Origin: a virus
Length of the DNA: 47,660 nucleotides
Direction: 5' to 3' (one strand)
IMG/VR virus record: IMGVR_UViG_3300037587_000820
Coordinates: 1 to 47,660 of that record
In this document: positions 1 through 47,660 of the stretch, one piece after another
How positions within the stretch are numbered: the first letter of the stretch is position 1
Layout: each line of letters opens with the position of its first letter
Notes under the pieces: generated by a model
The model's input: the letters and a program-made list of their open reading frames with translations, nothing else
Databases searched by the model: none
Told to the model about the DNA's origin: nothing
Position numbers and translations under genes: made by a program

Positions 1-199
1 CCTCTTCGCACTAGGGGCTAAAGGGTGATAAGCGGGGTTGTGTGGGAGGACGTCGGGGTGTGATTCTGTGCCCGGGCGTGTAGGTACGGTAGTGGAGGCG
101 CTCCGCGCTGTACTGGTCCAGTGGCGCTACATTCCATTCCGCGCCCTGGCCTCGCTAAAAGTAAACATGCCTCTCTATCGCCCGCACGTGCGCGTGAGA

Positions 200-219
200 G
201 GGGGCAAAGGAATGCCCCC
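200..219. terminator. GC-rich hairpin, possible terminator
   Basis: A perfect 7-bp inverted repeat (GGGGGCA at 200-206, TGCCCCC at 213-219) with a 6-base loop. It lies about 50 bp past the stop of the leftward gene ending at 270, where a terminator would be expected. No run of T follows on either strand, so intrinsic termination is uncertain. I see no convincing gene in positions 1-269. Confidence 0.35.
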
Positions 220-269
220 TACGTAGTAGGGAGCACCCCATGTTGCGGCTGCTGACGTGGACGGTGGGG

Positions 270-467
270 CTACTGGTACTTGGTAGGGATGCTGAACTCG
301 CCGTCAAGCTCATCCATCGCATCATCCTCTCGCGCCCCACACATCCAGCACACCTTCGGCCCCGTGCATGGAATCCGCCCGCTGTACCGAAAGCCCAACT
401 CGTGAGTGCATATCTTCTTACGTTCCGCCGGGTCTAGCGCGTTCTTCTTCAGTGCCATCTCGCTCAC
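270..467 (-). CDS. Small Cys-rich protein, putative zinc-binding
   Basis: A 65-aa protein of unknown function. It has four cysteines and a histidine in its middle (ICTHELGF, then PCTG, then VCWMCGA), a spacing that suggests a structural zinc site. The N-terminus is basic and the C-terminus acidic. The start overlaps the stop of the upstream leftward gene by 4 bases (ATGA), so the two are probably translationally coupled. No family recognised. Confidence 0.6.
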   Translation of the reverse strand: MSEMALKKNALDPAERKKICTHELGFRYSGRIPCTGPKVCWMCGAREDDAMDELDGEFSIPTKYQ

Positions 468-829
468 CTGTCCAATCTCAGGCGGAGCTCGGCATCGGCC
501 GCCGCATCCACCGGGTCAAGGCTCGGGCGCCATCCCGGGCATCGGACATCATGCGCGCCTGGCCTCAGCTCGGCCTGCTCCTCCGCCGGCCTGTCCCGGA
601 CCCAGCAGTTGCAACCCTCCCCCTGTAAGGGGGCAGGAGCCTCACACGTGGCGCAAGCAATTACTAGACGCCCCAGCCTCTCCCGTATCTCGTTCCCCTC
701 GCCTACGGGTCTATGGCAGTGATCGCACCTTGGGATCGGCGCCGGGCTGAATGCATCCTTGAGCCTGCGCCGCATTGATCGTGGCGTTGCTCCGATGCCT
801 GTCTCTGGCCTTGCTCGTTCCATCTCCAT
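464..829 (-). CDS. Zinc-ribbon-like hypothetical protein
   Basis: Leftward gene of about 121 aa. It contains a CDHC pair near the N-terminus, a CATC pair about 20 residues later, and further Cys/His residues (CNCW, then H and C) downstream, suggesting one or two zinc sites. The frame stays open to a GTG at 856, but the purine-rich ribosome site GAGGAGAG lies inside that longer frame and fits the ATG at 829 better; ATGs at 832 and 823 are also possible. Coupled by a 4-base overlap to the next leftward gene. Function unknown. Confidence 0.55.
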   Translation of the reverse strand: MEMERARPETGIGATPRSMRRRLKDAFSPAPIPRCDHCHRPVGEGNEIRERLGRLVIACATCEAPAPLQGEGCNCWVRDRPAEEQAELRPGAHDVRCPGWRPSLDPVDAAADAELRLRLDR

Positions 830-1007
830 CATTCTCTCCTCGCTCGCTACAGCCACTCCATAGGAGTGCTGGCCTTGCTTCTCACTAGTAGTATCGACCG
901 TTGCGAGCCATTCTGAAGGGCTTGGAGCGTGAATCTCGGAGGTGGCAAACGCCTATGAGAGTCTTCGATTCAGTCTCGCAGCAGACGGGTTAGCAAGGCG
1001 GCCACTC

Positions 1008-1478
1008 TCAGAGCTTCCCCGCGAGCACGTTGATCATGGCTCCAAAGTTGTCCATAAGCTCAAAGCTCATCCCCTCTTCGGCCAGCCGGGCATGGTAGCT
1101 GTCGAGGGTGTAGGCGCGTGCCTCATCATCCTTGGCTGCCAGGTACTCATCCTCATATCCGGCAGCGATTGAGATGGCTTGGGCCATGCGTTGACATTCC
1201 GCCTTCACCCAAACGACATCCTTTACGTTTGGGTCGTTGTCGTCTCCTGAGTGGGCACAGTCGAAGCCGTACACCATGCCCCCGTCGTCTTCCTCAGCCC
1301 ACGTAATGCCTCCATGTACCGGCACGTAGGTTAGGATGCCGCGATATCCTTCCTCGGCGACTGGACGTGCTGGGAAGCGTACGTAACCGCACCAGTGGCC
1401 TAGGTCGGCTCTGATTATCGAGAACGTGGCTCCGTCAGCCTGCCATGTCTCGTCGGCTTTGTCTTCGGGGTATGCCAT
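1008..1478 (-). CDS. Hypothetical acidic protein
   Basis: A 156-aa acidic protein without a recognised domain. The frame is open 19 codons further upstream, but the ATG at 1478 is chosen because GGAAGGAGAG precedes it at normal spacing, while the longer start would fall on the -35 box of the leftward promoter at 1507-1535. It is the first gene of the leftward transcript. Aromatic and Trp-rich stretches in the first half suggest a compact globular fold. Rightward frames across it are shadows. Confidence 0.6.
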   Translation of the reverse strand: MAYPEDKADETWQADGATFSIIRADLGHWCGYVRFPARPVAEEGYRGILTYVPVHGGITWAEEDDGGMVYGFDCAHSGDDNDPNVKDVVWVKAECQRMAQAISIAAGYEDEYLAAKDDEARAYTLDSYHARLAEEGMSFELMDNFGAMINVLAGKL

Positions 1479-1506
1479 TGTCTTCTCTCCTTCCTCTCGT
1501 GTCTTC

Positions 1507-1535
1507 AGTCTACCATATCCTCGGGGAAAAGTCAA
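1507..1535 (-). promoter_or_regulatory. Leftward sigma70-type promoter
   Basis: Read on the minus strand: -35 TTGACT (complement of 1530-1535), a 17-bp spacer and -10 TAGACT (complement of 1507-1512). It is followed closely by the ribosome site and ATG of the leftward gene starting at 1478. It is back to back with the rightward promoter starting at 1545. Confidence 0.65.
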
Positions 1536-1544
1536 CCATTCTGC

Positions 1545-1574
1545 TTGACAACTTGCTAAGCAATGTGATACAAT
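1545..1574 (+). promoter_or_regulatory. Rightward sigma70-type promoter
   Basis: Perfect -35 TTGACA (1545-1550), 18-bp spacer, -10 TACAAT (1569-1574). It lies 45 bp before the ATG at 1619 and heads the long rightward operon of small genes. The GCGAAAA upstream element of the other phage promoters is absent, so this may be a constitutive or immediate-early promoter. Confidence 0.7.
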
Positions 1575-1618
1575 CCGAGAGTGAATGGCGTTATAGATAG
1601 CAGAGGAGGGATTGAGCT

Positions 1619-1810
1619 ATGCAGACCAACACGGCAGGCGTTCTCATTGACGATAGGGCCGTCTGCCTGGATTGTTTCAAGACCACTCCTGATCGGGAGC
1701 GGTTATGGAAAGAGAATCGTATCCGGACACTCTCAAGCCTTCAAGGCTGGTCACCCAGGCGCCGGCGGGAGTGTGCTTGCGGGGCCAGGTTCCTAGGGCG
1801 TGTCATCTAG
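1619..1810 (+). CDS. Small Cys-rich hypothetical protein
   Basis: A 63-aa basic protein with a CLDC pair and a CAC motif near the C-terminus, compatible with a small zinc-binding fold. The start ATG at 1619 has GAGGAGGG upstream. A longer frame beginning at 1581 in another phase lacks a good ribosome site and the Cys pairs and is rejected. First gene of the operon driven from 1545-1574. Function unknown. Confidence 0.55.
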   Translation: MQTNTAGVLIDDRAVCLDCFKTTPDRERLWKENRIRTLSSLQGWSPRRRRECACGARFLGRVI

Positions 1811-1816
1811 AGGTTA

Positions 1817-1894
1817 GCGAGGGCGCCCGGCAGTAGCTTGTAATGCCACCAGCAAGTCAGCAGCCCCTTAGCAGGCTGATTGCCGGGCGCCCTC
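1817..1894 (+). promoter_or_regulatory. Structured RNA element with 14-bp stem
   Basis: A perfect 14-bp inverted repeat (1819-1832 with 1881-1894) encloses 48 bases that can form two further short stems (GCTTG/CAAGT and TCAGC/GCTGA). No T-run follows, so it does not look like a simple terminator. It lies in the leader of the next gene. The motifs GCGAGGGYGCCCGGC and GCCACCAGCA recur in the same order in the leader at 10383-10445, suggesting a repeated cis-acting RNA element. Confidence 0.6.
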
Positions 1895-1922
1895 ATTGAC
1901 CTTTAGACAGACGGAGAGACCA

Positions 1923-2165
1923 TTGGCCCAGCTAAACATACGACTTGAAATCCACTCTGGCCCTGACGACTGGGGGCGCTATGTCTTCACTCGGCACTGG
2001 GACACCGACAGCCCCCCGTATTGCTCCGACTGTGGGAGCAACGTCAGCATCTCCGACGGACTCATTGCCTGCTCTAAGTGCGGCGCAGCCGGTCCCACCA
2101 TGCACCGGACGCAAGTATTCCGCGCACCGCTACCGCCGGGTGAGTGCGGCAATCATCAAGCCTGA
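1923..2165 (+). CDS. Zinc-ribbon-like hypothetical protein
   Basis: An 80-aa protein with CSDC and CSKC pairs about 15 residues apart, a typical zinc-ribbon arrangement. The TTG start at 1923 is chosen because ACGGAGAGA precedes it; the frame is open to another TTG at 1896 directly behind the RNA hairpin. It follows the structured element at 1817-1894, which may control it. Function unknown. Confidence 0.55.
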   Translation: MAQLNIRLEIHSGPDDWGRYVFTRHWDTDSPPYCSDCGSNVSISDGLIACSKCGAAGPTMHRTQVFRAPLPPGECGNHQA

Positions 2166-2192
2166 GAGACAGACGGAGAGAATGGAGGAGAG

Positions 2193-2642
2193 ATGGCCAC
2201 ATACGACGGATTTGACACGCGGAAGAAGTTCACCAAGACGGACAAGGAAGAGGCACGGGAACGTCTGGTCGGCATGCTCAAGCCAGGCGACACGGTGCAT
2301 ACCCTCGTAACTCACGTCTCAAGGTCGGGTATGCTCCGGCACGTGCGGCCGGTCGTGATGCGGGACAATGAGGCGGTCAACCTAGGCTATAGCGCCGGCG
2401 CCTTCCTCGACTGGTCAGTGACGGACCAGAGCGTGCATGTGGACGGCTGCGGCATGGACATGGGATTTCACCTCGTCTACAGCTTGGCCTCGATCCTCTT
2501 CCCGGACGGGTTCGAGTGCATCGGCGAAGGCTCGGAGCGTAGCCAACGGTGCCCATCCAACGACCACTTCAACGGTGACCGCAACTACAAGCCGCACCAC
2601 CACAACGACGGGGGCTACGCGCTCCCGCAGCGCTGGTTGTAG
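2193..2642 (+). CDS. Conserved phage-type hypothetical protein
   Basis: A 149-aa protein with an ATG start behind GGAGGAGA. It contains HVSRSGM near the middle of its first half, GCGMDMGFHLVYSL in the second, and a His/Asn-rich C-terminal part (CPSNDH, PHHHNDGGYAL). This looks like a family met in phages of several hosts but without known function. The conserved His and Cys residues hint at metal binding. It sits in the early operon of small genes. Confidence 0.65.
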   Translation: MATYDGFDTRKKFTKTDKEEARERLVGMLKPGDTVHTLVTHVSRSGMLRHVRPVVMRDNEAVNLGYSAGAFLDWSVTDQSVHVDGCGMDMGFHLVYSLASILFPDGFECIGEGSERSQRCPSNDHFNGDRNYKPHHHNDGGYALPQRWL

Positions 2643-2643
2643 C

Positions 2644-3021
2644 ATGAAGTGCCGCCTTGACAACTATCAGCTTCCGGCAGTGCCGCCGTGGGATGAGATC
2701 ATCGCACGGACCAAGCACGACATGGCCGCGCAGAACTTCCTAAGCCGGCACGGCCTATACATGACGATCCAGGCATACCACGGCGGCTACCAGGCGGCGG
2801 TCTCTCCGCTCACCTACAGGGATCGCGGCACTGCCCGCAGACCCACCCGCCAGCAGCAGCAATCCTCGGTTGCCTTTCCCGCCCACCACCGGCGGCCAAC
2901 ACCTCGCCAAGTCTTGGCCCGCCTGTCTGACCTGGCCACCAATGGCAGTCGCTTCAACCGGCAGCGGATCCGTGCCTTCTTCACCGCATCTGAGCTGCGA
3001 GAGATGGCCGAGATCGTCTAA
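2644..3021 (+). CDS. Hypothetical protein
   Basis: A 125-aa basic protein of unknown function with an ATG start two bases after the preceding stop. The middle contains a short polar run (RQQQQSS) and the C-terminus looks helical (FNRQRIRAFFTASELREMAEIV). A longer frame to 2437 overlaps the preceding gene and is an artefact. Confidence 0.5.
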   Translation: MKCRLDNYQLPAVPPWDEIIARTKHDMAAQNFLSRHGLYMTIQAYHGGYQAAVSPLTYRDRGTARRPTRQQQQSSVAFPAHHRRPTPRQVLARLSDLATNGSRFNRQRIRAFFTASELREMAEIV

Positions 3022-3036
3022 CGAAAGGAGATTGGC

Positions 3037-3276
3037 ATGCAGTACACGGTAGTCGGGGTGTACCCGGACGAATTCAGCGACAGCCGGCCAATCGCCCGAG
3101 AGATTGACGTTGGGCCGGCAACCTACGTCGAGTGGGTCGATGCCGCCTCGGTGGAGCAAGCCAAGATCATGGCCCAGGAGATCGATACGGATCGGGCGGA
3201 GGCTATCGTCGTGGCGGTCTTCGAGGGCCACCACATAGACCGGCTCTTCAACAAGGGCACAGAAAGGAAGGATTGA
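3037..3276 (+). CDS. Hypothetical protein
   Basis: A 79-aa acidic protein with a predicted alternating beta/alpha pattern (QYTVVGVY at the N-terminus, then a helix around VEQAKIMAQEI, then IVVAVFEG). ATG start with AAAGGAGA upstream. No family recognised. Tightly spaced with its neighbours in the same operon. Confidence 0.55.
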   Translation: MQYTVVGVYPDEFSDSRPIAREIDVGPATYVEWVDAASVEQAKIMAQEIDTDRAEAIVVAVFEGHHIDRLFNKGTERKD

Positions 3277-3277
3277 C

Positions 3278-3475
3278 ATGGATATGTGCCCCGTCTGCGA
3301 GATAGCCATCGGCCCCTCGTACACCGCAGCCGAATCCTTTGCCGGCGGCACCTGCTCCCAGGAGTGTGCTCGGGTCAAGGTGCTGGCTGATGCGGCCGAG
3401 AGCCTGACCGCTGAGATGCCGGCGCTGGCGATAGCCATCGAGAACCTGCGATTGACGCTAGTGGAGGTGAGGTAG
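3278..3475 (+). CDS. Small zinc-finger-like protein
   Basis: A 65-aa protein with MCPVC at the N-terminus and C-x3-C (TCSQEC) about 20 residues later, likely a treble-clef or ribbon type zinc site, followed by a long amphipathic helix. ATG start with AAAGGAAGG upstream. Its stop overlaps the next gene's GTG. Function unknown. Confidence 0.55.
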   Translation: MDMCPVCEIAIGPSYTAAESFAGGTCSQECARVKVLADAAESLTAEMPALAIAIENLRLTLVEVR

Positions 3476-3687
3476 TGCGGATCGAGATCCAGATGGGAAG
3501 TGGAGGCGGCGCCGCTATCTACCTCGAACCTAGCCAGGCCATCGACATCGTAGACGACAACGGCGTGGCCGTGATCCGCATCTATCGCACGCTTTGGGGT
3601 AGCCGGCAGAACATCGTTGCTCGCACACTCATCGGCGACACCGAGACGATTGAGCGGCGCCTGCCGAGCGCACCGGAGGGGGAGTAA
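3475..3687 (+). CDS. Hypothetical protein
   Basis: A 70-aa protein, probably all-beta, starting at a GTG that overlaps the previous TAG. The Gly-rich GSGGGAA near the N-terminus could be a turn. No recognised family. Its stop overlaps the next ATG by one base. Confidence 0.5.
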   Translation: MRIEIQMGSGGGAAIYLEPSQAIDIVDDNGVAVIRIYRTLWGSRQNIVARTLIGDTETIERRLPSAPEGE

Positions 3688-3905
3688 TGCCCGACGAGGA
3701 GACGCACTGCGCCCACTGCAACGTACGGCTTTGGACGGTCGAGTTCAACGAACCCTACACGGTCGAAGAGTCCCGGCTATACCCGTCCGGCAACCTTGTC
3801 AAGCCGGTGCTCTGCGAACCGTGCTGGGCGAAGGCATACAAGGAGCGGTTCGGGGAGGAGCCATTGAAAGTAGGCTACAACCCGACGCACCAAGAGGAAG
3901 ACTAA
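3687..3905 (+). CDS. Zinc-ribbon-like protein
   Basis: A 72-aa protein with C-x2-C pairs CAHC and CEPC separated by about 35 residues, a likely zinc-binding domain. ATG start with GGAGGGGGAG upstream. Same operon as its neighbours, function unknown. Confidence 0.55.
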   Translation: MPDEETHCAHCNVRLWTVEFNEPYTVEESRLYPSGNLVKPVLCEPCWAKAYKERFGEEPLKVGYNPTHQEED

Positions 3906-3907
3906 CG

Positions 3908-4105
3908 ATGCCACTCTTGCTCAAGCAATTCCGTAAGAAGCACCGGCTGTCAAGGGAGCGGCTCGCCGACCTGCTCGGGTACTCGGTGTTCACCCTCGCC
4001 CGGAGGGAGCAGGCCGAGAGCCGCGGCGACGAGCTGCCGGAGCGGGAGAAGCTGGCGCTCGAAGCCTTGGAGCGGAAGATGTCGCACCGCCAAGACCTAC
4101 GGTGA
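3908..4105 (+). CDS. Helix-turn-helix (XRE/Cro type) regulator
   Basis: A 65-aa protein of which residues 3-50 fit an XRE-type helix-turn-helix (LKQFRKKHRLSRERLADLLG, then a recognition helix SVFTLARRE). Its size is that of a minimal Cro-like DNA-binding protein. ATG start at 3908 two bases after the previous stop. It is probably a phage transcription regulator; the target is unknown, and the divergent promoters at 1507-1574 and the 9776-9930 region are natural candidates. Confidence 0.6.
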   Translation: MPLLLKQFRKKHRLSRERLADLLGYSVFTLARREQAESRGDELPEREKLALEALERKMSHRQDLR

Positions 4106-4182
4106 CGGCAGATACGACTGCGTGAACGAAACCAGATCACAATCCGAATCTGCTAGACTCAGAGAACAGGGGCTAAGTGTTT

Positions 4183-4392
4183 ATGACAAACTGGAAGAAG
4201 CAACGACGCATCCACAAGCGACGCAAGAACCTTCTCAACGCTAGGCTAGCCAGGGGGGCAGCCATCATCGCCTGCATGAGCACTCAGACCATCGACGCCT
4301 ACTACACGTCCTGGAAGTGGAGCGACGTGACCTGCCAGAACTGCCACACAATGGGCGACTACCTCAAATCGCGCGGGAAGAGGATCGCCTAA
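4183..4392 (+). CDS. Small basic hypothetical protein
   Basis: A 69-aa protein with a strongly basic N-terminus (WKKQRRIHKRRK) and a CQNC pair near the C-terminus. ATG at 4183 is preferred over GTG at 4177 because AGGGG lies at better spacing. An extended -10-like TGCTAGACT sits about 30 bp upstream, without a clear -35. Function unknown. Confidence 0.5.
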   Translation: MTNWKKQRRIHKRRKNLLNARLARGAAIIACMSTQTIDAYYTSWKWSDVTCQNCHTMGDYLKSRGKRIA

Positions 4393-4589
4393 TGCACACA
4401 CTACACGTTGACGGAGGCTACCTAGTACACCACAATGGGGACTTCTCTGGCACCGTCGAGATTTTCAGCCCCAGCACGGCAACGATGTACGTACCCTTCC
4501 ACGTCTTGGCAGCCATAGTAGCGGAAAAGATTCGCGCCGATCGCATCGAGACACTGGAGCAAGCGGACACCGATGACCTCCTCAAGTGA
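4392..4589 (+). CDS. Hypothetical protein
   Basis: A 65-aa acidic protein starting at an ATG that overlaps the preceding TAA by one base. The N-terminal half looks like beta strands; the C-terminal half is a helix (VLAAIVAEKIRADRIETLEQ). No family recognised. Confidence 0.5.
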   Translation: MHTLHVDGGYLVHHNGDFSGTVEIFSPSTATMYVPFHVLAAIVAEKIRADRIETLEQADTDDLLK

Positions 4590-4743
4590 CGAGCCCGAGT
4601 TGCGTCGTTGTGATGGCTGCTTCACCGACCGCACCTGCTACGAGTACGAGGGGCTCTGGCTGTGCAAGGGACCGCAACGCTGCTGGTCAAAGCGGAGGGT
4701 GATGAACAAGAACAAGGACGAGAAGCGAAGGGGGAGACGATGA
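4573..4743 (+). CDS. Small Cys-rich protein, putative zinc finger
   Basis: A 56-aa gene overlapping the end of the previous one. Four to five cysteines (CDGC, then TCY, LCK and RCW) followed by a very basic tail (KRRVMNKNKDEKRRGRR) suggest a zinc-binding, nucleic-acid-associated protein. The TGA overlaps the next ATG. The high basic charge and Cys spacing argue against a shadow frame. Confidence 0.5.
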   Translation: MTSSSDEPELRRCDGCFTDRTCYEYEGLWLCKGPQRCWSKRRVMNKNKDEKRRGRR

Positions 4744-4934
4744 TCGGAGAAGCAGAACTAGCGAGGGTGTTGATGGAGCAGGCTGAGTTGGACGAGACTG
4801 CACGCAGTGTAGGCTGGCCGACCATGGAGGAGGACGTGCTCAACACCATGACGGTCAAGGAGAACTTGGAGGCTATCCTGGATACCTTCCCCCTACCTAC
4901 CTCGGAGTTCGCTCACGTGTGGGATGAGCTCTAA
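4740..4934 (+). CDS. Small acidic hypothetical protein
   Basis: A 64-aa acidic, mostly helical protein starting at an ATG that overlaps the previous stop; GGGGGAGA precedes it. No recognised motif. Opposite in charge to its upstream neighbour, so the two could interact (inference only). Confidence 0.5.
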   Translation: MIGEAELARVLMEQAELDETARSVGWPTMEEDVLNTMTVKENLEAILDTFPLPTSEFAHVWDEL

Positions 4935-5121
4935 GCTGCACATCTCAGCTGCTGCTCGCCGGCTGCTCCGTGTGCTCGACGACAACGCCGGCGGGGAGCT
5001 GACCATTGAGGAGCTGGCCAAGGGGGTGCGGGCATCCAAGACAGCAGTAGGCCACGCCCTACGTGAGCTCGAGGACGTGGGCGCCATCGCCATGTACGAA
5101 GCACAAGGAGAGGAGAACTAG
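4924..5121 (+). CDS. Winged-helix DNA-binding protein
   Basis: A 65-aa protein whose whole length fits a winged helix: a helix SAAARRLLRVLDDN, helix-turn-helix LTIEELAKGV then SKTAVGHALRELEDVGAI, and a short wing strand. It resembles MarR/Lrp-like minimal domains. ATG overlaps the end of the previous gene. Likely a phage-encoded regulator. Confidence 0.6.
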   Translation: MSSKLHISAAARRLLRVLDDNAGGELTIEELAKGVRASKTAVGHALRELEDVGAIAMYEAQGEEN

Positions 5122-5122
5122 A

Positions 5123-5449
5123 ATGAAGAGGATCAAAGTGACGGAGAACTGGGCAGCCGACCGGCATCCCTGCCCGAAGGCCAAGCGCGAGTTCTTCAAG
5201 CGGTGGCCGAGAGGGCTCACACTCACCCGGCGCAACCTCTACATGGTGGCGGACGAGTGCCCGATCTCCTGGCTAGTATGGCTTGGAGGCTCGCTTCTCT
5301 GCCAGGGTGGAACCAAGAAGGAACTCCTAGAGAAATGGTGGCCAATCGAGCGGTTGGCCTTCACTTCCTACTTCCGCGGCTGGCATGTAAGGTCGTCAGC
5401 CAAGAAGCAGGCATTCGCTAAGGCATTCGCGGACCTGCTTGGCCTATGA
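5123..5449 (+). CDS. Hypothetical protein
   Basis: A 108-aa basic, Trp-rich protein with an ATG start behind AGGAGAGG. No known domain. Its TGA overlaps the ATG of the helicase-fragment ORF, so both are probably read from one message. Confidence 0.55.
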   Translation: MKRIKVTENWAADRHPCPKAKREFFKRWPRGLTLTRRNLYMVADECPISWLVWLGGSLLCQGGTKKELLEKWWPIERLAFTSYFRGWHVRSSAKKQAFAKAFADLLGL

Positions 5450-5580
5450 CCATCACCGTCGGCAACGTGTACGCCACAACCGACGGCCCCGAGCAGGGTG
5501 CCATCGGCCGGCTGCTGCGCTACCGCAAGCCGGGCTACATCTTCAGCGAGGCGTACCAGAACCGAGAGGAGAGAGCATGA
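5446..5580 (+). pseudogene. Duplicate N-terminal fragment of the SF2 helicase
   Basis: A 44-aa reading frame closely similar to the first roughly 40 residues of the helicase starting at 6589. Both have ITVGNV, then DGPE, RLLR and PGYIFSEAY in the same order, after which this copy ends in a short unrelated tail. DNA identity is partial, so this is a diverged copy rather than a recent duplication. It lies directly upstream of the HNH endonuclease module and looks like what remains of a helicase gene displaced when the module arrived. It may still be translated: ATG and TGA overlap both neighbours. Confidence 0.7.
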
Positions 5581-5990
5581 CGCAGAGCCCCTTCAACAAG
5601 GTCGTGTTCCACCCGGTGGATTCGAGCGAGCGGAACATTCACATCGCCGTTCACCCGTTTCCCTGCGATGACGTGATTCGCCTCATGGAATCACCAGGGG
5701 ATTACGGGCGCGTCACACAAGAGCCCCTAACCGAATGGAAACGGCGGCTAGCCGATGCGCTCTTTGAGGGCATACCCGGCCTTACGCACCTCTTCTTCAC
5801 CAACGGCAACATCACGATCCAGCACGCCGGCATATTCTCCCAGGCTGAGATACTCGCAGGCGCAGAGGCCATCGTCCGGCCCGTGCTCGAAGTGCAGTTG
5901 GCGCTCAGCCTCATGTGGACGGGGGACACGGAGCCCGCCGACGATGATTACTGGGGCCGGCCCGAATCAGAGTGGTGGGGGCTGTCATGA
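5577..5990 (+). CDS. Hypothetical protein with Nfu-N-like segment
   Basis: A 137-aa protein starting at an ATG overlapping the previous stop. Residues of about 20-95, including LADALFEGIPGLTHLFFTNG and NITIQHAG, faintly resemble the N-terminal domain of Nfu/NifU scaffold proteins. The CxxC of the NifU C-terminal domain is absent, so no Fe-S role can be claimed. It lies between the helicase fragment and the HNH endonuclease and may have entered with them. Confidence 0.5.
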   Translation: MTQSPFNKVVFHPVDSSERNIHIAVHPFPCDDVIRLMESPGDYGRVTQEPLTEWKRRLADALFEGIPGLTHLFFTNGNITIQHAGIFSQAEILAGAEAIVRPVLEVQLALSLMWTGDTEPADDDYWGRPESEWWGLS

Positions 5991-6592
5991 CACCGGCCTG
6001 CTCAATCCCAGAGTGCTCCGCCCCTTCACGTAGCCGCGGCTGGTGCTACCCACACTACGCCCGCTGGTGGCGACACGGCGACCCTCTTGCTGGGATCGGA
6101 ATGCCACCGGGCGCCTCGCTCTTCGCTCGACTTGAAGCACACATCGACAGCTCCGGTGGTCCCAATGCGTGCTGGCCTTGGAGCGGAGCGAACAAAGCGG
6201 GAGGCTACGGTCAGATACGTTGGCGGGGAAAGAACGTGCAAGCGACACACCTCGTCTATGAGATGTACTATGGGCACGGGCCAACAGACGAGAAGCCGCT
6301 CGTCTGCCACACCTGCGACAATCCGCCTTGCTGTAACCCTCGGCACCTCTTCCTTGGCGACTACCACGACAACAGGAGCGACGCAGTGCGGAAGGGGAGG
6401 ATCAAAGCGCTGCCGATTAGGATTGGCGAGGATTGCCCGAACGCCAAGCTGACAGAGCAGCAGGTCCGCCAGATGCGCACCGAGTATGCGGCAGGAGGCG
6501 TCAGCCAGCCGGGACTAGCGCGCGCCTACGGGATGTCACAAGCGAACATCTCGTCCATCCTCCTCCGCAAGACGTGGAGACATGTCGCATGA
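5987..6592 (+). CDS. HNH homing endonuclease
   Basis: A 201-aa protein. The N-terminal zinc motif has cysteines in CSIPEC, then C and H in GWCYPHY. The central HNH domain shows the pattern VCHTCDNPPCCNPRHL followed by GDYHDNRSD, typical of phage HNH_3 nucleases. The C-terminal 45 residues (LTEQQVRQMR, then GLARAYGMSQANISSIL) form a helix-turn-helix that probably helps target recognition. ATG at 5987 overlaps the previous stop. It is a free-standing homing endonuclease directly beside the helicase it probably exploits. Confidence 0.88.
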   Translation: MTPACSIPECSAPSRSRGWCYPHYARWWRHGDPLAGIGMPPGASLFARLEAHIDSSGGPNACWPWSGANKAGGYGQIRWRGKNVQATHLVYEMYYGHGPTDEKPLVCHTCDNPPCCNPRHLFLGDYHDNRSDAVRKGRIKALPIRIGEDCPNAKLTEQQVRQMRTEYAAGGVSQPGLARAYGMSQANISSILLRKTWRHVA

Positions 6593-8007
6593 TCACGGTG
6601 GGGAATGTTTGGGCCGTGGTTGATGGGCCAGAGGAGGCCGCTGTCCGTCGGTTGCTCCGGTTCAGGCGGCCGGGCTACATCTTCTCCGAGGCGTATCGCG
6701 CGCATAATTGGGACGGATGGACGTCGCTCGTCACCCGCAAGGGCGGCCGCTTCCCCGCCGGGCTAGTACCCTACGTCCTCACCAGGCTGGCGTCAGCGCC
6801 CGCAATCCGCGACACCCGTGTAAGGCCAGTGCCGCACGACTCCCTAGCCCCAGCGTCGCTCTCCGTGGCGTTAGCGGCACATCAGGAGGAGGCGGTCAGT
6901 GCTGGATACAGGGAGGGGCGGGGGATCATCGACCACTGTGTTGGTGCCGGCAAGAGCTGGGTGCTAGCTGAATTGGTCAGGCGGTGCGGGGTGCCAGCGC
7001 TCGTCCTCGTCCACACCAAGGAGCTCTTGAGACAGAACTTCGAGGTGTTGAGGGAGGTGCTGGACATCCCCAACTTCATCGGCTGGATTGGGGACGGGCA
7101 GTGGGAGCCGAACTGGATCACGGTGGCCACCTACCAGTCCATCAACGCAGCGATGCGGCACTACCCGAAGGACGTCAAGAGATTCATGGCCCAAGTGCAG
7201 AATGTGCTGGTCGATGAGTGTCAGCACTCCTTGGCTCCGACGTACGAGAGCGTGCTGAAGATGACGACCGAAGCGTACTACCGCTTCGGCCTGTCGGCTA
7301 CGCCCTTCCGATCGGATGATGACGAGACCTTCCTCAAGGTGACGGGATGGACGGGACCCGTACTGTCCCGGGTCGGGCCCAAGCAGGGGGTGGAGGTGGG
7401 CCGTCTGGTCCCCGCGGACATCTACATGGTCGACTACGGCGCTCAGGACAACGGCCTGCCTTGGCCTAGGCAGTACGAGGTGGGCCTCGTCGAGCACTAC
7501 GAGCGCAACCGGATCATCTCTGAGATCGTGGTCGCCGCACCGCGGCCGATTCTTGTGCTGACCGAGCGGCTCGCTCATGGGAAGCAGCTCGAGCAGGAGA
7601 TCGGCCAGGCGATACTGGATGCGTCACCTAAGAGGTTTGCAACCGTCGGCTACATCAACGGGACGGATACCAGCAAGTTCCGGGCCGACATGCTCAAGCT
7701 CTTCACCCTTGGGGGCCGCACGGTCCTCATCTCCAGCATCATCCTCGACGAGGGCGTGAACCTCCCCGACATCAGGACCCTTGTGCTTGCCGGCGGAGGG
7801 AAGGCGAAGCATCGGCTGATCCAACGGGTCGGCCGGGGGCAGCGGAAGACAGAAGGCAAGTCGAGCCTGATCGTGTTCGACATGGACGACAAGGGAAAGT
7901 ACCTCGGGGCCCACGCACGGCGCCGGGCCAAGACGTACGAGCGGGAGCCGGCGTACACGCTGTATCGGATAGGCGCCAAGGAAGTGTTGGAGGTACTACG
8001 TGGATAA
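6589..8007 (+). CDS. SF2 DNA/RNA helicase (UvsW/XPB-like)
   Basis: A 472-aa ATP-dependent helicase. The N-terminal domain (about 1-100) is followed by Walker A (GAGKSW), motif II DECQH, motif III LSATPFR, a C-terminal RecA-like lobe with ILDEGVNLPDI and motif VI QRVGRGQR. This set fits UvsW/RecG/XPB-type SF2 enzymes that remodel branched DNA. ATG at 6589 overlaps the HNH stop by 4 bases. The longer frame to 6433 runs back into the HNH gene and is not used. Likely role: recombination-dependent replication or fork remodelling with RecA and SSB encoded downstream. Confidence 0.92.
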   Translation: MITVGNVWAVVDGPEEAAVRRLLRFRRPGYIFSEAYRAHNWDGWTSLVTRKGGRFPAGLVPYVLTRLASAPAIRDTRVRPVPHDSLAPASLSVALAAHQEEAVSAGYREGRGIIDHCVGAGKSWVLAELVRRCGVPALVLVHTKELLRQNFEVLREVLDIPNFIGWIGDGQWEPNWITVATYQSINAAMRHYPKDVKRFMAQVQNVLVDECQHSLAPTYESVLKMTTEAYYRFGLSATPFRSDDDETFLKVTGWTGPVLSRVGPKQGVEVGRLVPADIYMVDYGAQDNGLPWPRQYEVGLVEHYERNRIISEIVVAAPRPILVLTERLAHGKQLEQEIGQAILDASPKRFATVGYINGTDTSKFRADMLKLFTLGGRTVLISSIILDEGVNLPDIRTLVLAGGGKAKHRLIQRVGRGQRKTEGKSSLIVFDMDDKGKYLGAHARRRAKTYEREPAYTLYRIGAKEVLEVLRG

Positions 8008-8485
8008 CGAACACAACCGACTAGAGCAGCAGATAACCGGGCGCACTTGGGCAGACTGCAAGGGTTGCGCAGCCGAGGGGCACTCCAAGCGCATCATCGC
8101 CACGACGCCTGGACAGGTGTGCCAGGATCATGGGGGTCCGCCGACAAACTGCCGCACCTGCGGGACAGGAGCCAACTGGTGGTCCGGCAACAAATGTCTC
8201 AACTGCGGAGGCGACGGCCGGAAGGGGGGCAGCGGGCACCCCGACCATCGGGTCCGGGCGCGGCAACGCATGACGAAGATGTTCGGTCCGAAGCTAGAGG
8301 GAGACACCCTCTTGCTCAACGCCGATGAAGAGCAGGGCCGGGAGCAGTACATCACATTCCTTGAGGAGCACCCCGAACACGAAGTCGCCCGATACTGGGG
8401 CCCTAAGGTGATTGCCCAACAGCGCAAGGCAGCAGAGAAATCGAGCAGCCCACTCTGGCGCCGTATTTTTGGTGGTGCTACGTGA
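8000..8485 (+). CDS. Zinc-finger protein with DnaJ-like Cys motifs
   Basis: A 161-aa protein with a GTG start overlapping the helicase end. The N-terminal 80 residues contain CKGC, a further Cys/His pair (CQDHGG), CRTCGTG and CLNCGGDG, resembling the CxxCxGxG repeats of DnaJ-type zinc fingers. The C-terminal half is charged and helical. Its coupling to the helicase suggests an accessory role in the same process, which is unproven. Confidence 0.6.
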   Translation: MDNEHNRLEQQITGRTWADCKGCAAEGHSKRIIATTPGQVCQDHGGPPTNCRTCGTGANWWSGNKCLNCGGDGRKGGSGHPDHRVRARQRMTKMFGPKLEGDTLLLNADEEQGREQYITFLEEHPEHEVARYWGPKVIAQQRKAAEKSSSPLWRRIFGGAT

Positions 8486-8700
8486 CTGAGCCCTTCCGTG
8501 TCGAGTGCCCCCAAGATACCCTTGAGCCGACGATGATCTTCACCCACGAGGGGCGGCGGATCTTCGTGAGCAGTCGCAACCTACGGGACGGCACGACCCT
8601 AAAGCGCATCGAGGAAGAGACGAGACAAGCCTCCGCCCTCTACAGGAAGCAGCGGGAGGAGTGCGGCTGCGCCACCTGCCTTGAGGAACTCCAGCCCTAA
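8482..8700 (+). CDS. Small hypothetical protein with C-terminal Cys motif
   Basis: A 72-aa protein starting at a GTG overlapping the previous stop. The C-terminus carries CGCATC. It is the last rightward gene of this operon and overlaps the leftward gene 8697-9527 tail to tail by 4 bases, leaving no room for a separate terminator. Confidence 0.5.
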   Translation: MTEPFRVECPQDTLEPTMIFTHEGRRIFVSSRNLRDGTTLKRIEEETRQASALYRKQREECGCATCLEELQP

Positions 8701-9527
8701 CCCGACAGGTCAATGACCCGGCGCAGCTTGTCTGGTTGACGGGCCAGGCGGGTGAGCACAGTGTCCGGGTTCAGCTCACCGCCCTCCTCGTCCCCATCTG
8801 TGGCCAGGAACTCACCCACGCACGCCTTGAGGTGGCCGAAGTGGATGTTGCCGGATGCGTTGACCATCTTGGAGTGGGTGGCGATCACTCCCACAAGATC
8901 GGCCAGACCTGCGGCCTCCTTCGGGTGAGGGAACTGAAGGCAGAGGGGACGGAAGGCGTGCTGGATCCACGCGGCTACTCCACGAGCCCTTCCCACATCG
9001 AAGCCCGGGATCGTGTTGCCGTTCTCTCTGACGGCAGCGAAGAACTTGGCTGGCGCTGTAATGGGGGACCTGAGCCCATGGGGGAGGTCGGTGTAGAGAT
9101 CCTGAAGAGAAGAAAGAAAGTCATCATCCTCACGCGCGCCGGAGGAGGATGATTTCTCTTCAGAGAAATTATTCTCCGTAGGTGACGGATCAAGTGACGG
9201 TTCGTGTGAAGTCTGGAGTTCGCCCTTTTGTCGGATATTTCCACCTTTTCCTACCCGCTGCTCCTCAGCCCAGGGGAGGTGGTAGCGGGAGGTCATCCCA
9301 GCTCCGTTGCCAGGATCAATGACGGTCACCAAGTCCATACTCTCTAGTTCGTGCAGGAGGTTCTGGATGTGCCGGCGGGTGCAGCCTACCTTCTCCGCTA
9401 GCCGGGCCTGGCTGGGGTGGGAGCCGTAGCCATCGTCGTTGGCGTGGTCTGCGATCGCCAGGAGGAGCAGCTTCTGTCGAGGCTGAAGCTTGAAGTAGAA
9501 TGCTCGCCCCATCAGTAGGCCGCTCAT
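8697..9527 (-). CDS. Winged-helix replication-initiator-like protein
   Basis: A 276-aa leftward protein. Residues of about 5-70 form a helix-turn-helix/winged domain (RQKLLLLAIADHANDDGYGS, then SQARLAEKVGCTRRHIQNLLHELES), as seen in phage replication proteins of the lambda O/DnaD kind. A low-complexity acidic Ser-rich linker (about 125-140) leads to an all-helical C-terminal domain. It is separated by about 400 bp from the promoter/RNA cluster at 9916-10475, so it could act there as initiator or regulator. Which of these is not decidable from sequence. Confidence 0.65.
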   Translation of the reverse strand: MSGLLMGRAFYFKLQPRQKLLLLAIADHANDDGYGSHPSQARLAEKVGCTRRHIQNLLHELESMDLVTVIDPGNGAGMTSRYHLPWAEEQRVGKGGNIRQKGELQTSHEPSLDPSPTENNFSEEKSSSSGAREDDDFLSSLQDLYTDLPHGLRSPITAPAKFFAAVRENGNTIPGFDVGRARGVAAWIQHAFRPLCLQFPHPKEAAGLADLVGVIATHSKMVNASGNIHFGHLKACVGEFLATDGDEEGGELNPDTVLTRLARQPDKLRRVIDLSG

Positions 9528-9775
9528 CTTTGCACCCTGATTGGCGAGAGCGTATCCGGATCAACCGCGCCTATTGCGACCAGCTCCTCGTATGCATCCT
9601 TGAATTCTTGCTCAGAGCATGGGTGGCAGCGTCGCCGCAGGTAGTCTAGGCTTGGTGCTCCGTCGTGGATTACCATTTCGAGTTCACACCAAACCCGAAT
9701 GGCTGCTGGTCTGGTGGCCTTCCGCACCACCCACATTGGGATGACTGAGAGCGGGCCCGTGTCGCTAGTAACCAT
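9524..9775 (-). CDS. Small winged-helix-like protein
   Basis: An 83-aa leftward protein. The pattern AAIRVWCELEMVIHDGA, then LDYLRRRCH and FKDAYEELVAIGAV looks like a short winged helix. ATG at 9775 has GAAGGAGGAAAG upstream. Its stop overlaps the start of the replication-initiator-like gene (ATGA), making a two-gene operon read from the promoter at 9852-9880. Confidence 0.6.
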   Translation of the reverse strand: MVTSDTGPLSVIPMWVVRKATRPAAIRVWCELEMVIHDGAPSLDYLRRRCHPCSEQEFKDAYEELVAIGAVDPDTLSPIRVQR

Positions 9776-9851
9776 TTGCTTTCCTCCTTCTCTGCTTGAC
9801 GCCGCCCGAGGAGGGTGATATCCTCAAGAGGCAAACCTTCTACTGAGGTCC

Positions 9852-9880
9852 AGTATCTCACAGCTCACCCCTGAGGGCAA
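9852..9880 (-). promoter_or_regulatory. Leftward promoter for the 9775-8697 operon
   Basis: On the minus strand: -35 TTGCCC (complement of 9875-9880), 17-bp spacer, -10 GATACT (complement of 9852-9857) with an extended TGA just before it. Start of transcription would be about 70 bp upstream of the ATG at 9775. Moderately good match; divergent from the promoter at 9916. Confidence 0.5.
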
Positions 9881-9915
9881 CCTTGGGGGTTCGCTGTCTC
9901 TCCCAAAACTTTCTT

Positions 9916-9954
9916 GCGAAAACACTTGACTTTAATGGGCGGACCTGATATGGT
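9916..9954 (+). promoter_or_regulatory. Phage promoter P1 (GCGAAAA + TTGACT type)
   Basis: Conserved block GCGAAAACACTTGACT (9916-9931), with -35 TTGACT at 9926-9931, 17-bp spacer and -10 TATGGT (9949-9954) extended by TGA. Same block as in the promoters at 10204, 10338, 15673 and 30196. The predicted start point near 9961 is at the foot of the RNA structure 9964-10043. No convincing ORF follows before the next promoter. Confidence 0.75.
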
Positions 9955-9960
9955 AGCGTT

Positions 9961-10043
9961 GTTCCCCCGGAGCGAGGCGCTCTGAGCCATCAGGCGGTAG
10001 CCGCCACTGCCGTCCCGATAGTGCACAGACACTCTTCCGGGGG
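9961..10043 (+). ncRNA. Predicted multibranch structured RNA
   Basis: Begins at the predicted start of promoter P1. An outer 8-bp stem CCCCCGGA (9964-9971) with TCCGGGGG (10036-10043) encloses three candidate hairpins: GAGCG/CGCTC, GGCGG/CCGCC and CACT/AGTG. This gives a cloverleaf-like fold by eye. No protein of reasonable composition is encoded here on either strand. Where the transcript ends is unclear: no T-run follows, so it may run on to the terminator at 10296-10328. Confidence 0.5.
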
Positions 10044-10170
10044 TTCCCTCTGCGGCGCAAGCGGGATTAGAGACAGACATGGAAACTAAGCTGTATAGGA
10101 AGGGCCCGCCTGCGCCATGCCAGTCTGGTGCCGCTTGACCGTATGGCCCCACATGGGGGAAGGTGCTGGA

Positions 10171-10195
10171 TCCGGTTCAAATCCGGGCGTCGCAG
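10171..10195 (+). other. tRNA T-arm-like sequence (relic or attP core candidate)
   Basis: TCCGG-TTCAAAT-CCGGG has the exact layout of a tRNA T-arm (5-bp stem, 7-base TTCRANY loop) followed by CGTCGCA, which would be a 3' acceptor strand. No matching D-arm and anticodon arm are found at normal distance. TGCGGCG at 10051-10057 could pair with CGTCGCA, but that is 145 nt away. Not a functional tRNA as read. Possibilities: tRNA relic, a tRNA-like domain in the P1 transcript, or a phage attachment core copied from a host tRNA 3' end. No integrase is present in the window. Confidence 0.4.
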
Positions 10196-10203
10196 GGCTT
10201 ACC

Positions 10204-10243
10204 GCGAAAAGACTTGACTTATCACCCGACCATACGGCATACT
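10204..10243 (+). promoter_or_regulatory. Phage promoter P2 (GCGAAAA + TTGACT type)
   Basis: GCGAAAAGACTTGACT block (10204-10219), -35 TTGACT at 10214-10219, 18-bp spacer, -10 CATACT (10238-10243). It drives a short segment closed by an intrinsic terminator at 10296-10328 and containing no ORF, so its product would be a small RNA. Confidence 0.7.
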
Positions 10244-10248
10244 AGGGC

Positions 10249-10328
10249 CACGGTCATTGGACATCTCTCCGTCCGGCCGATCTTCGTCCGAGAGAGGCCA
10301 CCTCTGATATGCGGGTGGCCTTTCTCTT
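10249..10328 (+). ncRNA. Putative ~80-nt terminated small RNA
   Basis: Region between promoter P2 and its terminator. Besides the terminator stem it can form TCTCTC/GAGAGA (about 10264-10296). The sequence GGCCAC overlapping the start (10246-10251) repeats the left arm of the terminator stem and could compete for the right arm GTGGCC. No start codon with ribosome site is present. It could be a trans-acting RNA or an attenuated leader of the downstream operon. Confidence 0.5.
10296..10328 (+). terminator. Rho-independent terminator
   Basis: 7-bp perfect stem GGCCACC (10296-10302) / GGTGGCC (10314-10320) with 11-base loop, followed by TTTCTCTTT. It is the clearest intrinsic terminator in the window. 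It separates the P2 transcript from promoter P3. Confidence 0.75.
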
Positions 10329-10337
10329 TCCCCTCTT

Positions 10338-10375
10338 GCGAAAACACTTGACTGTTCGTTGGGCTGTGGTATACT
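10338..10375 (+). promoter_or_regulatory. Phage promoter P3 (GCGAAAA + TTGACT type)
   Basis: GCGAAAACACTTGACT (10338-10353), -35 TTGACT at 10348-10353, 16-bp spacer, -10 TATACT (10370-10375) with extended TGG. The predicted start near 10382 lies exactly at the foot of the leader hairpin 10383-10445. It drives the gene at 10474 and probably the lysis/nucleotide operon beyond. Confidence 0.8.
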
Positions 10376-10382
10376 GGGCTTT

Positions 10383-10445
10383 GCGAGGGTGCCCGGCCGA
10401 CAGTTAACCACCCCGCCACCAGCACCTGCTCGGCTGGCACCTCGC
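10383..10445 (+). promoter_or_regulatory. Structured 5' leader RNA
   Basis: Outer stem GCGAGG/CCTCGC continued by TGCC/GGCA (one bulged G at 10389), then GCCGA/TCGGC and CAG/CTG, giving a nearly continuous long stem with a C-rich loop. It starts at the predicted +1 of P3 and ends about 20 nt before the ribosome site of the gene at 10474. It shares GCGAGGGYGCCCGGC and GCCACCAGCA with the element at 1817-1894. Confidence 0.6.
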
Positions 10446-10473
10446 TAAGTGAGACAGGAGAGGAGAGAGATCC

Positions 10474-10632
10474 ATGAGACTTCATGAACTCCCGGAAAGG
10501 CCGCCCCTGAGCCGCTGCATCTGCCGCGGCCCCCTCTACATCTCTATTCCAGCTGGTGGCCACATCCACATCCAGTGCCCGGAGCACGGCGATGTGGTGA
10601 TTCACGGCGCAGTAGATCGAATTTACCTATGA
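10474..10632 (+). CDS. Small Cys-rich protein
   Basis: A 52-aa gene with ATG behind GGAGAGGAGAGAGA. It contains CICRG and, later, CPEHG, a possible minimal zinc-binding hairpin. First gene after promoter P3 and its structured leader. The TGA overlaps another ATG. Function unknown; the leader arrangement resembles that of the zinc-ribbon gene at 1923. Confidence 0.6.
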   Translation: MRLHELPERPPLSRCICRGPLYISIPAGGHIHIQCPEHGDVVIHGAVDRIYL

Positions 10633-10714
10633 TGTGGACAGAGACAAGTGCCCGTGAGGCGGGCGAGCTAAACCGGCATGGTACTGGATAGAATCCTCAC
10701 GTCCTTGGCCGTGG

Positions 10715-11221
10715 GTGCTGCTGGCCTTCCTGGCCGGAGCTCTGCTTGCGGTTGGGCTGGTGCTTGGAGGAGGAGGAGATGATGGAAGTAGTGATTCTCC
10801 TCGGGCTGGCCTCGTCCCCAATCTGGGGGTTCGCGCTCTACCACCTCGTAGCTTGGTTATGGCGCGAGCCTGGCCGACGCCGGAAACTCCGCGAGTTGAA
10901 GTCTCGGCAAGTCCAACTAGACGCTCTGGGCAGGGAGTTGGATCAGTTCCAGCGAGAACTGGAGGCGGCGGAGCAGAAGACTGGCGCTCCCTCGTCTGCA
11001 ACCCGCCGTTCACGTGGGGATGTGAGTGGGCGCTCGCCGTGATTGCTTGCGAGAGCGGCGGCAACCCCAACGCCTACAACCCGGCCGGGCCCTACGTTGG
11101 GGGCTTCCAAGTGCTCAACGGCCCGACGGACCCTTACCTGAACGCCGTCGAGGCGCACATACAATTCGTAGAATGGGAGAGCGGTATCCGGACTGTCAGC
11201 CCTTGGCCGTCATGCCCCTAA
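10715..11221 (+). CDS. Lysozyme/transglycosylase-like protein
   Basis: A 168-aa frame starting at GTG 10715. The first 20 residues are a hydrophobic segment (LLAFLAGALLAVGLVLGG) usable as signal or membrane anchor, followed by a Pro/Ser/Gly-rich linker. Residues from about 100 onward (WALAVIACESGGNPNAYNP, then GGFQV and DPYLNAVEAHIQFVEW) match phage lytic transglycosylase/lysozyme-like domains, with E in ACESGG the likely catalytic acid. Probably virion- or lysis-associated peptidoglycan cleavage. The linker region is also read in another frame by the ORF at 10779. The ribosome site before GTG is weak, so the start is uncertain. Confidence 0.65.
   Translation: MLLAFLAGALLAVGLVLGGGGDDGSSDSPRAGLVPNLGVRALPPRSLVMARAWPTPETPRVEVSASPTRRSGQGVGSVPARTGGGGAEDWRSLVCNPPFTWGCEWALAVIACESGGNPNAYNPAGPYVGGFQVLNGPTDPYLNAVEAHIQFVEWESGIRTVSPWPSCP
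10779..11042 (+). CDS. Membrane/coiled-coil protein overlapping the lysozyme-like gene
   Basis: An 87-aa frame starting at ATG 10779 (or 10782) behind the strongest Shine-Dalgarno of the region, GGAGGAGGAGGAG. One N-terminal membrane segment (VVILLGLASSPIWGFALYHL) is followed by a basic stretch and a coiled coil (LRELKSRQVQLDALGRELDQ). It lies wholly inside the frame of the lysozyme-like gene in another phase. Membrane anchor plus coiled coil would suit a spanin-like or holin-accessory lysis protein. A fused product by a -1 shift into the lysozyme frame cannot be excluded, but no classical slippery heptamer is visible. Confidence 0.55.
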   Translation: MMEVVILLGLASSPIWGFALYHLVAWLWREPGRRRKLRELKSRQVQLDALGRELDQFQRELEAAEQKTGAPSSATRRSRGDVSGRSP

Positions 11222-11234
11222 GAAGGAGACCAAG

Positions 11235-11657
11235 ATGCAACGACCTACATGGCCCCAACAAATGATCATGCTTGCTGAGTTCTGGTCTCGGCGCTCCACC
11301 TGTCTTAGGCGGAGCGTGGGTGCCGTCGTGTACGACCCTGAGACGTATGCCATCCTCGGTAGCGGCTATAACGACACGCCCCGGACGGACGTAAACTGTG
11401 GGGACGGAGGCTGCCCTGCCTGCGCTGCGGGTTCGGTGAGGAACCGCACCGACTGCAATTGCATCCACGCCGAATTGAATGCCATCCTCCTATCCCGAGC
11501 CGACATTCGGCGTGCTCACCTCGCCGTCTACCAGGAGAAGGAGGGGGAGATCGTGACGGATCCTCCCTGTCTGCGTTGCCGGGGGGCACGCATCCAAGCC
11601 GGCATCGCAAAGGTGCTGATTGGGGACGGCGACCACTTCGAGTATACGGGTCCGTAG
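11235..11657 (+). CDS. dCMP deaminase family protein
   Basis: A 140-aa zinc-dependent deaminase. The zinc site shows HAELNA (His ligand and catalytic Glu) and PCLRC (two Cys ligands) in the correct order. Additional cysteines (CGDGGCPACAAG and DCNC) between positions 55 and 76 are typical of phage/T4-type dCMP deaminases, which bind a second zinc. It converts dCMP to dUMP for dTMP synthesis. ATG behind AAGAAGGAGA. Probably feeds nucleotide supply during replication. Confidence 0.88.
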   Translation: MQRPTWPQQMIMLAEFWSRRSTCLRRSVGAVVYDPETYAILGSGYNDTPRTDVNCGDGGCPACAAGSVRNRTDCNCIHAELNAILLSRADIRRAHLAVYQEKEGEIVTDPPCLRCRGARIQAGIAKVLIGDGDHFEYTGP

Positions 11658-11663
11658 GAACTG

Positions 11664-11939
11664 ATGGCCACACAGAAGCAGCTCGACCTTGTCCGTAAGC
11701 TCCTCGCCTTGGGTGAAAGTCCTTTCCTGCCGGAGGCGAAGGAGGCGCAGAAGAAGGCCGCGGAGCTGATTATTAAGTACGATGTCCGTCCACACGATCT
11801 GGTGGAGGTGCCACCTCCACCGCAGCGTCGCTGTCCCGGCTGCTCGAACTGCCAGCCTAGAGGCGGCGTCATAATCCGTATGTATGCTTGGTGGTCAGTC
11901 GATTCCGGCACTACAACAACGGGTGCGAGCAACGGCTAA
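11664..11939 (+). CDS. DUF2786-like protein
   Basis: A 91-aa protein. Residues 5-40 (LDLVRKLLALGESPFLPEAK, then AELIIKYDV) fit the helical DUF2786 motif found in phage and bacterial proteins of unknown function. A CPGCSNC motif in the second half may bind zinc. Its TAA overlaps the next ATG by one base. Confidence 0.6.
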   Translation: MATQKQLDLVRKLLALGESPFLPEAKEAQKKAAELIIKYDVRPHDLVEVPPPPQRRCPGCSNCQPRGGVIIRMYAWWSVDSGTTTTGASNG

Positions 11940-12265
11940 TGCAGAAGACGATCGCAATTGACTTCGACGGCGTGCTCCACGCCTACCGCCGGGGATGGCG
12001 GGACGGCAGTATCTACGACGTGGCTGTCGACGGCTCTGTCGAGGCGGTCACCAAGCTCCAAGATGCTGGCTACCACATCGTCGTGTTCAGCACCCGGGCC
12101 GACACCCCGGCTGGCCAAGCCAGCATCTCCAACTGGCTGCGCGAGCAAGGCTTCAGGGCGGGAGAGATACTCGTCACCGACCGCAAGGTGCCAGCCATCG
12201 CCTACATCGACGACCGCGGCGTCCGGTTCACCAACTGGCCCGACATCGTTAAGCTGTGGACCTGA
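11939..12265 (+). CDS. HAD-superfamily phosphatase
   Basis: A 108-aa minimal HAD fold. Motif I is IDFDGVLH (nucleophile Asp and acid/base Asp), motif II VVFSTRA, and motif IV DDRGVRF. The lack of a cap domain and the length match small phage HAD hydrolases, which act on nucleotide or 5'/3'-phosphate ends. ATG at 11939 overlaps the previous TAA. The neighbouring dCMP deaminase suggests nucleotide metabolism, but the substrate is unknown. Confidence 0.8.
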   Translation: MQKTIAIDFDGVLHAYRRGWRDGSIYDVAVDGSVEAVTKLQDAGYHIVVFSTRADTPAGQASISNWLREQGFRAGEILVTDRKVPAIAYIDDRGVRFTNWPDIVKLWT

Positions 12266-12450
12266 TGCGCGGCTGTCACGCCTGCTCGATGCTCTACTGC
12301 GTCTTCTGCTCTCGGCTGAAGACGGAGCACGGGTACAAGATGAGCGCCCACCACTGCCAGAAGCACTGCCGCCACAAGAGCAAGCGCTCCGTACTGTCGG
12401 TTGTCCGAGGGTTTGACATCCGATCCCAGAAAGGGCTGGCTGTCAAGTGA
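12265..12450 (+). CDS. Small Cys/His-rich protein
   Basis: A 61-aa basic protein with many Cys and His (GCHACSMLYCVFC, then HHCQKHCRHK), probably binding one or two zincs. ATG at 12265 overlaps the HAD stop. Its TGA overlaps the GTG of the next gene. Function unknown. Confidence 0.55.
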   Translation: MRGCHACSMLYCVFCSRLKTEHGYKMSAHHCQKHCRHKSKRSVLSVVRGFDIRSQKGLAVK

Positions 12451-12782
12451 TCCTCGTCGACAAGGGCTCCCGGATCCACATCACCGTGCTCTCAACAGAT
12501 GTCGCCGTCGAAGTGAAGGTACGTGGGGACCTCGAGGTCTTCATGGACTGGTGGAAGGAGATCGCCAAAGGCCGGGGCGCATCCCTCTCTATCGACGGAG
12601 CCGACTGGCGCCTGGCCCGGCTGATGCTGAAGACTCATGGGCTTGACCACCTAAGGGAACTTGCCTCCGTTTTCTGGTCACAGCATGCGGATCCGCTAGT
12701 GACTGGACAGTACAACCGTCACATGATATTATTTCGATCCAAGCTAGGTGAGACGGAGAAGGACCTGAGCATGCGGGCGTGA
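12447..12782 (+). CDS. Hypothetical protein
   Basis: A 111-aa protein starting at a GTG overlapping the previous stop. N-terminal beta pattern (MILVDKGSRIHITVL), then a Trp-rich helix (FMDWWKEIAK). No recognised family. Precedes the DNA methyltransferase by 24 bp. Confidence 0.5.
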   Translation: MILVDKGSRIHITVLSTDVAVEVKVRGDLEVFMDWWKEIAKGRGASLSIDGADWRLARLMLKTHGLDHLRELASVFWSQHADPLVTGQYNRHMILFRSKLGETEKDLSMRA

Positions 12783-12806
12783 GTGTTCGGGGCCTAAGGA
12801 GAGAAA

Positions 12807-13424
12807 GTGCGGCCACGGCTTCTTGACCTCTTTTGTGGCGCTGGTGGGGCTGCGATGGGCTACCACCAAGCAGGCTTCGACATCGTCGGTGTCGACAACA
12901 AGCCTCAACCCAACTACCCCTTCGAGTTCGTTCTAGCCGATGCAATGGATCACCCGTTGGAAGGCTTCGACGTCATCCATGCTAGCCCGCCGTGCCAGAA
13001 GTATTCGGCGGCGACGCGCCACCTGGCAAACATGAGTCCGCGCCTTATCGAGCCGCTACGCACACGGTTCCGGGCCACGGGGCTACCCTACGTCATCGAG
13101 AATGTTCCGGGAGCCCCGCTGATCGGGCCGATCACCGTCTGCGGGCTCTCGTTGGGGCTTAATGTCAAGCGGCACAGGTTGTTTGAAAGCCTGCTCCCCT
13201 TGACTGCGCCTCTATGCCCTCCAGGCCACCCTGGGGACTGGTATGTCATCTTCGGACACGAGGTTCGCAGCCGGTGCCACGGACACGCTGCTGGACGGAA
13301 GAACAAGCTAGCCGAGGGCCGGAAGGCAATGGGAATCGAGTGGATGACGCGCGGTGAGCTGAGCGAGGCGATCCCGCCCGCCTACACCGAGCACATCGGC
13401 CGCCAACTCATCAAGCAACTTTGA
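12807..13424 (+). CDS. C5-cytosine DNA methyltransferase (phage type)
   Basis: A 205-aa protein with motif I DLFCGAGGAAMGY, motif IV ASPPCQ (catalytic Cys) and motif VI IENV, plus a C-terminal segment AIPPAYTEHIGRQL like motif X. It is shorter than typical restriction-modification enzymes, matching the compact solitary phage Dcm-like group. GTG start behind AAGGAGAGAAA. No restriction endonuclease is nearby, so it probably protects phage DNA or alters recognition by host systems. Confidence 0.88.
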   Translation: MRPRLLDLFCGAGGAAMGYHQAGFDIVGVDNKPQPNYPFEFVLADAMDHPLEGFDVIHASPPCQKYSAATRHLANMSPRLIEPLRTRFRATGLPYVIENVPGAPLIGPITVCGLSLGLNVKRHRLFESLLPLTAPLCPPGHPGDWYVIFGHEVRSRCHGHAAGRKNKLAEGRKAMGIEWMTRGELSEAIPPAYTEHIGRQLIKQL

Positions 13425-13427
13425 GCG

Positions 13428-14723
13428 ATGGAGTCGGACACTCTATTCTACACCTGTTGGCTGCTGCTGAACGACAAGCAGTTCATCCACGACCATTGCC
13501 ACCACCTCACCCCCGACATTTTTCCCAAAGGGCCCCTCCAAGGGCTCACCGCCATCGCCATCGACCAGGAGCAGCGCTTCCGCCGCACCACGACGGTGAA
13601 CGTCTTAGGTGTCGCCCTCTCCAACGGCTTCCGGGCCGAGCAGTACGGCACCTCCGCCGAGGAGATGCTGAGAATCTATCAGCAGCTCGATGCCTTCGCC
13701 GTCGATGAGGAGGCGCGGCCGCGGGCCGTCCAAGACTGCCTCTCATGGATCACCCAACGGATGCTAGGCATGACCCTTGACGCCGGCCTCACCTCTCTCG
13801 AGCGAGGCGATGCTAAGGGCGCTAAGGAAGCGCTCGACGATGCCCGTAAGCTGGGACGTACCGAGGAGCCGCCGCTCCGGCTGTCCGAGCACTACGCCGA
13901 TGCGATGAAGCCGCTCGAGGACAACGCCGTCCCGTGCGGGCTACCCTTCGTCGACCGCTGCTGGCGGGGAGGTGTACGTCCGGGCGAACTGGCCGTCCTC
14001 CTTGCATCCACCAACCTGGGCAAGACTCAAGCCTTGTGTTTCTTCGCCGGCGTGGCCTACCGGGCCAACCTTCAGGTTCTCTACTACACCTTCGAGCTCA
14101 ACCCCAAGGAGATCCTCCGGCGCATCACGTCGGGCCTGCTTGGCCGGCCATCAGGAAGCATCGACATCGAAGAGACTGGCCAGCTCTTGGCTCAAATCAG
14201 GCTCAATCGTGGCATCACGGAGGCCGACATCGAGATACGGACGGGCAGCCTCAAGGTGAGCGACGTTGTGCTCGACCTAGAGGAGATGGAGCAGGACGGC
14301 CGCAAGCCGGACGTCGTGCTGCTCGATTCAGCGGACGACCTCGGCTCCCGGCAGGCGTATCAGAGCCTCTACATGCAGCACGGTGAGATCTACTCCGACC
14401 TCCGCCAGGTAGCGCTGAGTCAACGGGTGGCCATCTGGACCAGCACGCAGGCTACCCGGGAAGCGATCGACAAGGCGAAGATATCCCTCAAGCACATCGG
14501 GGACAGCTACTGGAAAGCCCGGCGGGCCCACTTCGTCCTTGGTCTTAGCCAGAGCGAGAGCGACCGGGACGATCCCTTCGGCGCCGCTATGACCATGCGG
14601 GTGCTCAAGGACTCACAGCACGGGTCGCCCGGTAAGTGGAGGCTAGTACGGCCGAAGTTCGGGCCAGGTTTTGAGGGGCGTGGGTACCCCGGCTTCGAGG
14701 AGGTGGAGGGGCAGGGTGGTTAG
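13428..14723 (+). CDS. DnaB-like replicative helicase
   Basis: A 431-aa protein with an N-terminal helical domain (about 1-165) and a RecA-like core. The P-loop is ASTNLGKT (193-200), with Ala in place of the usual first Gly; Walker B is VVLLDSAD (about 295). IWTSTQATRE further on fits the DnaB H4 region. It is followed immediately by the primase, whose GTG overlaps its end, as expected for a helicase-primase pair. Unwinds DNA at the phage fork. Confidence 0.85.
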   Translation: MESDTLFYTCWLLLNDKQFIHDHCHHLTPDIFPKGPLQGLTAIAIDQEQRFRRTTTVNVLGVALSNGFRAEQYGTSAEEMLRIYQQLDAFAVDEEARPRAVQDCLSWITQRMLGMTLDAGLTSLERGDAKGAKEALDDARKLGRTEEPPLRLSEHYADAMKPLEDNAVPCGLPFVDRCWRGGVRPGELAVLLASTNLGKTQALCFFAGVAYRANLQVLYYTFELNPKEILRRITSGLLGRPSGSIDIEETGQLLAQIRLNRGITEADIEIRTGSLKVSDVVLDLEEMEQDGRKPDVVLLDSADDLGSRQAYQSLYMQHGEIYSDLRQVALSQRVAIWTSTQATREAIDKAKISLKHIGDSYWKARRAHFVLGLSQSESDRDDPFGAAMTMRVLKDSQHGSPGKWRLVRPKFGPGFEGRGYPGFEEVEGQGG

Positions 14724-15708
14724 CTTCCTCGACGTCCTCTCCTCTCACCACCTGAACCCCAAGCTCGCCTCCGGCGGCAGCGAGATCGTCATCAAGTGCA
14801 ACCTCTGCGACGACCACGCGCCACGGCTGTACGTCAACGCCACGACGGGCATGTGGATCTGCCACCTCTGCAAGGAAACGGGGAACGACTACACGCTGCT
14901 CCGGGAGGTGCTTGGGCTCGACCACTTCATGGCGATGCGGTTGCGTGCTCGGCTCGACGGCGGGCAGGCCAGCATCAGCACACCTACCCCGGCCTACACC
15001 CGGCAGCAGCGGGGCCCCTCCCTTGAGGAAGGGGGTACCGCCCCAAAGGAGGGCATCGACCTCCCCGACGAGTATCATCCGCTCATCCATCCGACTTCAG
15101 CAGGTGAGGGCATCTTCTGGCGCTACCTTGACAGCCGGGGTGTGACAGCAGAGGATGTCAAGACGTACGAGATCGGCTGGTGCCTACGTGGCGACCATGC
15201 TTACCGGGTCATCATCCCCGTCTACGCCAATGGCATTCTCTGGACGTTCGTTGCCCGCTCCGTAGCTGGGGCCGAACCGAAGGTCCTACACCCGGAGGGA
15301 GCCAAGCCTCTCCGTGCGCTGTTCGGTCTCGATCAGTTCCAAGGCGGCAACAAGGTCATCGTGGTCGAGGGTGCCTTCGATGCTCTCCGGCTACGCGGCA
15401 GAGCAGTCGCCACGCTCGGCACCAACTTCTCCATTCAGCAGCGTCAGCTTCTACACGAGCGGGGCATCACCGACATCATCCTGCTCTGGGATGGGGACGA
15501 GGTCGGCCGCCATGCCGCAGCTCTTGTGGCAGGCCAGCTAATCTCGACGGGCTTCACAGTCGCCATTGCTCTCCTCCCTGAAGGGAGGGATCCGGCAAGC
15601 GCTGCGACGGATGAGATCGACTACGCCATACAAGCTGCGACCCTCCCCACCTTCCTCTCGCAGAAACTTCTTGCGAAAACACTTGACTTTTTAACGCCGG
15701 TCCTGTAA
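14716..15708 (+). CDS. DNA primase (zinc finger + TOPRIM)
   Basis: A 330-aa protein from GTG 14716, which overlaps the helicase stop and has GGAGGTGGAGGGG upstream. The zinc finger has CNLC (28-31) and CHLC about 20 residues later. The TOPRIM domain shows VIVVEGAFDAL (metal-binding Glu) and LLWDGDEVG (DxD). It synthesises RNA primers for the phage fork. The last dozen codons overlap promoter P4 at 15673-15711, and its TAA lies inside the -10 box. Confidence 0.9.
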   Translation: MVSFLDVLSSHHLNPKLASGGSEIVIKCNLCDDHAPRLYVNATTGMWICHLCKETGNDYTLLREVLGLDHFMAMRLRARLDGGQASISTPTPAYTRQQRGPSLEEGGTAPKEGIDLPDEYHPLIHPTSAGEGIFWRYLDSRGVTAEDVKTYEIGWCLRGDHAYRVIIPVYANGILWTFVARSVAGAEPKVLHPEGAKPLRALFGLDQFQGGNKVIVVEGAFDALRLRGRAVATLGTNFSIQQRQLLHERGITDIILLWDGDEVGRHAAALVAGQLISTGFTVAIALLPEGRDPASAATDEIDYAIQAATLPTFLSQKLLAKTLDFLTPVL

Positions 15709-15711
15709 CAT
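15673..15711 (+). promoter_or_regulatory. Phage promoter P4 (GCGAAAA + TTGACT type)
   Basis: GCGAAAACACTTGACT (15673-15688), -35 at 15683-15688, 17-bp spacer, -10 TAACAT (15706-15711). It is embedded in the 3' end of the primase gene. It drives the SSB-RecA operon through a 170-nt leader holding the inverted repeat at 15774-15822. Confidence 0.75.
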
Positions 15712-15773
15712 ACTCTCAGAGGCAAGGAACCGCTCGAAAGGATTCTCCCCGACAGCGAGCCTTCAGAGGAAGC

Positions 15774-15822
15774 GAAGGGAGTGGTGGAGGTTACTGGACT
15801 CCCCCGCCCCACCACTCCCTTC
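15774..15822 (+). promoter_or_regulatory. 14-bp inverted repeat in the SSB leader
   Basis: Perfect 14-bp stem GAAGGGAGTGGTGG (15774-15787) / CCACCACTCCCTTC (15809-15822) with a 21-base loop. No T-run follows; a CAACAG/CAGCA-rich unstructured stretch (15823-15870) leads to the ribosome site. Plausible SSB autoregulatory site (as T4 gp32 represses its own message), RNA stabiliser or attenuator. Confidence 0.65.
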
Positions 15823-15883
15823 AACGACAGCATCAACAGCATCAACAGCAGCAACGGTAACGACAGCAACGAAAGGAACAAGG

Positions 15884-16762
15884 ATGGACAGCAACGTAGG
15901 CCAAACGGACATCGCTGCCTCCCGTGAAGCCCGGGAGAAGATGGACGAAACGCTTTGGTGGAAGCCGAAGTCTGGCGAGGGCAAGAATTGGGGCGAGAAC
16001 TTCATCCGCGCCCTCCCGCCCCACGTTAACATGGAAGGCAAGTTCTACTTCGGCGTACCCCTTCACTTCGATGTCGGACCCGCGAAGGCCGTTGTTCCTT
16101 GTCCGCGGAAAGCCTTCGGAGAACTCTGCCCCATCTGCGTTAAAGGTTTCGATCTTATGAACTCCGGCAAGGAGGAGCTGGGGAAGGATATGCTGCCGAG
16201 CTGGCAAGCCTACATAAACGTCGTGGTGCTCGATGCGAACGGTCAGCCTGAAGGAACGGAGCCAAAGGTCCGGGTCTACGGCGCCAACCGTCAGGTTCTT
16301 GACGAAATCCTCGACATCATGGAGCAGAAGTTCGGCGATATCACCAACCTAGAGACTGGGCACAACATCATCATCCGCAAGCGGGGCTCGGGCCGGAAGG
16401 GCACCAAGTATCAGGTGGCCGCCGCTGATGAGCCAAGCGCTTTCGACCATCCTGAACTCGTCGCAAGCCTCCACGACCTAACTAAGATCTCACCCTACCG
16501 CTCCGCCGACGTACTCGCCGGCCTGTTGGAGGGAGAGGCGCGCAAGGATCCCTTTGATGCTGTCGAAGCGCCGGCTGAGAAGCCTGCCGCCATCACCGGC
16601 CCCGTTGCCCAGCCGGGTGACATGACGTTCGCTCCACCGCCGGATGATGCGGCGGCCGAAGAGCAAGGCACTCCAACCGAGCCAGATCCTGCTGCCAAGC
16701 CTGCCACCCAAGAGGAAGCTCAAGAAGCCCTTCGGCAGAGACTCAACGAAGGCAAGTCCTAG
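15884..16762 (+). CDS. gp32-like single-stranded DNA-binding protein
   Basis: A 292-aa protein. The central region CPRKAFGELCPIC with nearby basic and aromatic residues matches the zinc-containing core of T4 gp32-like SSBs. The C-terminal 80 residues are Pro/Ala/Glu/Asp-rich and disordered, the usual acidic protein-interaction tail. ATG behind AGGAACAAGG. It covers ssDNA at the fork and works with the RecA protein encoded 6 bp downstream. Confidence 0.85.
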   Translation: MDSNVGQTDIAASREAREKMDETLWWKPKSGEGKNWGENFIRALPPHVNMEGKFYFGVPLHFDVGPAKAVVPCPRKAFGELCPICVKGFDLMNSGKEELGKDMLPSWQAYINVVVLDANGQPEGTEPKVRVYGANRQVLDEILDIMEQKFGDITNLETGHNIIIRKRGSGRKGTKYQVAAADEPSAFDHPELVASLHDLTKISPYRSADVLAGLLEGEARKDPFDAVEAPAEKPAAITGPVAQPGDMTFAPPPDDAAAEEQGTPTEPDPAAKPATQEEAQEALRQRLNEGKS

Positions 16763-16768
16763 AGCCCA

Positions 16769-17800
16769 ATGGCTGCGACTAACGAGGCGGCTGCCTTCGT
16801 CGGCCGTCTTCAGAAGAAGAGTGCTGACTTCGATGTCCGGCTCGCTGACAACGAGCTTGACAGCGACGTCCAGGACTACCTGAGTACACAGGCCGCCAAC
16901 CTCAACCTAGCGATCGGCCGGCCGGGCATCCCGCAAGGCCGCCTGACCACCATCATCGGCAAGGAGGCGGGAGGCAAGAGCACCCTCGCCGTCCACCTGA
17001 TCGCCGAGACTCAACGCCGGGATGGAATTGCCGTGCTGATAGATGCCGAGCGGACGTACACGAAGGAGCGAGCTGAACGTATGGGTGTCGACCACAGCAA
17101 GCTCGTGTATACCGAGGGTGCCACGGTAGAGGGGACCTTCAAGTTCATCGACGCTATGGTCGACGATGTCCGGAAAGAAAATCCCGGTAAGCTGGTGACC
17201 ATCGTCTGGGATACTGTGTCGGGGAGTCCTACGGAAGCGGAGCTTGAAGGTGAGTACCATCCCGGCGGCCATGCCCGGGCGGTCAGCACGTGGATGAGGA
17301 TCCTCCACCCGAAGGTAGCCAAGCACCGCCTCACCCTTGTCATCGTCAATCAGCTCAGGTCCCGGATTAACTTCGGTGGTGGGTTCATGAGCCGCGGGCG
17401 TGGGGACACGATGATCGCCGAGAAGGCGTTGCGCTACTGGTCCTCCCTCATCCTCCACTGTGCCCAAGCAAACAAGATCCCCTCGAGCAACGAGCCCACC
17501 GGGATCATGAGCAGCGTGTACGTCGACAAGAACAAAGTCGCGCGTCCTTTCCGCACAGCCTTGGTGCCCATCGACTTCAACTACGGCATCGACCAGGTGG
17601 CCTGCAAGCTGGACGCTGCGAAGACGGCGGGGCTCGTGGAGGTGAAGGGGGCGTGGACCTACTACGGCGAGGGGAAGTTCCAATCAACAACGTGGCCGAA
17701 GTTCCTGGCCGAGCACCCCGACCTCGAAGAGAAGATCCTGGCGGCGCCTGAGAGTTGGCAGATTGAATTGGAGAAAGCGGATGCCGATCACGCAGACTAG
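16769..17800 (+). CDS. recA: RecA-like recombinase
   Basis: A 343-aa protein. Walker A is GKEAGGKS (64-71), followed by VLIDAERTY, Walker B region LVTIVWDTVSGS, and NQLRSRINFGGGF like the RecA L2 region. Close to bacterial RecA in layout rather than to T4 UvsX. Co-transcribed with SSB from P4. Strand exchange for recombination-dependent replication and repair. Confidence 0.9.
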   Translation: MAATNEAAAFVGRLQKKSADFDVRLADNELDSDVQDYLSTQAANLNLAIGRPGIPQGRLTTIIGKEAGGKSTLAVHLIAETQRRDGIAVLIDAERTYTKERAERMGVDHSKLVYTEGATVEGTFKFIDAMVDDVRKENPGKLVTIVWDTVSGSPTEAELEGEYHPGGHARAVSTWMRILHPKVAKHRLTLVIVNQLRSRINFGGGFMSRGRGDTMIAEKALRYWSSLILHCAQANKIPSSNEPTGIMSSVYVDKNKVARPFRTALVPIDFNYGIDQVACKLDAAKTAGLVEVKGAWTYYGEGKFQSTTWPKFLAEHPDLEEKILAAPESWQIELEKADADHAD

Positions 17801-18083
17801 CTGCCTTATCGTCCAGTGTGAGTGTGGGCTTGACTTTGAGCACTCGGATCATGTGCCGCATTACCGCTCTGAAGGCGAAGCCAGGGAAGACGTAGAGTGC
17901 TACGGCTGGGAGGTCTGGCAGGGGCATTGGTGGGAAGAGGACTGCGCTCCTCTCTGCGCCTGCGGCCATCCCATTGCTTCGGCCCACGATCACGGTGATG
18001 GGCCTTGTGAGGAGGACGACTGCGACTGTCAGGGGTTCCAGCTTGCGGAGGGGTACGCCGATGCTCACACACCTACGGGTTGA
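17781..18083 (+). CDS. Cys-rich protein, paralogue of 25755-26045
   Basis: A 100-aa protein from ATG 17781, overlapping the RecA 3' end. Cysteine pairs CEC, CAC and CDC, plus the core YGWEVWQGHWWEEDC, match the protein at 25755-26045 throughout (same order of CxCG-FEH, YGW, W-G-WW, Cys pairs, final C-C-FQ). Likely a zinc protein. Its end overlaps the SbcC-like gene by 23 bp. Function unknown. Confidence 0.65.
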   Translation: MPITQTSCLIVQCECGLDFEHSDHVPHYRSEGEAREDVECYGWEVWQGHWWEEDCAPLCACGHPIASAHDHGDGPCEEDDCDCQGFQLAEGYADAHTPTG

Positions 18084-19173
18084 CAACTACCAGGCCATCC
18101 AGTCCGCTGAGCTGGACCTGGCCCCCGTCACGCTCATTGTGGGCCACAACATGGCCGGCAAGTCCGCCATCCTCCGTGCCCTCCACGCCCTCTGCTTCAA
18201 CCGCACGGGGGACGGCTTCATCCGGGAGGGCGAGGATGGAGCCTCAGTATTCCTCCGCGCACAGGGGGGCCGCCCAGACGGCACCGATAGCTACCAGGTG
18301 ACGTGGACCAAGAAGCGGGGGAAGAGCGCAGACTACGAGACGCTTTGTTGGGGAGGAGAGAACTCCTACACCAAGACCGGCTCTGCTGTCCCCGACGCGA
18401 TTGTTGAGACCCTCAAAATCCGCCGCATCGAGGTGGACCCCACCTTCTCGATCGCGCCGCAGTTCAAGATGCAGCACGACACGCTGCTGATTCAGGAGTC
18501 GGGCTCCCGGCTCGCCCGCATCCTTGGCTCCCTGACCAAGCTGGACGTGGTGGTCAAGGCGCAGATGAGCTGCCGTAAGGACAGGGACCGCGCGAAGAAG
18601 GACAAGGAAGCCGCCGAAGAAGAAGCCCTCCGGCTCGGCGAGCAGGTAGCCGAGCTCGATTGGGTCCCGGACGCCCGTGCAAAGATAGACAGCATCAACG
18701 AGACCCTGGCCCTGGCCGCCCAAGCCGCCGAGAAGTACGAGAAGGTGCGGCGTCTGATAGGCGAACGACAGCGTTTGCAGGCTATTGTGGCGCGTAGGGA
18801 TAGCGTTCTGCAAGCAACCCTCAAGCTCATTGAGGCAGATACTGCACTGGGGTTCCTTAGGCGCGCACAGGAGCCCGCGCATCGGTATCCTCGCCTAGTC
18901 GCTGCCGCCGGCCGGACGCAGGCAATCCAGATCGCAAAGACGAATCTCCGTGGTGCCGGTGAGCAGCTACGAGAGCTGTCCGAGCGGAAGGAGGGGCTGA
19001 TCCTCTCTCAGAGACGCCGCACTGATTGGGGGATTGCATGTGAACGCCTTGCCGACAACCTGACCGCGCTGGAAAATCAGCAGGCGGAGGTGAACACCGT
19101 CGAAATGCTCTACAAGACCGCCTGTGACGAAGCAGAGTTGTGCGATCATTGCCCGCTTCGGGAAGGAGTGTAG
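18061..19173 (+). CDS. SbcC/Rad50-like ATPase, N-terminal half with zinc hook
   Basis: A 370-aa protein. The N-terminal ATPase lobe has Walker A GHNMAGKS (28-35) and is followed by a long coiled coil (about 170-355). The protein ends shortly after CDHCPL, a CxxC of the type found at the apex of Rad50/SbcC coiled coils. The Walker B/signature lobe is missing here and is encoded separately at 20865-21545, with an SbcD-like nuclease between. ATG at 18061 is a start inside a longer open frame; AGGGG precedes it. Confidence 0.82.
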   Translation: MLTHLRVDNYQAIQSAELDLAPVTLIVGHNMAGKSAILRALHALCFNRTGDGFIREGEDGASVFLRAQGGRPDGTDSYQVTWTKKRGKSADYETLCWGGENSYTKTGSAVPDAIVETLKIRRIEVDPTFSIAPQFKMQHDTLLIQESGSRLARILGSLTKLDVVVKAQMSCRKDRDRAKKDKEAAEEEALRLGEQVAELDWVPDARAKIDSINETLALAAQAAEKYEKVRRLIGERQRLQAIVARRDSVLQATLKLIEADTALGFLRRAQEPAHRYPRLVAAAGRTQAIQIAKTNLRGAGEQLRELSERKEGLILSQRRRTDWGIACERLADNLTALENQQAEVNTVEMLYKTACDEAELCDHCPLREGV

Positions 19174-19175
19174 TT

Positions 19176-19523
19176 ATGGGAGGCACATACGACGAGGAAG
19201 AACGCCACAACCTTGACGAGCTAACGCCACCAGATTCATCGGGAGAAGGCATGGGAGAACAAATGGCCGAACGCCTGCGGCTGGCAGACACGGAGGCAGT
19301 CCCCCTTCAGCAAGATCCGAAGGACAGGGCCCTTAGCGATGCGCGCGCAACAGTGGAGACCGCCATCACGGACGCTTTTGCGAAGACTGCTGACGTCACT
19401 GGCCTTCGATCGGGTCCGGGGACGGATCAGCTTCGAGACGCTCTCATTGCAAATCTCTTCGACTCGCCCTACCGCTGGGCAGTGGGCCGATACTTCAAAG
19501 AGACGGAGACAACTGCCCCATGA
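19176..19523 (+). CDS. Hypothetical acidic protein
   Basis: A 115-aa acidic protein between the SbcC-like N-half and the SbcD-like nuclease. ATG at 19176 follows GGAAGGAG; the frame upstream to 19140 lies in the previous gene. Largely helical in the second half. No recognised domain. Its TGA overlaps the nuclease ATG. Confidence 0.5.
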   Translation: MGGTYDEEERHNLDELTPPDSSGEGMGEQMAERLRLADTEAVPLQQDPKDRALSDARATVETAITDAFAKTADVTGLRSGPGTDQLRDALIANLFDSPYRWAVGRYFKETETTAP

Positions 19524-20485
19524 GTTCAAAGATCCTACTCGCCCACTGCCTCCACGCTGCCGACCGGCCTCCGCTCGGCCGCATCGACGGCTATCGGGAT
19601 CAGATCCTCGGCAAGCTCGTCGAGATTGGAGAGATCGCCAAGCAGACCAACGCCGACGTCGCCATCTTTGCCGGCGATCTCTTCCACTCGAAGCGGCCCA
19701 ACTTCGCCTCCCACTACCTTAGGACCGCCATCCAAGAAATCCTACGAACCTACCCGTGCGACGTCTGGCTGCTGCTGGGGAATCACGACCTTGGAGCGGC
19801 GACGGATCAGCAGGGGCTCCTCCGCCAACCAATTGCCGGGCTTGAAGGTGGCAACGTCTACATCGCTGCGGGAGACCGAGTCATACAGGTCCCGGACGCC
19901 ATCATCTTCTTCCGTCCGTACGACGCTGCACGTGACACCGACCCTGGCTACTACAAGCTAACTCCGCAGGAGCTGATGGTGGCAGAGAAGGCACCCTACG
20001 TCATCGTCGTGGGGCATGGTTCAGTGATCCCACCGGGGGAGGACCGCCCATATCCTCACGTCAAGTTCGAGGACATCGACACGACAGGGATCGGCGTCTA
20101 CTACTTCGGCCACCTTCATGAGTACCTCGGTGTCCATATCGTCGGTGCCATATGGTTCGCCGGCATGGGGTGTATCGGCCGGACGTCTCGGACAGAGGCC
20201 AACATGACCCACGAGCCGCGGGTAGTCGTCATTGAGAAGGATGGGGACCTGCCGACACAGTTCCACGAACGCAAGCTACAGGTGCTCCCGGCCTCGGAGG
20301 TCTTCATCGAGCAGATCCGTACGGAAGAGGGAGTCTCAGATGAGATTGTGGACTTCGCCGACAGCTTGGCTAAGGGGCTCTCGCTCGAGCAGATGCCACT
20401 CGACGCCTTGTCGGAGGGGCGGGGAGACATCGACCCGGATGTGAAGGCGAAGGTGAAGCACTACCTAGAAAGCGCAGGATTGTAA
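19520..20485 (+). CDS. SbcD/Mre11-like metallophosphoesterase
   Basis: A 321-aa protein with metallophosphoesterase motifs FAGDLFH (II), LGNHD (III), VVGHGS (IV) and FGHLHE (V). Motif I, normally D-x-H, reads HCLHAADRPP here, so the first metal-binding Asp seems replaced by Cys. The C-terminal 80 residues are a helical capping region. With the split SbcC-like ATPase on both sides it should form an Mre11/Rad50-type complex trimming DNA ends. ATG overlaps the previous stop by 4 bases. Confidence 0.85.
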   Translation: MSSKILLAHCLHAADRPPLGRIDGYRDQILGKLVEIGEIAKQTNADVAIFAGDLFHSKRPNFASHYLRTAIQEILRTYPCDVWLLLGNHDLGAATDQQGLLRQPIAGLEGGNVYIAAGDRVIQVPDAIIFFRPYDAARDTDPGYYKLTPQELMVAEKAPYVIVVGHGSVIPPGEDRPYPHVKFEDIDTTGIGVYYFGHLHEYLGVHIVGAIWFAGMGCIGRTSRTEANMTHEPRVVVIEKDGDLPTQFHERKLQVLPASEVFIEQIRTEEGVSDEIVDFADSLAKGLSLEQMPLDALSEGRGDIDPDVKAKVKHYLESAGL

Positions 20486-20694
20486 TGGCTACTCTGTATC
20501 TGAAAGAAGCTCCCCCGTGGAGCGGGCATGGGAACCATTCTCGCCTGAGCGGCGAAGTTATTGGTTGGGCCGAGCAGGGGAGTGTTCTCATTTTCCAATG
20601 CACCATGTTCGCACATCCTCTCAGGCTCAGTATCCCCGCCCACAACATTCTGGCAGTTGAGGAGGAACCCGATGGCCGACCGACAGGAGATTGA
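20485..20694 (+). CDS. Small hypothetical protein
   Basis: A 69-aa protein whose ATG overlaps the nuclease TAA. Beta-rich pattern (VIGWAEQGSVLIFQC). The C-terminus overlaps the start of the coiled-coil ORF at 20672. Function unknown; its position between nuclease and ATPase halves makes an accessory role possible. Confidence 0.5.
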   Translation: MATLYLKEAPPWSGHGNHSRLSGEVIGWAEQGSVLIFQCTMFAHPLRLSIPAHNILAVEEEPDGRPTGD

Positions 20695-20938
20695 ACAGCT
20701 ACGCACCCGTTACCAGCGGGCCCAGCAGGACCTCGCCGTCGCCGAGAAGGAAGTAAGCACCGCCCAGACGAGCCTGACCTCGGTCGAGGAGGAATTGAAG
20801 GGCCTTGGCTTCGACCCGGCCGGCGACCTCGACGCCCAACTAGCCGCCAAGGAAGGAGAATTGGATGGAATCCTTGCCAATGTCGAGCAGCTACTCAGCG
20901 GCAGCGAGACTCAGCTTGCTCCAGAACCGCGGAGCTAA
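20672..20938 (+). CDS. Coiled-coil protein, descending arm of split SbcC-like ATPase
   Basis: An 88-aa coiled coil (IEQLRTRYQRAQQDLAVAEK and similar heptads) with ATG behind GAGGAGG. It looks like the start of the returning Rad50/SbcC coil. It ends at a TAA at 20936-20938 while the next frame (+1), already open since 20865, continues the coil into the ATPase lobe. Either two separate proteins or one read through a +1 frameshift. Confidence 0.6.
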   Translation: MADRQEIEQLRTRYQRAQQDLAVAEKEVSTAQTSLTSVEEELKGLGFDPAGDLDAQLAAKEGELDGILANVEQLLSGSETQLAPEPRS

Positions 20939-21545
20939 CGCTGACCGCACCATCACCGGCGCCGAAGGCCAACTCAACCTCCTCCGGTCGCAAGGAGCAG
21001 AGATTGCCAATCGTCGTACAGCCGCGGAAAGCCTACAGGTGACGCTCACAGCCGCCCTAGCCGTCCTTCAGGAGCTTGAAGGGGCATGGAGGCGATCCTT
21101 CGAGTCCCGGCTCTCTAGCGTCGTCTCAGACGGATTGACGGCTATCTTCGGGGAGGAGATCAAGCTCGAGGTGAAGAGCACCGTCAAGAGGGATGCCACC
21201 TCGATGCAGCTCGTGCTCACCCAAGGCGGCATCGAGATAGACGACATCGTAGGGGGGACAGGCGGCAGCCTCGTGAGCGTACTGGACGTGCTGCTCAAGA
21301 TCCTCCTGCTGGTGTCGGCGCCGGACCTGCGGCGAGTGCTGGTGCTGGATGAAAGTTTCAGAATGGTCGAGGCCAGGCACCTGCCGGCATTGGGGCAGTT
21401 GCTTCGGGAGCTGTCCGACAGGCTTTCCATGCAATTCATTTTGGTTTCTCATGAGACCGAGCTACTGGACGCCGCGGACATCGTGTACGAAGTGGCCAAC
21501 GGAGGTGTGAAGTGCATCAAGAGCCAGCACGAAGAACGCCAGTAA
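20865..21545 (+). CDS. SbcC/Rad50-like ATPase, C-terminal half
   Basis: A 226-aa protein. The N-terminal coiled coil is followed by the C-terminal ATPase lobe: a Gly-rich signature region VGGTGGSLVSVLDVLLK, Walker B RVLVLDESF with D-loop, and H-loop LVSHETEL. It complements the N-half at 18061-19173. ATG at 20865 has AAGGAAGGAG at good spacing although this lies within the preceding gene; ATG 20880 is an alternative. Separate expression or a +1 shift at the stop of 20672-20938 are both possible. Confidence 0.78.
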   Translation: MESLPMSSSYSAAARLSLLQNRGANADRTITGAEGQLNLLRSQGAEIANRRTAAESLQVTLTAALAVLQELEGAWRRSFESRLSSVVSDGLTAIFGEEIKLEVKSTVKRDATSMQLVLTQGGIEIDDIVGGTGGSLVSVLDVLLKILLLVSAPDLRRVLVLDESFRMVEARHLPALGQLLRELSDRLSMQFILVSHETELLDAADIVYEVANGGVKCIKSQHEERQ

Positions 21546-21889
21546 CCGCGCTCAACGACCTCGCCGCAGAGATTCACCAGACTGCCAAGGACAAGGGCTG
21601 GTGGGAGGAGGACCGCAACTTTGGGGAGATGATCGCCCTCGTCCACAGTGAGCTGTCCGAGGCACTGGAAGCGTGGCGGGAGGACCAATCCCCTGTCTGG
21701 TTTAGGGATACCAGCAAGAAGCCGGAGGGGCCAGCAGTGGAATTGATTGATGGCCTCATCCGCATCCTCGATCTCCTCGAACACATGCGAGAATCTGGTT
21801 CGCGGTGTTTCTCTATCGAGGAGACCCTGCGGGCCAAGATGGACTACAACAAGACGCGGCCTCACCGACACGGAGGGCTGAAGGCATGA
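21512..21889 (+). CDS. MazG-like nucleotide pyrophosphohydrolase
   Basis: A 125-aa protein with the MazG-type metal motif: LVHSELSEALEAW (E-x2-E) and, about 35 residues on, VELIDGLIRILDL (E-x2-D). The C-terminal KTRPHRHGG is common in phage members. GTG start overlaps the ATPase gene end. Hydrolyses non-canonical or excess NTP/dNTPs; in phages also linked to modified-nucleotide pools or stringent-response control. Confidence 0.82.
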   Translation: MHQEPARRTPVTALNDLAAEIHQTAKDKGWWEEDRNFGEMIALVHSELSEALEAWREDQSPVWFRDTSKKPEGPAVELIDGLIRILDLLEHMRESGSRCFSIEETLRAKMDYNKTRPHRHGGLKA

Positions 21890-22656
21890 CCCCCGCCCGA
21901 GCTGACCGTCGACGAGCAGAACGGGAAGGGCGTAAGCTAACGACGCCCGACCCGCTCATCCAGCCGGCGCCTCCGCTGCCTCCGGTGAACGCCGTCATCT
22001 CCATCCCGGCATACCGCTCGGTCGAGATGGCGCTGGTTGGAATTCTACTTCAGATCGAGCAGCGTAGCTGTACTACAGGCCCCATCTACGAGTTCCTGCT
22101 CAAGTGGAATGATTCGCTCATCACCCGGGCCCGCAGCAAGATCGCCTCCTCCTTCCTGACAGACCGGCCGAACTCGGACATCCTCGTCATGATCGACACG
22201 GACATGACCTTCAACCTCCCCGCGCTCGATGCGCTCGTTGCGCTCGCCCGGGAGAAGAAGGGGATCGCCGCTGCCCCTGTCGCTATCCGGTCGGCGGCTA
22301 CATGGGCCAACGTACGCTGCCTGCCCGACACACCCATCGACTTCGGCCCCGACACCGAGCCCCAAGAGGTGCGCTACATCGGTGCCGCCTTCATGGCCAT
22401 CCACCGGAGCGTCTTCGAGAAGCTGCGAGAGGGGCTAAAGAACGTCGGCTTCGACGACCCTTGGTGGAAGTTCTTCCCTGAGATCGACGTGGACTATAAG
22501 GGCCGGGGCCCGGAGGGTTTGTCGGAGGACTACACCTTCTGCCATCTTGCGCGCGAGGCTGGCTTCGGTGTGTGGTGCCTGACCAACCATCAGGTGGGCC
22601 ACATGGGCCTATATGAGTTCAAGATTTCGCCGACGAAGGGGTACATGTTTGACTAA
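21886..22656 (+). CDS. Glycosyltransferase, GT-A/family 2-like
   Basis: A 256-aa protein with NAVISIPAYRSV at the start of the fold, DxD motif MIDTDM, GAAFMAIHRSVFE in the middle and SEDYTFCHLAREAGFGVW near the C-terminus, a layout usual for GT2-like transferases. ATG overlaps the MazG-like stop. Acceptor unknown: candidates are phage DNA, a virion protein or host surface glycan. A second glycosyltransferase and a UDP-sugar dehydrogenase follow. Confidence 0.8.
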   Translation: MTPARADRRRAEREGRKLTTPDPLIQPAPPLPPVNAVISIPAYRSVEMALVGILLQIEQRSCTTGPIYEFLLKWNDSLITRARSKIASSFLTDRPNSDILVMIDTDMTFNLPALDALVALAREKKGIAAAPVAIRSAATWANVRCLPDTPIDFGPDTEPQEVRYIGAAFMAIHRSVFEKLREGLKNVGFDDPWWKFFPEIDVDYKGRGPEGLSEDYTFCHLAREAGFGVWCLTNHQVGHMGLYEFKISPTKGYMFD

Positions 22657-22960
22657 GCGGGTGATCATCTTCATTGACGAGGTGGACTTACCACCGCGTA
22701 GGTTCTTCGGCAAGCCGTACAGACCGTCGTCGGCCTCATGGATTCCATGGGTGGCGATTGAGCAAATCCCACAAGGGATGGCGTTGGAAATAACGCCCTG
22801 GATTGGCGACCGGAAACCCCGCGATGTTAGCGCGACTCTACTGAGCCCATCCGGCCGACTTGCGAAGCATTACCCATGGCTGCGTGTCGTGCTCCGCTCC
22901 CCGGCAGTCTTTATCTGGTATCCCTCCAAGCGGGCCCAGGAAGCACTGGGACAGAAGTGA
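22649..22960 (+). CDS. Hypothetical protein
   Basis: A 103-aa basic protein between two glycosyltransferases. TTG start at 22649 overlaps the previous stop and has GAAGGGG upstream; GTG 22661 is an alternative. Begins with strands (RVIIFIDEVDLPP). No family recognised. Its TGA overlaps the next GTG. Confidence 0.5.
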   Translation: MTKRVIIFIDEVDLPPRRFFGKPYRPSSASWIPWVAIEQIPQGMALEITPWIGDRKPRDVSATLLSPSGRLAKHYPWLRVVLRSPAVFIWYPSKRAQEALGQK

Positions 22961-23697
22961 CTAGCTCCATAGATGTTCTCATACCCTCCCGCCAGCGCGC
23001 ATCCCTGCTCGACCGTGCCGTCCAATCCTTGTGGGAGAATGCCACAGATAAGGAGCGGGTGAAGTATCTTGTCGCCGTCGACCAGAACGATCCCGAGCTC
23101 TCCACCTATCAGCAACTGAATTGCAGCGAACTCATCTTTGCACGCCGCCTTGGTTATGAGTTCCTGCACTCCTACTACAATGGGCTGGCTGCTTGGCCTC
23201 TATATTCAGGAGACTGGATGCTCCTATGGAACGACGACGCCATGATGCTTACGGAGGGATGGGACGACATCATCGCCGCGGAGGACCACACCGTCCCGAA
23301 CGTGCTGAACTTCACGGGCGAGCTCAACCTGTTCCCCGCCGTGAGCCGGCCCTTCTACGACGTGCTCGGGCACCTGAGCTTGCAGTGCCACACCGACACC
23401 TGGATCCAGGAGGTGGCTCGCGCAGCAAGGATCGAGAAGCCGCTCATGGGGAAGATTCAGATCGACCACGTCCGGGAGCGGATCGACGACGAGACCAAGC
23501 GCGCGACCCAAAGGCTGTACGAAGTCACCTCGCCGGCATTCATGTCGGATGAGATGAAGCGTTTGAGGACAGAAGACGTGAAGAAGATTCAGGGGGCGAT
23601 GAATTGTATAGAAAACAAAGAGATCCAGCAGGAAATTGAAGACGGTGTAGCAGAAGCGAAGGCGTGGGTTCATAGAGATATAGGAGAGGCCACATGA
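22957..23697 (+). CDS. Glycosyltransferase family 2-like protein
   Basis: A 246-aa protein. DVLIPSRQRASLLDRAVQSL at the N-terminus and GDWMLLWNDDAMM (acidic metal-binding cluster) fit a GT-A fold. The C-terminal 60 residues are charged and helical. GTG start overlaps the previous stop. Likely acts with the neighbouring transferase and dehydrogenase. Confidence 0.75.
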   Translation: MTSSIDVLIPSRQRASLLDRAVQSLWENATDKERVKYLVAVDQNDPELSTYQQLNCSELIFARRLGYEFLHSYYNGLAAWPLYSGDWMLLWNDDAMMLTEGWDDIIAAEDHTVPNVLNFTGELNLFPAVSRPFYDVLGHLSLQCHTDTWIQEVARAARIEKPLMGKIQIDHVRERIDDETKRATQRLYEVTSPAFMSDEMKRLRTEDVKKIQGAMNCIENKEIQQEIEDGVAEAKAWVHRDIGEAT

Positions 23698-24950
23698 AAA
23701 TCGGATTCATTGGACTCGGCAAGCTTGGGCTTCCGATCGCGCTCGCCATCGACGCGGCCGGGCACGCGGTCACGGGCTACGACGTCAGCGACAAGCCAGT
23801 AGAGCAGCTTCTTGCACGTAAGCTACTCCACTACGAGAAGGGGGCGGACGAACTGCTTCAAAACCACAGCATCCAGATGGCCATCAAGCTCGAGAACGTC
23901 GTGCTCGACAAGGACATCGTGTTCGTGTGCGTCCAAACCCCTCATGCTCCCGAGCCAGACGGCAGCACGCCGGTCCCCAACGAGCGTCGGGACTTCGAGT
24001 ACGGCTTCCTAGCACAGGTGCTCAAGGACATCGGGCGGGCTCCTCGCGGCGATAATCGCGTACCAATCGTCGCCGTTATCTCAACGGTTTTACCCGGAAC
24101 ACTGGAGCGCCTTCAGCACCTCATCCCAGACTACCAACTCGTCTACAACCCTTCCTTCTGTGCAATGGGGACGGTCATCCCAGATTACCAGAATCCTGAG
24201 TTCGTTCTCCTCGGCACAGAAGACACGGCCCGAGCACGCGATCTATGGCTCGGAGGTAAGCTAGCAGCCTTCCACGGCCACCAGACGAACGTCATCCTCA
24301 TGTCCATCCCCTCCGCCGAGCTGACGAAGGTGGCGTACAACACGTTCATCGGGATGAAGATCGTCTTCGCCAACACGATGATGGAGATCTGCCACCACAC
24401 CGGCGCCGACGTGGACGACGTCACGAACGCCTTAGGTCAGGCAACAGATCGGCTCATGTCTCCTCGGTACATGTCCGGCGGGATGGGAGACGGCGGCCCC
24501 TGCCACCCGCGGGACAACATCGCCATGTCCTGGTTAGCGGAGCATCTGAACCTAAGCAGCGATCTCTTCGGGGGGATCATGCGTATCCGGGACCATCAGA
24601 CGGAGTTCCTTGCCCGCTTGGTTCAGCACTACCACGAGATCACTGGGAAAGAGGTGGTGATCCTCGGCAGGGCCTACAAGCCCGAGTCCGCACTCACGGA
24701 CGGGTCGCCAGCAACGTTGCTCGCCCACCACCTCAATGAGCTTGGCGTGGATCTTTGGGGCCACTGGGATCCCTTCGCCAAGGATACGTCGTTCCTGCAC
24801 GACAAACGCCCGGCCATCTTCGTCATCGCCACCAAGCACGCGCAGTTCGCCGAGCAGGAGTTCCCGGCCGGCAGCGTCGTGCTAGATCCGTTCGGCTACA
24901 TCCCGGACCGGGAAGGCGTGACGGTCGTCCGGATAGGGAGAAAGTCATGA
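23694..24950 (+). CDS. UDP-glucose/GDP-mannose dehydrogenase family
   Basis: A 418-aa NAD-dependent enzyme. Rossmann motif GLGKLG at the N-terminus, central helical domain with SAELTKVAYNTFIGMKI, catalytic Cys in GGPCHPRDN, and the C-terminal UDP-binding domain (VVILGRAYKPES). Oxidises a nucleotide sugar to its uronic acid. Unusual for a phage; together with the two glycosyltransferases it implies a sugar-acid building block for a glycosylation step. Start overlaps the previous stop by 4 bases. Confidence 0.9.
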   Translation: MKIGFIGLGKLGLPIALAIDAAGHAVTGYDVSDKPVEQLLARKLLHYEKGADELLQNHSIQMAIKLENVVLDKDIVFVCVQTPHAPEPDGSTPVPNERRDFEYGFLAQVLKDIGRAPRGDNRVPIVAVISTVLPGTLERLQHLIPDYQLVYNPSFCAMGTVIPDYQNPEFVLLGTEDTARARDLWLGGKLAAFHGHQTNVILMSIPSAELTKVAYNTFIGMKIVFANTMMEICHHTGADVDDVTNALGQATDRLMSPRYMSGGMGDGGPCHPRDNIAMSWLAEHLNLSSDLFGGIMRIRDHQTEFLARLVQHYHEITGKEVVILGRAYKPESALTDGSPATLLAHHLNELGVDLWGHWDPFAKDTSFLHDKRPAIFVIATKHAQFAEQEFPAGSVVLDPFGYIPDREGVTVVRIGRKS

Positions 24951-25237
24951 AGGTCTTCTTCGTTAGCGCCGGTGAGGTCACTACCTACGAGATCATTGCC
25001 GCTGATCTCCACGTACCTGACACGGGCCTTCTAGTCGGCCTAGTTGCAGCGCCAACCAGAAACCGAGCCACCTACCTCTTCTGGAAAGAGCACGAGCGGG
25101 ACATCGGCGATCTTATAGAGCAGCGCTGGCAAACGAAGTTCATCACAGATGCCGACCGGGAAGAGGGAATCCTTAGCGACACCGACGATCTGTGGGCACT
25201 GCCCAACCTGCCTCAACCCGGAGAAGTCCGAGCGTAG
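24947..25237 (+). CDS. Hypothetical acidic protein
   Basis: A 96-aa protein starting at an ATG overlapping the dehydrogenase stop. Begins KVFFVSAGEV and is alpha/beta in pattern. No known domain. Precedes the resolvase by 12 bp. Confidence 0.5.
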   Translation: MKVFFVSAGEVTTYEIIAADLHVPDTGLLVGLVAAPTRNRATYLFWKEHERDIGDLIEQRWQTKFITDADREEGILSDTDDLWALPNLPQPGEVRA

Positions 25238-25249
25238 GAGGAGGGAATC

Positions 25250-25768
25250 ATGGATTTCGTTTTGGGCGTAGACCCGGGGCTGTCGGGGGCGCTTGCCCGT
25301 ATCGGCTACGTCGACGCCGTCTGTTCAGGCCCAGGGTACAAGACATGGGATGCTCCTACAGCCAAAGACGGCAAGCACACCGTTCTCCTCCCTGTCGAGA
25401 TGAGACGAATCCTTGAGGAAGCCATCGGCGGCTACCCCGCGTCAGCGACTATCGTCTTCATCGAGAAGGTCCACGCCTTCCCCAAGCAGGGGCGAAGTGG
25501 GATCTTCAACTTCGGAGACGGCTACGGGATGTGGAAAGGAATCTGTGTGGGCCTTGGCCTCCCCTACGAACTGGTCACGCCGCAGCGGTGGCAGAAGGAG
25601 ATGCTCGCCGGCATGCAGGGCGGGAAGGACGCCTCCTGCATCCGGGCCCAAGAGCTGTTCCCGGAGGCCGACCTGAAGAAGGGGCCACGAAGCAAGAAGC
25701 TGCACGACGGCCGGGCCGATTCTTTGCTTATTGCGGAGTACGGCAGGAGGACTTATGGCTCTAGTTAA
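25250..25768 (+). CDS. RuvC-like Holliday junction resolvase
   Basis: A 172-aa RNase H-fold nuclease: GVDPGLSGAL (first catalytic Asp), FIEKVHAFP (Glu) and HDGRADSLLIAEYG (C-terminal acidic residues). Fits phage RuvC-like resolvases. ATG behind GGAGGAGGG. Cleaves branched DNA before packaging, in keeping with RecA, SbcCD-like and UvsW-like genes here. Confidence 0.86.
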   Translation: MDFVLGVDPGLSGALARIGYVDAVCSGPGYKTWDAPTAKDGKHTVLLPVEMRRILEEAIGGYPASATIVFIEKVHAFPKQGRSGIFNFGDGYGMWKGICVGLGLPYELVTPQRWQKEMLAGMQGGKDASCIRAQELFPEADLKKGPRSKKLHDGRADSLLIAEYGRRTYGSS

Positions 25769-26045
25769 ACAGGAAACCTTCTATGTCACCTGTGACGAAT
25801 GCGGGGAGAAGTTCGAGCACGACTTCCTACCCTACTACTTGACGGAAGATGAGGCCAAGAAGGACGTGGAAGAATACGGCTGGCTCCTGTGGCGAGGGTA
25901 CTGGTGGTCAGCAGATTGCGTCCCTTGCTGCATCTGCGACGATCTGTTGAGAGAACATGGCCCCAACGGAGGGGAGCCATGCGAAGTAGATGAATGCGGC
26001 TGCAATGAGTTCCAGCCGGAGGAGAACGACAATGGCCGGACCTAG
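25755..26045 (+). CDS. Cys-rich protein, paralogue of 17781-18083
   Basis: A 96-aa protein overlapping the resolvase end. CDECGEKFEHD, then YGWLLWRGYWW, CCIC and CEVDECGC follow the same order as in the protein at 17781. Probably zinc-binding. Both copies sit directly after a recombination gene (recA, ruvC-like). Function unknown. Confidence 0.65.
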   Translation: MALVKQETFYVTCDECGEKFEHDFLPYYLTEDEAKKDVEEYGWLLWRGYWWSADCVPCCICDDLLREHGPNGGEPCEVDECGCNEFQPEENDNGRT

Positions 26046-26334
26046 GATATACTGCACATCCCGCCAAGACGTTCACGCCTGCGCGATCCCTTGGGACTAC
26101 GCTGCTCACCCCGGCGATGGCACAGATCACGAGTGCGACTGTGGCTTCGGCTGGATTGACCGGAGGTATCAGAAGTCGCAGAAGCCACAGCTAGCCTACC
26201 TCATTGGGGAGGATTCCTGGTCGTTCTCGATAAGCCTCGACCGCGAACGGGAAGTCGGTCCCGTGTTCAGGCTTTGGTTCGGCCGCCGAGGCATCCATCT
26301 ACCCCTGAGATGGAGACCATGGGGGAAAGTCTGA
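26032..26334 (+). CDS. Hypothetical protein
   Basis: A 100-aa protein with Cys/His residues (CTSRQDVHAC, then HECDCGFGW) in the first half and a beta-rich basic C-terminus. ATG overlaps the previous gene. Its TGA overlaps the ATG chosen for the polymerase. Confidence 0.5.
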   Translation: MAGPRIYCTSRQDVHACAIPWDYAAHPGDGTDHECDCGFGWIDRRYQKSQKPQLAYLIGEDSWSFSISLDREREVGPVFRLWFGRRGIHLPLRWRPWGKV

Positions 26335-29300
26335 TGCCCCCAAGTAAGACGTGTGAACTCTGCCCCGCTCTCAAGTCCGCCCGCACTCAGATCGTCTTCG
26401 GCCGGAGCGTCGGCGACAAGCCGACCTACGCCTTCATAGGCCAGAACCCAGGAAAAGAAGAAGATGACTCCGGCCGCCCCTTCGTTGGCCAATCCGGCCA
26501 GGTCCTAGCGGCTCTACTCAAGGGCGCCGATATCTCTCTTCAGGATGTGTACCTCGACAACGCCGTAAAGTGCCTAAGCCCAGGGAACAGGAAGCCCAAG
26601 ACGCCCGAGATCACCGCATGCCACAACTTCCTTCTCGAAGACCTAAAGGCGATCGACCCACAGGTCATCATCACCATGGGCGGGCCCGCTGCCGAGAGCC
26701 TGTACGGCAAGACTTCCCTGGACGATGTGATCGGCCGGGTCTACATGCACCCCGTCCTGAACAAACCGGTCGTCCCCACCTACCATCCGGCCTTCTTGCT
26801 CCGTGGCCAGTGGTCCGCCGTGCCGCTCGTGCTGGCCCACCTGGAGACGGCCAAGCGGGTGGTAGCGGGCACGCAACAGGTGGAAGAGATGGGCGAGTAC
26901 CACACCATCACGACCCTGGATCAGCTGCGAGCGTTGCGCGACTACCTCCTGTCGTGCGACATGATCCATATCGATTCGGAGACTACCGGGCTGAACTGGA
27001 TGACGGACGAGATCATGTGCCTCTCCTTCGCCGGGAAGCCGGGAGAGGGCTACACCGTGCCGATCCTCCAGCGCGGGCTGCCTACGGAGAAGGGTTTCAC
27101 AGATCCAGTACACTTCTGGGACGTCGAAGAGGAACGCGACGTCAATCGGTTCCTCGCTGAAATCCTCTGGTCCAATGTCCCTAAGGCTCTTCAGAACGGA
27201 TCATTTGACATCCGATTCTTTGAGCGGGGAGGAGGAGACCGCCACGTCACTGCGCTAACGGCATTCGACTGGCATCTCCTAAATCTCCGCCAAGATACTC
27301 TGCTCCTTAGCCGCACCATCAACGAGAACCTGCCCTCCAAGCTGGCACCGCACGAGCAGTCGGCTCTGCTTGGGCGGCACACGGGGATGCCGGCCTATGG
27401 GGACGAGCTCAAGAAGGCATCCGCCAACAAGACCAAGATGGCAGAGGCCGACGATGATCTGGTTTGGGGGCTTGCGGCCGCCGACGCTGATGGTGTCGCC
27501 CGCCTCACGCCTGTCCTAGTTGACAAGCTCGTGCAGGACGGTGACAGCCAGTGGGCATATAACAATATTACGATTCCGATGGTCCGGGCCTGCCAGGAGA
27601 TGACCCGGCGGGGCCTGCTTGTCGACGTCCCCTACTTCGACAAGCTCTGCAAGTGGCACGACGGCCTCGCCGAAGACCTGTCCGAGAAGGTCTACGAGGC
27701 GGCGGGCCAGGAGTTCAATATCAACTCCCCGCAACAGGTGCAGAAGGTCCTCTTCGAGGACATGGGCCTAACTTCTCTGAAGAAGACGGATGCGGCGGCC
27801 GACTGCCCTGACTGCCAGAAGAACGTCTACTGCAAGAAGCACAACTCGACGGATGAAGAATCTCTCCTTGCACTCAAGGAGCAGGCAGCAACGTCAAGCC
27901 CACCCCCTACCGTTATTCCGCTCCTCGACGCCATCCTCGAGTGGCGCTCCCTGCACAAGCGCCGCGGGACGTACCTCGCCGGCACGGGAGGAGCGTCACA
28001 AGGCTTCAAGGGTCACATCCGGCCTGACGACCGGATCCACTTCTCCTTCAACGTCCTGGGTGCCGCCACGCAGCGCCTCTCATCTCAGGACCCCAACGGA
28101 CAGAACATCCCTAAGGACGTCAAGATCCCCGAACTGAAGACGAAGAACGCCTTCCGCCGTACGTTCATTGCTCCGGAGGGCCACGTCCTCATGGAGGCGG
28201 ACTGGTGTCTCGCCCCAAAGACGCGGGTGCTCACAGAAGACTTGCGGTGGAAGCCTTGTAGAGAGGTGGTTGCAGGAGATCGCCTCATTGCGATCGATGA
28301 GGAAATCTCAAACACCGCCGGCCGTAAGTATCGGACGACAACCGTGCAGCACGCAGGACGGAGGAGGGCTGACTGCTATAGCATCCGAACCAATCTCGGC
28401 GAGGTTATTGCAAGCGCGGACCACCCCTGGCTCACGCGCATTCAGCATCCGCATGGAGTTTATAAGTGGACTGTGACTCGGAGCCTGTATCCGGGGATGA
28501 AGATTCGGAGGGGGCCCAGTGTATGGGAGGAGCCAACAGACGAGATAACCGCCCGCGAGCTTGGTTATCTTGGCGGAGTCTTTGATAGAGAAGGATCCCT
28601 TTATACAGCCGGTCGGGGAGCGATCCTCTCCTTCTCACAACGTCCTGGGAAGGTTCTTGATTACACCATTGGCCTCCTTGAAAAGTACGGCTTCTCCCCC
28701 CGCGACTATGGAGAAAAGGGCGGCAAAACTGCATTTTCAAAGACAAAGGATTGTCGCACCTACTACATCACCGACATGGCCAACATTATGCGATTTCTTG
28801 GAATGGCACGGCCCCTCCGGCTGCTAGAGAAAGCTATTCCCAGTCTTTGGGAGGGGCGACGTCCGGGAAACGGGCGCTATGGAAAAGGCCGCGAACTTTA
28901 CGCGACAGTTGAGAGTGTTGAGTTTATCGGAGAACGGGAGGTCGTCTCTCTTCAGACTGACACGCACACCTTCATTGCTGAAGGAATGTTCACTCATAAT
29001 TGTCAGCTCGAGCTGTGGGTCTTAGCCTACAAGCTGGCCGAAGAGTTCGGGGACCGGGCCCTCCTCGACATGCTAGAGAGCGGTGTGGACGTCCACACCG
29101 TTGTCTCCCGAGCTATCTGGCCAGACATCGGCGCCGACCTCGACGACTTCGAGTGGGAGAAAGAGCACGACGAGACCCGGACGAAGGGGAAGGTCTTCAC
29201 CTTCGGCATCACATACGGCATGACCGTCATGGGGATTCAGGAGCGCCTCCGCTGCGGAGAAGCAGAGGCAGCCTCTCTTCTCTCCGCCTACTTCGGCATC

Positions 29301-29867
29301 GTCCCCGGACTGCCCGCCTACATCGAGTCCGTCCACAAGACCATCCGTGCGGGGGACATCCTAGAGAACGTGTGGGGGATGCGCCGGCGTTTCCCTGAGG
29401 CGGCGGTCATGCTCGCTGTTCCGAGCTCGAGAGTGAACTACGCCATCGAGGACCTCTACCGGATCGGCGTGAACTGGCCCATCCAGTCTGGCGGTGGGGG
29501 CCTGCACAATCAGGCTCACATCAAGTCCGAACAATCGGAGCAGCTCAACGAACGGGCGAAGATTGTCAACGCCGTCCACGACTCCTGCCTCTCCGAGACA
29601 CCGGCGCCGGACCTTGCCACCTGCCTGGAGACAGCGTGGATGATCAAACAATTTTGGCAAGGAATCGCTATGAACACCGTGCGGCCGAACGGCGAGAAGC
29701 TCGGCTGGCAGGTGCCGGTGGAGGTGAAGTGGGGCCATGACTGGGGGGACCTGCACCACGTCCTCACAGCGAAGGGAGAATATCTGGATGAGCGTGAGAA
29801 GGAACGAGAACGCGCAGAAGATGCTCAAGCTGCGGAAGGAACGATGAATGGTGAAAGAACACTGTGA
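26334..29867 (+). CDS. polA: UDG-DNA polymerase I fusion with intein
   Basis: A 1177-aa precursor. Residues 1-180 form a family-4 uracil-DNA glycosylase: Fe-S cysteines in CELC plus two further Cys, motif GQNPGKEED (Gln where Glu is usual) and YHPAFLLR. From about 205 comes a 3'-5' exonuclease (HIDSETTGL at about 212; NGSFDIRFF near 288), then a family-A polymerase. Motif A EADW|CQLELWVLAY is split by a 265-aa intein (625-889); motif B RTKGKVFTFGITYG starts at 949 and motif C VNAVHDS at 1078. After splicing the enzyme is about 912 aa. ATG 26334 overlaps the previous stop and has GGGGGAAAG upstream. UDG-PolA fusions are known in SPO1-like phages. Confidence 0.93.
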   Translation: MPPSKTCELCPALKSARTQIVFGRSVGDKPTYAFIGQNPGKEEDDSGRPFVGQSGQVLAALLKGADISLQDVYLDNAVKCLSPGNRKPKTPEITACHNFLLEDLKAIDPQVIITMGGPAAESLYGKTSLDDVIGRVYMHPVLNKPVVPTYHPAFLLRGQWSAVPLVLAHLETAKRVVAGTQQVEEMGEYHTITTLDQLRALRDYLLSCDMIHIDSETTGLNWMTDEIMCLSFAGKPGEGYTVPILQRGLPTEKGFTDPVHFWDVEEERDVNRFLAEILWSNVPKALQNGSFDIRFFERGGGDRHVTALTAFDWHLLNLRQDTLLLSRTINENLPSKLAPHEQSALLGRHTGMPAYGDELKKASANKTKMAEADDDLVWGLAAADADGVARLTPVLVDKLVQDGDSQWAYNNITIPMVRACQEMTRRGLLVDVPYFDKLCKWHDGLAEDLSEKVYEAAGQEFNINSPQQVQKVLFEDMGLTSLKKTDAAADCPDCQKNVYCKKHNSTDEESLLALKEQAATSSPPPTVIPLLDAILEWRSLHKRRGTYLAGTGGASQGFKGHIRPDDRIHFSFNVLGAATQRLSSQDPNGQNIPKDVKIPELKTKNAFRRTFIAPEGHVLMEADWCLAPKTRVLTEDLRWKPCREVVAGDRLIAIDEEISNTAGRKYRTTTVQHAGRRRADCYSIRTNLGEVIASADHPWLTRIQHPHGVYKWTVTRSLYPGMKIRRGPSVWEEPTDEITARELGYLGGVFDREGSLYTAGRGAILSFSQRPGKVLDYTIGLLEKYGFSPRDYGEKGGKTAFSKTKDCRTYYITDMANIMRFLGMARPLRLLEKAIPSLWEGRRPGNGRYGKGRELYATVESVEFIGEREVVSLQTDTHTFIAEGMFTHNCQLELWVLAYKLAEEFGDRALLDMLESGVDVHTVVSRAIWPDIGADLDDFEWEKEHDETRTKGKVFTFGITYGMTVMGIQERLRCGEAEAASLLSAYFGIVPGLPAYIESVHKTIRAGDILENVWGMRRRFPEAAVMLAVPSSRVNYAIEDLYRIGVNWPIQSGGGGLHNQAHIKSEQSEQLNERAKIVNAVHDSCLSETPAPDLATCLETAWMIKQFWQGIAMNTVRPNGEKLGWQVPVEVKWGHDWGDLHHVLTAKGEYLDEREKERERAEDAQAAEGTMNGERTL
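28206..29000 (+). mobile_element. Intein with LAGLIDADG-type endonuclease domain
   Basis: 795 bp, 265 aa, in frame within the polymerase. Starts with Cys1 (CLAPKTRVLTED), has block B with SADHPW (Ser for the usual Thr of TxxH), a LAGLIDADG-like motif ELGYLGGVFDREGSL, and ends EFIGEREVVSLQTDTHTF...GMFTHN followed by extein Cys. All splicing residues (C1, block B His, terminal His-Asn, +1 Cys) are present, so splicing is likely. Only one LAGLIDADG motif is obvious and the length is short for a full homing intein, so the nuclease may be single-motif or decaying. Confidence 0.92.
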
Positions 29868-30192
29868 TCGGAAGCGGTGCGGCCGTGGCTGTACCGAGGT
29901 GGAGTATTGGGCGGCTGTTGATGGTGCTGATACCCTCGTGCAGCATCTCGGTGCCAGCTGGACGGCCGAACTCACCGAAAACCTGGGCTGGTTCTACTCA
30001 GCGAGGTCGCCCTGCGGGCGCGTCTGGGTAAGTCCGAGTGGGGCTGGGTTCTCAGCGCTTCTTGGAAAGCCGCACTCACACGCTGGGCGCTGGCACGCAC
30101 GGGGAAAGACACCGAAAGCGGCGGTTCGGGCTGTTGTGGAGAAGGGAAATGAGGCGCTGGCTGAGGTCACGACACTGCTGGAAGGGCTTTAG
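29848..30192 (+). CDS. Hypothetical Cys/His-containing protein
   Basis: A 114-aa protein overlapping the polymerase 3' end. N-terminal HCDRKRCGRGC, then a beta-rich middle and a C-terminal helix (PKAAVRAVVEKGNEALAEV). No known domain. Last gene before promoter P5. Confidence 0.5.
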   Translation: MVKEHCDRKRCGRGCTEVEYWAAVDGADTLVQHLGASWTAELTENLGWFYSARSPCGRVWVSPSGAGFSALLGKPHSHAGRWHARGKTPKAAVRAVVEKGNEALAEVTTLLEGL

Positions 30193-30195
30193 CGA

Positions 30196-30235
30196 GCGAA
30201 AAGACTTGACTGCGCTCTAACCAGCGGAGTACAAT
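30196..30235 (+). promoter_or_regulatory. Phage promoter P5 (GCGAAAA + TTGACT type)
   Basis: GCGAAAAGACTTGACT (30196-30211), -35 at 30206-30211, 18-bp spacer, -10 TACAAT (30230-30235). It drives the endolysin gene starting at 30264 through a short unstructured leader. It immediately follows the stop of the previous gene. Confidence 0.78.
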
Positions 30236-30263
30236 CGGTTATGGCCTATAAGAGGGAGAGACG

Positions 30264-31004
30264 ATGACCTATATACAAGCTCCCTTTCCTGTCGATTACC
30301 CAGGAAGTATTTGCGTCCCAGCGCATCCGAACAACGTGATTGACCGTCCCAACGACGCCAAGGCGTTCTTCATCCACACTCCCGAGGAACCGGTCGACGA
30401 CTTCGAGAGCACTCCTAACTACTTCGCACGGGACCTGACGCTGCTCAATCCTCCGCGGCGGGCTTCGACGACCTACTACCAGGACTCAGACGGCGACACG
30501 TACCAGATGGTGCCAGCAAACATCGGAGCGATCGCCAATGGCTTCAATCCTGGTGATCCTCCCAGATTTCCTTGGCCAGAGTGGGCAACCCGCGGCATCT
30601 CCCTCAACCTTCAGAGCGAGAGCGTCGAAGTGGAGGGCTACGCTAGAGCGATGCACCGGACCTGTCCAAGAGGCGGCCGTCAGTGGAACGGGCTCGTCAA
30701 ACTGATTGAACGTCGCACCAGCGTCAAGAACATTCCCCTTAGCCGGATCTACATCGTACGGCACGATGAGGTCTCCTGGACACGTACCGACCCGGGAACG
30801 CTGAACGTCGACCTTCTCGTCGAAGACATCAAAGCACTCAGGGAGGCAAGCGACATGCCATCAGCAGATGAACTTACCAAGCTCTTCGGGGACTGGGAAG
30901 GGACGTGCCTCGAGGCGGCCGCCTACATGTCCCGCCGGGTGAAGATGCCCACCGGACTCATCAAGCGCCTCGAAGCCATTGTAAACCTCGCCAAGAGCGG
31001 ATGA
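30264..31004 (+). CDS. N-acetylmuramoyl-L-alanine amidase (endolysin)
   Basis: A 246-aa protein. The Amidase_2-like fold is shown by AFFIHTPEEPVDDFE (first zinc His), STTYYQDSDGDTYQMV, NLQSESVEVEGYA, and VRHDEVSWTRTDPG (second His region and Asp). Residues 190-246 are a helical C-terminal extension, possibly for cell-wall binding. ATG behind GAGGGAGAG. Cuts the peptide-glycan amide bond at lysis; expressed from its own promoter P5. Confidence 0.85.
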   Translation: MTYIQAPFPVDYPGSICVPAHPNNVIDRPNDAKAFFIHTPEEPVDDFESTPNYFARDLTLLNPPRRASTTYYQDSDGDTYQMVPANIGAIANGFNPGDPPRFPWPEWATRGISLNLQSESVEVEGYARAMHRTCPRGGRQWNGLVKLIERRTSVKNIPLSRIYIVRHDEVSWTRTDPGTLNVDLLVEDIKALREASDMPSADELTKLFGDWEGTCLEAAAYMSRRVKMPTGLIKRLEAIVNLAKSG

Positions 31005-31267
31005 CTAAGCGCATCGTAGAGGTGGAGTGGGAGGACTCGACGACGGTGAACGGCTGGCACCACGAGGAGGACATCCCCGGAGTGGACCCGATTGTGAGCG
31101 TCGGCCACCTTCACCACGAGGACGAGAGCGAACTTGTGCTGGTTCAGAGCATGAACCTGACAGTGGACGGGCCGCGGGTGAGAACGGCGAAGTTGTCTGA
31201 GTCGCTGATCATCCCGCGTTCGGCGATTCGTAAGGTCACGGAGCTAAGGCGTGGACGCGTCCGCTGA
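31001..31267 (+). CDS. Hypothetical protein
   Basis: An 88-aa beta-rich acidic protein starting at an ATG overlapping the endolysin stop. His-rich middle (WHHEEDIPG and GHLHHEDE). Its TGA overlaps the next ATG. No known family. Confidence 0.5.
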   Translation: MTKRIVEVEWEDSTTVNGWHHEEDIPGVDPIVSVGHLHHEDESELVLVQSMNLTVDGPRVRTAKLSESLIIPRSAIRKVTELRRGRVR

Positions 31268-31839
31268 TGACTAACGGCGGCCACTCCCTCGAGCGCCGCG
31301 ATCCGAGCGGCCTAACCCTGCCTCAACGCCGGCTGCTTCAGGAGCTGGCTCTTACTCCCGCCATCGAAGTCGCCTGCGAACAGGCGGAGGTCAAGTTCTC
31401 TACGCTCAAGAACTGGCTTCAGCGGGACAAGGAGTTCCAGACCGCCTACGATAAACTGCTCAAAGGGGCGGTCGAGATAGCGAAGGAGCTCATCGAGAAC
31501 TCTGCTGTCAGGGCCTCCGCCGTGTACGAAGATGCGCTCACGGCAATGAAGACCGCAATGGTCGACGCTCAGTGCCCTGGCTGCGGGGCGCACTTCGAGG
31601 TGGAGGCCAGCCAACCGGATCACAACACGAGGCTACGGGCCGCCAATGCCGTCTCAAAGATCGCCGGGCTCGTCATCGACCAGCATCGCATCGAGAAGAT
31701 CACCTTCACTCCCAACCTCGAAGAGATGCTTGCCATCGCCCGGGCACGCCGGGGACAGCCCATCCCTCCCCCGATGAGAACCAAACTGCTAGCAGAAGGA
31801 GTTCGCCTTGAAGATGATACCGATCCCCGGAAGCTCTAA
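31267..31839 (+). CDS. Helix-turn-helix protein, possible terminase small subunit
   Basis: A 190-aa protein. The first 60 residues (LTLPQRRLLQELALTP, then EQAEVKFSTLKNWLQRDKEF) form a helix-turn-helix like those of phage small terminases. A central helical region and a CPGCGAHFEVE zinc motif follow. The helix-turn-helix plus oligomerisation-type helices suit a DNA-packaging recognition subunit, but the large subunit is not in this window, so a regulator is the main alternative. Confidence 0.5.
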   Translation: MTNGGHSLERRDPSGLTLPQRRLLQELALTPAIEVACEQAEVKFSTLKNWLQRDKEFQTAYDKLLKGAVEIAKELIENSAVRASAVYEDALTAMKTAMVDAQCPGCGAHFEVEASQPDHNTRLRAANAVSKIAGLVIDQHRIEKITFTPNLEEMLAIARARRGQPIPPPMRTKLLAEGVRLEDDTDPRKL

Positions 31840-32050
31840 GCTCGCCGCGCTCGGCTACGACCGGGACCAGGAAGTGCTCGTCGCCCAGTTCCCGAACGGT
31901 GCGCTCTACCGCTACAACGGCGTGCCACAGGATTCGTTCGTCGCCGTCATCACCGACAAGGACAGCATCGGGAAGGCGTTTCACGCCCACATCGAGGGAC
32001 GTGATTTTCCCTTCGAGAAGGTTGACGCCGAGGCCGTGCTTGGCATCTAA
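31808..32050 (+). CDS. KTSC-domain protein
   Basis: An 80-aa protein with SSKLAALGYDRDQEVLVAQF, then GALYRYNGVP and GKAFHAHI, the pattern of the small KTSC domain often found in phages. TTG at 31808 is the likely start: AAGGAG lies 6 bases upstream, whereas ATG 31814 would be 12 bases away. Function of the domain is unclear; nucleic-acid interaction has been suggested for relatives. Confidence 0.7.
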   Translation: MKMIPIPGSSKLAALGYDRDQEVLVAQFPNGALYRYNGVPQDSFVAVITDKDSIGKAFHAHIEGRDFPFEKVDAEAVLGI

Positions 32051-32065
32051 GAGGAGTAGACTTGA

Positions 32066-32434
32066 GTGCCCAAAAGAGACGTCGGAAACGCCAGGATGCG
32101 AAGCGCCGGCGACGCGAAACTACACAAGCGGCGCCGGACAGATCACCTGCGGTCGGCAATCAGGGGCTACCAGAAGCCCCCCTGGACCCCGGAGGGGCTG
32201 ATGGACAAGATGGGGCGGCTGGCCGTCCGGCTGATCGCAGCGAACACGGTGCTCAAGGAGAAGACGGGGATCCGGGTGCTCGGCCCGTCGCTCGAGTCAG
32301 CGCTGAACCAACTGATCTACCGAGACATCAGCGTGCGGAAATCGATCGGCCCTACGCCTACTACGAAGCCCTCGACATCCCCTCAGCCGTCCGCTTCGTC
32401 GGCTGGGTCCGAGAACAAGCCGGAGAACCCTTAG
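32066..32434 (+). CDS. Basic hypothetical protein, possibly 5' part of the next gene
   Basis: A 122-aa frame from GTG 32066 behind GAGGAG. Residues 1-93 are basic and helical (PWTPEGLMDKMGRLAVRLIA and similar). The last 30 residues are Ser/Thr/Pro-rich and read like out-of-phase sequence of the following gene, which continues in the -1 frame with no normal start codon. A -1 frameshift or one missing base near 32348 would join both into a protein of about 455 aa. Confidence 0.5.
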   Translation: MPKRDVGNARMRSAGDAKLHKRRRTDHLRSAIRGYQKPPWTPEGLMDKMGRLAVRLIAANTVLKEKTGIRVLGPSLESALNQLIYRDISVRKSIGPTPTTKPSTSPQPSASSAGSENKPENP

Positions 32435-33435
32435 GCTTCGCTGTCCATGAAGGCTTTTTCGGGGTGGCCAATCAAGATGCAGGCTGGCACTGTAGCGTCG
32501 GCGGCAACGCTCTCCTTGGAGCAATGTTCCGAGACAATCTCCCCAGCCCCCCTCCCGAGCTAATCGTTCAAGACATCTCACAGAACCCTGACATCAGGCG
32601 GGGAGTGCCACTTATCGGCGACATCTCCCTTCTGAGGAAGGCTACGGGCCGGATCTCGTCCACACCTCACTGGCCCTCACCGGCCGACGAAGCCTATGAT
32701 GCCTTCGTCACACACGCCCATTGGGAGAAGACAGCTCCCGCCTTCTACTCACAGGTCGCCATCCCACGGGCCCGGCAGAAGATAACCGCCCAGCTCGACC
32801 ACGACGGCACGCCCTGGCGCATCGTCTACAACAACCTCCTCCTGCGGATCATCGCCCACTACACCTGGGAGCCCGCACTCGTCGCCGCATTCAATGATGG
32901 CCGGGATCCGCTGCCTCATGTTGCCGAGATGCTGGAGCTGCCTGACGCTGAATCGGCCTACGCTGCGATTCTGTGGGCCTCTTTCGGGTGGGACAGTGCC
33001 TTCCTCGACTCACACTGCCCAAGGCTGTTCTCACGGCTCTCAGACGAATTGACGGGCATCAGGGAGAGGTGCGAGAAGCGGATTGCGACGATCGCCATGA
33101 AAGCCATCGAGCAGAAGGACGACTACATCCGCAACCGGGAGGCCCACACGCTGTACGGGCAGCGGATCCCGTGGAACCTGAGCATCGCGGAGATGATCGA
33201 GCGGCGCTACCTCATGACGGCCGAAGAACTGCTCGACGTCGTGTGCGTAGCCTTCGTGGGAGACGAGCCGTTGACCGTAGGGGCAGTGGATGGGGACATG
33301 GCCGAACGGAGCATCAGGATCCGCGGCAAGGCCCGAGGGCTGCGTGAGGAGTGGCAGCCGGTTCTCGAAGACGTCGCTGGCCTAGGTGGTGTGTTGTCGA
33401 TCCCATTGGGGGCTATGACGATATGGGGGGAGTAA
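32341..33435 (+). CDS. Degenerate family-A polymerase-like protein
   Basis: About 364 aa in a frame with no ATG/GTG/TTG before 32524; 32341 marks where sensible coding begins. YNNLLLRIIAH followed by EPALVAAFNDGRD aligns with PolA motif A YSQIELRIAAH and its downstream DPALIAAF-type helix, but the catalytic Asp before the Tyr is Val and the Glu is Leu. Further on AHTLYGQRIPW resembles the Pol I TLFGRRR region. It therefore looks like a catalytically dead polymerase domain, perhaps a structural partner of the main polymerase. The similarity is judged by eye. Confidence 0.5.
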   Translation: MDRPYAYYEALDIPSAVRFVGWVREQAGEPLGFAVHEGFFGVANQDAGWHCSVGGNALLGAMFRDNLPSPPPELIVQDISQNPDIRRGVPLIGDISLLRKATGRISSTPHWPSPADEAYDAFVTHAHWEKTAPAFYSQVAIPRARQKITAQLDHDGTPWRIVYNNLLLRIIAHYTWEPALVAAFNDGRDPLPHVAEMLELPDAESAYAAILWASFGWDSAFLDSHCPRLFSRLSDELTGIRERCEKRIATIAMKAIEQKDDYIRNREAHTLYGQRIPWNLSIAEMIERRYLMTAEELLDVVCVAFVGDEPLTVGAVDGDMAERSIRIRGKARGLREEWQPVLEDVAGLGGVLSIPLGAMTIWGE

Positions 33436-33744
33436 ATCGGCATCCTAGCAGCGAAAGGTTCCATCAGCTCCTGACTGAGATCGGCGAGCTTCACGACCGG
33501 AAGCAGGCCGACTACGGGACGGAGGCGGACCCCTTCAACAACGTACGGCAGTCAGCGCAGGATTGGGGGGCTCCCGCCGTGGGTGGGAGCCATAATCCGG
33601 GGGACGGACAAGGTGAGGAGGCTTCAGACTCTGCACCGGAAGGGAAGCCTAGCCAATGAATCCGCCTACGACTCCCTCAAAGACCTCGCCGTGTGCGCGC
33701 TGATCGCTTACGTGCTGATGGAGGAGGGAGGTGATGCCTCGTGA
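33423..33744 (+). pseudogene. Nmad1/DUF1599-like gene with single frameshift
   Basis: The N-terminal part (FHQLLTEIGELHDRKQADYG, then DPFNNVRQS) is read from ATG 33423. The family's second half (VGAIIRGTDKVRRLQTLHRK, then SLKDLAVCALIAYVLMEE) continues in the next frame to TGA 33742-33744. The phase change falls at or just after the six-G run at 33565-33570: five Gs would restore one frame through WG-PPWVGA. This family is associated with modified-nucleotide metabolism in phages. It may be a sequencing error, a real mutation or a programmed shift. Confidence 0.7.
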
Positions 33745-33818
33745 CTGGTTGCGACTGTGACAGATGCAACGTTGCCCGCCCACATCAAGTACTGTCGGCC
33801 TGTGTCGGCAGGCTCTAA
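33741..33818 (+). CDS. Tiny Cys-rich ORF
   Basis: A 25-aa frame from GTG 33741 overlapping the preceding TGA, with GCDCDRC in the first half and one further Cys. It could be a micro zinc peptide, in keeping with many Cys-rich small genes here, but it may also be chance. It contains a small hairpin (GCCTG 33798-33802 / CAGGC 33809-33813) that could help end the rightward transcript. Confidence 0.3.
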   Translation: MTGCDCDRCNVARPHQVLSACVGRL

Positions 33819-34213
33819 ACCTTCCTACCTAGCGCCCTCTGCCTAGCGGGCAACAACGATTCCTTCCAAGTACACGAGTGCCCGGCGGAGCAAGCCACCG
33901 CCAGCATCCGGTCCTCGTCCACCGTGGGGTACACGAAGTCCCCACCTACCCCCTCGATGTGAGCCAGCGCCTCCTGCGGCGTGTAGGAGTCGAGCACGAA
34001 CATGTCCGCCTGGCAGCCCTCCTCGACGACGCACCGCATGCCCGCCGGCGGGCCGCTCCGGCCTAGAATCTTGGGGCCCTCGGGAGGAGGCTTCTCTACC
34101 TCAACCTTATCTACATAAAGCCAGCCTGAGTCCGGGTGAGCGTCGTCGTCGCGCGGATTGTGACCGGGAGACCATTTCCAGTTCCGCTTGATTTCTCGTC
34201 TTGGTTCCGTCAT
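33815..34213 (-). CDS. Hypothetical protein, last gene of the leftward operon
   Basis: A 132-aa protein beginning with a basic stretch (EPRREIKRNWKW) and a central region with Cys and His (CVVEEGC, CSAGHSC). No family recognised. It ends tail to tail with the rightward operon, overlapping the tiny ORF by 4 bases. Start overlaps the holin-like gene by 4 bases. Confidence 0.55.
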   Translation of the reverse strand: MTEPRREIKRNWKWSPGHNPRDDDAHPDSGWLYVDKVEVEKPPPEGPKILGRSGPPAGMRCVVEEGCQADMFVLDSYTPQEALAHIEGVGGDFVYPTVDEDRMLAVACSAGHSCTWKESLLPARQRALGRKV

Positions 34214-34416
34214 CCGCCTGCTACCTTCACGCCCAGTACGGCAGCGATCGCCGTCGCCGCGGCGCGGATTGCAACCACGGCCAAGCCGGATGGGTCGATA
34301 TCCCCCAGGCTCTCAATGTCCGTGAGCGTGCCTGCTACCGCCAAGAGCACGGCCGTCCCAACACCGAAGATCAGTCCGACGACGTATCGCTTCCAGTCAG
34401 CTTTTACACGTTCCAT
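34210..34416 (-). CDS. Holin-like small membrane protein
   Basis: A 68-aa protein with two hydrophobic segments (VVGLIFGVGTAVLLAVAG and LAVVAIRAAATAIAAVLGV) separated by a short acidic loop, and a basic N-terminus (MERVKADWKR). Size, topology and position at the end of the tail operon next to another membrane protein fit a class II holin. The amidase endolysin is encoded on the other strand about 3 kb away. Confidence 0.65.
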   Translation of the reverse strand: MERVKADWKRYVVGLIFGVGTAVLLAVAGTLTDIESLGDIDPSGLAVVAIRAAATAIAAVLGVKVAGG

Positions 34417-34421
34417 TGCTC

Positions 34422-34652
34422 CTAACCTCCACTCTCAAAGAGCCTGTTGACGAGGACGATGAGGAAGGGCATCAACGCCATCAATGCAAGGCCGCCACCG
34501 AGAATCTGAAGGCGCCACGATTCCAAACGCCCGATCCGACCGTTCTGTATCTCCACTTTTTCAATGAGGTTCCCGAGCCGATCGGCTGTGAGGATAAGAA
34601 TCTCCCGGTCGCTTAGGTGGTCCATTCCTTGCTCTCGCCCTTCAGCGGTCAT
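34422..34652 (-). CDS. Small membrane protein (XhlA/holin-accessory-like)
   Basis: A 76-aa protein with an N-terminal helical/coiled part (LTADRLGNLIEKVEIQNGRI) and a C-terminal membrane segment (ILGGGLALMALMPFLIVLV). This layout matches XhlA-like phage hemolysins/holin partners. ATG 34652 has AAGGAGG upstream; ATG 34625 is an alternative. Just upstream of the holin-like gene. Confidence 0.65.
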   Translation of the reverse strand: MTAEGREQGMDHLSDREILILTADRLGNLIEKVEIQNGRIGRLESWRLQILGGGLALMALMPFLIVLVNRLFESGG

Positions 34653-34712
34653 AGATCCTACGTCCTCCTTATCCTAGCCCGGCCATCGTAGCACCATTTT
34701 CAAGCAGCGTCA

Positions 34713-35909
34713 TCAGATGATCACCGCATAGCTGTGGGCGAAGCCAACAGGCTCCTCCGCCGCCGCGATCTCAGTGTCGTTGACCTCGTTGACGTAGATG
34801 TCAACCTCATCGTCATCGTAGAAAGAGGGCTGATAGCGTCCGCCAGCATCACCGACCGTGCGGCCAGCATGGCAAGTGCGGAAGTCGTCAGGGCCACCTT
34901 CGCTGTACGCCTGCTCACCGCCCCAGGAGCCCATGCCGTCGTTGGAAATGTGGTAGACGACATCGACGGTCTCCGTCCACACACCGCCCTTGAGGTACGC
35001 AATACGCACCTGGTCAGTCTGCTGGTTAATCCACACCGAAGCCCGAGCGGATTCAACCTGGTCGGTAAAGATGTTTGTCTTCGCTGTGACAGTACAATTT
35101 GCTGCGTCGGGATCATCAACCGTCAAATCCCAGGTTCTCAGGTCATCGGTAGTATGGTCTGAACGCGAGTGCGCCGCCATGAGGATATGGCTGTCCGAGT
35201 GGCGTACCGACCCGTCCATATCCATGTTGCGGACCTCGTCCACCATCGACCCAGAAATACTTTTCTCCGTCCAGGTATCGCCACTATCATCATAGACCTT
35301 GAGCGAGATTTCGTCCGCACTCCGATCCCAGAACAGGGCGCAGGCATCATCGTCATCCGCCGTTGCAGCCGGGAACAGAAGGCAGTAATCCTCCGCCGTT
35401 GCGACCTCATATACGTCCGCTATGTCAGTCCCAGGCGTGGCAAAGTTGTCAGCCGACTTGTAGCACTCAATCTCTGTTTGGGTAGAGAAAGCCACGATGA
35501 TATTGCCGCTCACCGTCTGCGTGATGGTGATGCGGTTCAGATTAGGGGCGAAGCCCGATGTTATCGAACCATCGACGGTGCGTTGCGTTCCCAGGGTCCC
35601 ATCCGCCACATCAAGGGTGCGGTAGTAGACATCATCCACCGTGTCCTCTAGCCACGCTATATGGACTAGCGTGCCCGCGTTTCCTGGAGTCTCTTTGTCA
35701 TACCAGCAAGCTAATGACCTAGTTGAACCAGCTTTGATCTCCGTTATGGCCCAACTTGCGCCCTTGTCGTCTGTTCGTGCAAAGGTGGTGTCTATGCCAG
35801 TATCAACAAAGACAATAACTGCCGTGCTCTCATCAGACCAGTATGGCCCGAATACGCCAATCTCATCATCTAGACTGTAGACACCAGCTTTGACTAGCGT
35901 ATCAGCCAT
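34713..35909 (-). CDS. Beta-propeller (sialidase-like) tail protein
   Basis: A 398-aa acidic, beta-rich protein with repeated strands of the form TTFARTDDKGASW and DTWTEKSIS, like Asp-box/BNR propellers. No sialidase catalytic arginine set can be assigned, so a carbohydrate-binding tail or fibre role is more likely than an enzyme. Within the tail operon; start overlaps the upstream gene's stop. Confidence 0.6.
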   Translation of the reverse strand: MADTLVKAGVYSLDDEIGVFGPYWSDESTAVIVFVDTGIDTTFARTDDKGASWAITEIKAGSTRSLACWYDKETPGNAGTLVHIAWLEDTVDDVYYRTLDVADGTLGTQRTVDGSITSGFAPNLNRITITQTVSGNIIVAFSTQTEIECYKSADNFATPGTDIADVYEVATAEDYCLLFPAATADDDDACALFWDRSADEISLKVYDDSGDTWTEKSISGSMVDEVRNMDMDGSVRHSDSHILMAAHSRSDHTTDDLRTWDLTVDDPDAANCTVTAKTNIFTDQVESARASVWINQQTDQVRIAYLKGGVWTETVDVVYHISNDGMGSWGGEQAYSEGGPDDFRTCHAGRTVGDAGGRYQPSFYDDDEVDIYVNEVNDTEIAAAEEPVGFAHSYAVII

Positions 35910-36214
35910 TACTTCTCTCTGTTCTTACCCACCCATGCCTGAATTGAAAGCTGTGGGCGCACGCCATCATCAGCCCGCGTGTTCGTGATGAGCTTCTGGA
36001 ATGACACTTGCAGCGCCGAGAGGCTGGCCGCATCGGAAAGCTCCACCAAGATGGCGTCCTTAGTCAGCTCGCGTGTGTCCGTCTTGAAGCCGCTCACGGT
36101 GTCCCGCACGTACTGCGCCCTGGCCGCCATGCCCACCACCTGCGAAGAATCTCGCGTAGCGGCCTCCGCGTTGACGTGGAGGAGGATGTGTGAGACGAGG
36201 TCTGCAACCTTCAC
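35909..36214 (-). CDS. Hypothetical structural-type protein
   Basis: A 101-aa protein from a GTG at 36214, overlapping the small gene upstream (GTGA). Mixed helix/strand, with no recognised domain. Position in the tail/fibre cluster suggests virion assembly. Confidence 0.5.
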   Translation of the reverse strand: MKVADLVSHILLHVNAEAATRDSSQVVGMAARAQYVRDTVSGFKTDTRELTKDAILVELSDAASLSALQVSFQKLITNTRADDGVRPQLSIQAWVGKNREK

Positions 36215-36354
36215 TTCGTCTTCCCTCGTGACAGCTTAGCCAGCTTGCGGCGCATCTTCCGGTTCAGCCGAGGCGCGTTTGGCGAGTAGTCTAGCCGGTG
36301 CTCAGGCACGCCCAGCTTCGCGGCCAGTTCCGCGCGGGTCAGCGTGTCGCTCAT
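36211..36354 (-). CDS. Small basic protein
   Basis: A 47-aa gene. LTRAELAAKLGVPEHRLDYS resembles a short helix-turn-helix segment, followed by a very basic tail (NRKMRRKLAKLSRGKTK). It fits precisely between its neighbours, 4 bp after the fusion gene and overlapping the next GTG, which supports it as a real gene. Confidence 0.55.
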   Translation of the reverse strand: MSDTLTRAELAAKLGVPEHRLDYSPNAPRLNRKMRRKLAKLSRGKTK

Positions 36355-36358
36355 GGCG

Positions 36359-37972
36359 CTACTCTTTTCCCTCGTAGTATTCCATGTTCCTCTTCAGCCG
36401 CTCGTCATTCGGATGGGCCGAGAGCGCCTTTGCCCCGTACAGCCGCGCCTCCTCGGAACGCCCCAGCTTGTGCAAGCAGACAGCCAGGAGGTCGTACCGG
36501 CGCCAATCGTAGATGTCCAGGTCATCGAAGAAGCCTTTCGGGCCCGGCACTGTGGACGCCATGAACCACGTCGCCCCCTCTTCGTATCGCTGTTGCTCGT
36601 AGCGCAGCTTGCCCAGATAGTAGTAGCCCTCCGCCACCGTTGGGCACACCTCGATGGCCTTGAGGTACGCCTGCGCCGCCGCCTCTGCGTCCCCAAGCGC
36701 CTGCTGGCAGAGCCCGGCAATGAGGCACCCCCGCGCCCTCTGCACCGGCCAGGAGACGGGCGCCTGAAGCATGAGCCCCACCAGGCCGATTGCCTCGTGG
36801 TAGTGCCCCTTGTTGTGGTGCTCACGGGCCAGGTAGAAGAGGCTACGTTCCTCCGGTGCGCCCTCGATACTGAGGTTGCTTCGTAGCGCCACGAAGATGT
36901 CTGTGTGGTTGGGCCGGTCGCCGCTGGGCCTATTCAGGTGCTCAACCAGGATCTGCGGGGCCGCCGTCCTGACCGGGCCATTCAGCCAATTGTGAGCAGC
37001 GCCTTCCCAGCGCCACGTCCCGTTGTGCTTGTGAAGCATCTCTTGGCGAAGGAACTCCTTGAGGGGCGTGCCGGTTGCGTCGCGCTGAAAGATCAACTTG
37101 GGAGAGAGGCCGTCCTGCTTGCCCTCTTCTACGATGCCGCGAATAGCCTCCTTGCCTTCCAGTAGAATCTCGTCGGCGTCCTGCCAGTAGACGTACTGGC
37201 CTGAGCATAGACTCTCGGCGTAATTGCGGGCCGCCGCAAAGTCATCGACCCACGGGAAATGGCCAATCTTGGCACCGAAGGACTCGGCGATCTCGATGGT
37301 CTTGTCCGTCGAGCCTGTGTCCACAACGACCAACTCATCCCCGACGCCTCGTAGCGATTCGAGACACTGGCCCAGCAGCTCCTCTTCGTTCTTGGTGATG
37401 AGCACGACGGTGAGCTTGGGCCGGCCCGCTGGGTGCGCCGAGGCGATCACGTACCTGTCCGAGTAGGCGTGGCCGCACACCTCGCCGAAGGGTTGCAGCT
37501 TCTCGGTCATGCCGTTGAGGTGGAAGGTTCGGACATGCGCGGTGTCGGGCACGGCGTCGCCGTTGGGCGTAGTGACGATCAGGCGGCCGTCCGGCGCCAG
37601 GGCACGCTTCACCTTCTTGAGCAGCCTGGCCTCCGCGTCATCGTCCAGGTGTTCGAGCAGCTCGCCGAGAACGATGGTATCCCACGGACCCTTTGGGGTA
37701 GGCAGCCCTTCGCCCAGGAAGTCGCGGACGATGAACTGGGACGAGAAGCTAGGCGCACGCTCCTGGGCACGGCGGCAGGCTTCCCGCGAGAAGTCCACGC
37801 CCACATAGAAGGCTCGCCGCCCGTCGCCCAGCGCCGCTGCCAAGGCCCCATCACCGCAACCGACATCGAGCACCCGACCCCGGCAGAGCTCGGCAACGAA
37901 CTGGACGCGCTTCTCATCCACCGCGTACTCGCCCCGGTACACCTTGTCGTAATAGGCGGCGGTTTTCATCAT
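36359..37972 (-). CDS. Methyltransferase-glycosyltransferase-TPR fusion
   Basis: A 537-aa three-domain protein. Residues 1-185: class I SAM methyltransferase with [15 protein letters not shown] and [11 protein letters not shown]. Residues 187-400: GT2 glycosyltransferase with [31 protein letters not shown] and QDADEIL. Residues 400-537: TPR-like repeats ([19 protein letters not shown]). Such fusions occur in bacterial surface-glycan clusters. Here it lies between tail genes and overlaps the collagen-like gene's stop, so a virion protein may be its substrate. Confidence 0.82.
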
Positions 37973-39132
37973 GTGGGGTCAGCCTCTAGAGTCACGGTGC
38001 ATTGGGTGATCGTTGTGACCTCATCGATGTTAACCCGCATGACATCGCGGGCTGCCATCGTCGTTGTCCAGCCTGTGAGGGTCTGATCTTCGTCCTTGAC
38101 ACCACCGGCGATTTCCAGTTCATGGCCAGTACAGATTGAGTCAGCGTTGACAGGTGGATGGTTGGCATAGCTATCAACGAAGATGTCCACCTTGATGCTA
38201 CCACTTACGTCGGCCAGGAGCCGTCCGCGCTTCAAGGTGAGCGCCACGTTTGGCATGTCGATTGCTGGCCGGGGGCCGGTTTCGAGCACACTGCCGCCAC
38301 CGTCCATGACGATGAGGATCTTGCGCGTGCTAGCGCCCGTAGGTCCCGTCGAGCCTGTTGGCCCAGTGGGCCCGGTGGGCCCCGTTCCGGCAGTCCCGGA
38401 GGTTCCTTGCGCTCCAGTGGGCCCGGTCGGACCTGTTGGTCCTGTCGGTCCCGTCCCGCCCGTAGCACCGGCAGTCCCGACGGTGCCTTGAGAGCCTGTC
38501 GGGCCAGTGGGCCCGGTGGGGCCGGTCGCTCCCGCTGTACCGACAGTTCCTTGACTTCCGGTAGGGCCAGTGGGTCCCGTTGGGCCAGTTGCACCAGCCG
38601 TTCCTACTGTGCCTTGAGAACCTGTCGGGCCGGTAGGTCCAGTTGGTCCCGTACTACCCGTGGCCCCGGCTGTTCCTACCGTACCCTGTGATCCCGTCGG
38701 CCCCGTTGGTCCTGTCGGCCCGGTGGGCCCCGTTCCTGCCGTTCCCGCGGTTCCCTGGCTGCCTGTCGGGCCGGTAGGGCCAGTGGGTCCCGTTGGGCCC
38801 GTACCAGCCGTTCCGGCTGTCCCCTGTGATCCTGTCGGACCAGTTGGTCCGGTTGGTCCGGTTGGTCCGGTTGGGCCTGTTGGACCCGTAGCCCCTGTTC
38901 CCGCCGTCCCTTGAGCACCAGTCGGGCCTGTCGGCCCCGTAGCTCCTGTAGGGCCTGTTCCGGCAGTGCCGGAGGTTCCAGCAGTCCCCTGCGGCCCAGT
39001 GGGCCCGGTTGGCCCAGTAGGGCCGGTTCCGGCTGTCCCCGCCGTTCCCGCTGTCCCTTGTGATCCGGTTGGACCTGTGGGGCCGGTCGGGCCCGTACCA
39101 GTCGTAGCAGCATAGAAGTCCCAACCACTCAT
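37969..39132 (-). CDS. Collagen-like repeat fibre protein
   Basis: A 387-aa protein. Residues 13-266 are Gly-X-Y triplets, mostly GPT, with regular breaks of the form [13 protein letters not shown]. The last 121 residues (from [13 protein letters not shown]) form a globular beta domain that may trimerise and nucleate the triple helix. Gly-Pro-Thr collagen repeats are common in phage tail fibres and are often O-glycosylated in Gram-positive systems. The adjacent methyltransferase-glycosyltransferase is a natural candidate for modifying it. Confidence 0.85.
38335..39096 (-). repeat. Collagen-coding DNA repeat tract
   Basis: About 760 bp of imperfect 9-bp (Gly-Pro-Thr) repeats with about ten interrupting cassettes. 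Codon choice at the repeat varies, so it is protein-level rather than simple DNA repetition. Prone to slippage and recombination, so the copy number in an assembly may be unreliable. Confidence 0.85.
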
Positions 39133-39458
39133 TACGTCACCTCATCCCCATCGACAGTCACGGTCACTGCCGTAGCTGTGTCCGACTGGCCCACCAACGT
39201 AGCCCCGGCCTCCATGAACATCGTGCCCGTCCATTCCCAAAACGCCCCCTTTGGCAACCCCGCCCCCGGTGGCGTGATAAGATTGACATCAGCCACGCCG
39301 TCGCGCCACAACCTGAACGTCACCCTCCCACCAGTCGAGTTCACCACCGTCATGTGCTTCACGATGGCCTCGGTGCCACCAGGCACGGTGTAGATCGTCG
39401 TCGTCGCTGGATCAGCCGCGAGTTCTACCTGGGCGAGTTTCTTGTAGGTGTTCGTCAT
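39132..39458 (-). CDS. Beta-sandwich virion protein, hypothetical
   Basis: A 108-aa beta-rich protein ([40 protein letters not shown]). The pattern resembles small phage head-fibre or tail-decoration proteins. Its stop overlaps the collagen-like gene's start region; its start overlaps the large fibre gene's end. Confidence 0.6.
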
Positions 39459-42292
39459 GACATTGCTATTATAAAGCTCGTGATGGCTGGCGCATCTCCG
39501 TCCTTAATGAGCAGGCCGTCTACCGTCACGCCTACGTCGGCCGTGAGGTCGTTGATGATGTCGATCATCAGGTAGTCTTCGCGCATCCGTGCCATGAGGA
39601 CTTCCGAAGCGCCGCCCAACGGGGTGATGAGGAAATCTAGGTCGGTGCCGGCAACATTGGGGCCGGCGGAGAAGTTCTCTCGGGCTATGCCGCGGATCAC
39701 CGCCCCATCAACAAAGCCGGAGCCAGTGTGCCCCTTAAAGTGGAACTCTCCTCCGACCAGGTCACCCGACTGGAGGGCTGCTGGAGTATCAATATCGCCG
39801 CGTGCTGTGTTCAGGTTAAAGGCTAGTCCAGGAATTGCTCTGTAATGACGGAGTTGGTACTGGAGAGCCGCTCCATCGGATTCCTGAGTGAACCCCGTCG
39901 TGGAAAACTGAACGTAGTCGTCCTCACCTGCCCAAGTGATCTTCAGCAGGCCGCTATCGGCTAGAACTAGGGGATTGCCAGCGTCACCTATTGAGTGGTG
40001 ATCGGGGTCCGCAAGCCCCACTAGGTTGCCGTGGTCAGTGACGCCCGCCACGTCTCCAGGTACTGCTGTGAACGCACTGAGCACCTGCGAGACGGTTCCA
40101 GTCCCCTCCTTGAAGATGAACCGACCGATGAAGATGCCATGAGCTGTGATGCGGCCGGGCACACTAGTAGGGAGGGTCTCGTTCTCAGCCTGAGCCTCGG
40201 TGGCGTAGTGGTTGGAGCCGTAGACCATCACCAGGTCGCCATCCAGTTCCATATACCACCAGAGGTTCAGCCACTTGTTATTGCCAGCAGTTTGCAGGCT
40301 GCCCACACCGCCTGAGCCGTTGTCATAGAGCGTGTCCGGCCAGGCCCCAATGCCTGCGTTTTCCTTGCCCTGAGAGGAGTATTCATCGAAGGTGCCGGCG
40401 CCGGCGGTGTCCACCTCGGAAATGGCAAACCTGTCCAGCGCCGTCCAGAGGCCGCCGGCAGTCACCTTGATATCGTTGCTGCCCTCGTCGGACAGGATGA
40501 GGCCCCCGCCCATGTTGTCGCGGGCGATGTGCATCGTCTCGTGGAACCGCTCGATGATCGTGTGGGAGGTGTCCCCAGCGTGATGCTCATGCTGGGCGAT
40601 GTGTATGTCACCGCCGTCAGCCACCGACTCCCTGACTACGACGGCCAGCTCGAAGTCGGTGAAGTGGTCGAGGTCGTCGCTATCCCGAACGACAGCCTGC
40701 GGATCGTTGGGATCGTTTAGTTCCACACCAATCCACTTGGTAGTACCAGCGTCGATGGGCTGGTCCGCAAGCTCCGGCCACTCGATGAACTTAAGCGTGG
40801 CGGTGGCAGAGGCGGATGCACGAAGCACACCCTGGCCGGCCGCAATGGTAACGGTGCCGTCCTCATTATCTGTAACCTGCCCACCGGAGAACCAGCCCGC
40901 CGAGCCAAACAGGGTGTTCGCGTCCTCCACGTCGTCGTAGGTCGGAGAGCCAATGTGCGGAAGCTCGACGGTGCTGGCGTTTATCGGGACGACAGGCGTC
41001 ATCGTTGGCCCGCTGTATTCGATCGCCCACTCAGGCGCATGGATATCGCTCACGTAGACGTTCGTCAGATCCAAGTCAACTGTGATGAAGGTGCCCGTAG
41101 GCGAGACGGTAGAGTACCCGAAGATCCCGTGGATGTAGATGTTGTCGTGGGGGGCTTGCGCCGTGCCTCCTCCTAAGTTGAGGAAGGCGCTGTCTACATG
41201 TGTGGTCCTAAGAACAATGTTCCTAAACGACCAGTCGTTACCTGTATCCGAAGCAGCGGGAGAGGTGAAGAGCGCCTCGTCTCCGCCGAAGTTGATCAGC
41301 AGATCGCTCCAATGGAACTCGTCTGGGCCATCCGCCGGAGTCGTTATCCCATTGTCAACCGTATAAAAGCCTCCCTGTACCCGCGCACTCTCAGTAGGAG
41401 TAGCGTTAACAGAGTCCCCATCCCACCAAGCAGTCATGGTGAGCTTGTTGTCAAAGGCTTCTAGGGAATCAATTGCGAGGGTTACGAGATTTCCTCCCAC
41501 CTGATAGAAGCCCGCCAGACCACCGGTGCAGTGCCGCACCCTAAGCTTGATCCTGCCCATCCCATCGCTTCCATCTTGGCGCACCAGATAGGCACGCCCC
41601 GGTACTGCGGGAAAGTCGCAGCTCTCGAAGGCCAGAATTCGTACCTCGTTGCCTCCGGTGTTGATGTCCAGCACAGCCTTACCGCTTGCGGGAGCAAGGC
41701 CAATGTTGCGGAAGACGAGTCGGCCCGCATCACCGCCACCAGCAGAATCCTGATCGAAGATGTCGTTGTTGCTCGTCGCAGTGATGACGACTGCGTAGCG
41801 GTCGGCAGCGGTGATGATGATCGATGCGCCTGTGCCCAGGCCACCAATGTCTATCTCCCCCTCAGTAATACTGCTAACCACCAGGATGGTCTTCTCACCG
41901 TTAGTGCTCGCAGACGTGATTGCGGCGGCTGTGGCGCCCGCCAGCGTGCTGTAGACGTTGAAGGTGAACCCATGGGGGGTTTTGACGGATTGGCCCTCAG
42001 ATCCTTCTCCTGACGCCACTATGGCGGCCCAGGCAGGGTCGACTAGGTAGTTGAACCAGAACGGGCCCCAACTCTGATCGATCGGGATGACTATCTGATA
42101 GAGCGGCGGGGTGTTGGCCGTGCGCGCATGGAAGGTCGCTGCGACCGTTAGGGAGAAGGACGCGATCCCCTGGTCGTTGGTCCGCGCCGTCGAGATGAAG
42201 GATCCATCTGAAGCAGCACGCGCCTCAACAACGATGCCCTTCAACGGCTGCGAAGTGTGAGGATCGAGGATGCAGACTTTCCGGTCAGCCAC
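39455..42292 (-). CDS. Large tail fibre/spike protein
   Basis: A 945-aa protein from a GTG at 42292. An N-terminal Ig-like/carboxypeptidase-regulatory-like domain (PLKGIVVEARAASDGSF and ASFSLTV) anchors a middle part with repeated short strands, possibly a beta-helix (about 130-430). The C-terminal part has QLRHYRAIPGLAFNLN and GVTVDGLLIKDGD. No lyase catalytic motif could be assigned. Probably host adsorption. Confidence 0.7.
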   Translation of the reverse strand: MADRKVCILDPHTSQPLKGIVVEARAASDGSFISTARTNDQGIASFSLTVAATFHARTANTPPLYQIVIPIDQSWGPFWFNYLVDPAWAAIVASGEGSEGQSVKTPHGFTFNVYSTLAGATAAAITSASTNGEKTILVVSSITEGEIDIGGLGTGASIIITAADRYAVVITATSNNDIFDQDSAGGGDAGRLVFRNIGLAPASGKAVLDINTGGNEVRILAFESCDFPAVPGRAYLVRQDGSDGMGRIKLRVRHCTGGLAGFYQVGGNLVTLAIDSLEAFDNKLTMTAWWDGDSVNATPTESARVQGGFYTVDNGITTPADGPDEFHWSDLLINFGGDEALFTSPAASDTGNDWSFRNIVLRTTHVDSAFLNLGGGTAQAPHDNIYIHGIFGYSTVSPTGTFITVDLDLTNVYVSDIHAPEWAIEYSGPTMTPVVPINASTVELPHIGSPTYDDVEDANTLFGSAGWFSGGQVTDNEDGTVTIAAGQGVLRASASATATLKFIEWPELADQPIDAGTTKWIGVELNDPNDPQAVVRDSDDLDHFTDFELAVVVRESVADGGDIHIAQHEHHAGDTSHTIIERFHETMHIARDNMGGGLILSDEGSNDIKVTAGGLWTALDRFAISEVDTAGAGTFDEYSSQGKENAGIGAWPDTLYDNGSGGVGSLQTAGNNKWLNLWWYMELDGDLVMVYGSNHYATEAQAENETLPTSVPGRITAHGIFIGRFIFKEGTGTVSQVLSAFTAVPGDVAGVTDHGNLVGLADPDHHSIGDAGNPLVLADSGLLKITWAGEDDYVQFSTTGFTQESDGAALQYQLRHYRAIPGLAFNLNTARGDIDTPAALQSGDLVGGEFHFKGHTGSGFVDGAVIRGIARENFSAGPNVAGTDLDFLITPLGGASEVLMARMREDYLMIDIINDLTADVGVTVDGLLIKDGDAPAITSFIIAMS

Positions 42293-42846
42293 TAGCTCAG
42301 CGCCCTTCCTTGGAGTTGCCGGCCTTCCCAGGCCAGACGCAGCACGAGATCCCTTCGCGTCAATAAATCATCCTCGAATAGGTCGATGACTTCGATTCCT
42401 CTGCTCTCCAGGAGGGTCCGCGCTACGAGGTCACGGCCGCGGTCAGCGGCTTGGAGGAGGTGATACCGCTCTCCCTGCACTCGCCAGCCCAGATTCTTGG
42501 ACGGGAAGAGGAAGTCCAGGACGAATCCTCCGAACTCCGTGCGGCCGCCGAGCAGAGGGTGCTGAAAGACGAAGTCGACTCCCTCTTTCTGCTTCTTCTC
42601 GAAGACGAGGAACTCGTAGCAGATGTACTCGGGCAAACTGCCGTTGGTCCGAAGATGCCAAGCCTCGAACCTACGAAGGAAGTCCTCATCCTCATTGGCC
42701 GGGATCTCAATGCTCGGAGGCGCAAGCGGGCGGATCTCCAGATCGGTACCCGGGACCCGAAAGCGGCGGTCGGGGAACGCAGTCGGAGGAAGCTCAGGGA
42801 CCAGAGGCTTCTGAGGAAGGGTTCTTCGTGCGACTCGTTGTGGCAT
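42292..42846 (-). CDS. PD-(D/E)XK nuclease-like protein
   Basis: A 184-aa protein. FVLDFLFPSKNLGWRVQGERYH has the Asp ... Q-x-E/E-x-Y arrangement of DUF559/Vsr-like PD-(D/E)XK nucleases, followed by a helix and VIDLFEDDLL near the C-terminus. The N-terminal 60 residues are Pro-rich. A nuclease-like fold among fibre genes is unusual. Start 2 bp after the upstream gene. Confidence 0.55.
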   Translation of the reverse strand: MPQRVARRTLPQKPLVPELPPTAFPDRRFRVPGTDLEIRPLAPPSIEIPANEDEDFLRRFEAWHLRTNGSLPEYICYEFLVFEKKQKEGVDFVFQHPLLGGRTEFGGFVLDFLFPSKNLGWRVQGERYHLLQAADRGRDLVARTLLESRGIEVIDLFEDDLLTRRDLVLRLAWEGRQLQGRALS

Positions 42847-42848
42847 CT

Positions 42849-45488
42849 CTAAGCTCTCACTGGCTCGAGGAATGTGATGGGGATCGTGTCGCGTGCCGTC
42901 GCCGCATCGCGGTAGTCATCTGCAACCACAGTGTAGTCCGCAATCTGCACCATGATGCCCGACTCCTTTTGGGGGATGACGAGCTTGACGAGGGTCTGCA
43001 TGTCCCGAATAGACTTGAGCCAGTCGTAGACCTTCTGGTGCGTAGCCACACCCGCCCAACCTCCCGTAGCACTCTTCTCCACCAGTGCATTGACGTCGAT
43101 CTCTCCCACCCACGTCTGCCGCAGCGGCGCCTTCTTCGCATAGACCAGCGTCGCCGCACGCATCTCGGGCGTCCGGTTGAGAGAGTAGACCTTCTTGTCG
43201 TCGTCGTGTGCCGCTGCCGCCGTTCCTCGCGCTCCCCGGGTCGCCCCCGTAACCGTTTCCGCGCTAGGGTCGGTCGTCTTCCCGGTGTACTCGATGACCT
43301 CATCCTCAATCTGGAGAACACCTACAGATGGCATATCGTCAGTCTCATCGACAGTGATGGTCTGGACAGAATCATTGATCCCCCCGTCCAAGAGAACATC
43401 GTGGATCCGCGTGACGTTGAACTTAAACTGCACCGTCCGGAACTCGATGCCGTTGTTGTCGCCGGCCGTATCGAACTGCATTGTGGTTGAGCCCCGAGCC
43501 GAAGCAGTCCCCAGCTCCGTCCAGCCCGCCGTCTCATCATCGTCCAAGCGGTAGGAGACGATGACCCGGGAGCCCGCCAGGGCCTCCTGCATGTCAATCT
43601 TGAGGTGGTGCAGCACACCGCTGATGTCTCGGAAGCCACCGTCCATCCATCCGGTGATGAACTCGTGATCGTCGTTGGAGCCTTCGACGGTGTCCTCGTT
43701 GCCGGCGAACTCGTCGATGCCGTCGATCGGGATGTGTCCGATCGCCGGGAGCATGTGGGAGTGGAGTTGGATTTGCAGTGTGGACGTCCTGACGATGGTG
43801 ACGGCCTGCCCGGCGCCTTCGGCAGCCAGAGTGCCCGTCGCTAGAGTAATCGTCCCTGCGACGACACTGACGATAGTGTAGGGGCTTCCACCGTCGTTGC
43901 TTGTGCTGCCGAAGACCTCGATGGTGTCCCCTGCTTCAAAGATGTCCAAGCCGCCGGCGGTTCGCGTGATCGTATCGGCCCCTCCAGCCCCATCGACGAA
44001 GGCGATGTCCGTCGCAGGGCCCACCAGCGCAGGCTTAGCGTGGCAGAGCACGTCCAGCGCGCGGCTGATCGGCGTCTGCGCGGAGACGGCCACTGCGACG
44101 TCGGCAGGGAAGCGGTCGATAAACGCCGCGATCGGGTTGGCCGTATGGGTGGCTGTCGTGTCCGTGACTTCGACCGGCTTGGAGAAGAGGGACCAGCCCG
44201 TCCCGTTGTAGACGAGAACCATAAAGCCTAGCGTCCCTGAGTTGGCGTACTCCGCGATGGCGTACAGGAAGCGGCCACCGTCAACGAGCCCTGTGATCCG
44301 ATAGCGGCCGTCACGGAAGCTATCGGGGACCCCGTCCTTGTCAAAGATACCGATCTTTCTCACCGTCTCACCGCCGGACGCCGAGTAGAGCCACACGTCC
44401 GTCCCATCGGTCACCGCCACAAACCCATTCCAGATGACGCCGTTCAGGAGGTAGTGGAAGTTGCCGATTGGGATATGGAACGCCATCTTCTGGGCAATGT
44501 CCAGGCCATAGAGCCCGCCATCGCCATAGTCGATGAAATACAGCGCTGGGACATTGCTCGACCAGTAGGCCGCTGCCTGCCCGATGAACCGGCAGACACT
44601 GTTGGGAATCCACAGCGGATCCTGGGGAGTCGACGCATCGATCGTCCAGTCGGTCAGATCACCATTATCCCCTGGCTCCACCTTCAACGGATCGGTGGAA
44701 AACATGAACCGGAAGGTCGTTTCCTGGGCAACGATGGCACGGCCGCCGAGAGCGCTCACAGTAGCCGGAATGGCGTCCCAAAGGAACCGCACTCCCTGGT
44801 TCCAATCCGGCGTAGCTGCACCTGGCCCATTGGCTCCTGCTGGCGCCCCTGTAAAGAAGTATCTCGACGTCGCTCCCGCCGCACCGGCATCAATTGTGAT
44901 GACGTAGAGCCGCCGGACACGGTCGGAGGGGCTGCGGTAGAGGAACATCCTCGTCATCTTCGTCGGCGGGGTGATGCTACTCGCCATGTTGATCTCTTTG
45001 CCCGCCGCACCGGAGGCCACCCACTTCGCCACGAGGGCCAGCGACGTCCGCGCCTCGTTCATCCGGTAGACCGAATCCCCGGCGCCGAGGTAGAGATAAG
45101 AACTTATCCCCGCTGCGTTTGAGTCGGCCGGAATGCCAACCGCCGCACCATCCAAGACTTCGGCAGAGAACTGCATCTTCGTCGGATCAGTGTCCGCGGC
45201 GACGCGATAGCGCTTAGGTGGGAGCGTGATGTGCCGGGAGCGCCTGAGGTCGACGCCACCAGGGTTATCCCAGTGGGTCCCTAGTGCCTCCCGGATGTCT
45301 AGGTTGTGGTGCCCGAATCCCGCCGAGAAGTCGTCTATGACGATGTAGAAGGCGTGTTGGCGGTCGTCGTAGTTGGCTCGCCCGATGCGTAGACCTGACA
45401 GCAGCTCCGAGACAGGCTTACCGGCAATTGGGCCTTTGAGGAGGAGCGTGGTGCCGTTGAGCGTAATGGAGTCGGCAGCATCAGCCAC
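42849..45488 (-). CDS. Large tail/baseplate protein
   Basis: An 879-aa protein from a GTG at 45488 behind GGGAGATGATGC. Beta-rich throughout, with propeller-like strands in residues 90-420 (SYLYLGAGDSVYRMNE, ALYFIDYGDGGLYGLDIA), an Ig-like region (about 500-560) and a C-terminal domain of unknown type. Position and size suggest tail tip or baseplate. Confidence 0.6.
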   Translation of the reverse strand: MADAADSITLNGTTLLLKGPIAGKPVSELLSGLRIGRANYDDRQHAFYIVIDDFSAGFGHHNLDIREALGTHWDNPGGVDLRRSRHITLPPKRYRVAADTDPTKMQFSAEVLDGAAVGIPADSNAAGISSYLYLGAGDSVYRMNEARTSLALVAKWVASGAAGKEINMASSITPPTKMTRMFLYRSPSDRVRRLYVITIDAGAAGATSRYFFTGAPAGANGPGAATPDWNQGVRFLWDAIPATVSALGGRAIVAQETTFRFMFSTDPLKVEPGDNGDLTDWTIDASTPQDPLWIPNSVCRFIGQAAAYWSSNVPALYFIDYGDGGLYGLDIAQKMAFHIPIGNFHYLLNGVIWNGFVAVTDGTDVWLYSASGGETVRKIGIFDKDGVPDSFRDGRYRITGLVDGGRFLYAIAEYANSGTLGFMVLVYNGTGWSLFSKPVEVTDTTATHTANPIAAFIDRFPADVAVAVSAQTPISRALDVLCHAKPALVGPATDIAFVDGAGGADTITRTAGGLDIFEAGDTIEVFGSTSNDGGSPYTIVSVVAGTITLATGTLAAEGAGQAVTIVRTSTLQIQLHSHMLPAIGHIPIDGIDEFAGNEDTVEGSNDDHEFITGWMDGGFRDISGVLHHLKIDMQEALAGSRVIVSYRLDDDETAGWTELGTASARGSTTMQFDTAGDNNGIEFRTVQFKFNVTRIHDVLLDGGINDSVQTITVDETDDMPSVGVLQIEDEVIEYTGKTTDPSAETVTGATRGARGTAAAAHDDDKKVYSLNRTPEMRAATLVYAKKAPLRQTWVGEIDVNALVEKSATGGWAGVATHQKVYDWLKSIRDMQTLVKLVIPQKESGIMVQIADYTVVADDYRDAATARDTIPITFLEPVRA

Positions 45489-45491
45489 GCA

Positions 45492-46115
45492 TCATCTCCC
45501 AGCCACCAATTTCGAGTTAGGCTTCACACGAAATTCTTGGGGGTGACGTGCAAGAAGCCCTTCCGAAAAGGCTAGGCTCTTCTGCGCCAACGCTAGGCGG
45601 GAACGATCGATGTCCAGCGATGGGTTCCCCGCCGACATGTAGCTCAGGGCGTAGTGGGTCGCCATCTCCGCAAGATACGCCTCCATCCCCGGATCCACCG
45701 TCTCCGTGAGCGCCGTGTAGAGCGCCGGCCGCTTCTGTCCAATCACCTTCATCAAGGTTCCCGACTGGGGCAAGGCCCAGCGGGTGTTGATGTAGAACGT
45801 CGGCGAGCCGCCGTCGATTCGGATCTCCCAGAAGGGGTGAGGGATGTGTTGGTCCCACATCGAGGGGGTGAACGTATCATTCTCCACGCGGAGACTGTTC
45901 ACGTAGGCGAAGGTCGCGGGAACGGCGTACTGCCAGGTGTTGTCCGCAAACTCAGTCGCCTCGTCATCCTCGAGGTGGATCAGCCAGCCTGAGCCACGAG
46001 CGACCTCCGCTGCCCGGTTGATAAAACCCTGCATCTGGCCGATCGAGATCTCAATGTGCTCGGACGGCCTGATCGTCTCGAAGATTCGATCAACGAGCGT
46101 CTGTACGGTGCTCAT
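45492..46115 (-). CDS. Virion protein, paralogue of 46112-46711
   Basis: A 207-aa protein. MSTVQTLVDRIFETI at the N-terminus, GWLIHLEDDEATEFADN and VDPGMEAYLAEMATHYALSY in the body, and a C-terminus with PQEF. It matches its upstream neighbour along the whole length. Size and position suit a head-tail connector or tail-completion subunit. Start overlaps the paralogue's stop (ATGA). Confidence 0.65.
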   Translation of the reverse strand: MSTVQTLVDRIFETIRPSEHIEISIGQMQGFINRAAEVARGSGWLIHLEDDEATEFADNTWQYAVPATFAYVNSLRVENDTFTPSMWDQHIPHPFWEIRIDGGSPTFYINTRWALPQSGTLMKVIGQKRPALYTALTETVDPGMEAYLAEMATHYALSYMSAGNPSLDIDRSRLALAQKSLAFSEGLLARHPQEFRVKPNSKLVAGR

Positions 46116-46711
46116 CTTCCAGGCACGTAGCGCGCAAGCGGGAGAATCTTGAATTGCTCAGGCCGGCGCCCAAGCAACTCCTCCGAGTCGCGCTTCTTGA
46201 TCTCGCTGAACGTCTGCCGATAGCGGTCGAGCTCGGACGTCCCGGCGGCCATGTACCCGAGCGCATGCGCCGCGGCACGCTCCCTGAGAAACGACTCGAG
46301 GCCGGGATCGATGGTGTTACCCAACGCATAGGAAGTATTCGGTCGCTTCCAGCCCGTCACCTTCATCTCACCTGCCGTGTAGACGTTCTGCCACGACGGA
46401 TCGAAGGCGAACACAGGGACGGTGCCGTTAAGCCGCAGACGCCAGTAATGGCGGGCAATGATCGTGTCGGCGTCGGCTCCGAGCCTTAGCTCCCGGATAG
46501 CAGCGAAACCCGCCGGGACGTTGTACTCGTGGTCATCGTTAGCCAGCGTAACCGACTCGTCATCCTCAATCGGGATCCACCAGCCGGAGTTGCTGGCTTC
46601 CTGCGCCGCATCGTTGATGAGGATGAGCAGGTTGGCTTCAGAGATCTCGTCCGCGCCTGTATCCCTGACGTGCAACTGGATGGAATCGACCAGATTCTGT
46701 GCTGTAGCCAG
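46112..46711 (-). CDS. Virion protein with probable CTG start, paralogue of 45492-46115
   Basis: A 199-aa protein if started at CTG 46711. The first normal start codon (TTG at 46675) would cut the helix aligned with the paralogue: MSTVQTLVDRI there corresponds to LATAQNLVDSI here, beginning exactly at the CTG, and ACGGAG lies 7 bases upstream. An in-frame TGA closes the frame just beyond. The body has GWWIPIEDDESVTLANDD and IDPGLESFLRERAAAHALGY. Likely connector or tail-completion protein. Confidence 0.65.
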   Translation of the reverse strand: MATAQNLVDSIQLHVRDTGADEISEANLLILINDAAQEASNSGWWIPIEDDESVTLANDDHEYNVPAGFAAIRELRLGADADTIIARHYWRLRLNGTVPVFAFDPSWQNVYTAGEMKVTGWKRPNTSYALGNTIDPGLESFLRERAAAHALGYMAAGTSELDRYRQTFSEIKKRDSEELLGRRPEQFKILPLARYVPGR

Positions 46712-46727
46712 GGTACAACTCCGTCAG

Positions 46728-47477
46728 CTAGTTCCGTTCGTTCGCTTCCTGCACCTGCCTTCGGGCGGCTCCAATGGGGCTGTCGCCTGTAAGCCCGCCC
46801 TCTGGGTCCTCACCCTTGAGAGCCGCTTCGATGTTCAGACTCGGAAGGGCAACCGGGTCGTTCGTCGCAGTCGGCTGCTGGATCTTCTCCAGGTCGAACC
46901 GCAAGGCGGACTTGGGATCGGCCACGTCGTAGATTTGCTGGTGATTCTCGCAGAACGCGATGACCTCCAGGTCCCGGGTCTCCTCGCTCACGCCCCCAAT
47001 GAACTTGATGAACTTGTCCCCATCGCGGGCGAATGCCTTCAGCCCACTAGGAGAGTTGGGATCCACCACCCGCATGACCGTGCCGGCCCGTACGAGAAAC
47101 TTCCCGTTGGGCTGCTTGGCGCAGGCGAACCGCCGCACGGTCGGCGAGAGCTCCTCCTCGACGGCTGGCGCCTCCACCGTACCGGCAGACGTGATGGTCC
47201 GCGGCGGGGCGTCGAGCCCCAGAGCTACGCCTGACGCAGGCTTTTCGGCGGGAGGGGCTTCTGCTACCGCAACGGCGGCTTGCGGCGGCTGAGCAGGCTC
47301 TGCGGCCGGCTGTGGGGCATCCGGTGCGGGGGCCCCCTCAGCATTCTGCTCGGCTTTCGCCCGCAAGCCTGCCTCTAGCCCATCGGCCGCGGCTTGCTGT
47401 GCGGTGCCACCTGCTAGGGCGGCGTTGCGCTCCTCGTCGCTGTTGATGATGGACGGATCCGGTGGTCCTTGGCCCAT
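46728..47477 (-). CDS. Ala/Pro-rich structural-type protein
   Basis: A 249-aa protein. Residues 15-110 are Ala/Pro/Glu-rich and disordered; residues 115-200 are a compact domain (RRFACAKQPNGKFLVRAGTV, then KFIKFIGG). ATG behind AAAGGAGGG. The low-complexity arm and position near the missing head genes suggest a minor capsid or scaffold-related protein; no family recognised. Confidence 0.55.
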   Translation of the reverse strand: MGQGPPDPSIINSDEERNAALAGGTAQQAAADGLEAGLRAKAEQNAEGAPAPDAPQPAAEPAQPPQAAVAVAEAPPAEKPASGVALGLDAPPRTITSAGTVEAPAVEEELSPTVRRFACAKQPNGKFLVRAGTVMRVVDPNSPSGLKAFARDGDKFIKFIGGVSEETRDLEVIAFCENHQQIYDVADPKSALRFDLEKIQQPTATNDPVALPSLNIEAALKGEDPEGGLTGDSPIGAARRQVQEANERN

Positions 47478-47488
47478 ATGGCCCTCCT

Positions 47489-47608
47489 TTAGTCGTCCCC
47501 CTTGGGGTTGGTGTTGGCGTTGACCGAGTGGTACTTCGGGTCGGCGGCCTTCTCGGCAGCGGTCGCCCGCTTCGCCGTCTTCGGGGCAGCCTTCGTTTCT
47601 TCAGCCAT
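47489..47608 (-). CDS. Small Lys/Ala-rich protein
   Basis: A 39-aa gene with ATG behind AAAGGA. Lys/Ala-rich (KAAPKTAKRATAAEKAA), disordered in appearance. It sits 12 bp before the next leftward gene. Possibly a small virion or DNA-associated protein. Confidence 0.5.
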   Translation of the reverse strand: MAEETKAAPKTAKRATAAEKAADPKYHSVNANTNPKGDD

Positions 47609-47623
47609 CAGGTTTCCTTTCTG

Positions 47624-47659
47624 CTAGTGGAGTGCCTTCAGGAGCAGGAAGAACTTGCG
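47624..47659 (-). CDS. 3' end of a gene running off the right edge
   Basis: The leftward frame RKFFLLLKALH ends at a TAG (complement of 47624-47626), 16 bp before the next ATG. Only 11 codons are visible, so function cannot be judged. Confidence 0.3.
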   Translation of the reverse strand, partial: RKFFLLLKALH

Positions 47660-47660
47660 A

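Follow-up and report, generated by a model that had tools for sequence, protein, structure and literature searches.

Organization of the locus

The window, by which we mean the whole stretch of DNA analysed, is a linear 47.7-kb virus record that is possibly incomplete. Six + strand genes are read at 18061-21545, exactly the coordinates at which a sequence-only reading of this DNA had placed an SbcC/Rad50-like ATPase split at its zinc hook around SbcD. The first (18061..19173, +; ATG at 18061, stop codon ending 19173) codes for a Rad50/SbcC N-half of 370 aa with the Walker A motif GHNMAGKS, a Q-loop glutamine (Gln138), a helical arm and a C-terminal CxxC. This zinc-hook motif, CDHC (19141..19152, +), occupies residues 361-364, and the stop codon follows six residues later (C-terminal sequence AELCDHCPLREGV), such that the N-half ends just past its CxxC, as had been claimed. 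Next come a small gene of 115 aa (19176..19523, +) with no family match, a gene for an SbcD/Mre11-like nuclease of 321 aa (19520..20485, +), and a second small gene of 69 aa (20485..20694, +) without a convincing match; neither small gene is constant in the module. Beyond these lie a gene for a coiled-coil protein of 88 aa (20672..20938, +), a conserved third piece whose usual place is directly 5' of the C-half, and the Rad50/SbcC C-half itself, of 226 aa (20865..21545, +), which has a long helix, the signature GGTGGS, the Walker B motif VLVLDES and the H-loop SHE, and which contains neither a Walker A motif nor a CxxC. The C-half start is located within the coil gene in a different frame. Measured from the N-half stop, the coil begins 1.5 kb and the C-half 1.7 kb downstream, in agreement with the earlier description of the returning coil and the Walker B lobe as separate genes with an SbcD-like nuclease and two small genes in between. 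A Shine-Dalgarno-like stretch is clear at five of the six starts, and the 69-aa gene has a weak AGGA.

A UvsX/RecA-like recombinase (16769..17800, +; PHROG 97, 1e-54) is encoded directly 5' of the N-half, and the window has further genes of a recombination and replication context, including those for SSB, primase and helicases. Between the recombinase and the N-half, at 17763-18083, is a short Cys/His-rich ORF (CECGLDFEHSDH, CACGHPIASAHDH) whose product possibly binds zinc.

The two halves have complementary ATPase motifs

The N-half matches Pfam AAA_23 (1e-9) and PHROG 16465, an 'exonuclease' family (3e-21), and the C-half matches PHROG 15167, an 'ATPase' family (1.5e-15). When compared with the PDB, the profile of the relatives' N-halves has Rad50 as its top match (5f3w, 7e-15), and that of their C-halves has Rad50 C-terminal fragments (3qkr_B, 1e-16; 1ii8_B, 3e-16). 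Modelled singly with AlphaFold, both halves take Rad50-like folds. The N-half model (pLDDT 84) has a lobe followed by three helices (residues 161-198, 202-269 and 278-358) that run up to the CxxC, with Rad50 1f2u as the top Foldseek match; the C-half model (pLDDT 92) has one long helix (residues 12-95) and a lobe, and its Foldseek matches have an SMC head fragment on top, followed by Rad50 1ii8_B.

Among the features by which Rad50/SbcC proteins are recognized, an ABC-ATPase N-lobe with Walker A and Q-loop is present in the N-half together with the CxxC that closes the outgoing arm, and an ABC-ATPase C-lobe with signature, Walker B and H-loop is present in the C-half. The signature is altered, being of a GGG type and not the canonical SGGE, and the serine before the motif is not constant among relatives. 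The N-lobe, hook and C-lobe are encoded by separate genes, and because there is no single continuous polypeptide we class this as a split variant of Rad50/SbcC and not as an ordinary member. The same partition of motifs is seen among relatives, with Walker A in 63 of 66 complete N-halves as against one of 79 C-halves, and a Walker-B-like motif in 78 of the 79 C-halves as against a single N-half.

The SbcD-like nuclease

The nuclease matches Metallophos (2e-10) and TIGR00619 sbcd (1.5e-8, under the curated cut-off), and contains the calcineurin-type phosphoesterase domain expected of SbcD/Mre11 proteins. Of the metal ligands expected (D-x-H, GD, GN/QH, H, GH/DxH) one is missing, Cys10 standing in place of the motif I aspartate, and the rest are present. 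At this position (19547-19549, TGC) the window reads AHCLH, in contrast to the (x)DxH of its relatives, in which the aspartate is found in 66 of 67. A change from GAC to TGC needs two base changes and a single sequencing error is thus unlikely; to judge from the motif, nuclease activity of the window protein appears doubtful.

The split module is widespread in phages

A first pass of viral-contig scans yielded 151 C-half relatives, of which 80 were kept, and further loci were added later; ORFs were called and searched with profiles, and once near-duplicates had been dropped, 84 non-redundant loci were left. The search for relatives that the sequence-only reading had proposed was thus productive: the same split is found at the 84 loci, with no N-C fusion among them. 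At 57 of the 84 the order N-half, nuclease, coil, C-half is kept on one strand, and many neighbours overlap. In close pairs of relatives dN is mostly well below dS for the N-half, nuclease, coil and C-half, with one of the coil comparisons resting on few changes, and by this measure all four genes are under purifying selection. A scan of genome contigs with the C-half gave one weak and uninformative match, in a Spirochaetales MAG. The module is widespread in phages and not peculiar to the window phage.

Five phage genomes illustrate the range of arrangements. In Bacillus phage vB_BboS-125, gp32 is the N-half (ending CPLCEQTHKGGGC), gp34 the coil and gp35 the C-half, with an AP2-domain gene, gp33 (L093:5137-5709), between the N-half and the coil; the pieces carry the annotations exonuclease and ATPase, and the SbcD gene (L093:6977-7957) is left unannotated in the record. 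The four genes are adjacent in Microcystis phage Mvi-JY20, where the hook is CSQC, and are interspersed with others in the 485-kb LR745208, including a sliding-clamp-like gene that was identified by eye. In the circular record of Tunturiibacter phage Tunturi_5 the N-half is gp181 (~128 kb), SbcD is gp177 and the C-half is gp14 (19 kb), whereas Microbacterium phage Magritte has its C-half at 0.3 kb, its N-half at 93.8 kb and Mre11 at 119.7 kb. With the halves ~108 kb apart in Tunturi_5 and >39 kb apart in Magritte, they must act in trans.

A full-length SbcC elsewhere in the phage had been named in advance as evidence that would speak against a split. In each of the five genomes, from cultured or huge phages, the C-half gives one match and the N-half one strong match, and no second, full-length SbcC was found in them. 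Nor was one found in the window, where the scan gave one N-half and one C-half, and where each of the ten largest ORFs either codes for another protein or has no assignment.

The zinc-hook motif is confined to the N-half

A CxxC lies <=30 residues from the C-terminus in 63 of 66 complete N-halves (0.28 expected from shuffling), and 59 of those 63 have the form CPxC, from which the CDHC of the window departs. Both cysteine columns are invariant in the 56 N-halves of alignment A10, and the tail beyond the CxxC is about 2-21 residues long among relatives. Of the exceptions, L018 (2777-3809) has its N-half as two overlapping ORFs of 296 and 71 aa, the latter of which bears the CxxC; the break may be a frameshift or a sequencing error, and the exception possibly a calling artefact. 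A calling artefact may also account for L070, in which a CPLC is 46 residues short of the N-half end, and the N-half of Magritte truly ends without a CxxC.

A CxxC is found in one of 79 C-halves and in no coils, and zinc could therefore join only N-halves. The proposal that the two arms are joined only through zinc or partner proteins thus needs amending in its first part, as this distribution of cysteines makes zinc unlikely to join an N-arm to a C-arm; it could pair two N-halves.

A contiguous control is provided by gp45 of the Paenibacillus larvae phage Fern, a short SbcC-like ATPase of 509 aa in whose N-part the N-half profile can be followed from Walker A up to and including the hook, CRVCKQPL. 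In Fern this hook is internal to the chain, and the N-half genes terminate at exactly that point. The Fern protein further differs in that the C-half profile misses its C-part, and its neighbours are RecT and a metallo-hydrolase, not SbcD. Matches in Paenibacillus phages, considered as candidate split genes, were rejected, being one contiguous gene.

Arm lengths and the small coil

The N-arm ranges from 146 to 303 residues in relatives, with lengths that cluster near 150, 195, 240 and 290 (e.g. L004, L003 and L093; alignments A8 and A10). These steps have a period of about 46-49 residues, a far better fit than is given by smoothed resamples, and the arm is self-similar at offsets of 44 and 47, above the heptad background. 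Judged by these patterns, the N-arm may pack on itself in hairpin units. The lengths of the C-helix and coil are constant, and the length of the N-arm does not correlate with that of C-helix plus coil (Spearman -0.07, n=54), which suggests that the returning arm is more than a simple mirror image of the N-arm. Rad50/SbcC proteins characteristically have antiparallel coiled-coil arms of equal length; a mirror-arm model, with antiparallel pairing reflected in length covariation, is unsupported here.

The coil is ~79-103 residues long in relatives, and its profile matches generic coils in the PDB together with a weak match to Rad50 (6zff, E 0.04). It probably covers part of the returning arm, and a position beside the hook is our guess. 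It is possible, though we do not favour it, that the coil is a separate regulatory or DNA-tethering subunit outside the Rad50 arm, since its sequence is homologous to none of the defined Rad50 segments, and since it is predicted to form a helix-turn-helix hairpin, and keeps a constant length though the N-arm varies. Its gene, however, lies directly 5' of the C-half, which it often overlaps, and is under purifying selection.

Alternative explanations of the split

The missing metal ligand of the window nuclease and the atypical CDHC hook might indicate that this contig was misassembled, or that a full-length SbcC gene in it has decayed or recently suffered a frameshift. We consider this extremely improbable because the split is shared by 84 non-redundant loci, among them those of cultured phages that infect Bacillus, Microcystis, Tunturiibacter and Microbacterium, the intervening genes are intact and conserved, the genes of the window have their own ribosome-binding sites, and the relatives are under purifying selection. 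Misassembly would have been the expected explanation had relatives possessed a contiguous gene, but they are split alike and none is fused, which refutes both misassembly and decay. It is also highly improbable that the halves are rejoined into an ordinary SbcC after transcription or translation, whether by an intron, a split intein or a frameshift. Phage genes interrupted by inserts are known, and the AP2 gene in the interval between N-half and coil of vB_BboS-125 looks mobile; however, the interval holds a conserved nuclease gene, the halves can be as far as ~108 kb apart, and the N-half continues for just about 2-21 residues beyond the CxxC. An Rfam search of 16500-22500 gave no match at E<=0.1 and a Pfam search revealed no intein domain, and an intron or intein was rejected as lacking such support.

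A different explanation is that the halves are not partners, with each having another role, such as in anti-defence or regulation, and the nuclease alone representing SbcD. The halves are indeed unlinked in some phages, their signature and arm are unlike those of canonical Rad50, and their pairing is deduced indirectly. We nonetheless regard this as quite unlikely, because each half is missing exactly what the other supplies, their co-occurrence and order are constant, their best structural matches are complementary fragments of one Rad50 head, and both are present in all five complete genomes tested.

Probable assembly of Rad50 from separate chains

The claim that SbcC/Rad50 is divided at its zinc hook, with SbcD between the parts, is borne out by motifs, profiles, AlphaFold models and the 84 loci. 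The genes are separate and selectively maintained, carry complementary ATPase motifs, are split after the hook in many phages, and code for products with Rad50-like predicted folds; from these features we infer physical assembly, zinc pairing, a place for the small coil, and activity. We think it very likely that they form a phage Mre11-Rad50 (SbcCD) complex in which Rad50 is divided at its zinc-hook apex into distinct polypeptides, two of which come together spontaneously as the head.

A single Rad50 head is built jointly by the N-lobe and the C-lobe, and ATP is held between two heads. The crystal structures 1f2t and 1ii8 are of separate N and C chains, and split pieces could thus form heads without a covalent link. 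In the phage complex the N-half would contribute Walker A and the Q-loop together with the outgoing arm, which bears the CxxC hook; the C-half would bring the signature motif, Walker B and the H-loop, along with a returning helix that is shorter. These lobes would associate to form one ABC head, by analogy with the separately expressed P. furiosus Rad50 fragments in crystals, and ATP is predicted then to link one such head to another. Through its C-terminal part the SbcD-like nuclease would bind at the coil roots, two N-half hooks would pair through zinc leaving the C-half unheld at the apex, and the N and C chains would meet via the ATPase lobes, coil roots and nuclease. Its role is probably to prepare DNA ends on which the adjacent UvsX/RecA recombinase acts during recombination-dependent replication and repair, comparable to that of T4 gp46/47; the neighbouring UvsX/RecA, SSB, primase and helicases suggest T4-like recombination-dependent replication.

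Counting against the separate-chain complex, association of the halves is deduced from sequences and models, the arm lengths are unmatched, the signature is altered, the window nuclease has no motif I aspartate, and Magritte has no terminal CxxC. There may be a large class of phages with a three-piece Rad50, in which the hook is on the outgoing arm only and that arm is lengthened in ~47-residue units that have no counterpart on the returning side, where a separate hairpin subunit plus the C-half make up the arm, although we offer this only tentatively. If true, the apex would be permanently open and DNA ends would have to be tethered in the absence of a closed coiled-coil ring, and two-chain head assembly would itself be a possible control point.

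Rad50 is usually regarded as requiring one continuous chain that runs out to the zinc hook and returns, and the extent of signalling along the arms between hook and head is debated. Our findings suggest that the two arms of the otherwise universal Rad50/SbcC need not form one continuous protein. A natural and widespread cut at the apex would turn hook, arm and head into parts open to mixing, omission and swapping, and with these as separate parts the need for a continuous apex is directly testable with small proteins.

Relation to known systems

The phage module shares with SbcCD and Mre11-Rad50 (E. coli SbcCD, archaeal and eukaryotic MR, T4 gp46/gp47) the ABC ATPase motifs, the zinc-hook CxxC, a calcineurin-type nuclease partner in the same operon and a RecA/UvsX-type recombinase alongside. 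It differs in that Rad50 in those systems is a single chain through the hook with an SGGE signature, whereas the phages have separate genes for the N-arm with hook, the coil and the C-half, and GGG in their C-halves. Co-expressed Rad50 N and C fragments in crystals (1f2t, 1ii8, 3qkr) likewise form one head from two chains in the absence of an intact coil, but these are laboratory-made with the arms removed, while the phage version is natural and its N chain retains the arm and hook.

Viral rearrangement of the same complex has been described in the form of Mre11/Rad50 fusion proteins, in Mimivirus R555 and others (PMC3175470), which are fusions and not splits. The Mre11-Rad50 fusion of Bacillus phage 0305phi8-36 is missing one of two P-loop segments (PMC3175470), and by comparison with the phages described here it may be a nuclease joined to one Rad50 half of a split system. 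Jumbo phages are described as having split Pol III alpha and split RNA polymerase beta and beta' (PMC7824862), which are different enzymes but similarly large replication or transcription enzymes made in separate pieces, some from distant genes; the part of that survey drawn on here gives SbcC as nearly universal and mentions no split. In a search of open-access papers we found no description of a split Rad50/SbcC. Both halves are already known as PHROG families under generic names, and the 'exonuclease' PHROG 16465 and the 'ATPase' PHROG 15167, annotated separately, would be two halves of one enzyme.

Other features of the window

A UDP-glucose dehydrogenase is encoded at 23694-24950, a little 3' of the window C-half, and in Magritte (L002:2393-5335) a UDP-glucose dehydrogenase and glycosyltransferases come right after the C-half. 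A 1197-aa protein (26274-29867) has a uracil-DNA-glycosylase-family domain fused to a 3'-5' exonuclease and family A DNA polymerase that follow it. On the - strand, a 537-aa fusion (36359-37972) of a methyltransferase, a family 2 glycosyltransferase and TPR repeats adjoins a collagen-repeat protein (37969-39132) and tail-fibre-like genes.

Follow-up and report, generated by a model that had tools for sequence, protein, structure and literature searches.

A phage orphan gene with a short stretch resembling motif A of family-A DNA polymerases

The locus and its phage

The viral record IMGVR_UViG_3300037587_000820 was analysed over its whole length of 47,660 bases, which constitutes the window. 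P0001, found at positions 32341-33435 of the plus strand, is an orphan coding frame of 364 amino acids (32341-33432) followed by a stop codon, as delimited by translation and codon usage and by a lack of relatives in the collections searched. It is flanked by a KTSC-domain gene and by a gene of the phrog_1485 type, to which PHROGs assigns no function, and is preceded by an amidase gene and a small-terminase-like gene.

The phage's actual polymerase is a UDG-PolA fusion (26274-29867, plus strand), recognized through UDG, DNA_pol_A and intein matches, which retains the motif A Asp and Glu as well as the motif C sequence HDS. An intein at about 28206-29000 is inserted into motif A between ADW and CQLEL, beside the catalytic Asp, and bears weak LAGLIDADG traces and a C-terminal splicing motif. 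Across this insertion, the match to PF00476 positions 15-159 stops at 28205 and that to positions 160-380 restarts at 29001. A PolA fragment was also seen in Brevundimonas phage StAshley (ON529865.1, 63725-63907), where a 60-residue hypothetical protein adjoining a DNA ligase gene, apart from the full UDG-PolA, matches PF00476 positions 122-169 around motif A (FVAMDFRDLELRVMAF) with 31.7 bits.

The record has no close relative among GenBank phages. Its RecA, DnaB-type helicase and UDG-PolA have only distant phage relatives, with identity below 30% for UDG-PolA (best among the matches listed), and the two tail-region proteins compared with GenBank phages gave no match. Neither a tRNA nor an Rfam family was found in the whole record. 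The tail region includes a gene on the minus strand (37969-39132) for a collagen-like protein with long GPTGPTGPT repeats.

Coding frame and start of P0001

P0001 is a genuine coding frame. Its codon usage resembles that of other genes in the same phage and scores +0.26 bits per codon, as against approximately -0.6 in the other two forward frames and -0.1 on the opposite strand. Position 32341 is not itself a start codon and falls where the coding frame changes (32327-32351); the nearest in-frame start candidates are TTG at 32062 and GTG at 32464. Codon usage favors frame 2 over 32080-32330 and frame 1, that of P0001, from 32336 on (range 32327-32351). A two-frame reading with this switch scores 113 bits, compared with 75 for frame 1 throughout. 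The upstream segment (32066-32344, plus strand) would encode 93 residues with a pI of 11.4 and a charge of +13, while the 364-residue part is acidic (pI 5.2, charge -14).

Two further frame jumps occur in the contig. The phrog_1485-type gene at 33435-33741 is split, such that the frame matching phrog_1485 positions 18-53 gives way to the next frame for positions 53-102; the jump falls on six consecutive G near 33570, and its direction is opposite to that of the jump near 32336. Codon usage reveals another near 20918, within an ATPase-like gene. Uncorrected assembly indels are probably the simplest account of all these jumps, and P0001 would then probably make up the last 80% of a protein of about 456 residues that opens with a very basic segment. 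Alternatively, the cause may lie in programmed frameshifting or in separate genes, the upstream one being a small gene on the open reading frame 32066-32434 (plus strand). It is improbable that 32062-33435 encodes a single 457-residue protein starting at TTG 32062, with the 122-residue frame as an overlapping gene and no frame jump at the start of P0001. The frame is indeed open all through, and a purine-rich GAGGAG stands immediately 5′ of both candidate starts, but as far as about 32336 codon usage speaks strongly for the other frame, and the neighboring gene contains a clear frame jump of its own.

Resemblance to family-A polymerases

An earlier note, made from the sequence alone, had taken P0001 for a catalytically dead family-A polymerase paralogue. 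The peptides that it quoted are all present, YNNLLLRIIAH at 32827-32859, EPALVAAFNDGRD at 32869-32907 and AHTLYGQRIPW at 33142-33174. Profile alignments and a weak PF00476 match delimit a PolA-like stretch of 55 residues (32770-32934, plus strand; P0001 residues 144-198) that comprises IR..F.A, motif A and the helices next to it.

Against a palm profile built from 20 phage PolAs, P0001 scores 10.4 bits and tops 5000 shuffled sequences (best shuffle, 7.1). When 782 open reading frames from the window and other loci were ranked with the palm profile, P0001 (9.7 bits) came directly after 23 true PolA frames, and the next scored 3.7. Narrower palm profiles placed it second and fifth relative to 5000 shuffles; eight phage PolAs aligned together were too diverse to serve for scanning. 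Comparison with the 20 phage PolAs by hhalign gave a probability of 52% and a score of 39.8, the maximum among 300 shuffles being 34.3. In Pfam, positions 159-192 of PF00476, which hold motif A, align with P0001 residues 163-196 at 11.1-12.1 bits, below the curated cut-off of 34.3 bits. The corresponding E-value is 0.002 in a search restricted to this record and 0.09-0.19 in a search of the whole library, in which DUF7422 matches P0001 equally well; a neighboring protein collects five unrelated Pfam matches at the same level. Since the earlier note had been free to choose any family, the all-family search is the fair yardstick. The proposed mirroring of PolA motif A is thus borne out in part: with PolA as a single hypothesis, the aligned sequences resemble each other above chance, but the library-wide E-value is at noise level.

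Family-A polymerases need the Asp and Glu of motif A for catalysis. In the P0001-PolA alignment, the catalytic Asp is replaced by Val and the motif A Glu (DYSxxE) by Leu, as the earlier note had observed. If this alignment is right, these substitutions rule out polymerase catalysis.

Outside residues 144-198 or so, similarity to PolA has no statistical support in flank shuffles. With motif A held fixed, shuffled flanks align to PolA as well as the actual sequence does in 13-45% of cases on the C-terminal side and in 5-34% on the N-terminal side, depending on gap cost. By eye, in MAFFT alignments, TGRISS, TLYGQR, GDE and a C-terminal IPL...WGE stand in PolA order, TGRISS (32644-32661, plus strand) resembling the PolA sequence TGRLSS and lying about 60 residues before YNN. 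Because the flanks score like shuffles, neither TLYGQR nor the other motifs picked out by eye count as evidence, and the likeness of AHTLYGQRIPW to the TLFGRR region of PolA falls with them. The two MAFFT alignments that apparently placed all PolA motifs were set aside for the same reason and because they disagree on motif C: VGDE can be aligned with VHDE in one and not in the other. Of the O-helix or motif B (R...K...NFG..YG), only ASFGW can be placed, without the Lys or the Tyr, where the alignment is no better than those of shuffles. The distance from TLYGQR to the C-terminus is much shorter than in the aligned PolAs. An exonuclease-like reading of residues 1-95 likewise found no support, 12-19% of shuffles being as good.

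Homologues and predicted structure

No relatives of P0001 were found in 50,697 GenBank phage records (tblastn, up to an E-value of 10) or in plasmids searched by tblastn. Peptide-pattern scans of IMG/VR and GTDB genomes retrieved no relative of P0001 either; scans of this kind, which also took in the neighboring and replication genes, detect close relatives only, and more distant ones could therefore still exist. A DNA pattern for YNNxxLRxxAH matched by chance in spurious frames only. P0001 belongs to no family in PHROGs, NCBIfam or the PADLOC collection of defence systems, a PDB sequence search returned chance matches only, and BLASTP with the phiC31 PolA gave no meaningful match. When P0001 was compared with nine phage records carrying UDG-PolA or related polymerases, the sole match was a PolA gene, at motif A. 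In the collections searched, no homologue was thus found that supports a polymerase origin, and equally none with a different function.

AlphaFold models of P0001 show neither a family-A palm nor a confident unrelated fold. The mean pLDDT is 36.5 for P0001 alone and 37.9 when six rows were supplied, among them PolA palm sequences from three IMG/VR phages and from the phage under study; the latter model is entirely helical, with no palm strands. Both are too poor for fold assignment or a fold search. That the PolA rows fail to improve the model argues only weakly against a PolA domain, because single orphan sequences often fail.

What P0001 may be, and comparison with known systems

We favor, with a probability of about 0.55, a reading in which the P0001 gene is an orphan of about 456 codons, composed of a basic part of about 90 residues in the upstream frame and the acidic 364 residues, that encodes an accessory protein whose likeness to PolA is coincidental rather than the mark of a polymerase domain. 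The 55-residue likeness would then be a chance product of helical sequence rich in Leu, Ile, Arg and Ala. P0001 has no recognizable catalytic motifs, and the protein may serve the phage as a non-enzymatic accessory factor; if the alignment is right, the loss of the catalytic residues points to such a factor irrespective of descent from PolA. Judging from composition, the basic N-terminal segment (93 residues, +13) could bind nucleic acid, a putative role suggested by charge alone, and the acidic helical part could mediate protein contacts.

The alternative, tentative and distinctly less probable, is that a relative of family-A polymerases has undergone heavy decay or exaptation, keeping a palm core around motif A but losing the thumb and a large part of the fingers, and would act as a DNA-binding or replisome accessory rather than an enzyme. 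The results that favor it are those that tell against a coincidence, namely a motif A match above 5000 shuffles and above every non-PolA frame among the 782, the hhalign probability of 52% and a plausible order of motifs by eye, together with the E-value of 0.002 within the record and the nine-phage search that retrieved a PolA gene alone. Precedents exist in divergent second phage PolAs, whose palms are active (PMC11348598), and in inactivated PolBs (PMC2527604, PMC4304020). Against this stand the library-wide E-value of 0.09-0.19, flanks that score like shuffles, the palm that fails to form in AlphaFold even with PolA rows and the shortened region after TLYGQR; moreover, no homologue was found that would show conservation. 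The noise-level Pfam scores, the silent flanks, the failed palm and the lack of relatives and families, along with the codon usage and frame switch that define the gene, are what the accessory-protein reading draws on. The inactive polymerase domain proposed earlier thus retains a local motif A likeness, with a dead site if the alignment is right, and lacks significance across the library, support from the flanks, homologues and a fold. The term paralogue is unsupported, since a tie between P0001 and the phage's own UDG-PolA is not established. A dead polymerase is possible, at approximately 1 in 4 by judgement rather than computation, but is not demonstrated. We consider it unlikely that, alongside an active UDG-PolA, this phage has retained a much reduced second PolA as a relic that lacks both catalytic motif A residues and functions non-catalytically, in replication or in packaging. 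As the evidence stands, P0001 joins the many orphans in the gene set of an unclassified phage, and it warns against calling a polymerase from a single motif.

With family-A polymerases (PF00476), including the UDG-PolA of the same phage, P0001 shares 55 residues in which IR..F.A is followed by Y..(x)LR..A....P.L..AF..G.D. It differs from them in its score of 11-12 bits (cut-off, 34.3), in the absence of the catalytic Asp and Glu, and in having no support beyond motif A and no assigned fold. Phages with a second, divergent PolA (divPolA1 and divPolA2), whose palms are catalytic, have been described (PMC11348598). If P0001 were related to PolA, it too would stand next to a regular polymerase as a second, divergent gene of PolA type with a shortened thumb, but divPolA1 and divPolA2 have catalytic palms, and P0001 has no tblastn match in GenBank phages as a whole. 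A small search of the literature turned up no phage with an inactivated PolA, and a relic in P0001, if true, would be the first known to us. Inactivated members of the PolB family occur in archaea (PMC2527604), and chordopoxviruses possess an inactivated PolB relative, F12 (PMC4304020). These provide a cellular and a viral precedent for a polymerase fold kept without catalysis, but they belong to another polymerase family and form conserved families, whereas P0001 is a lone orphan. If a dead PolA were confirmed here, the non-catalytic reuse of polymerase folds, known in family B, would extend to family A and to phages.
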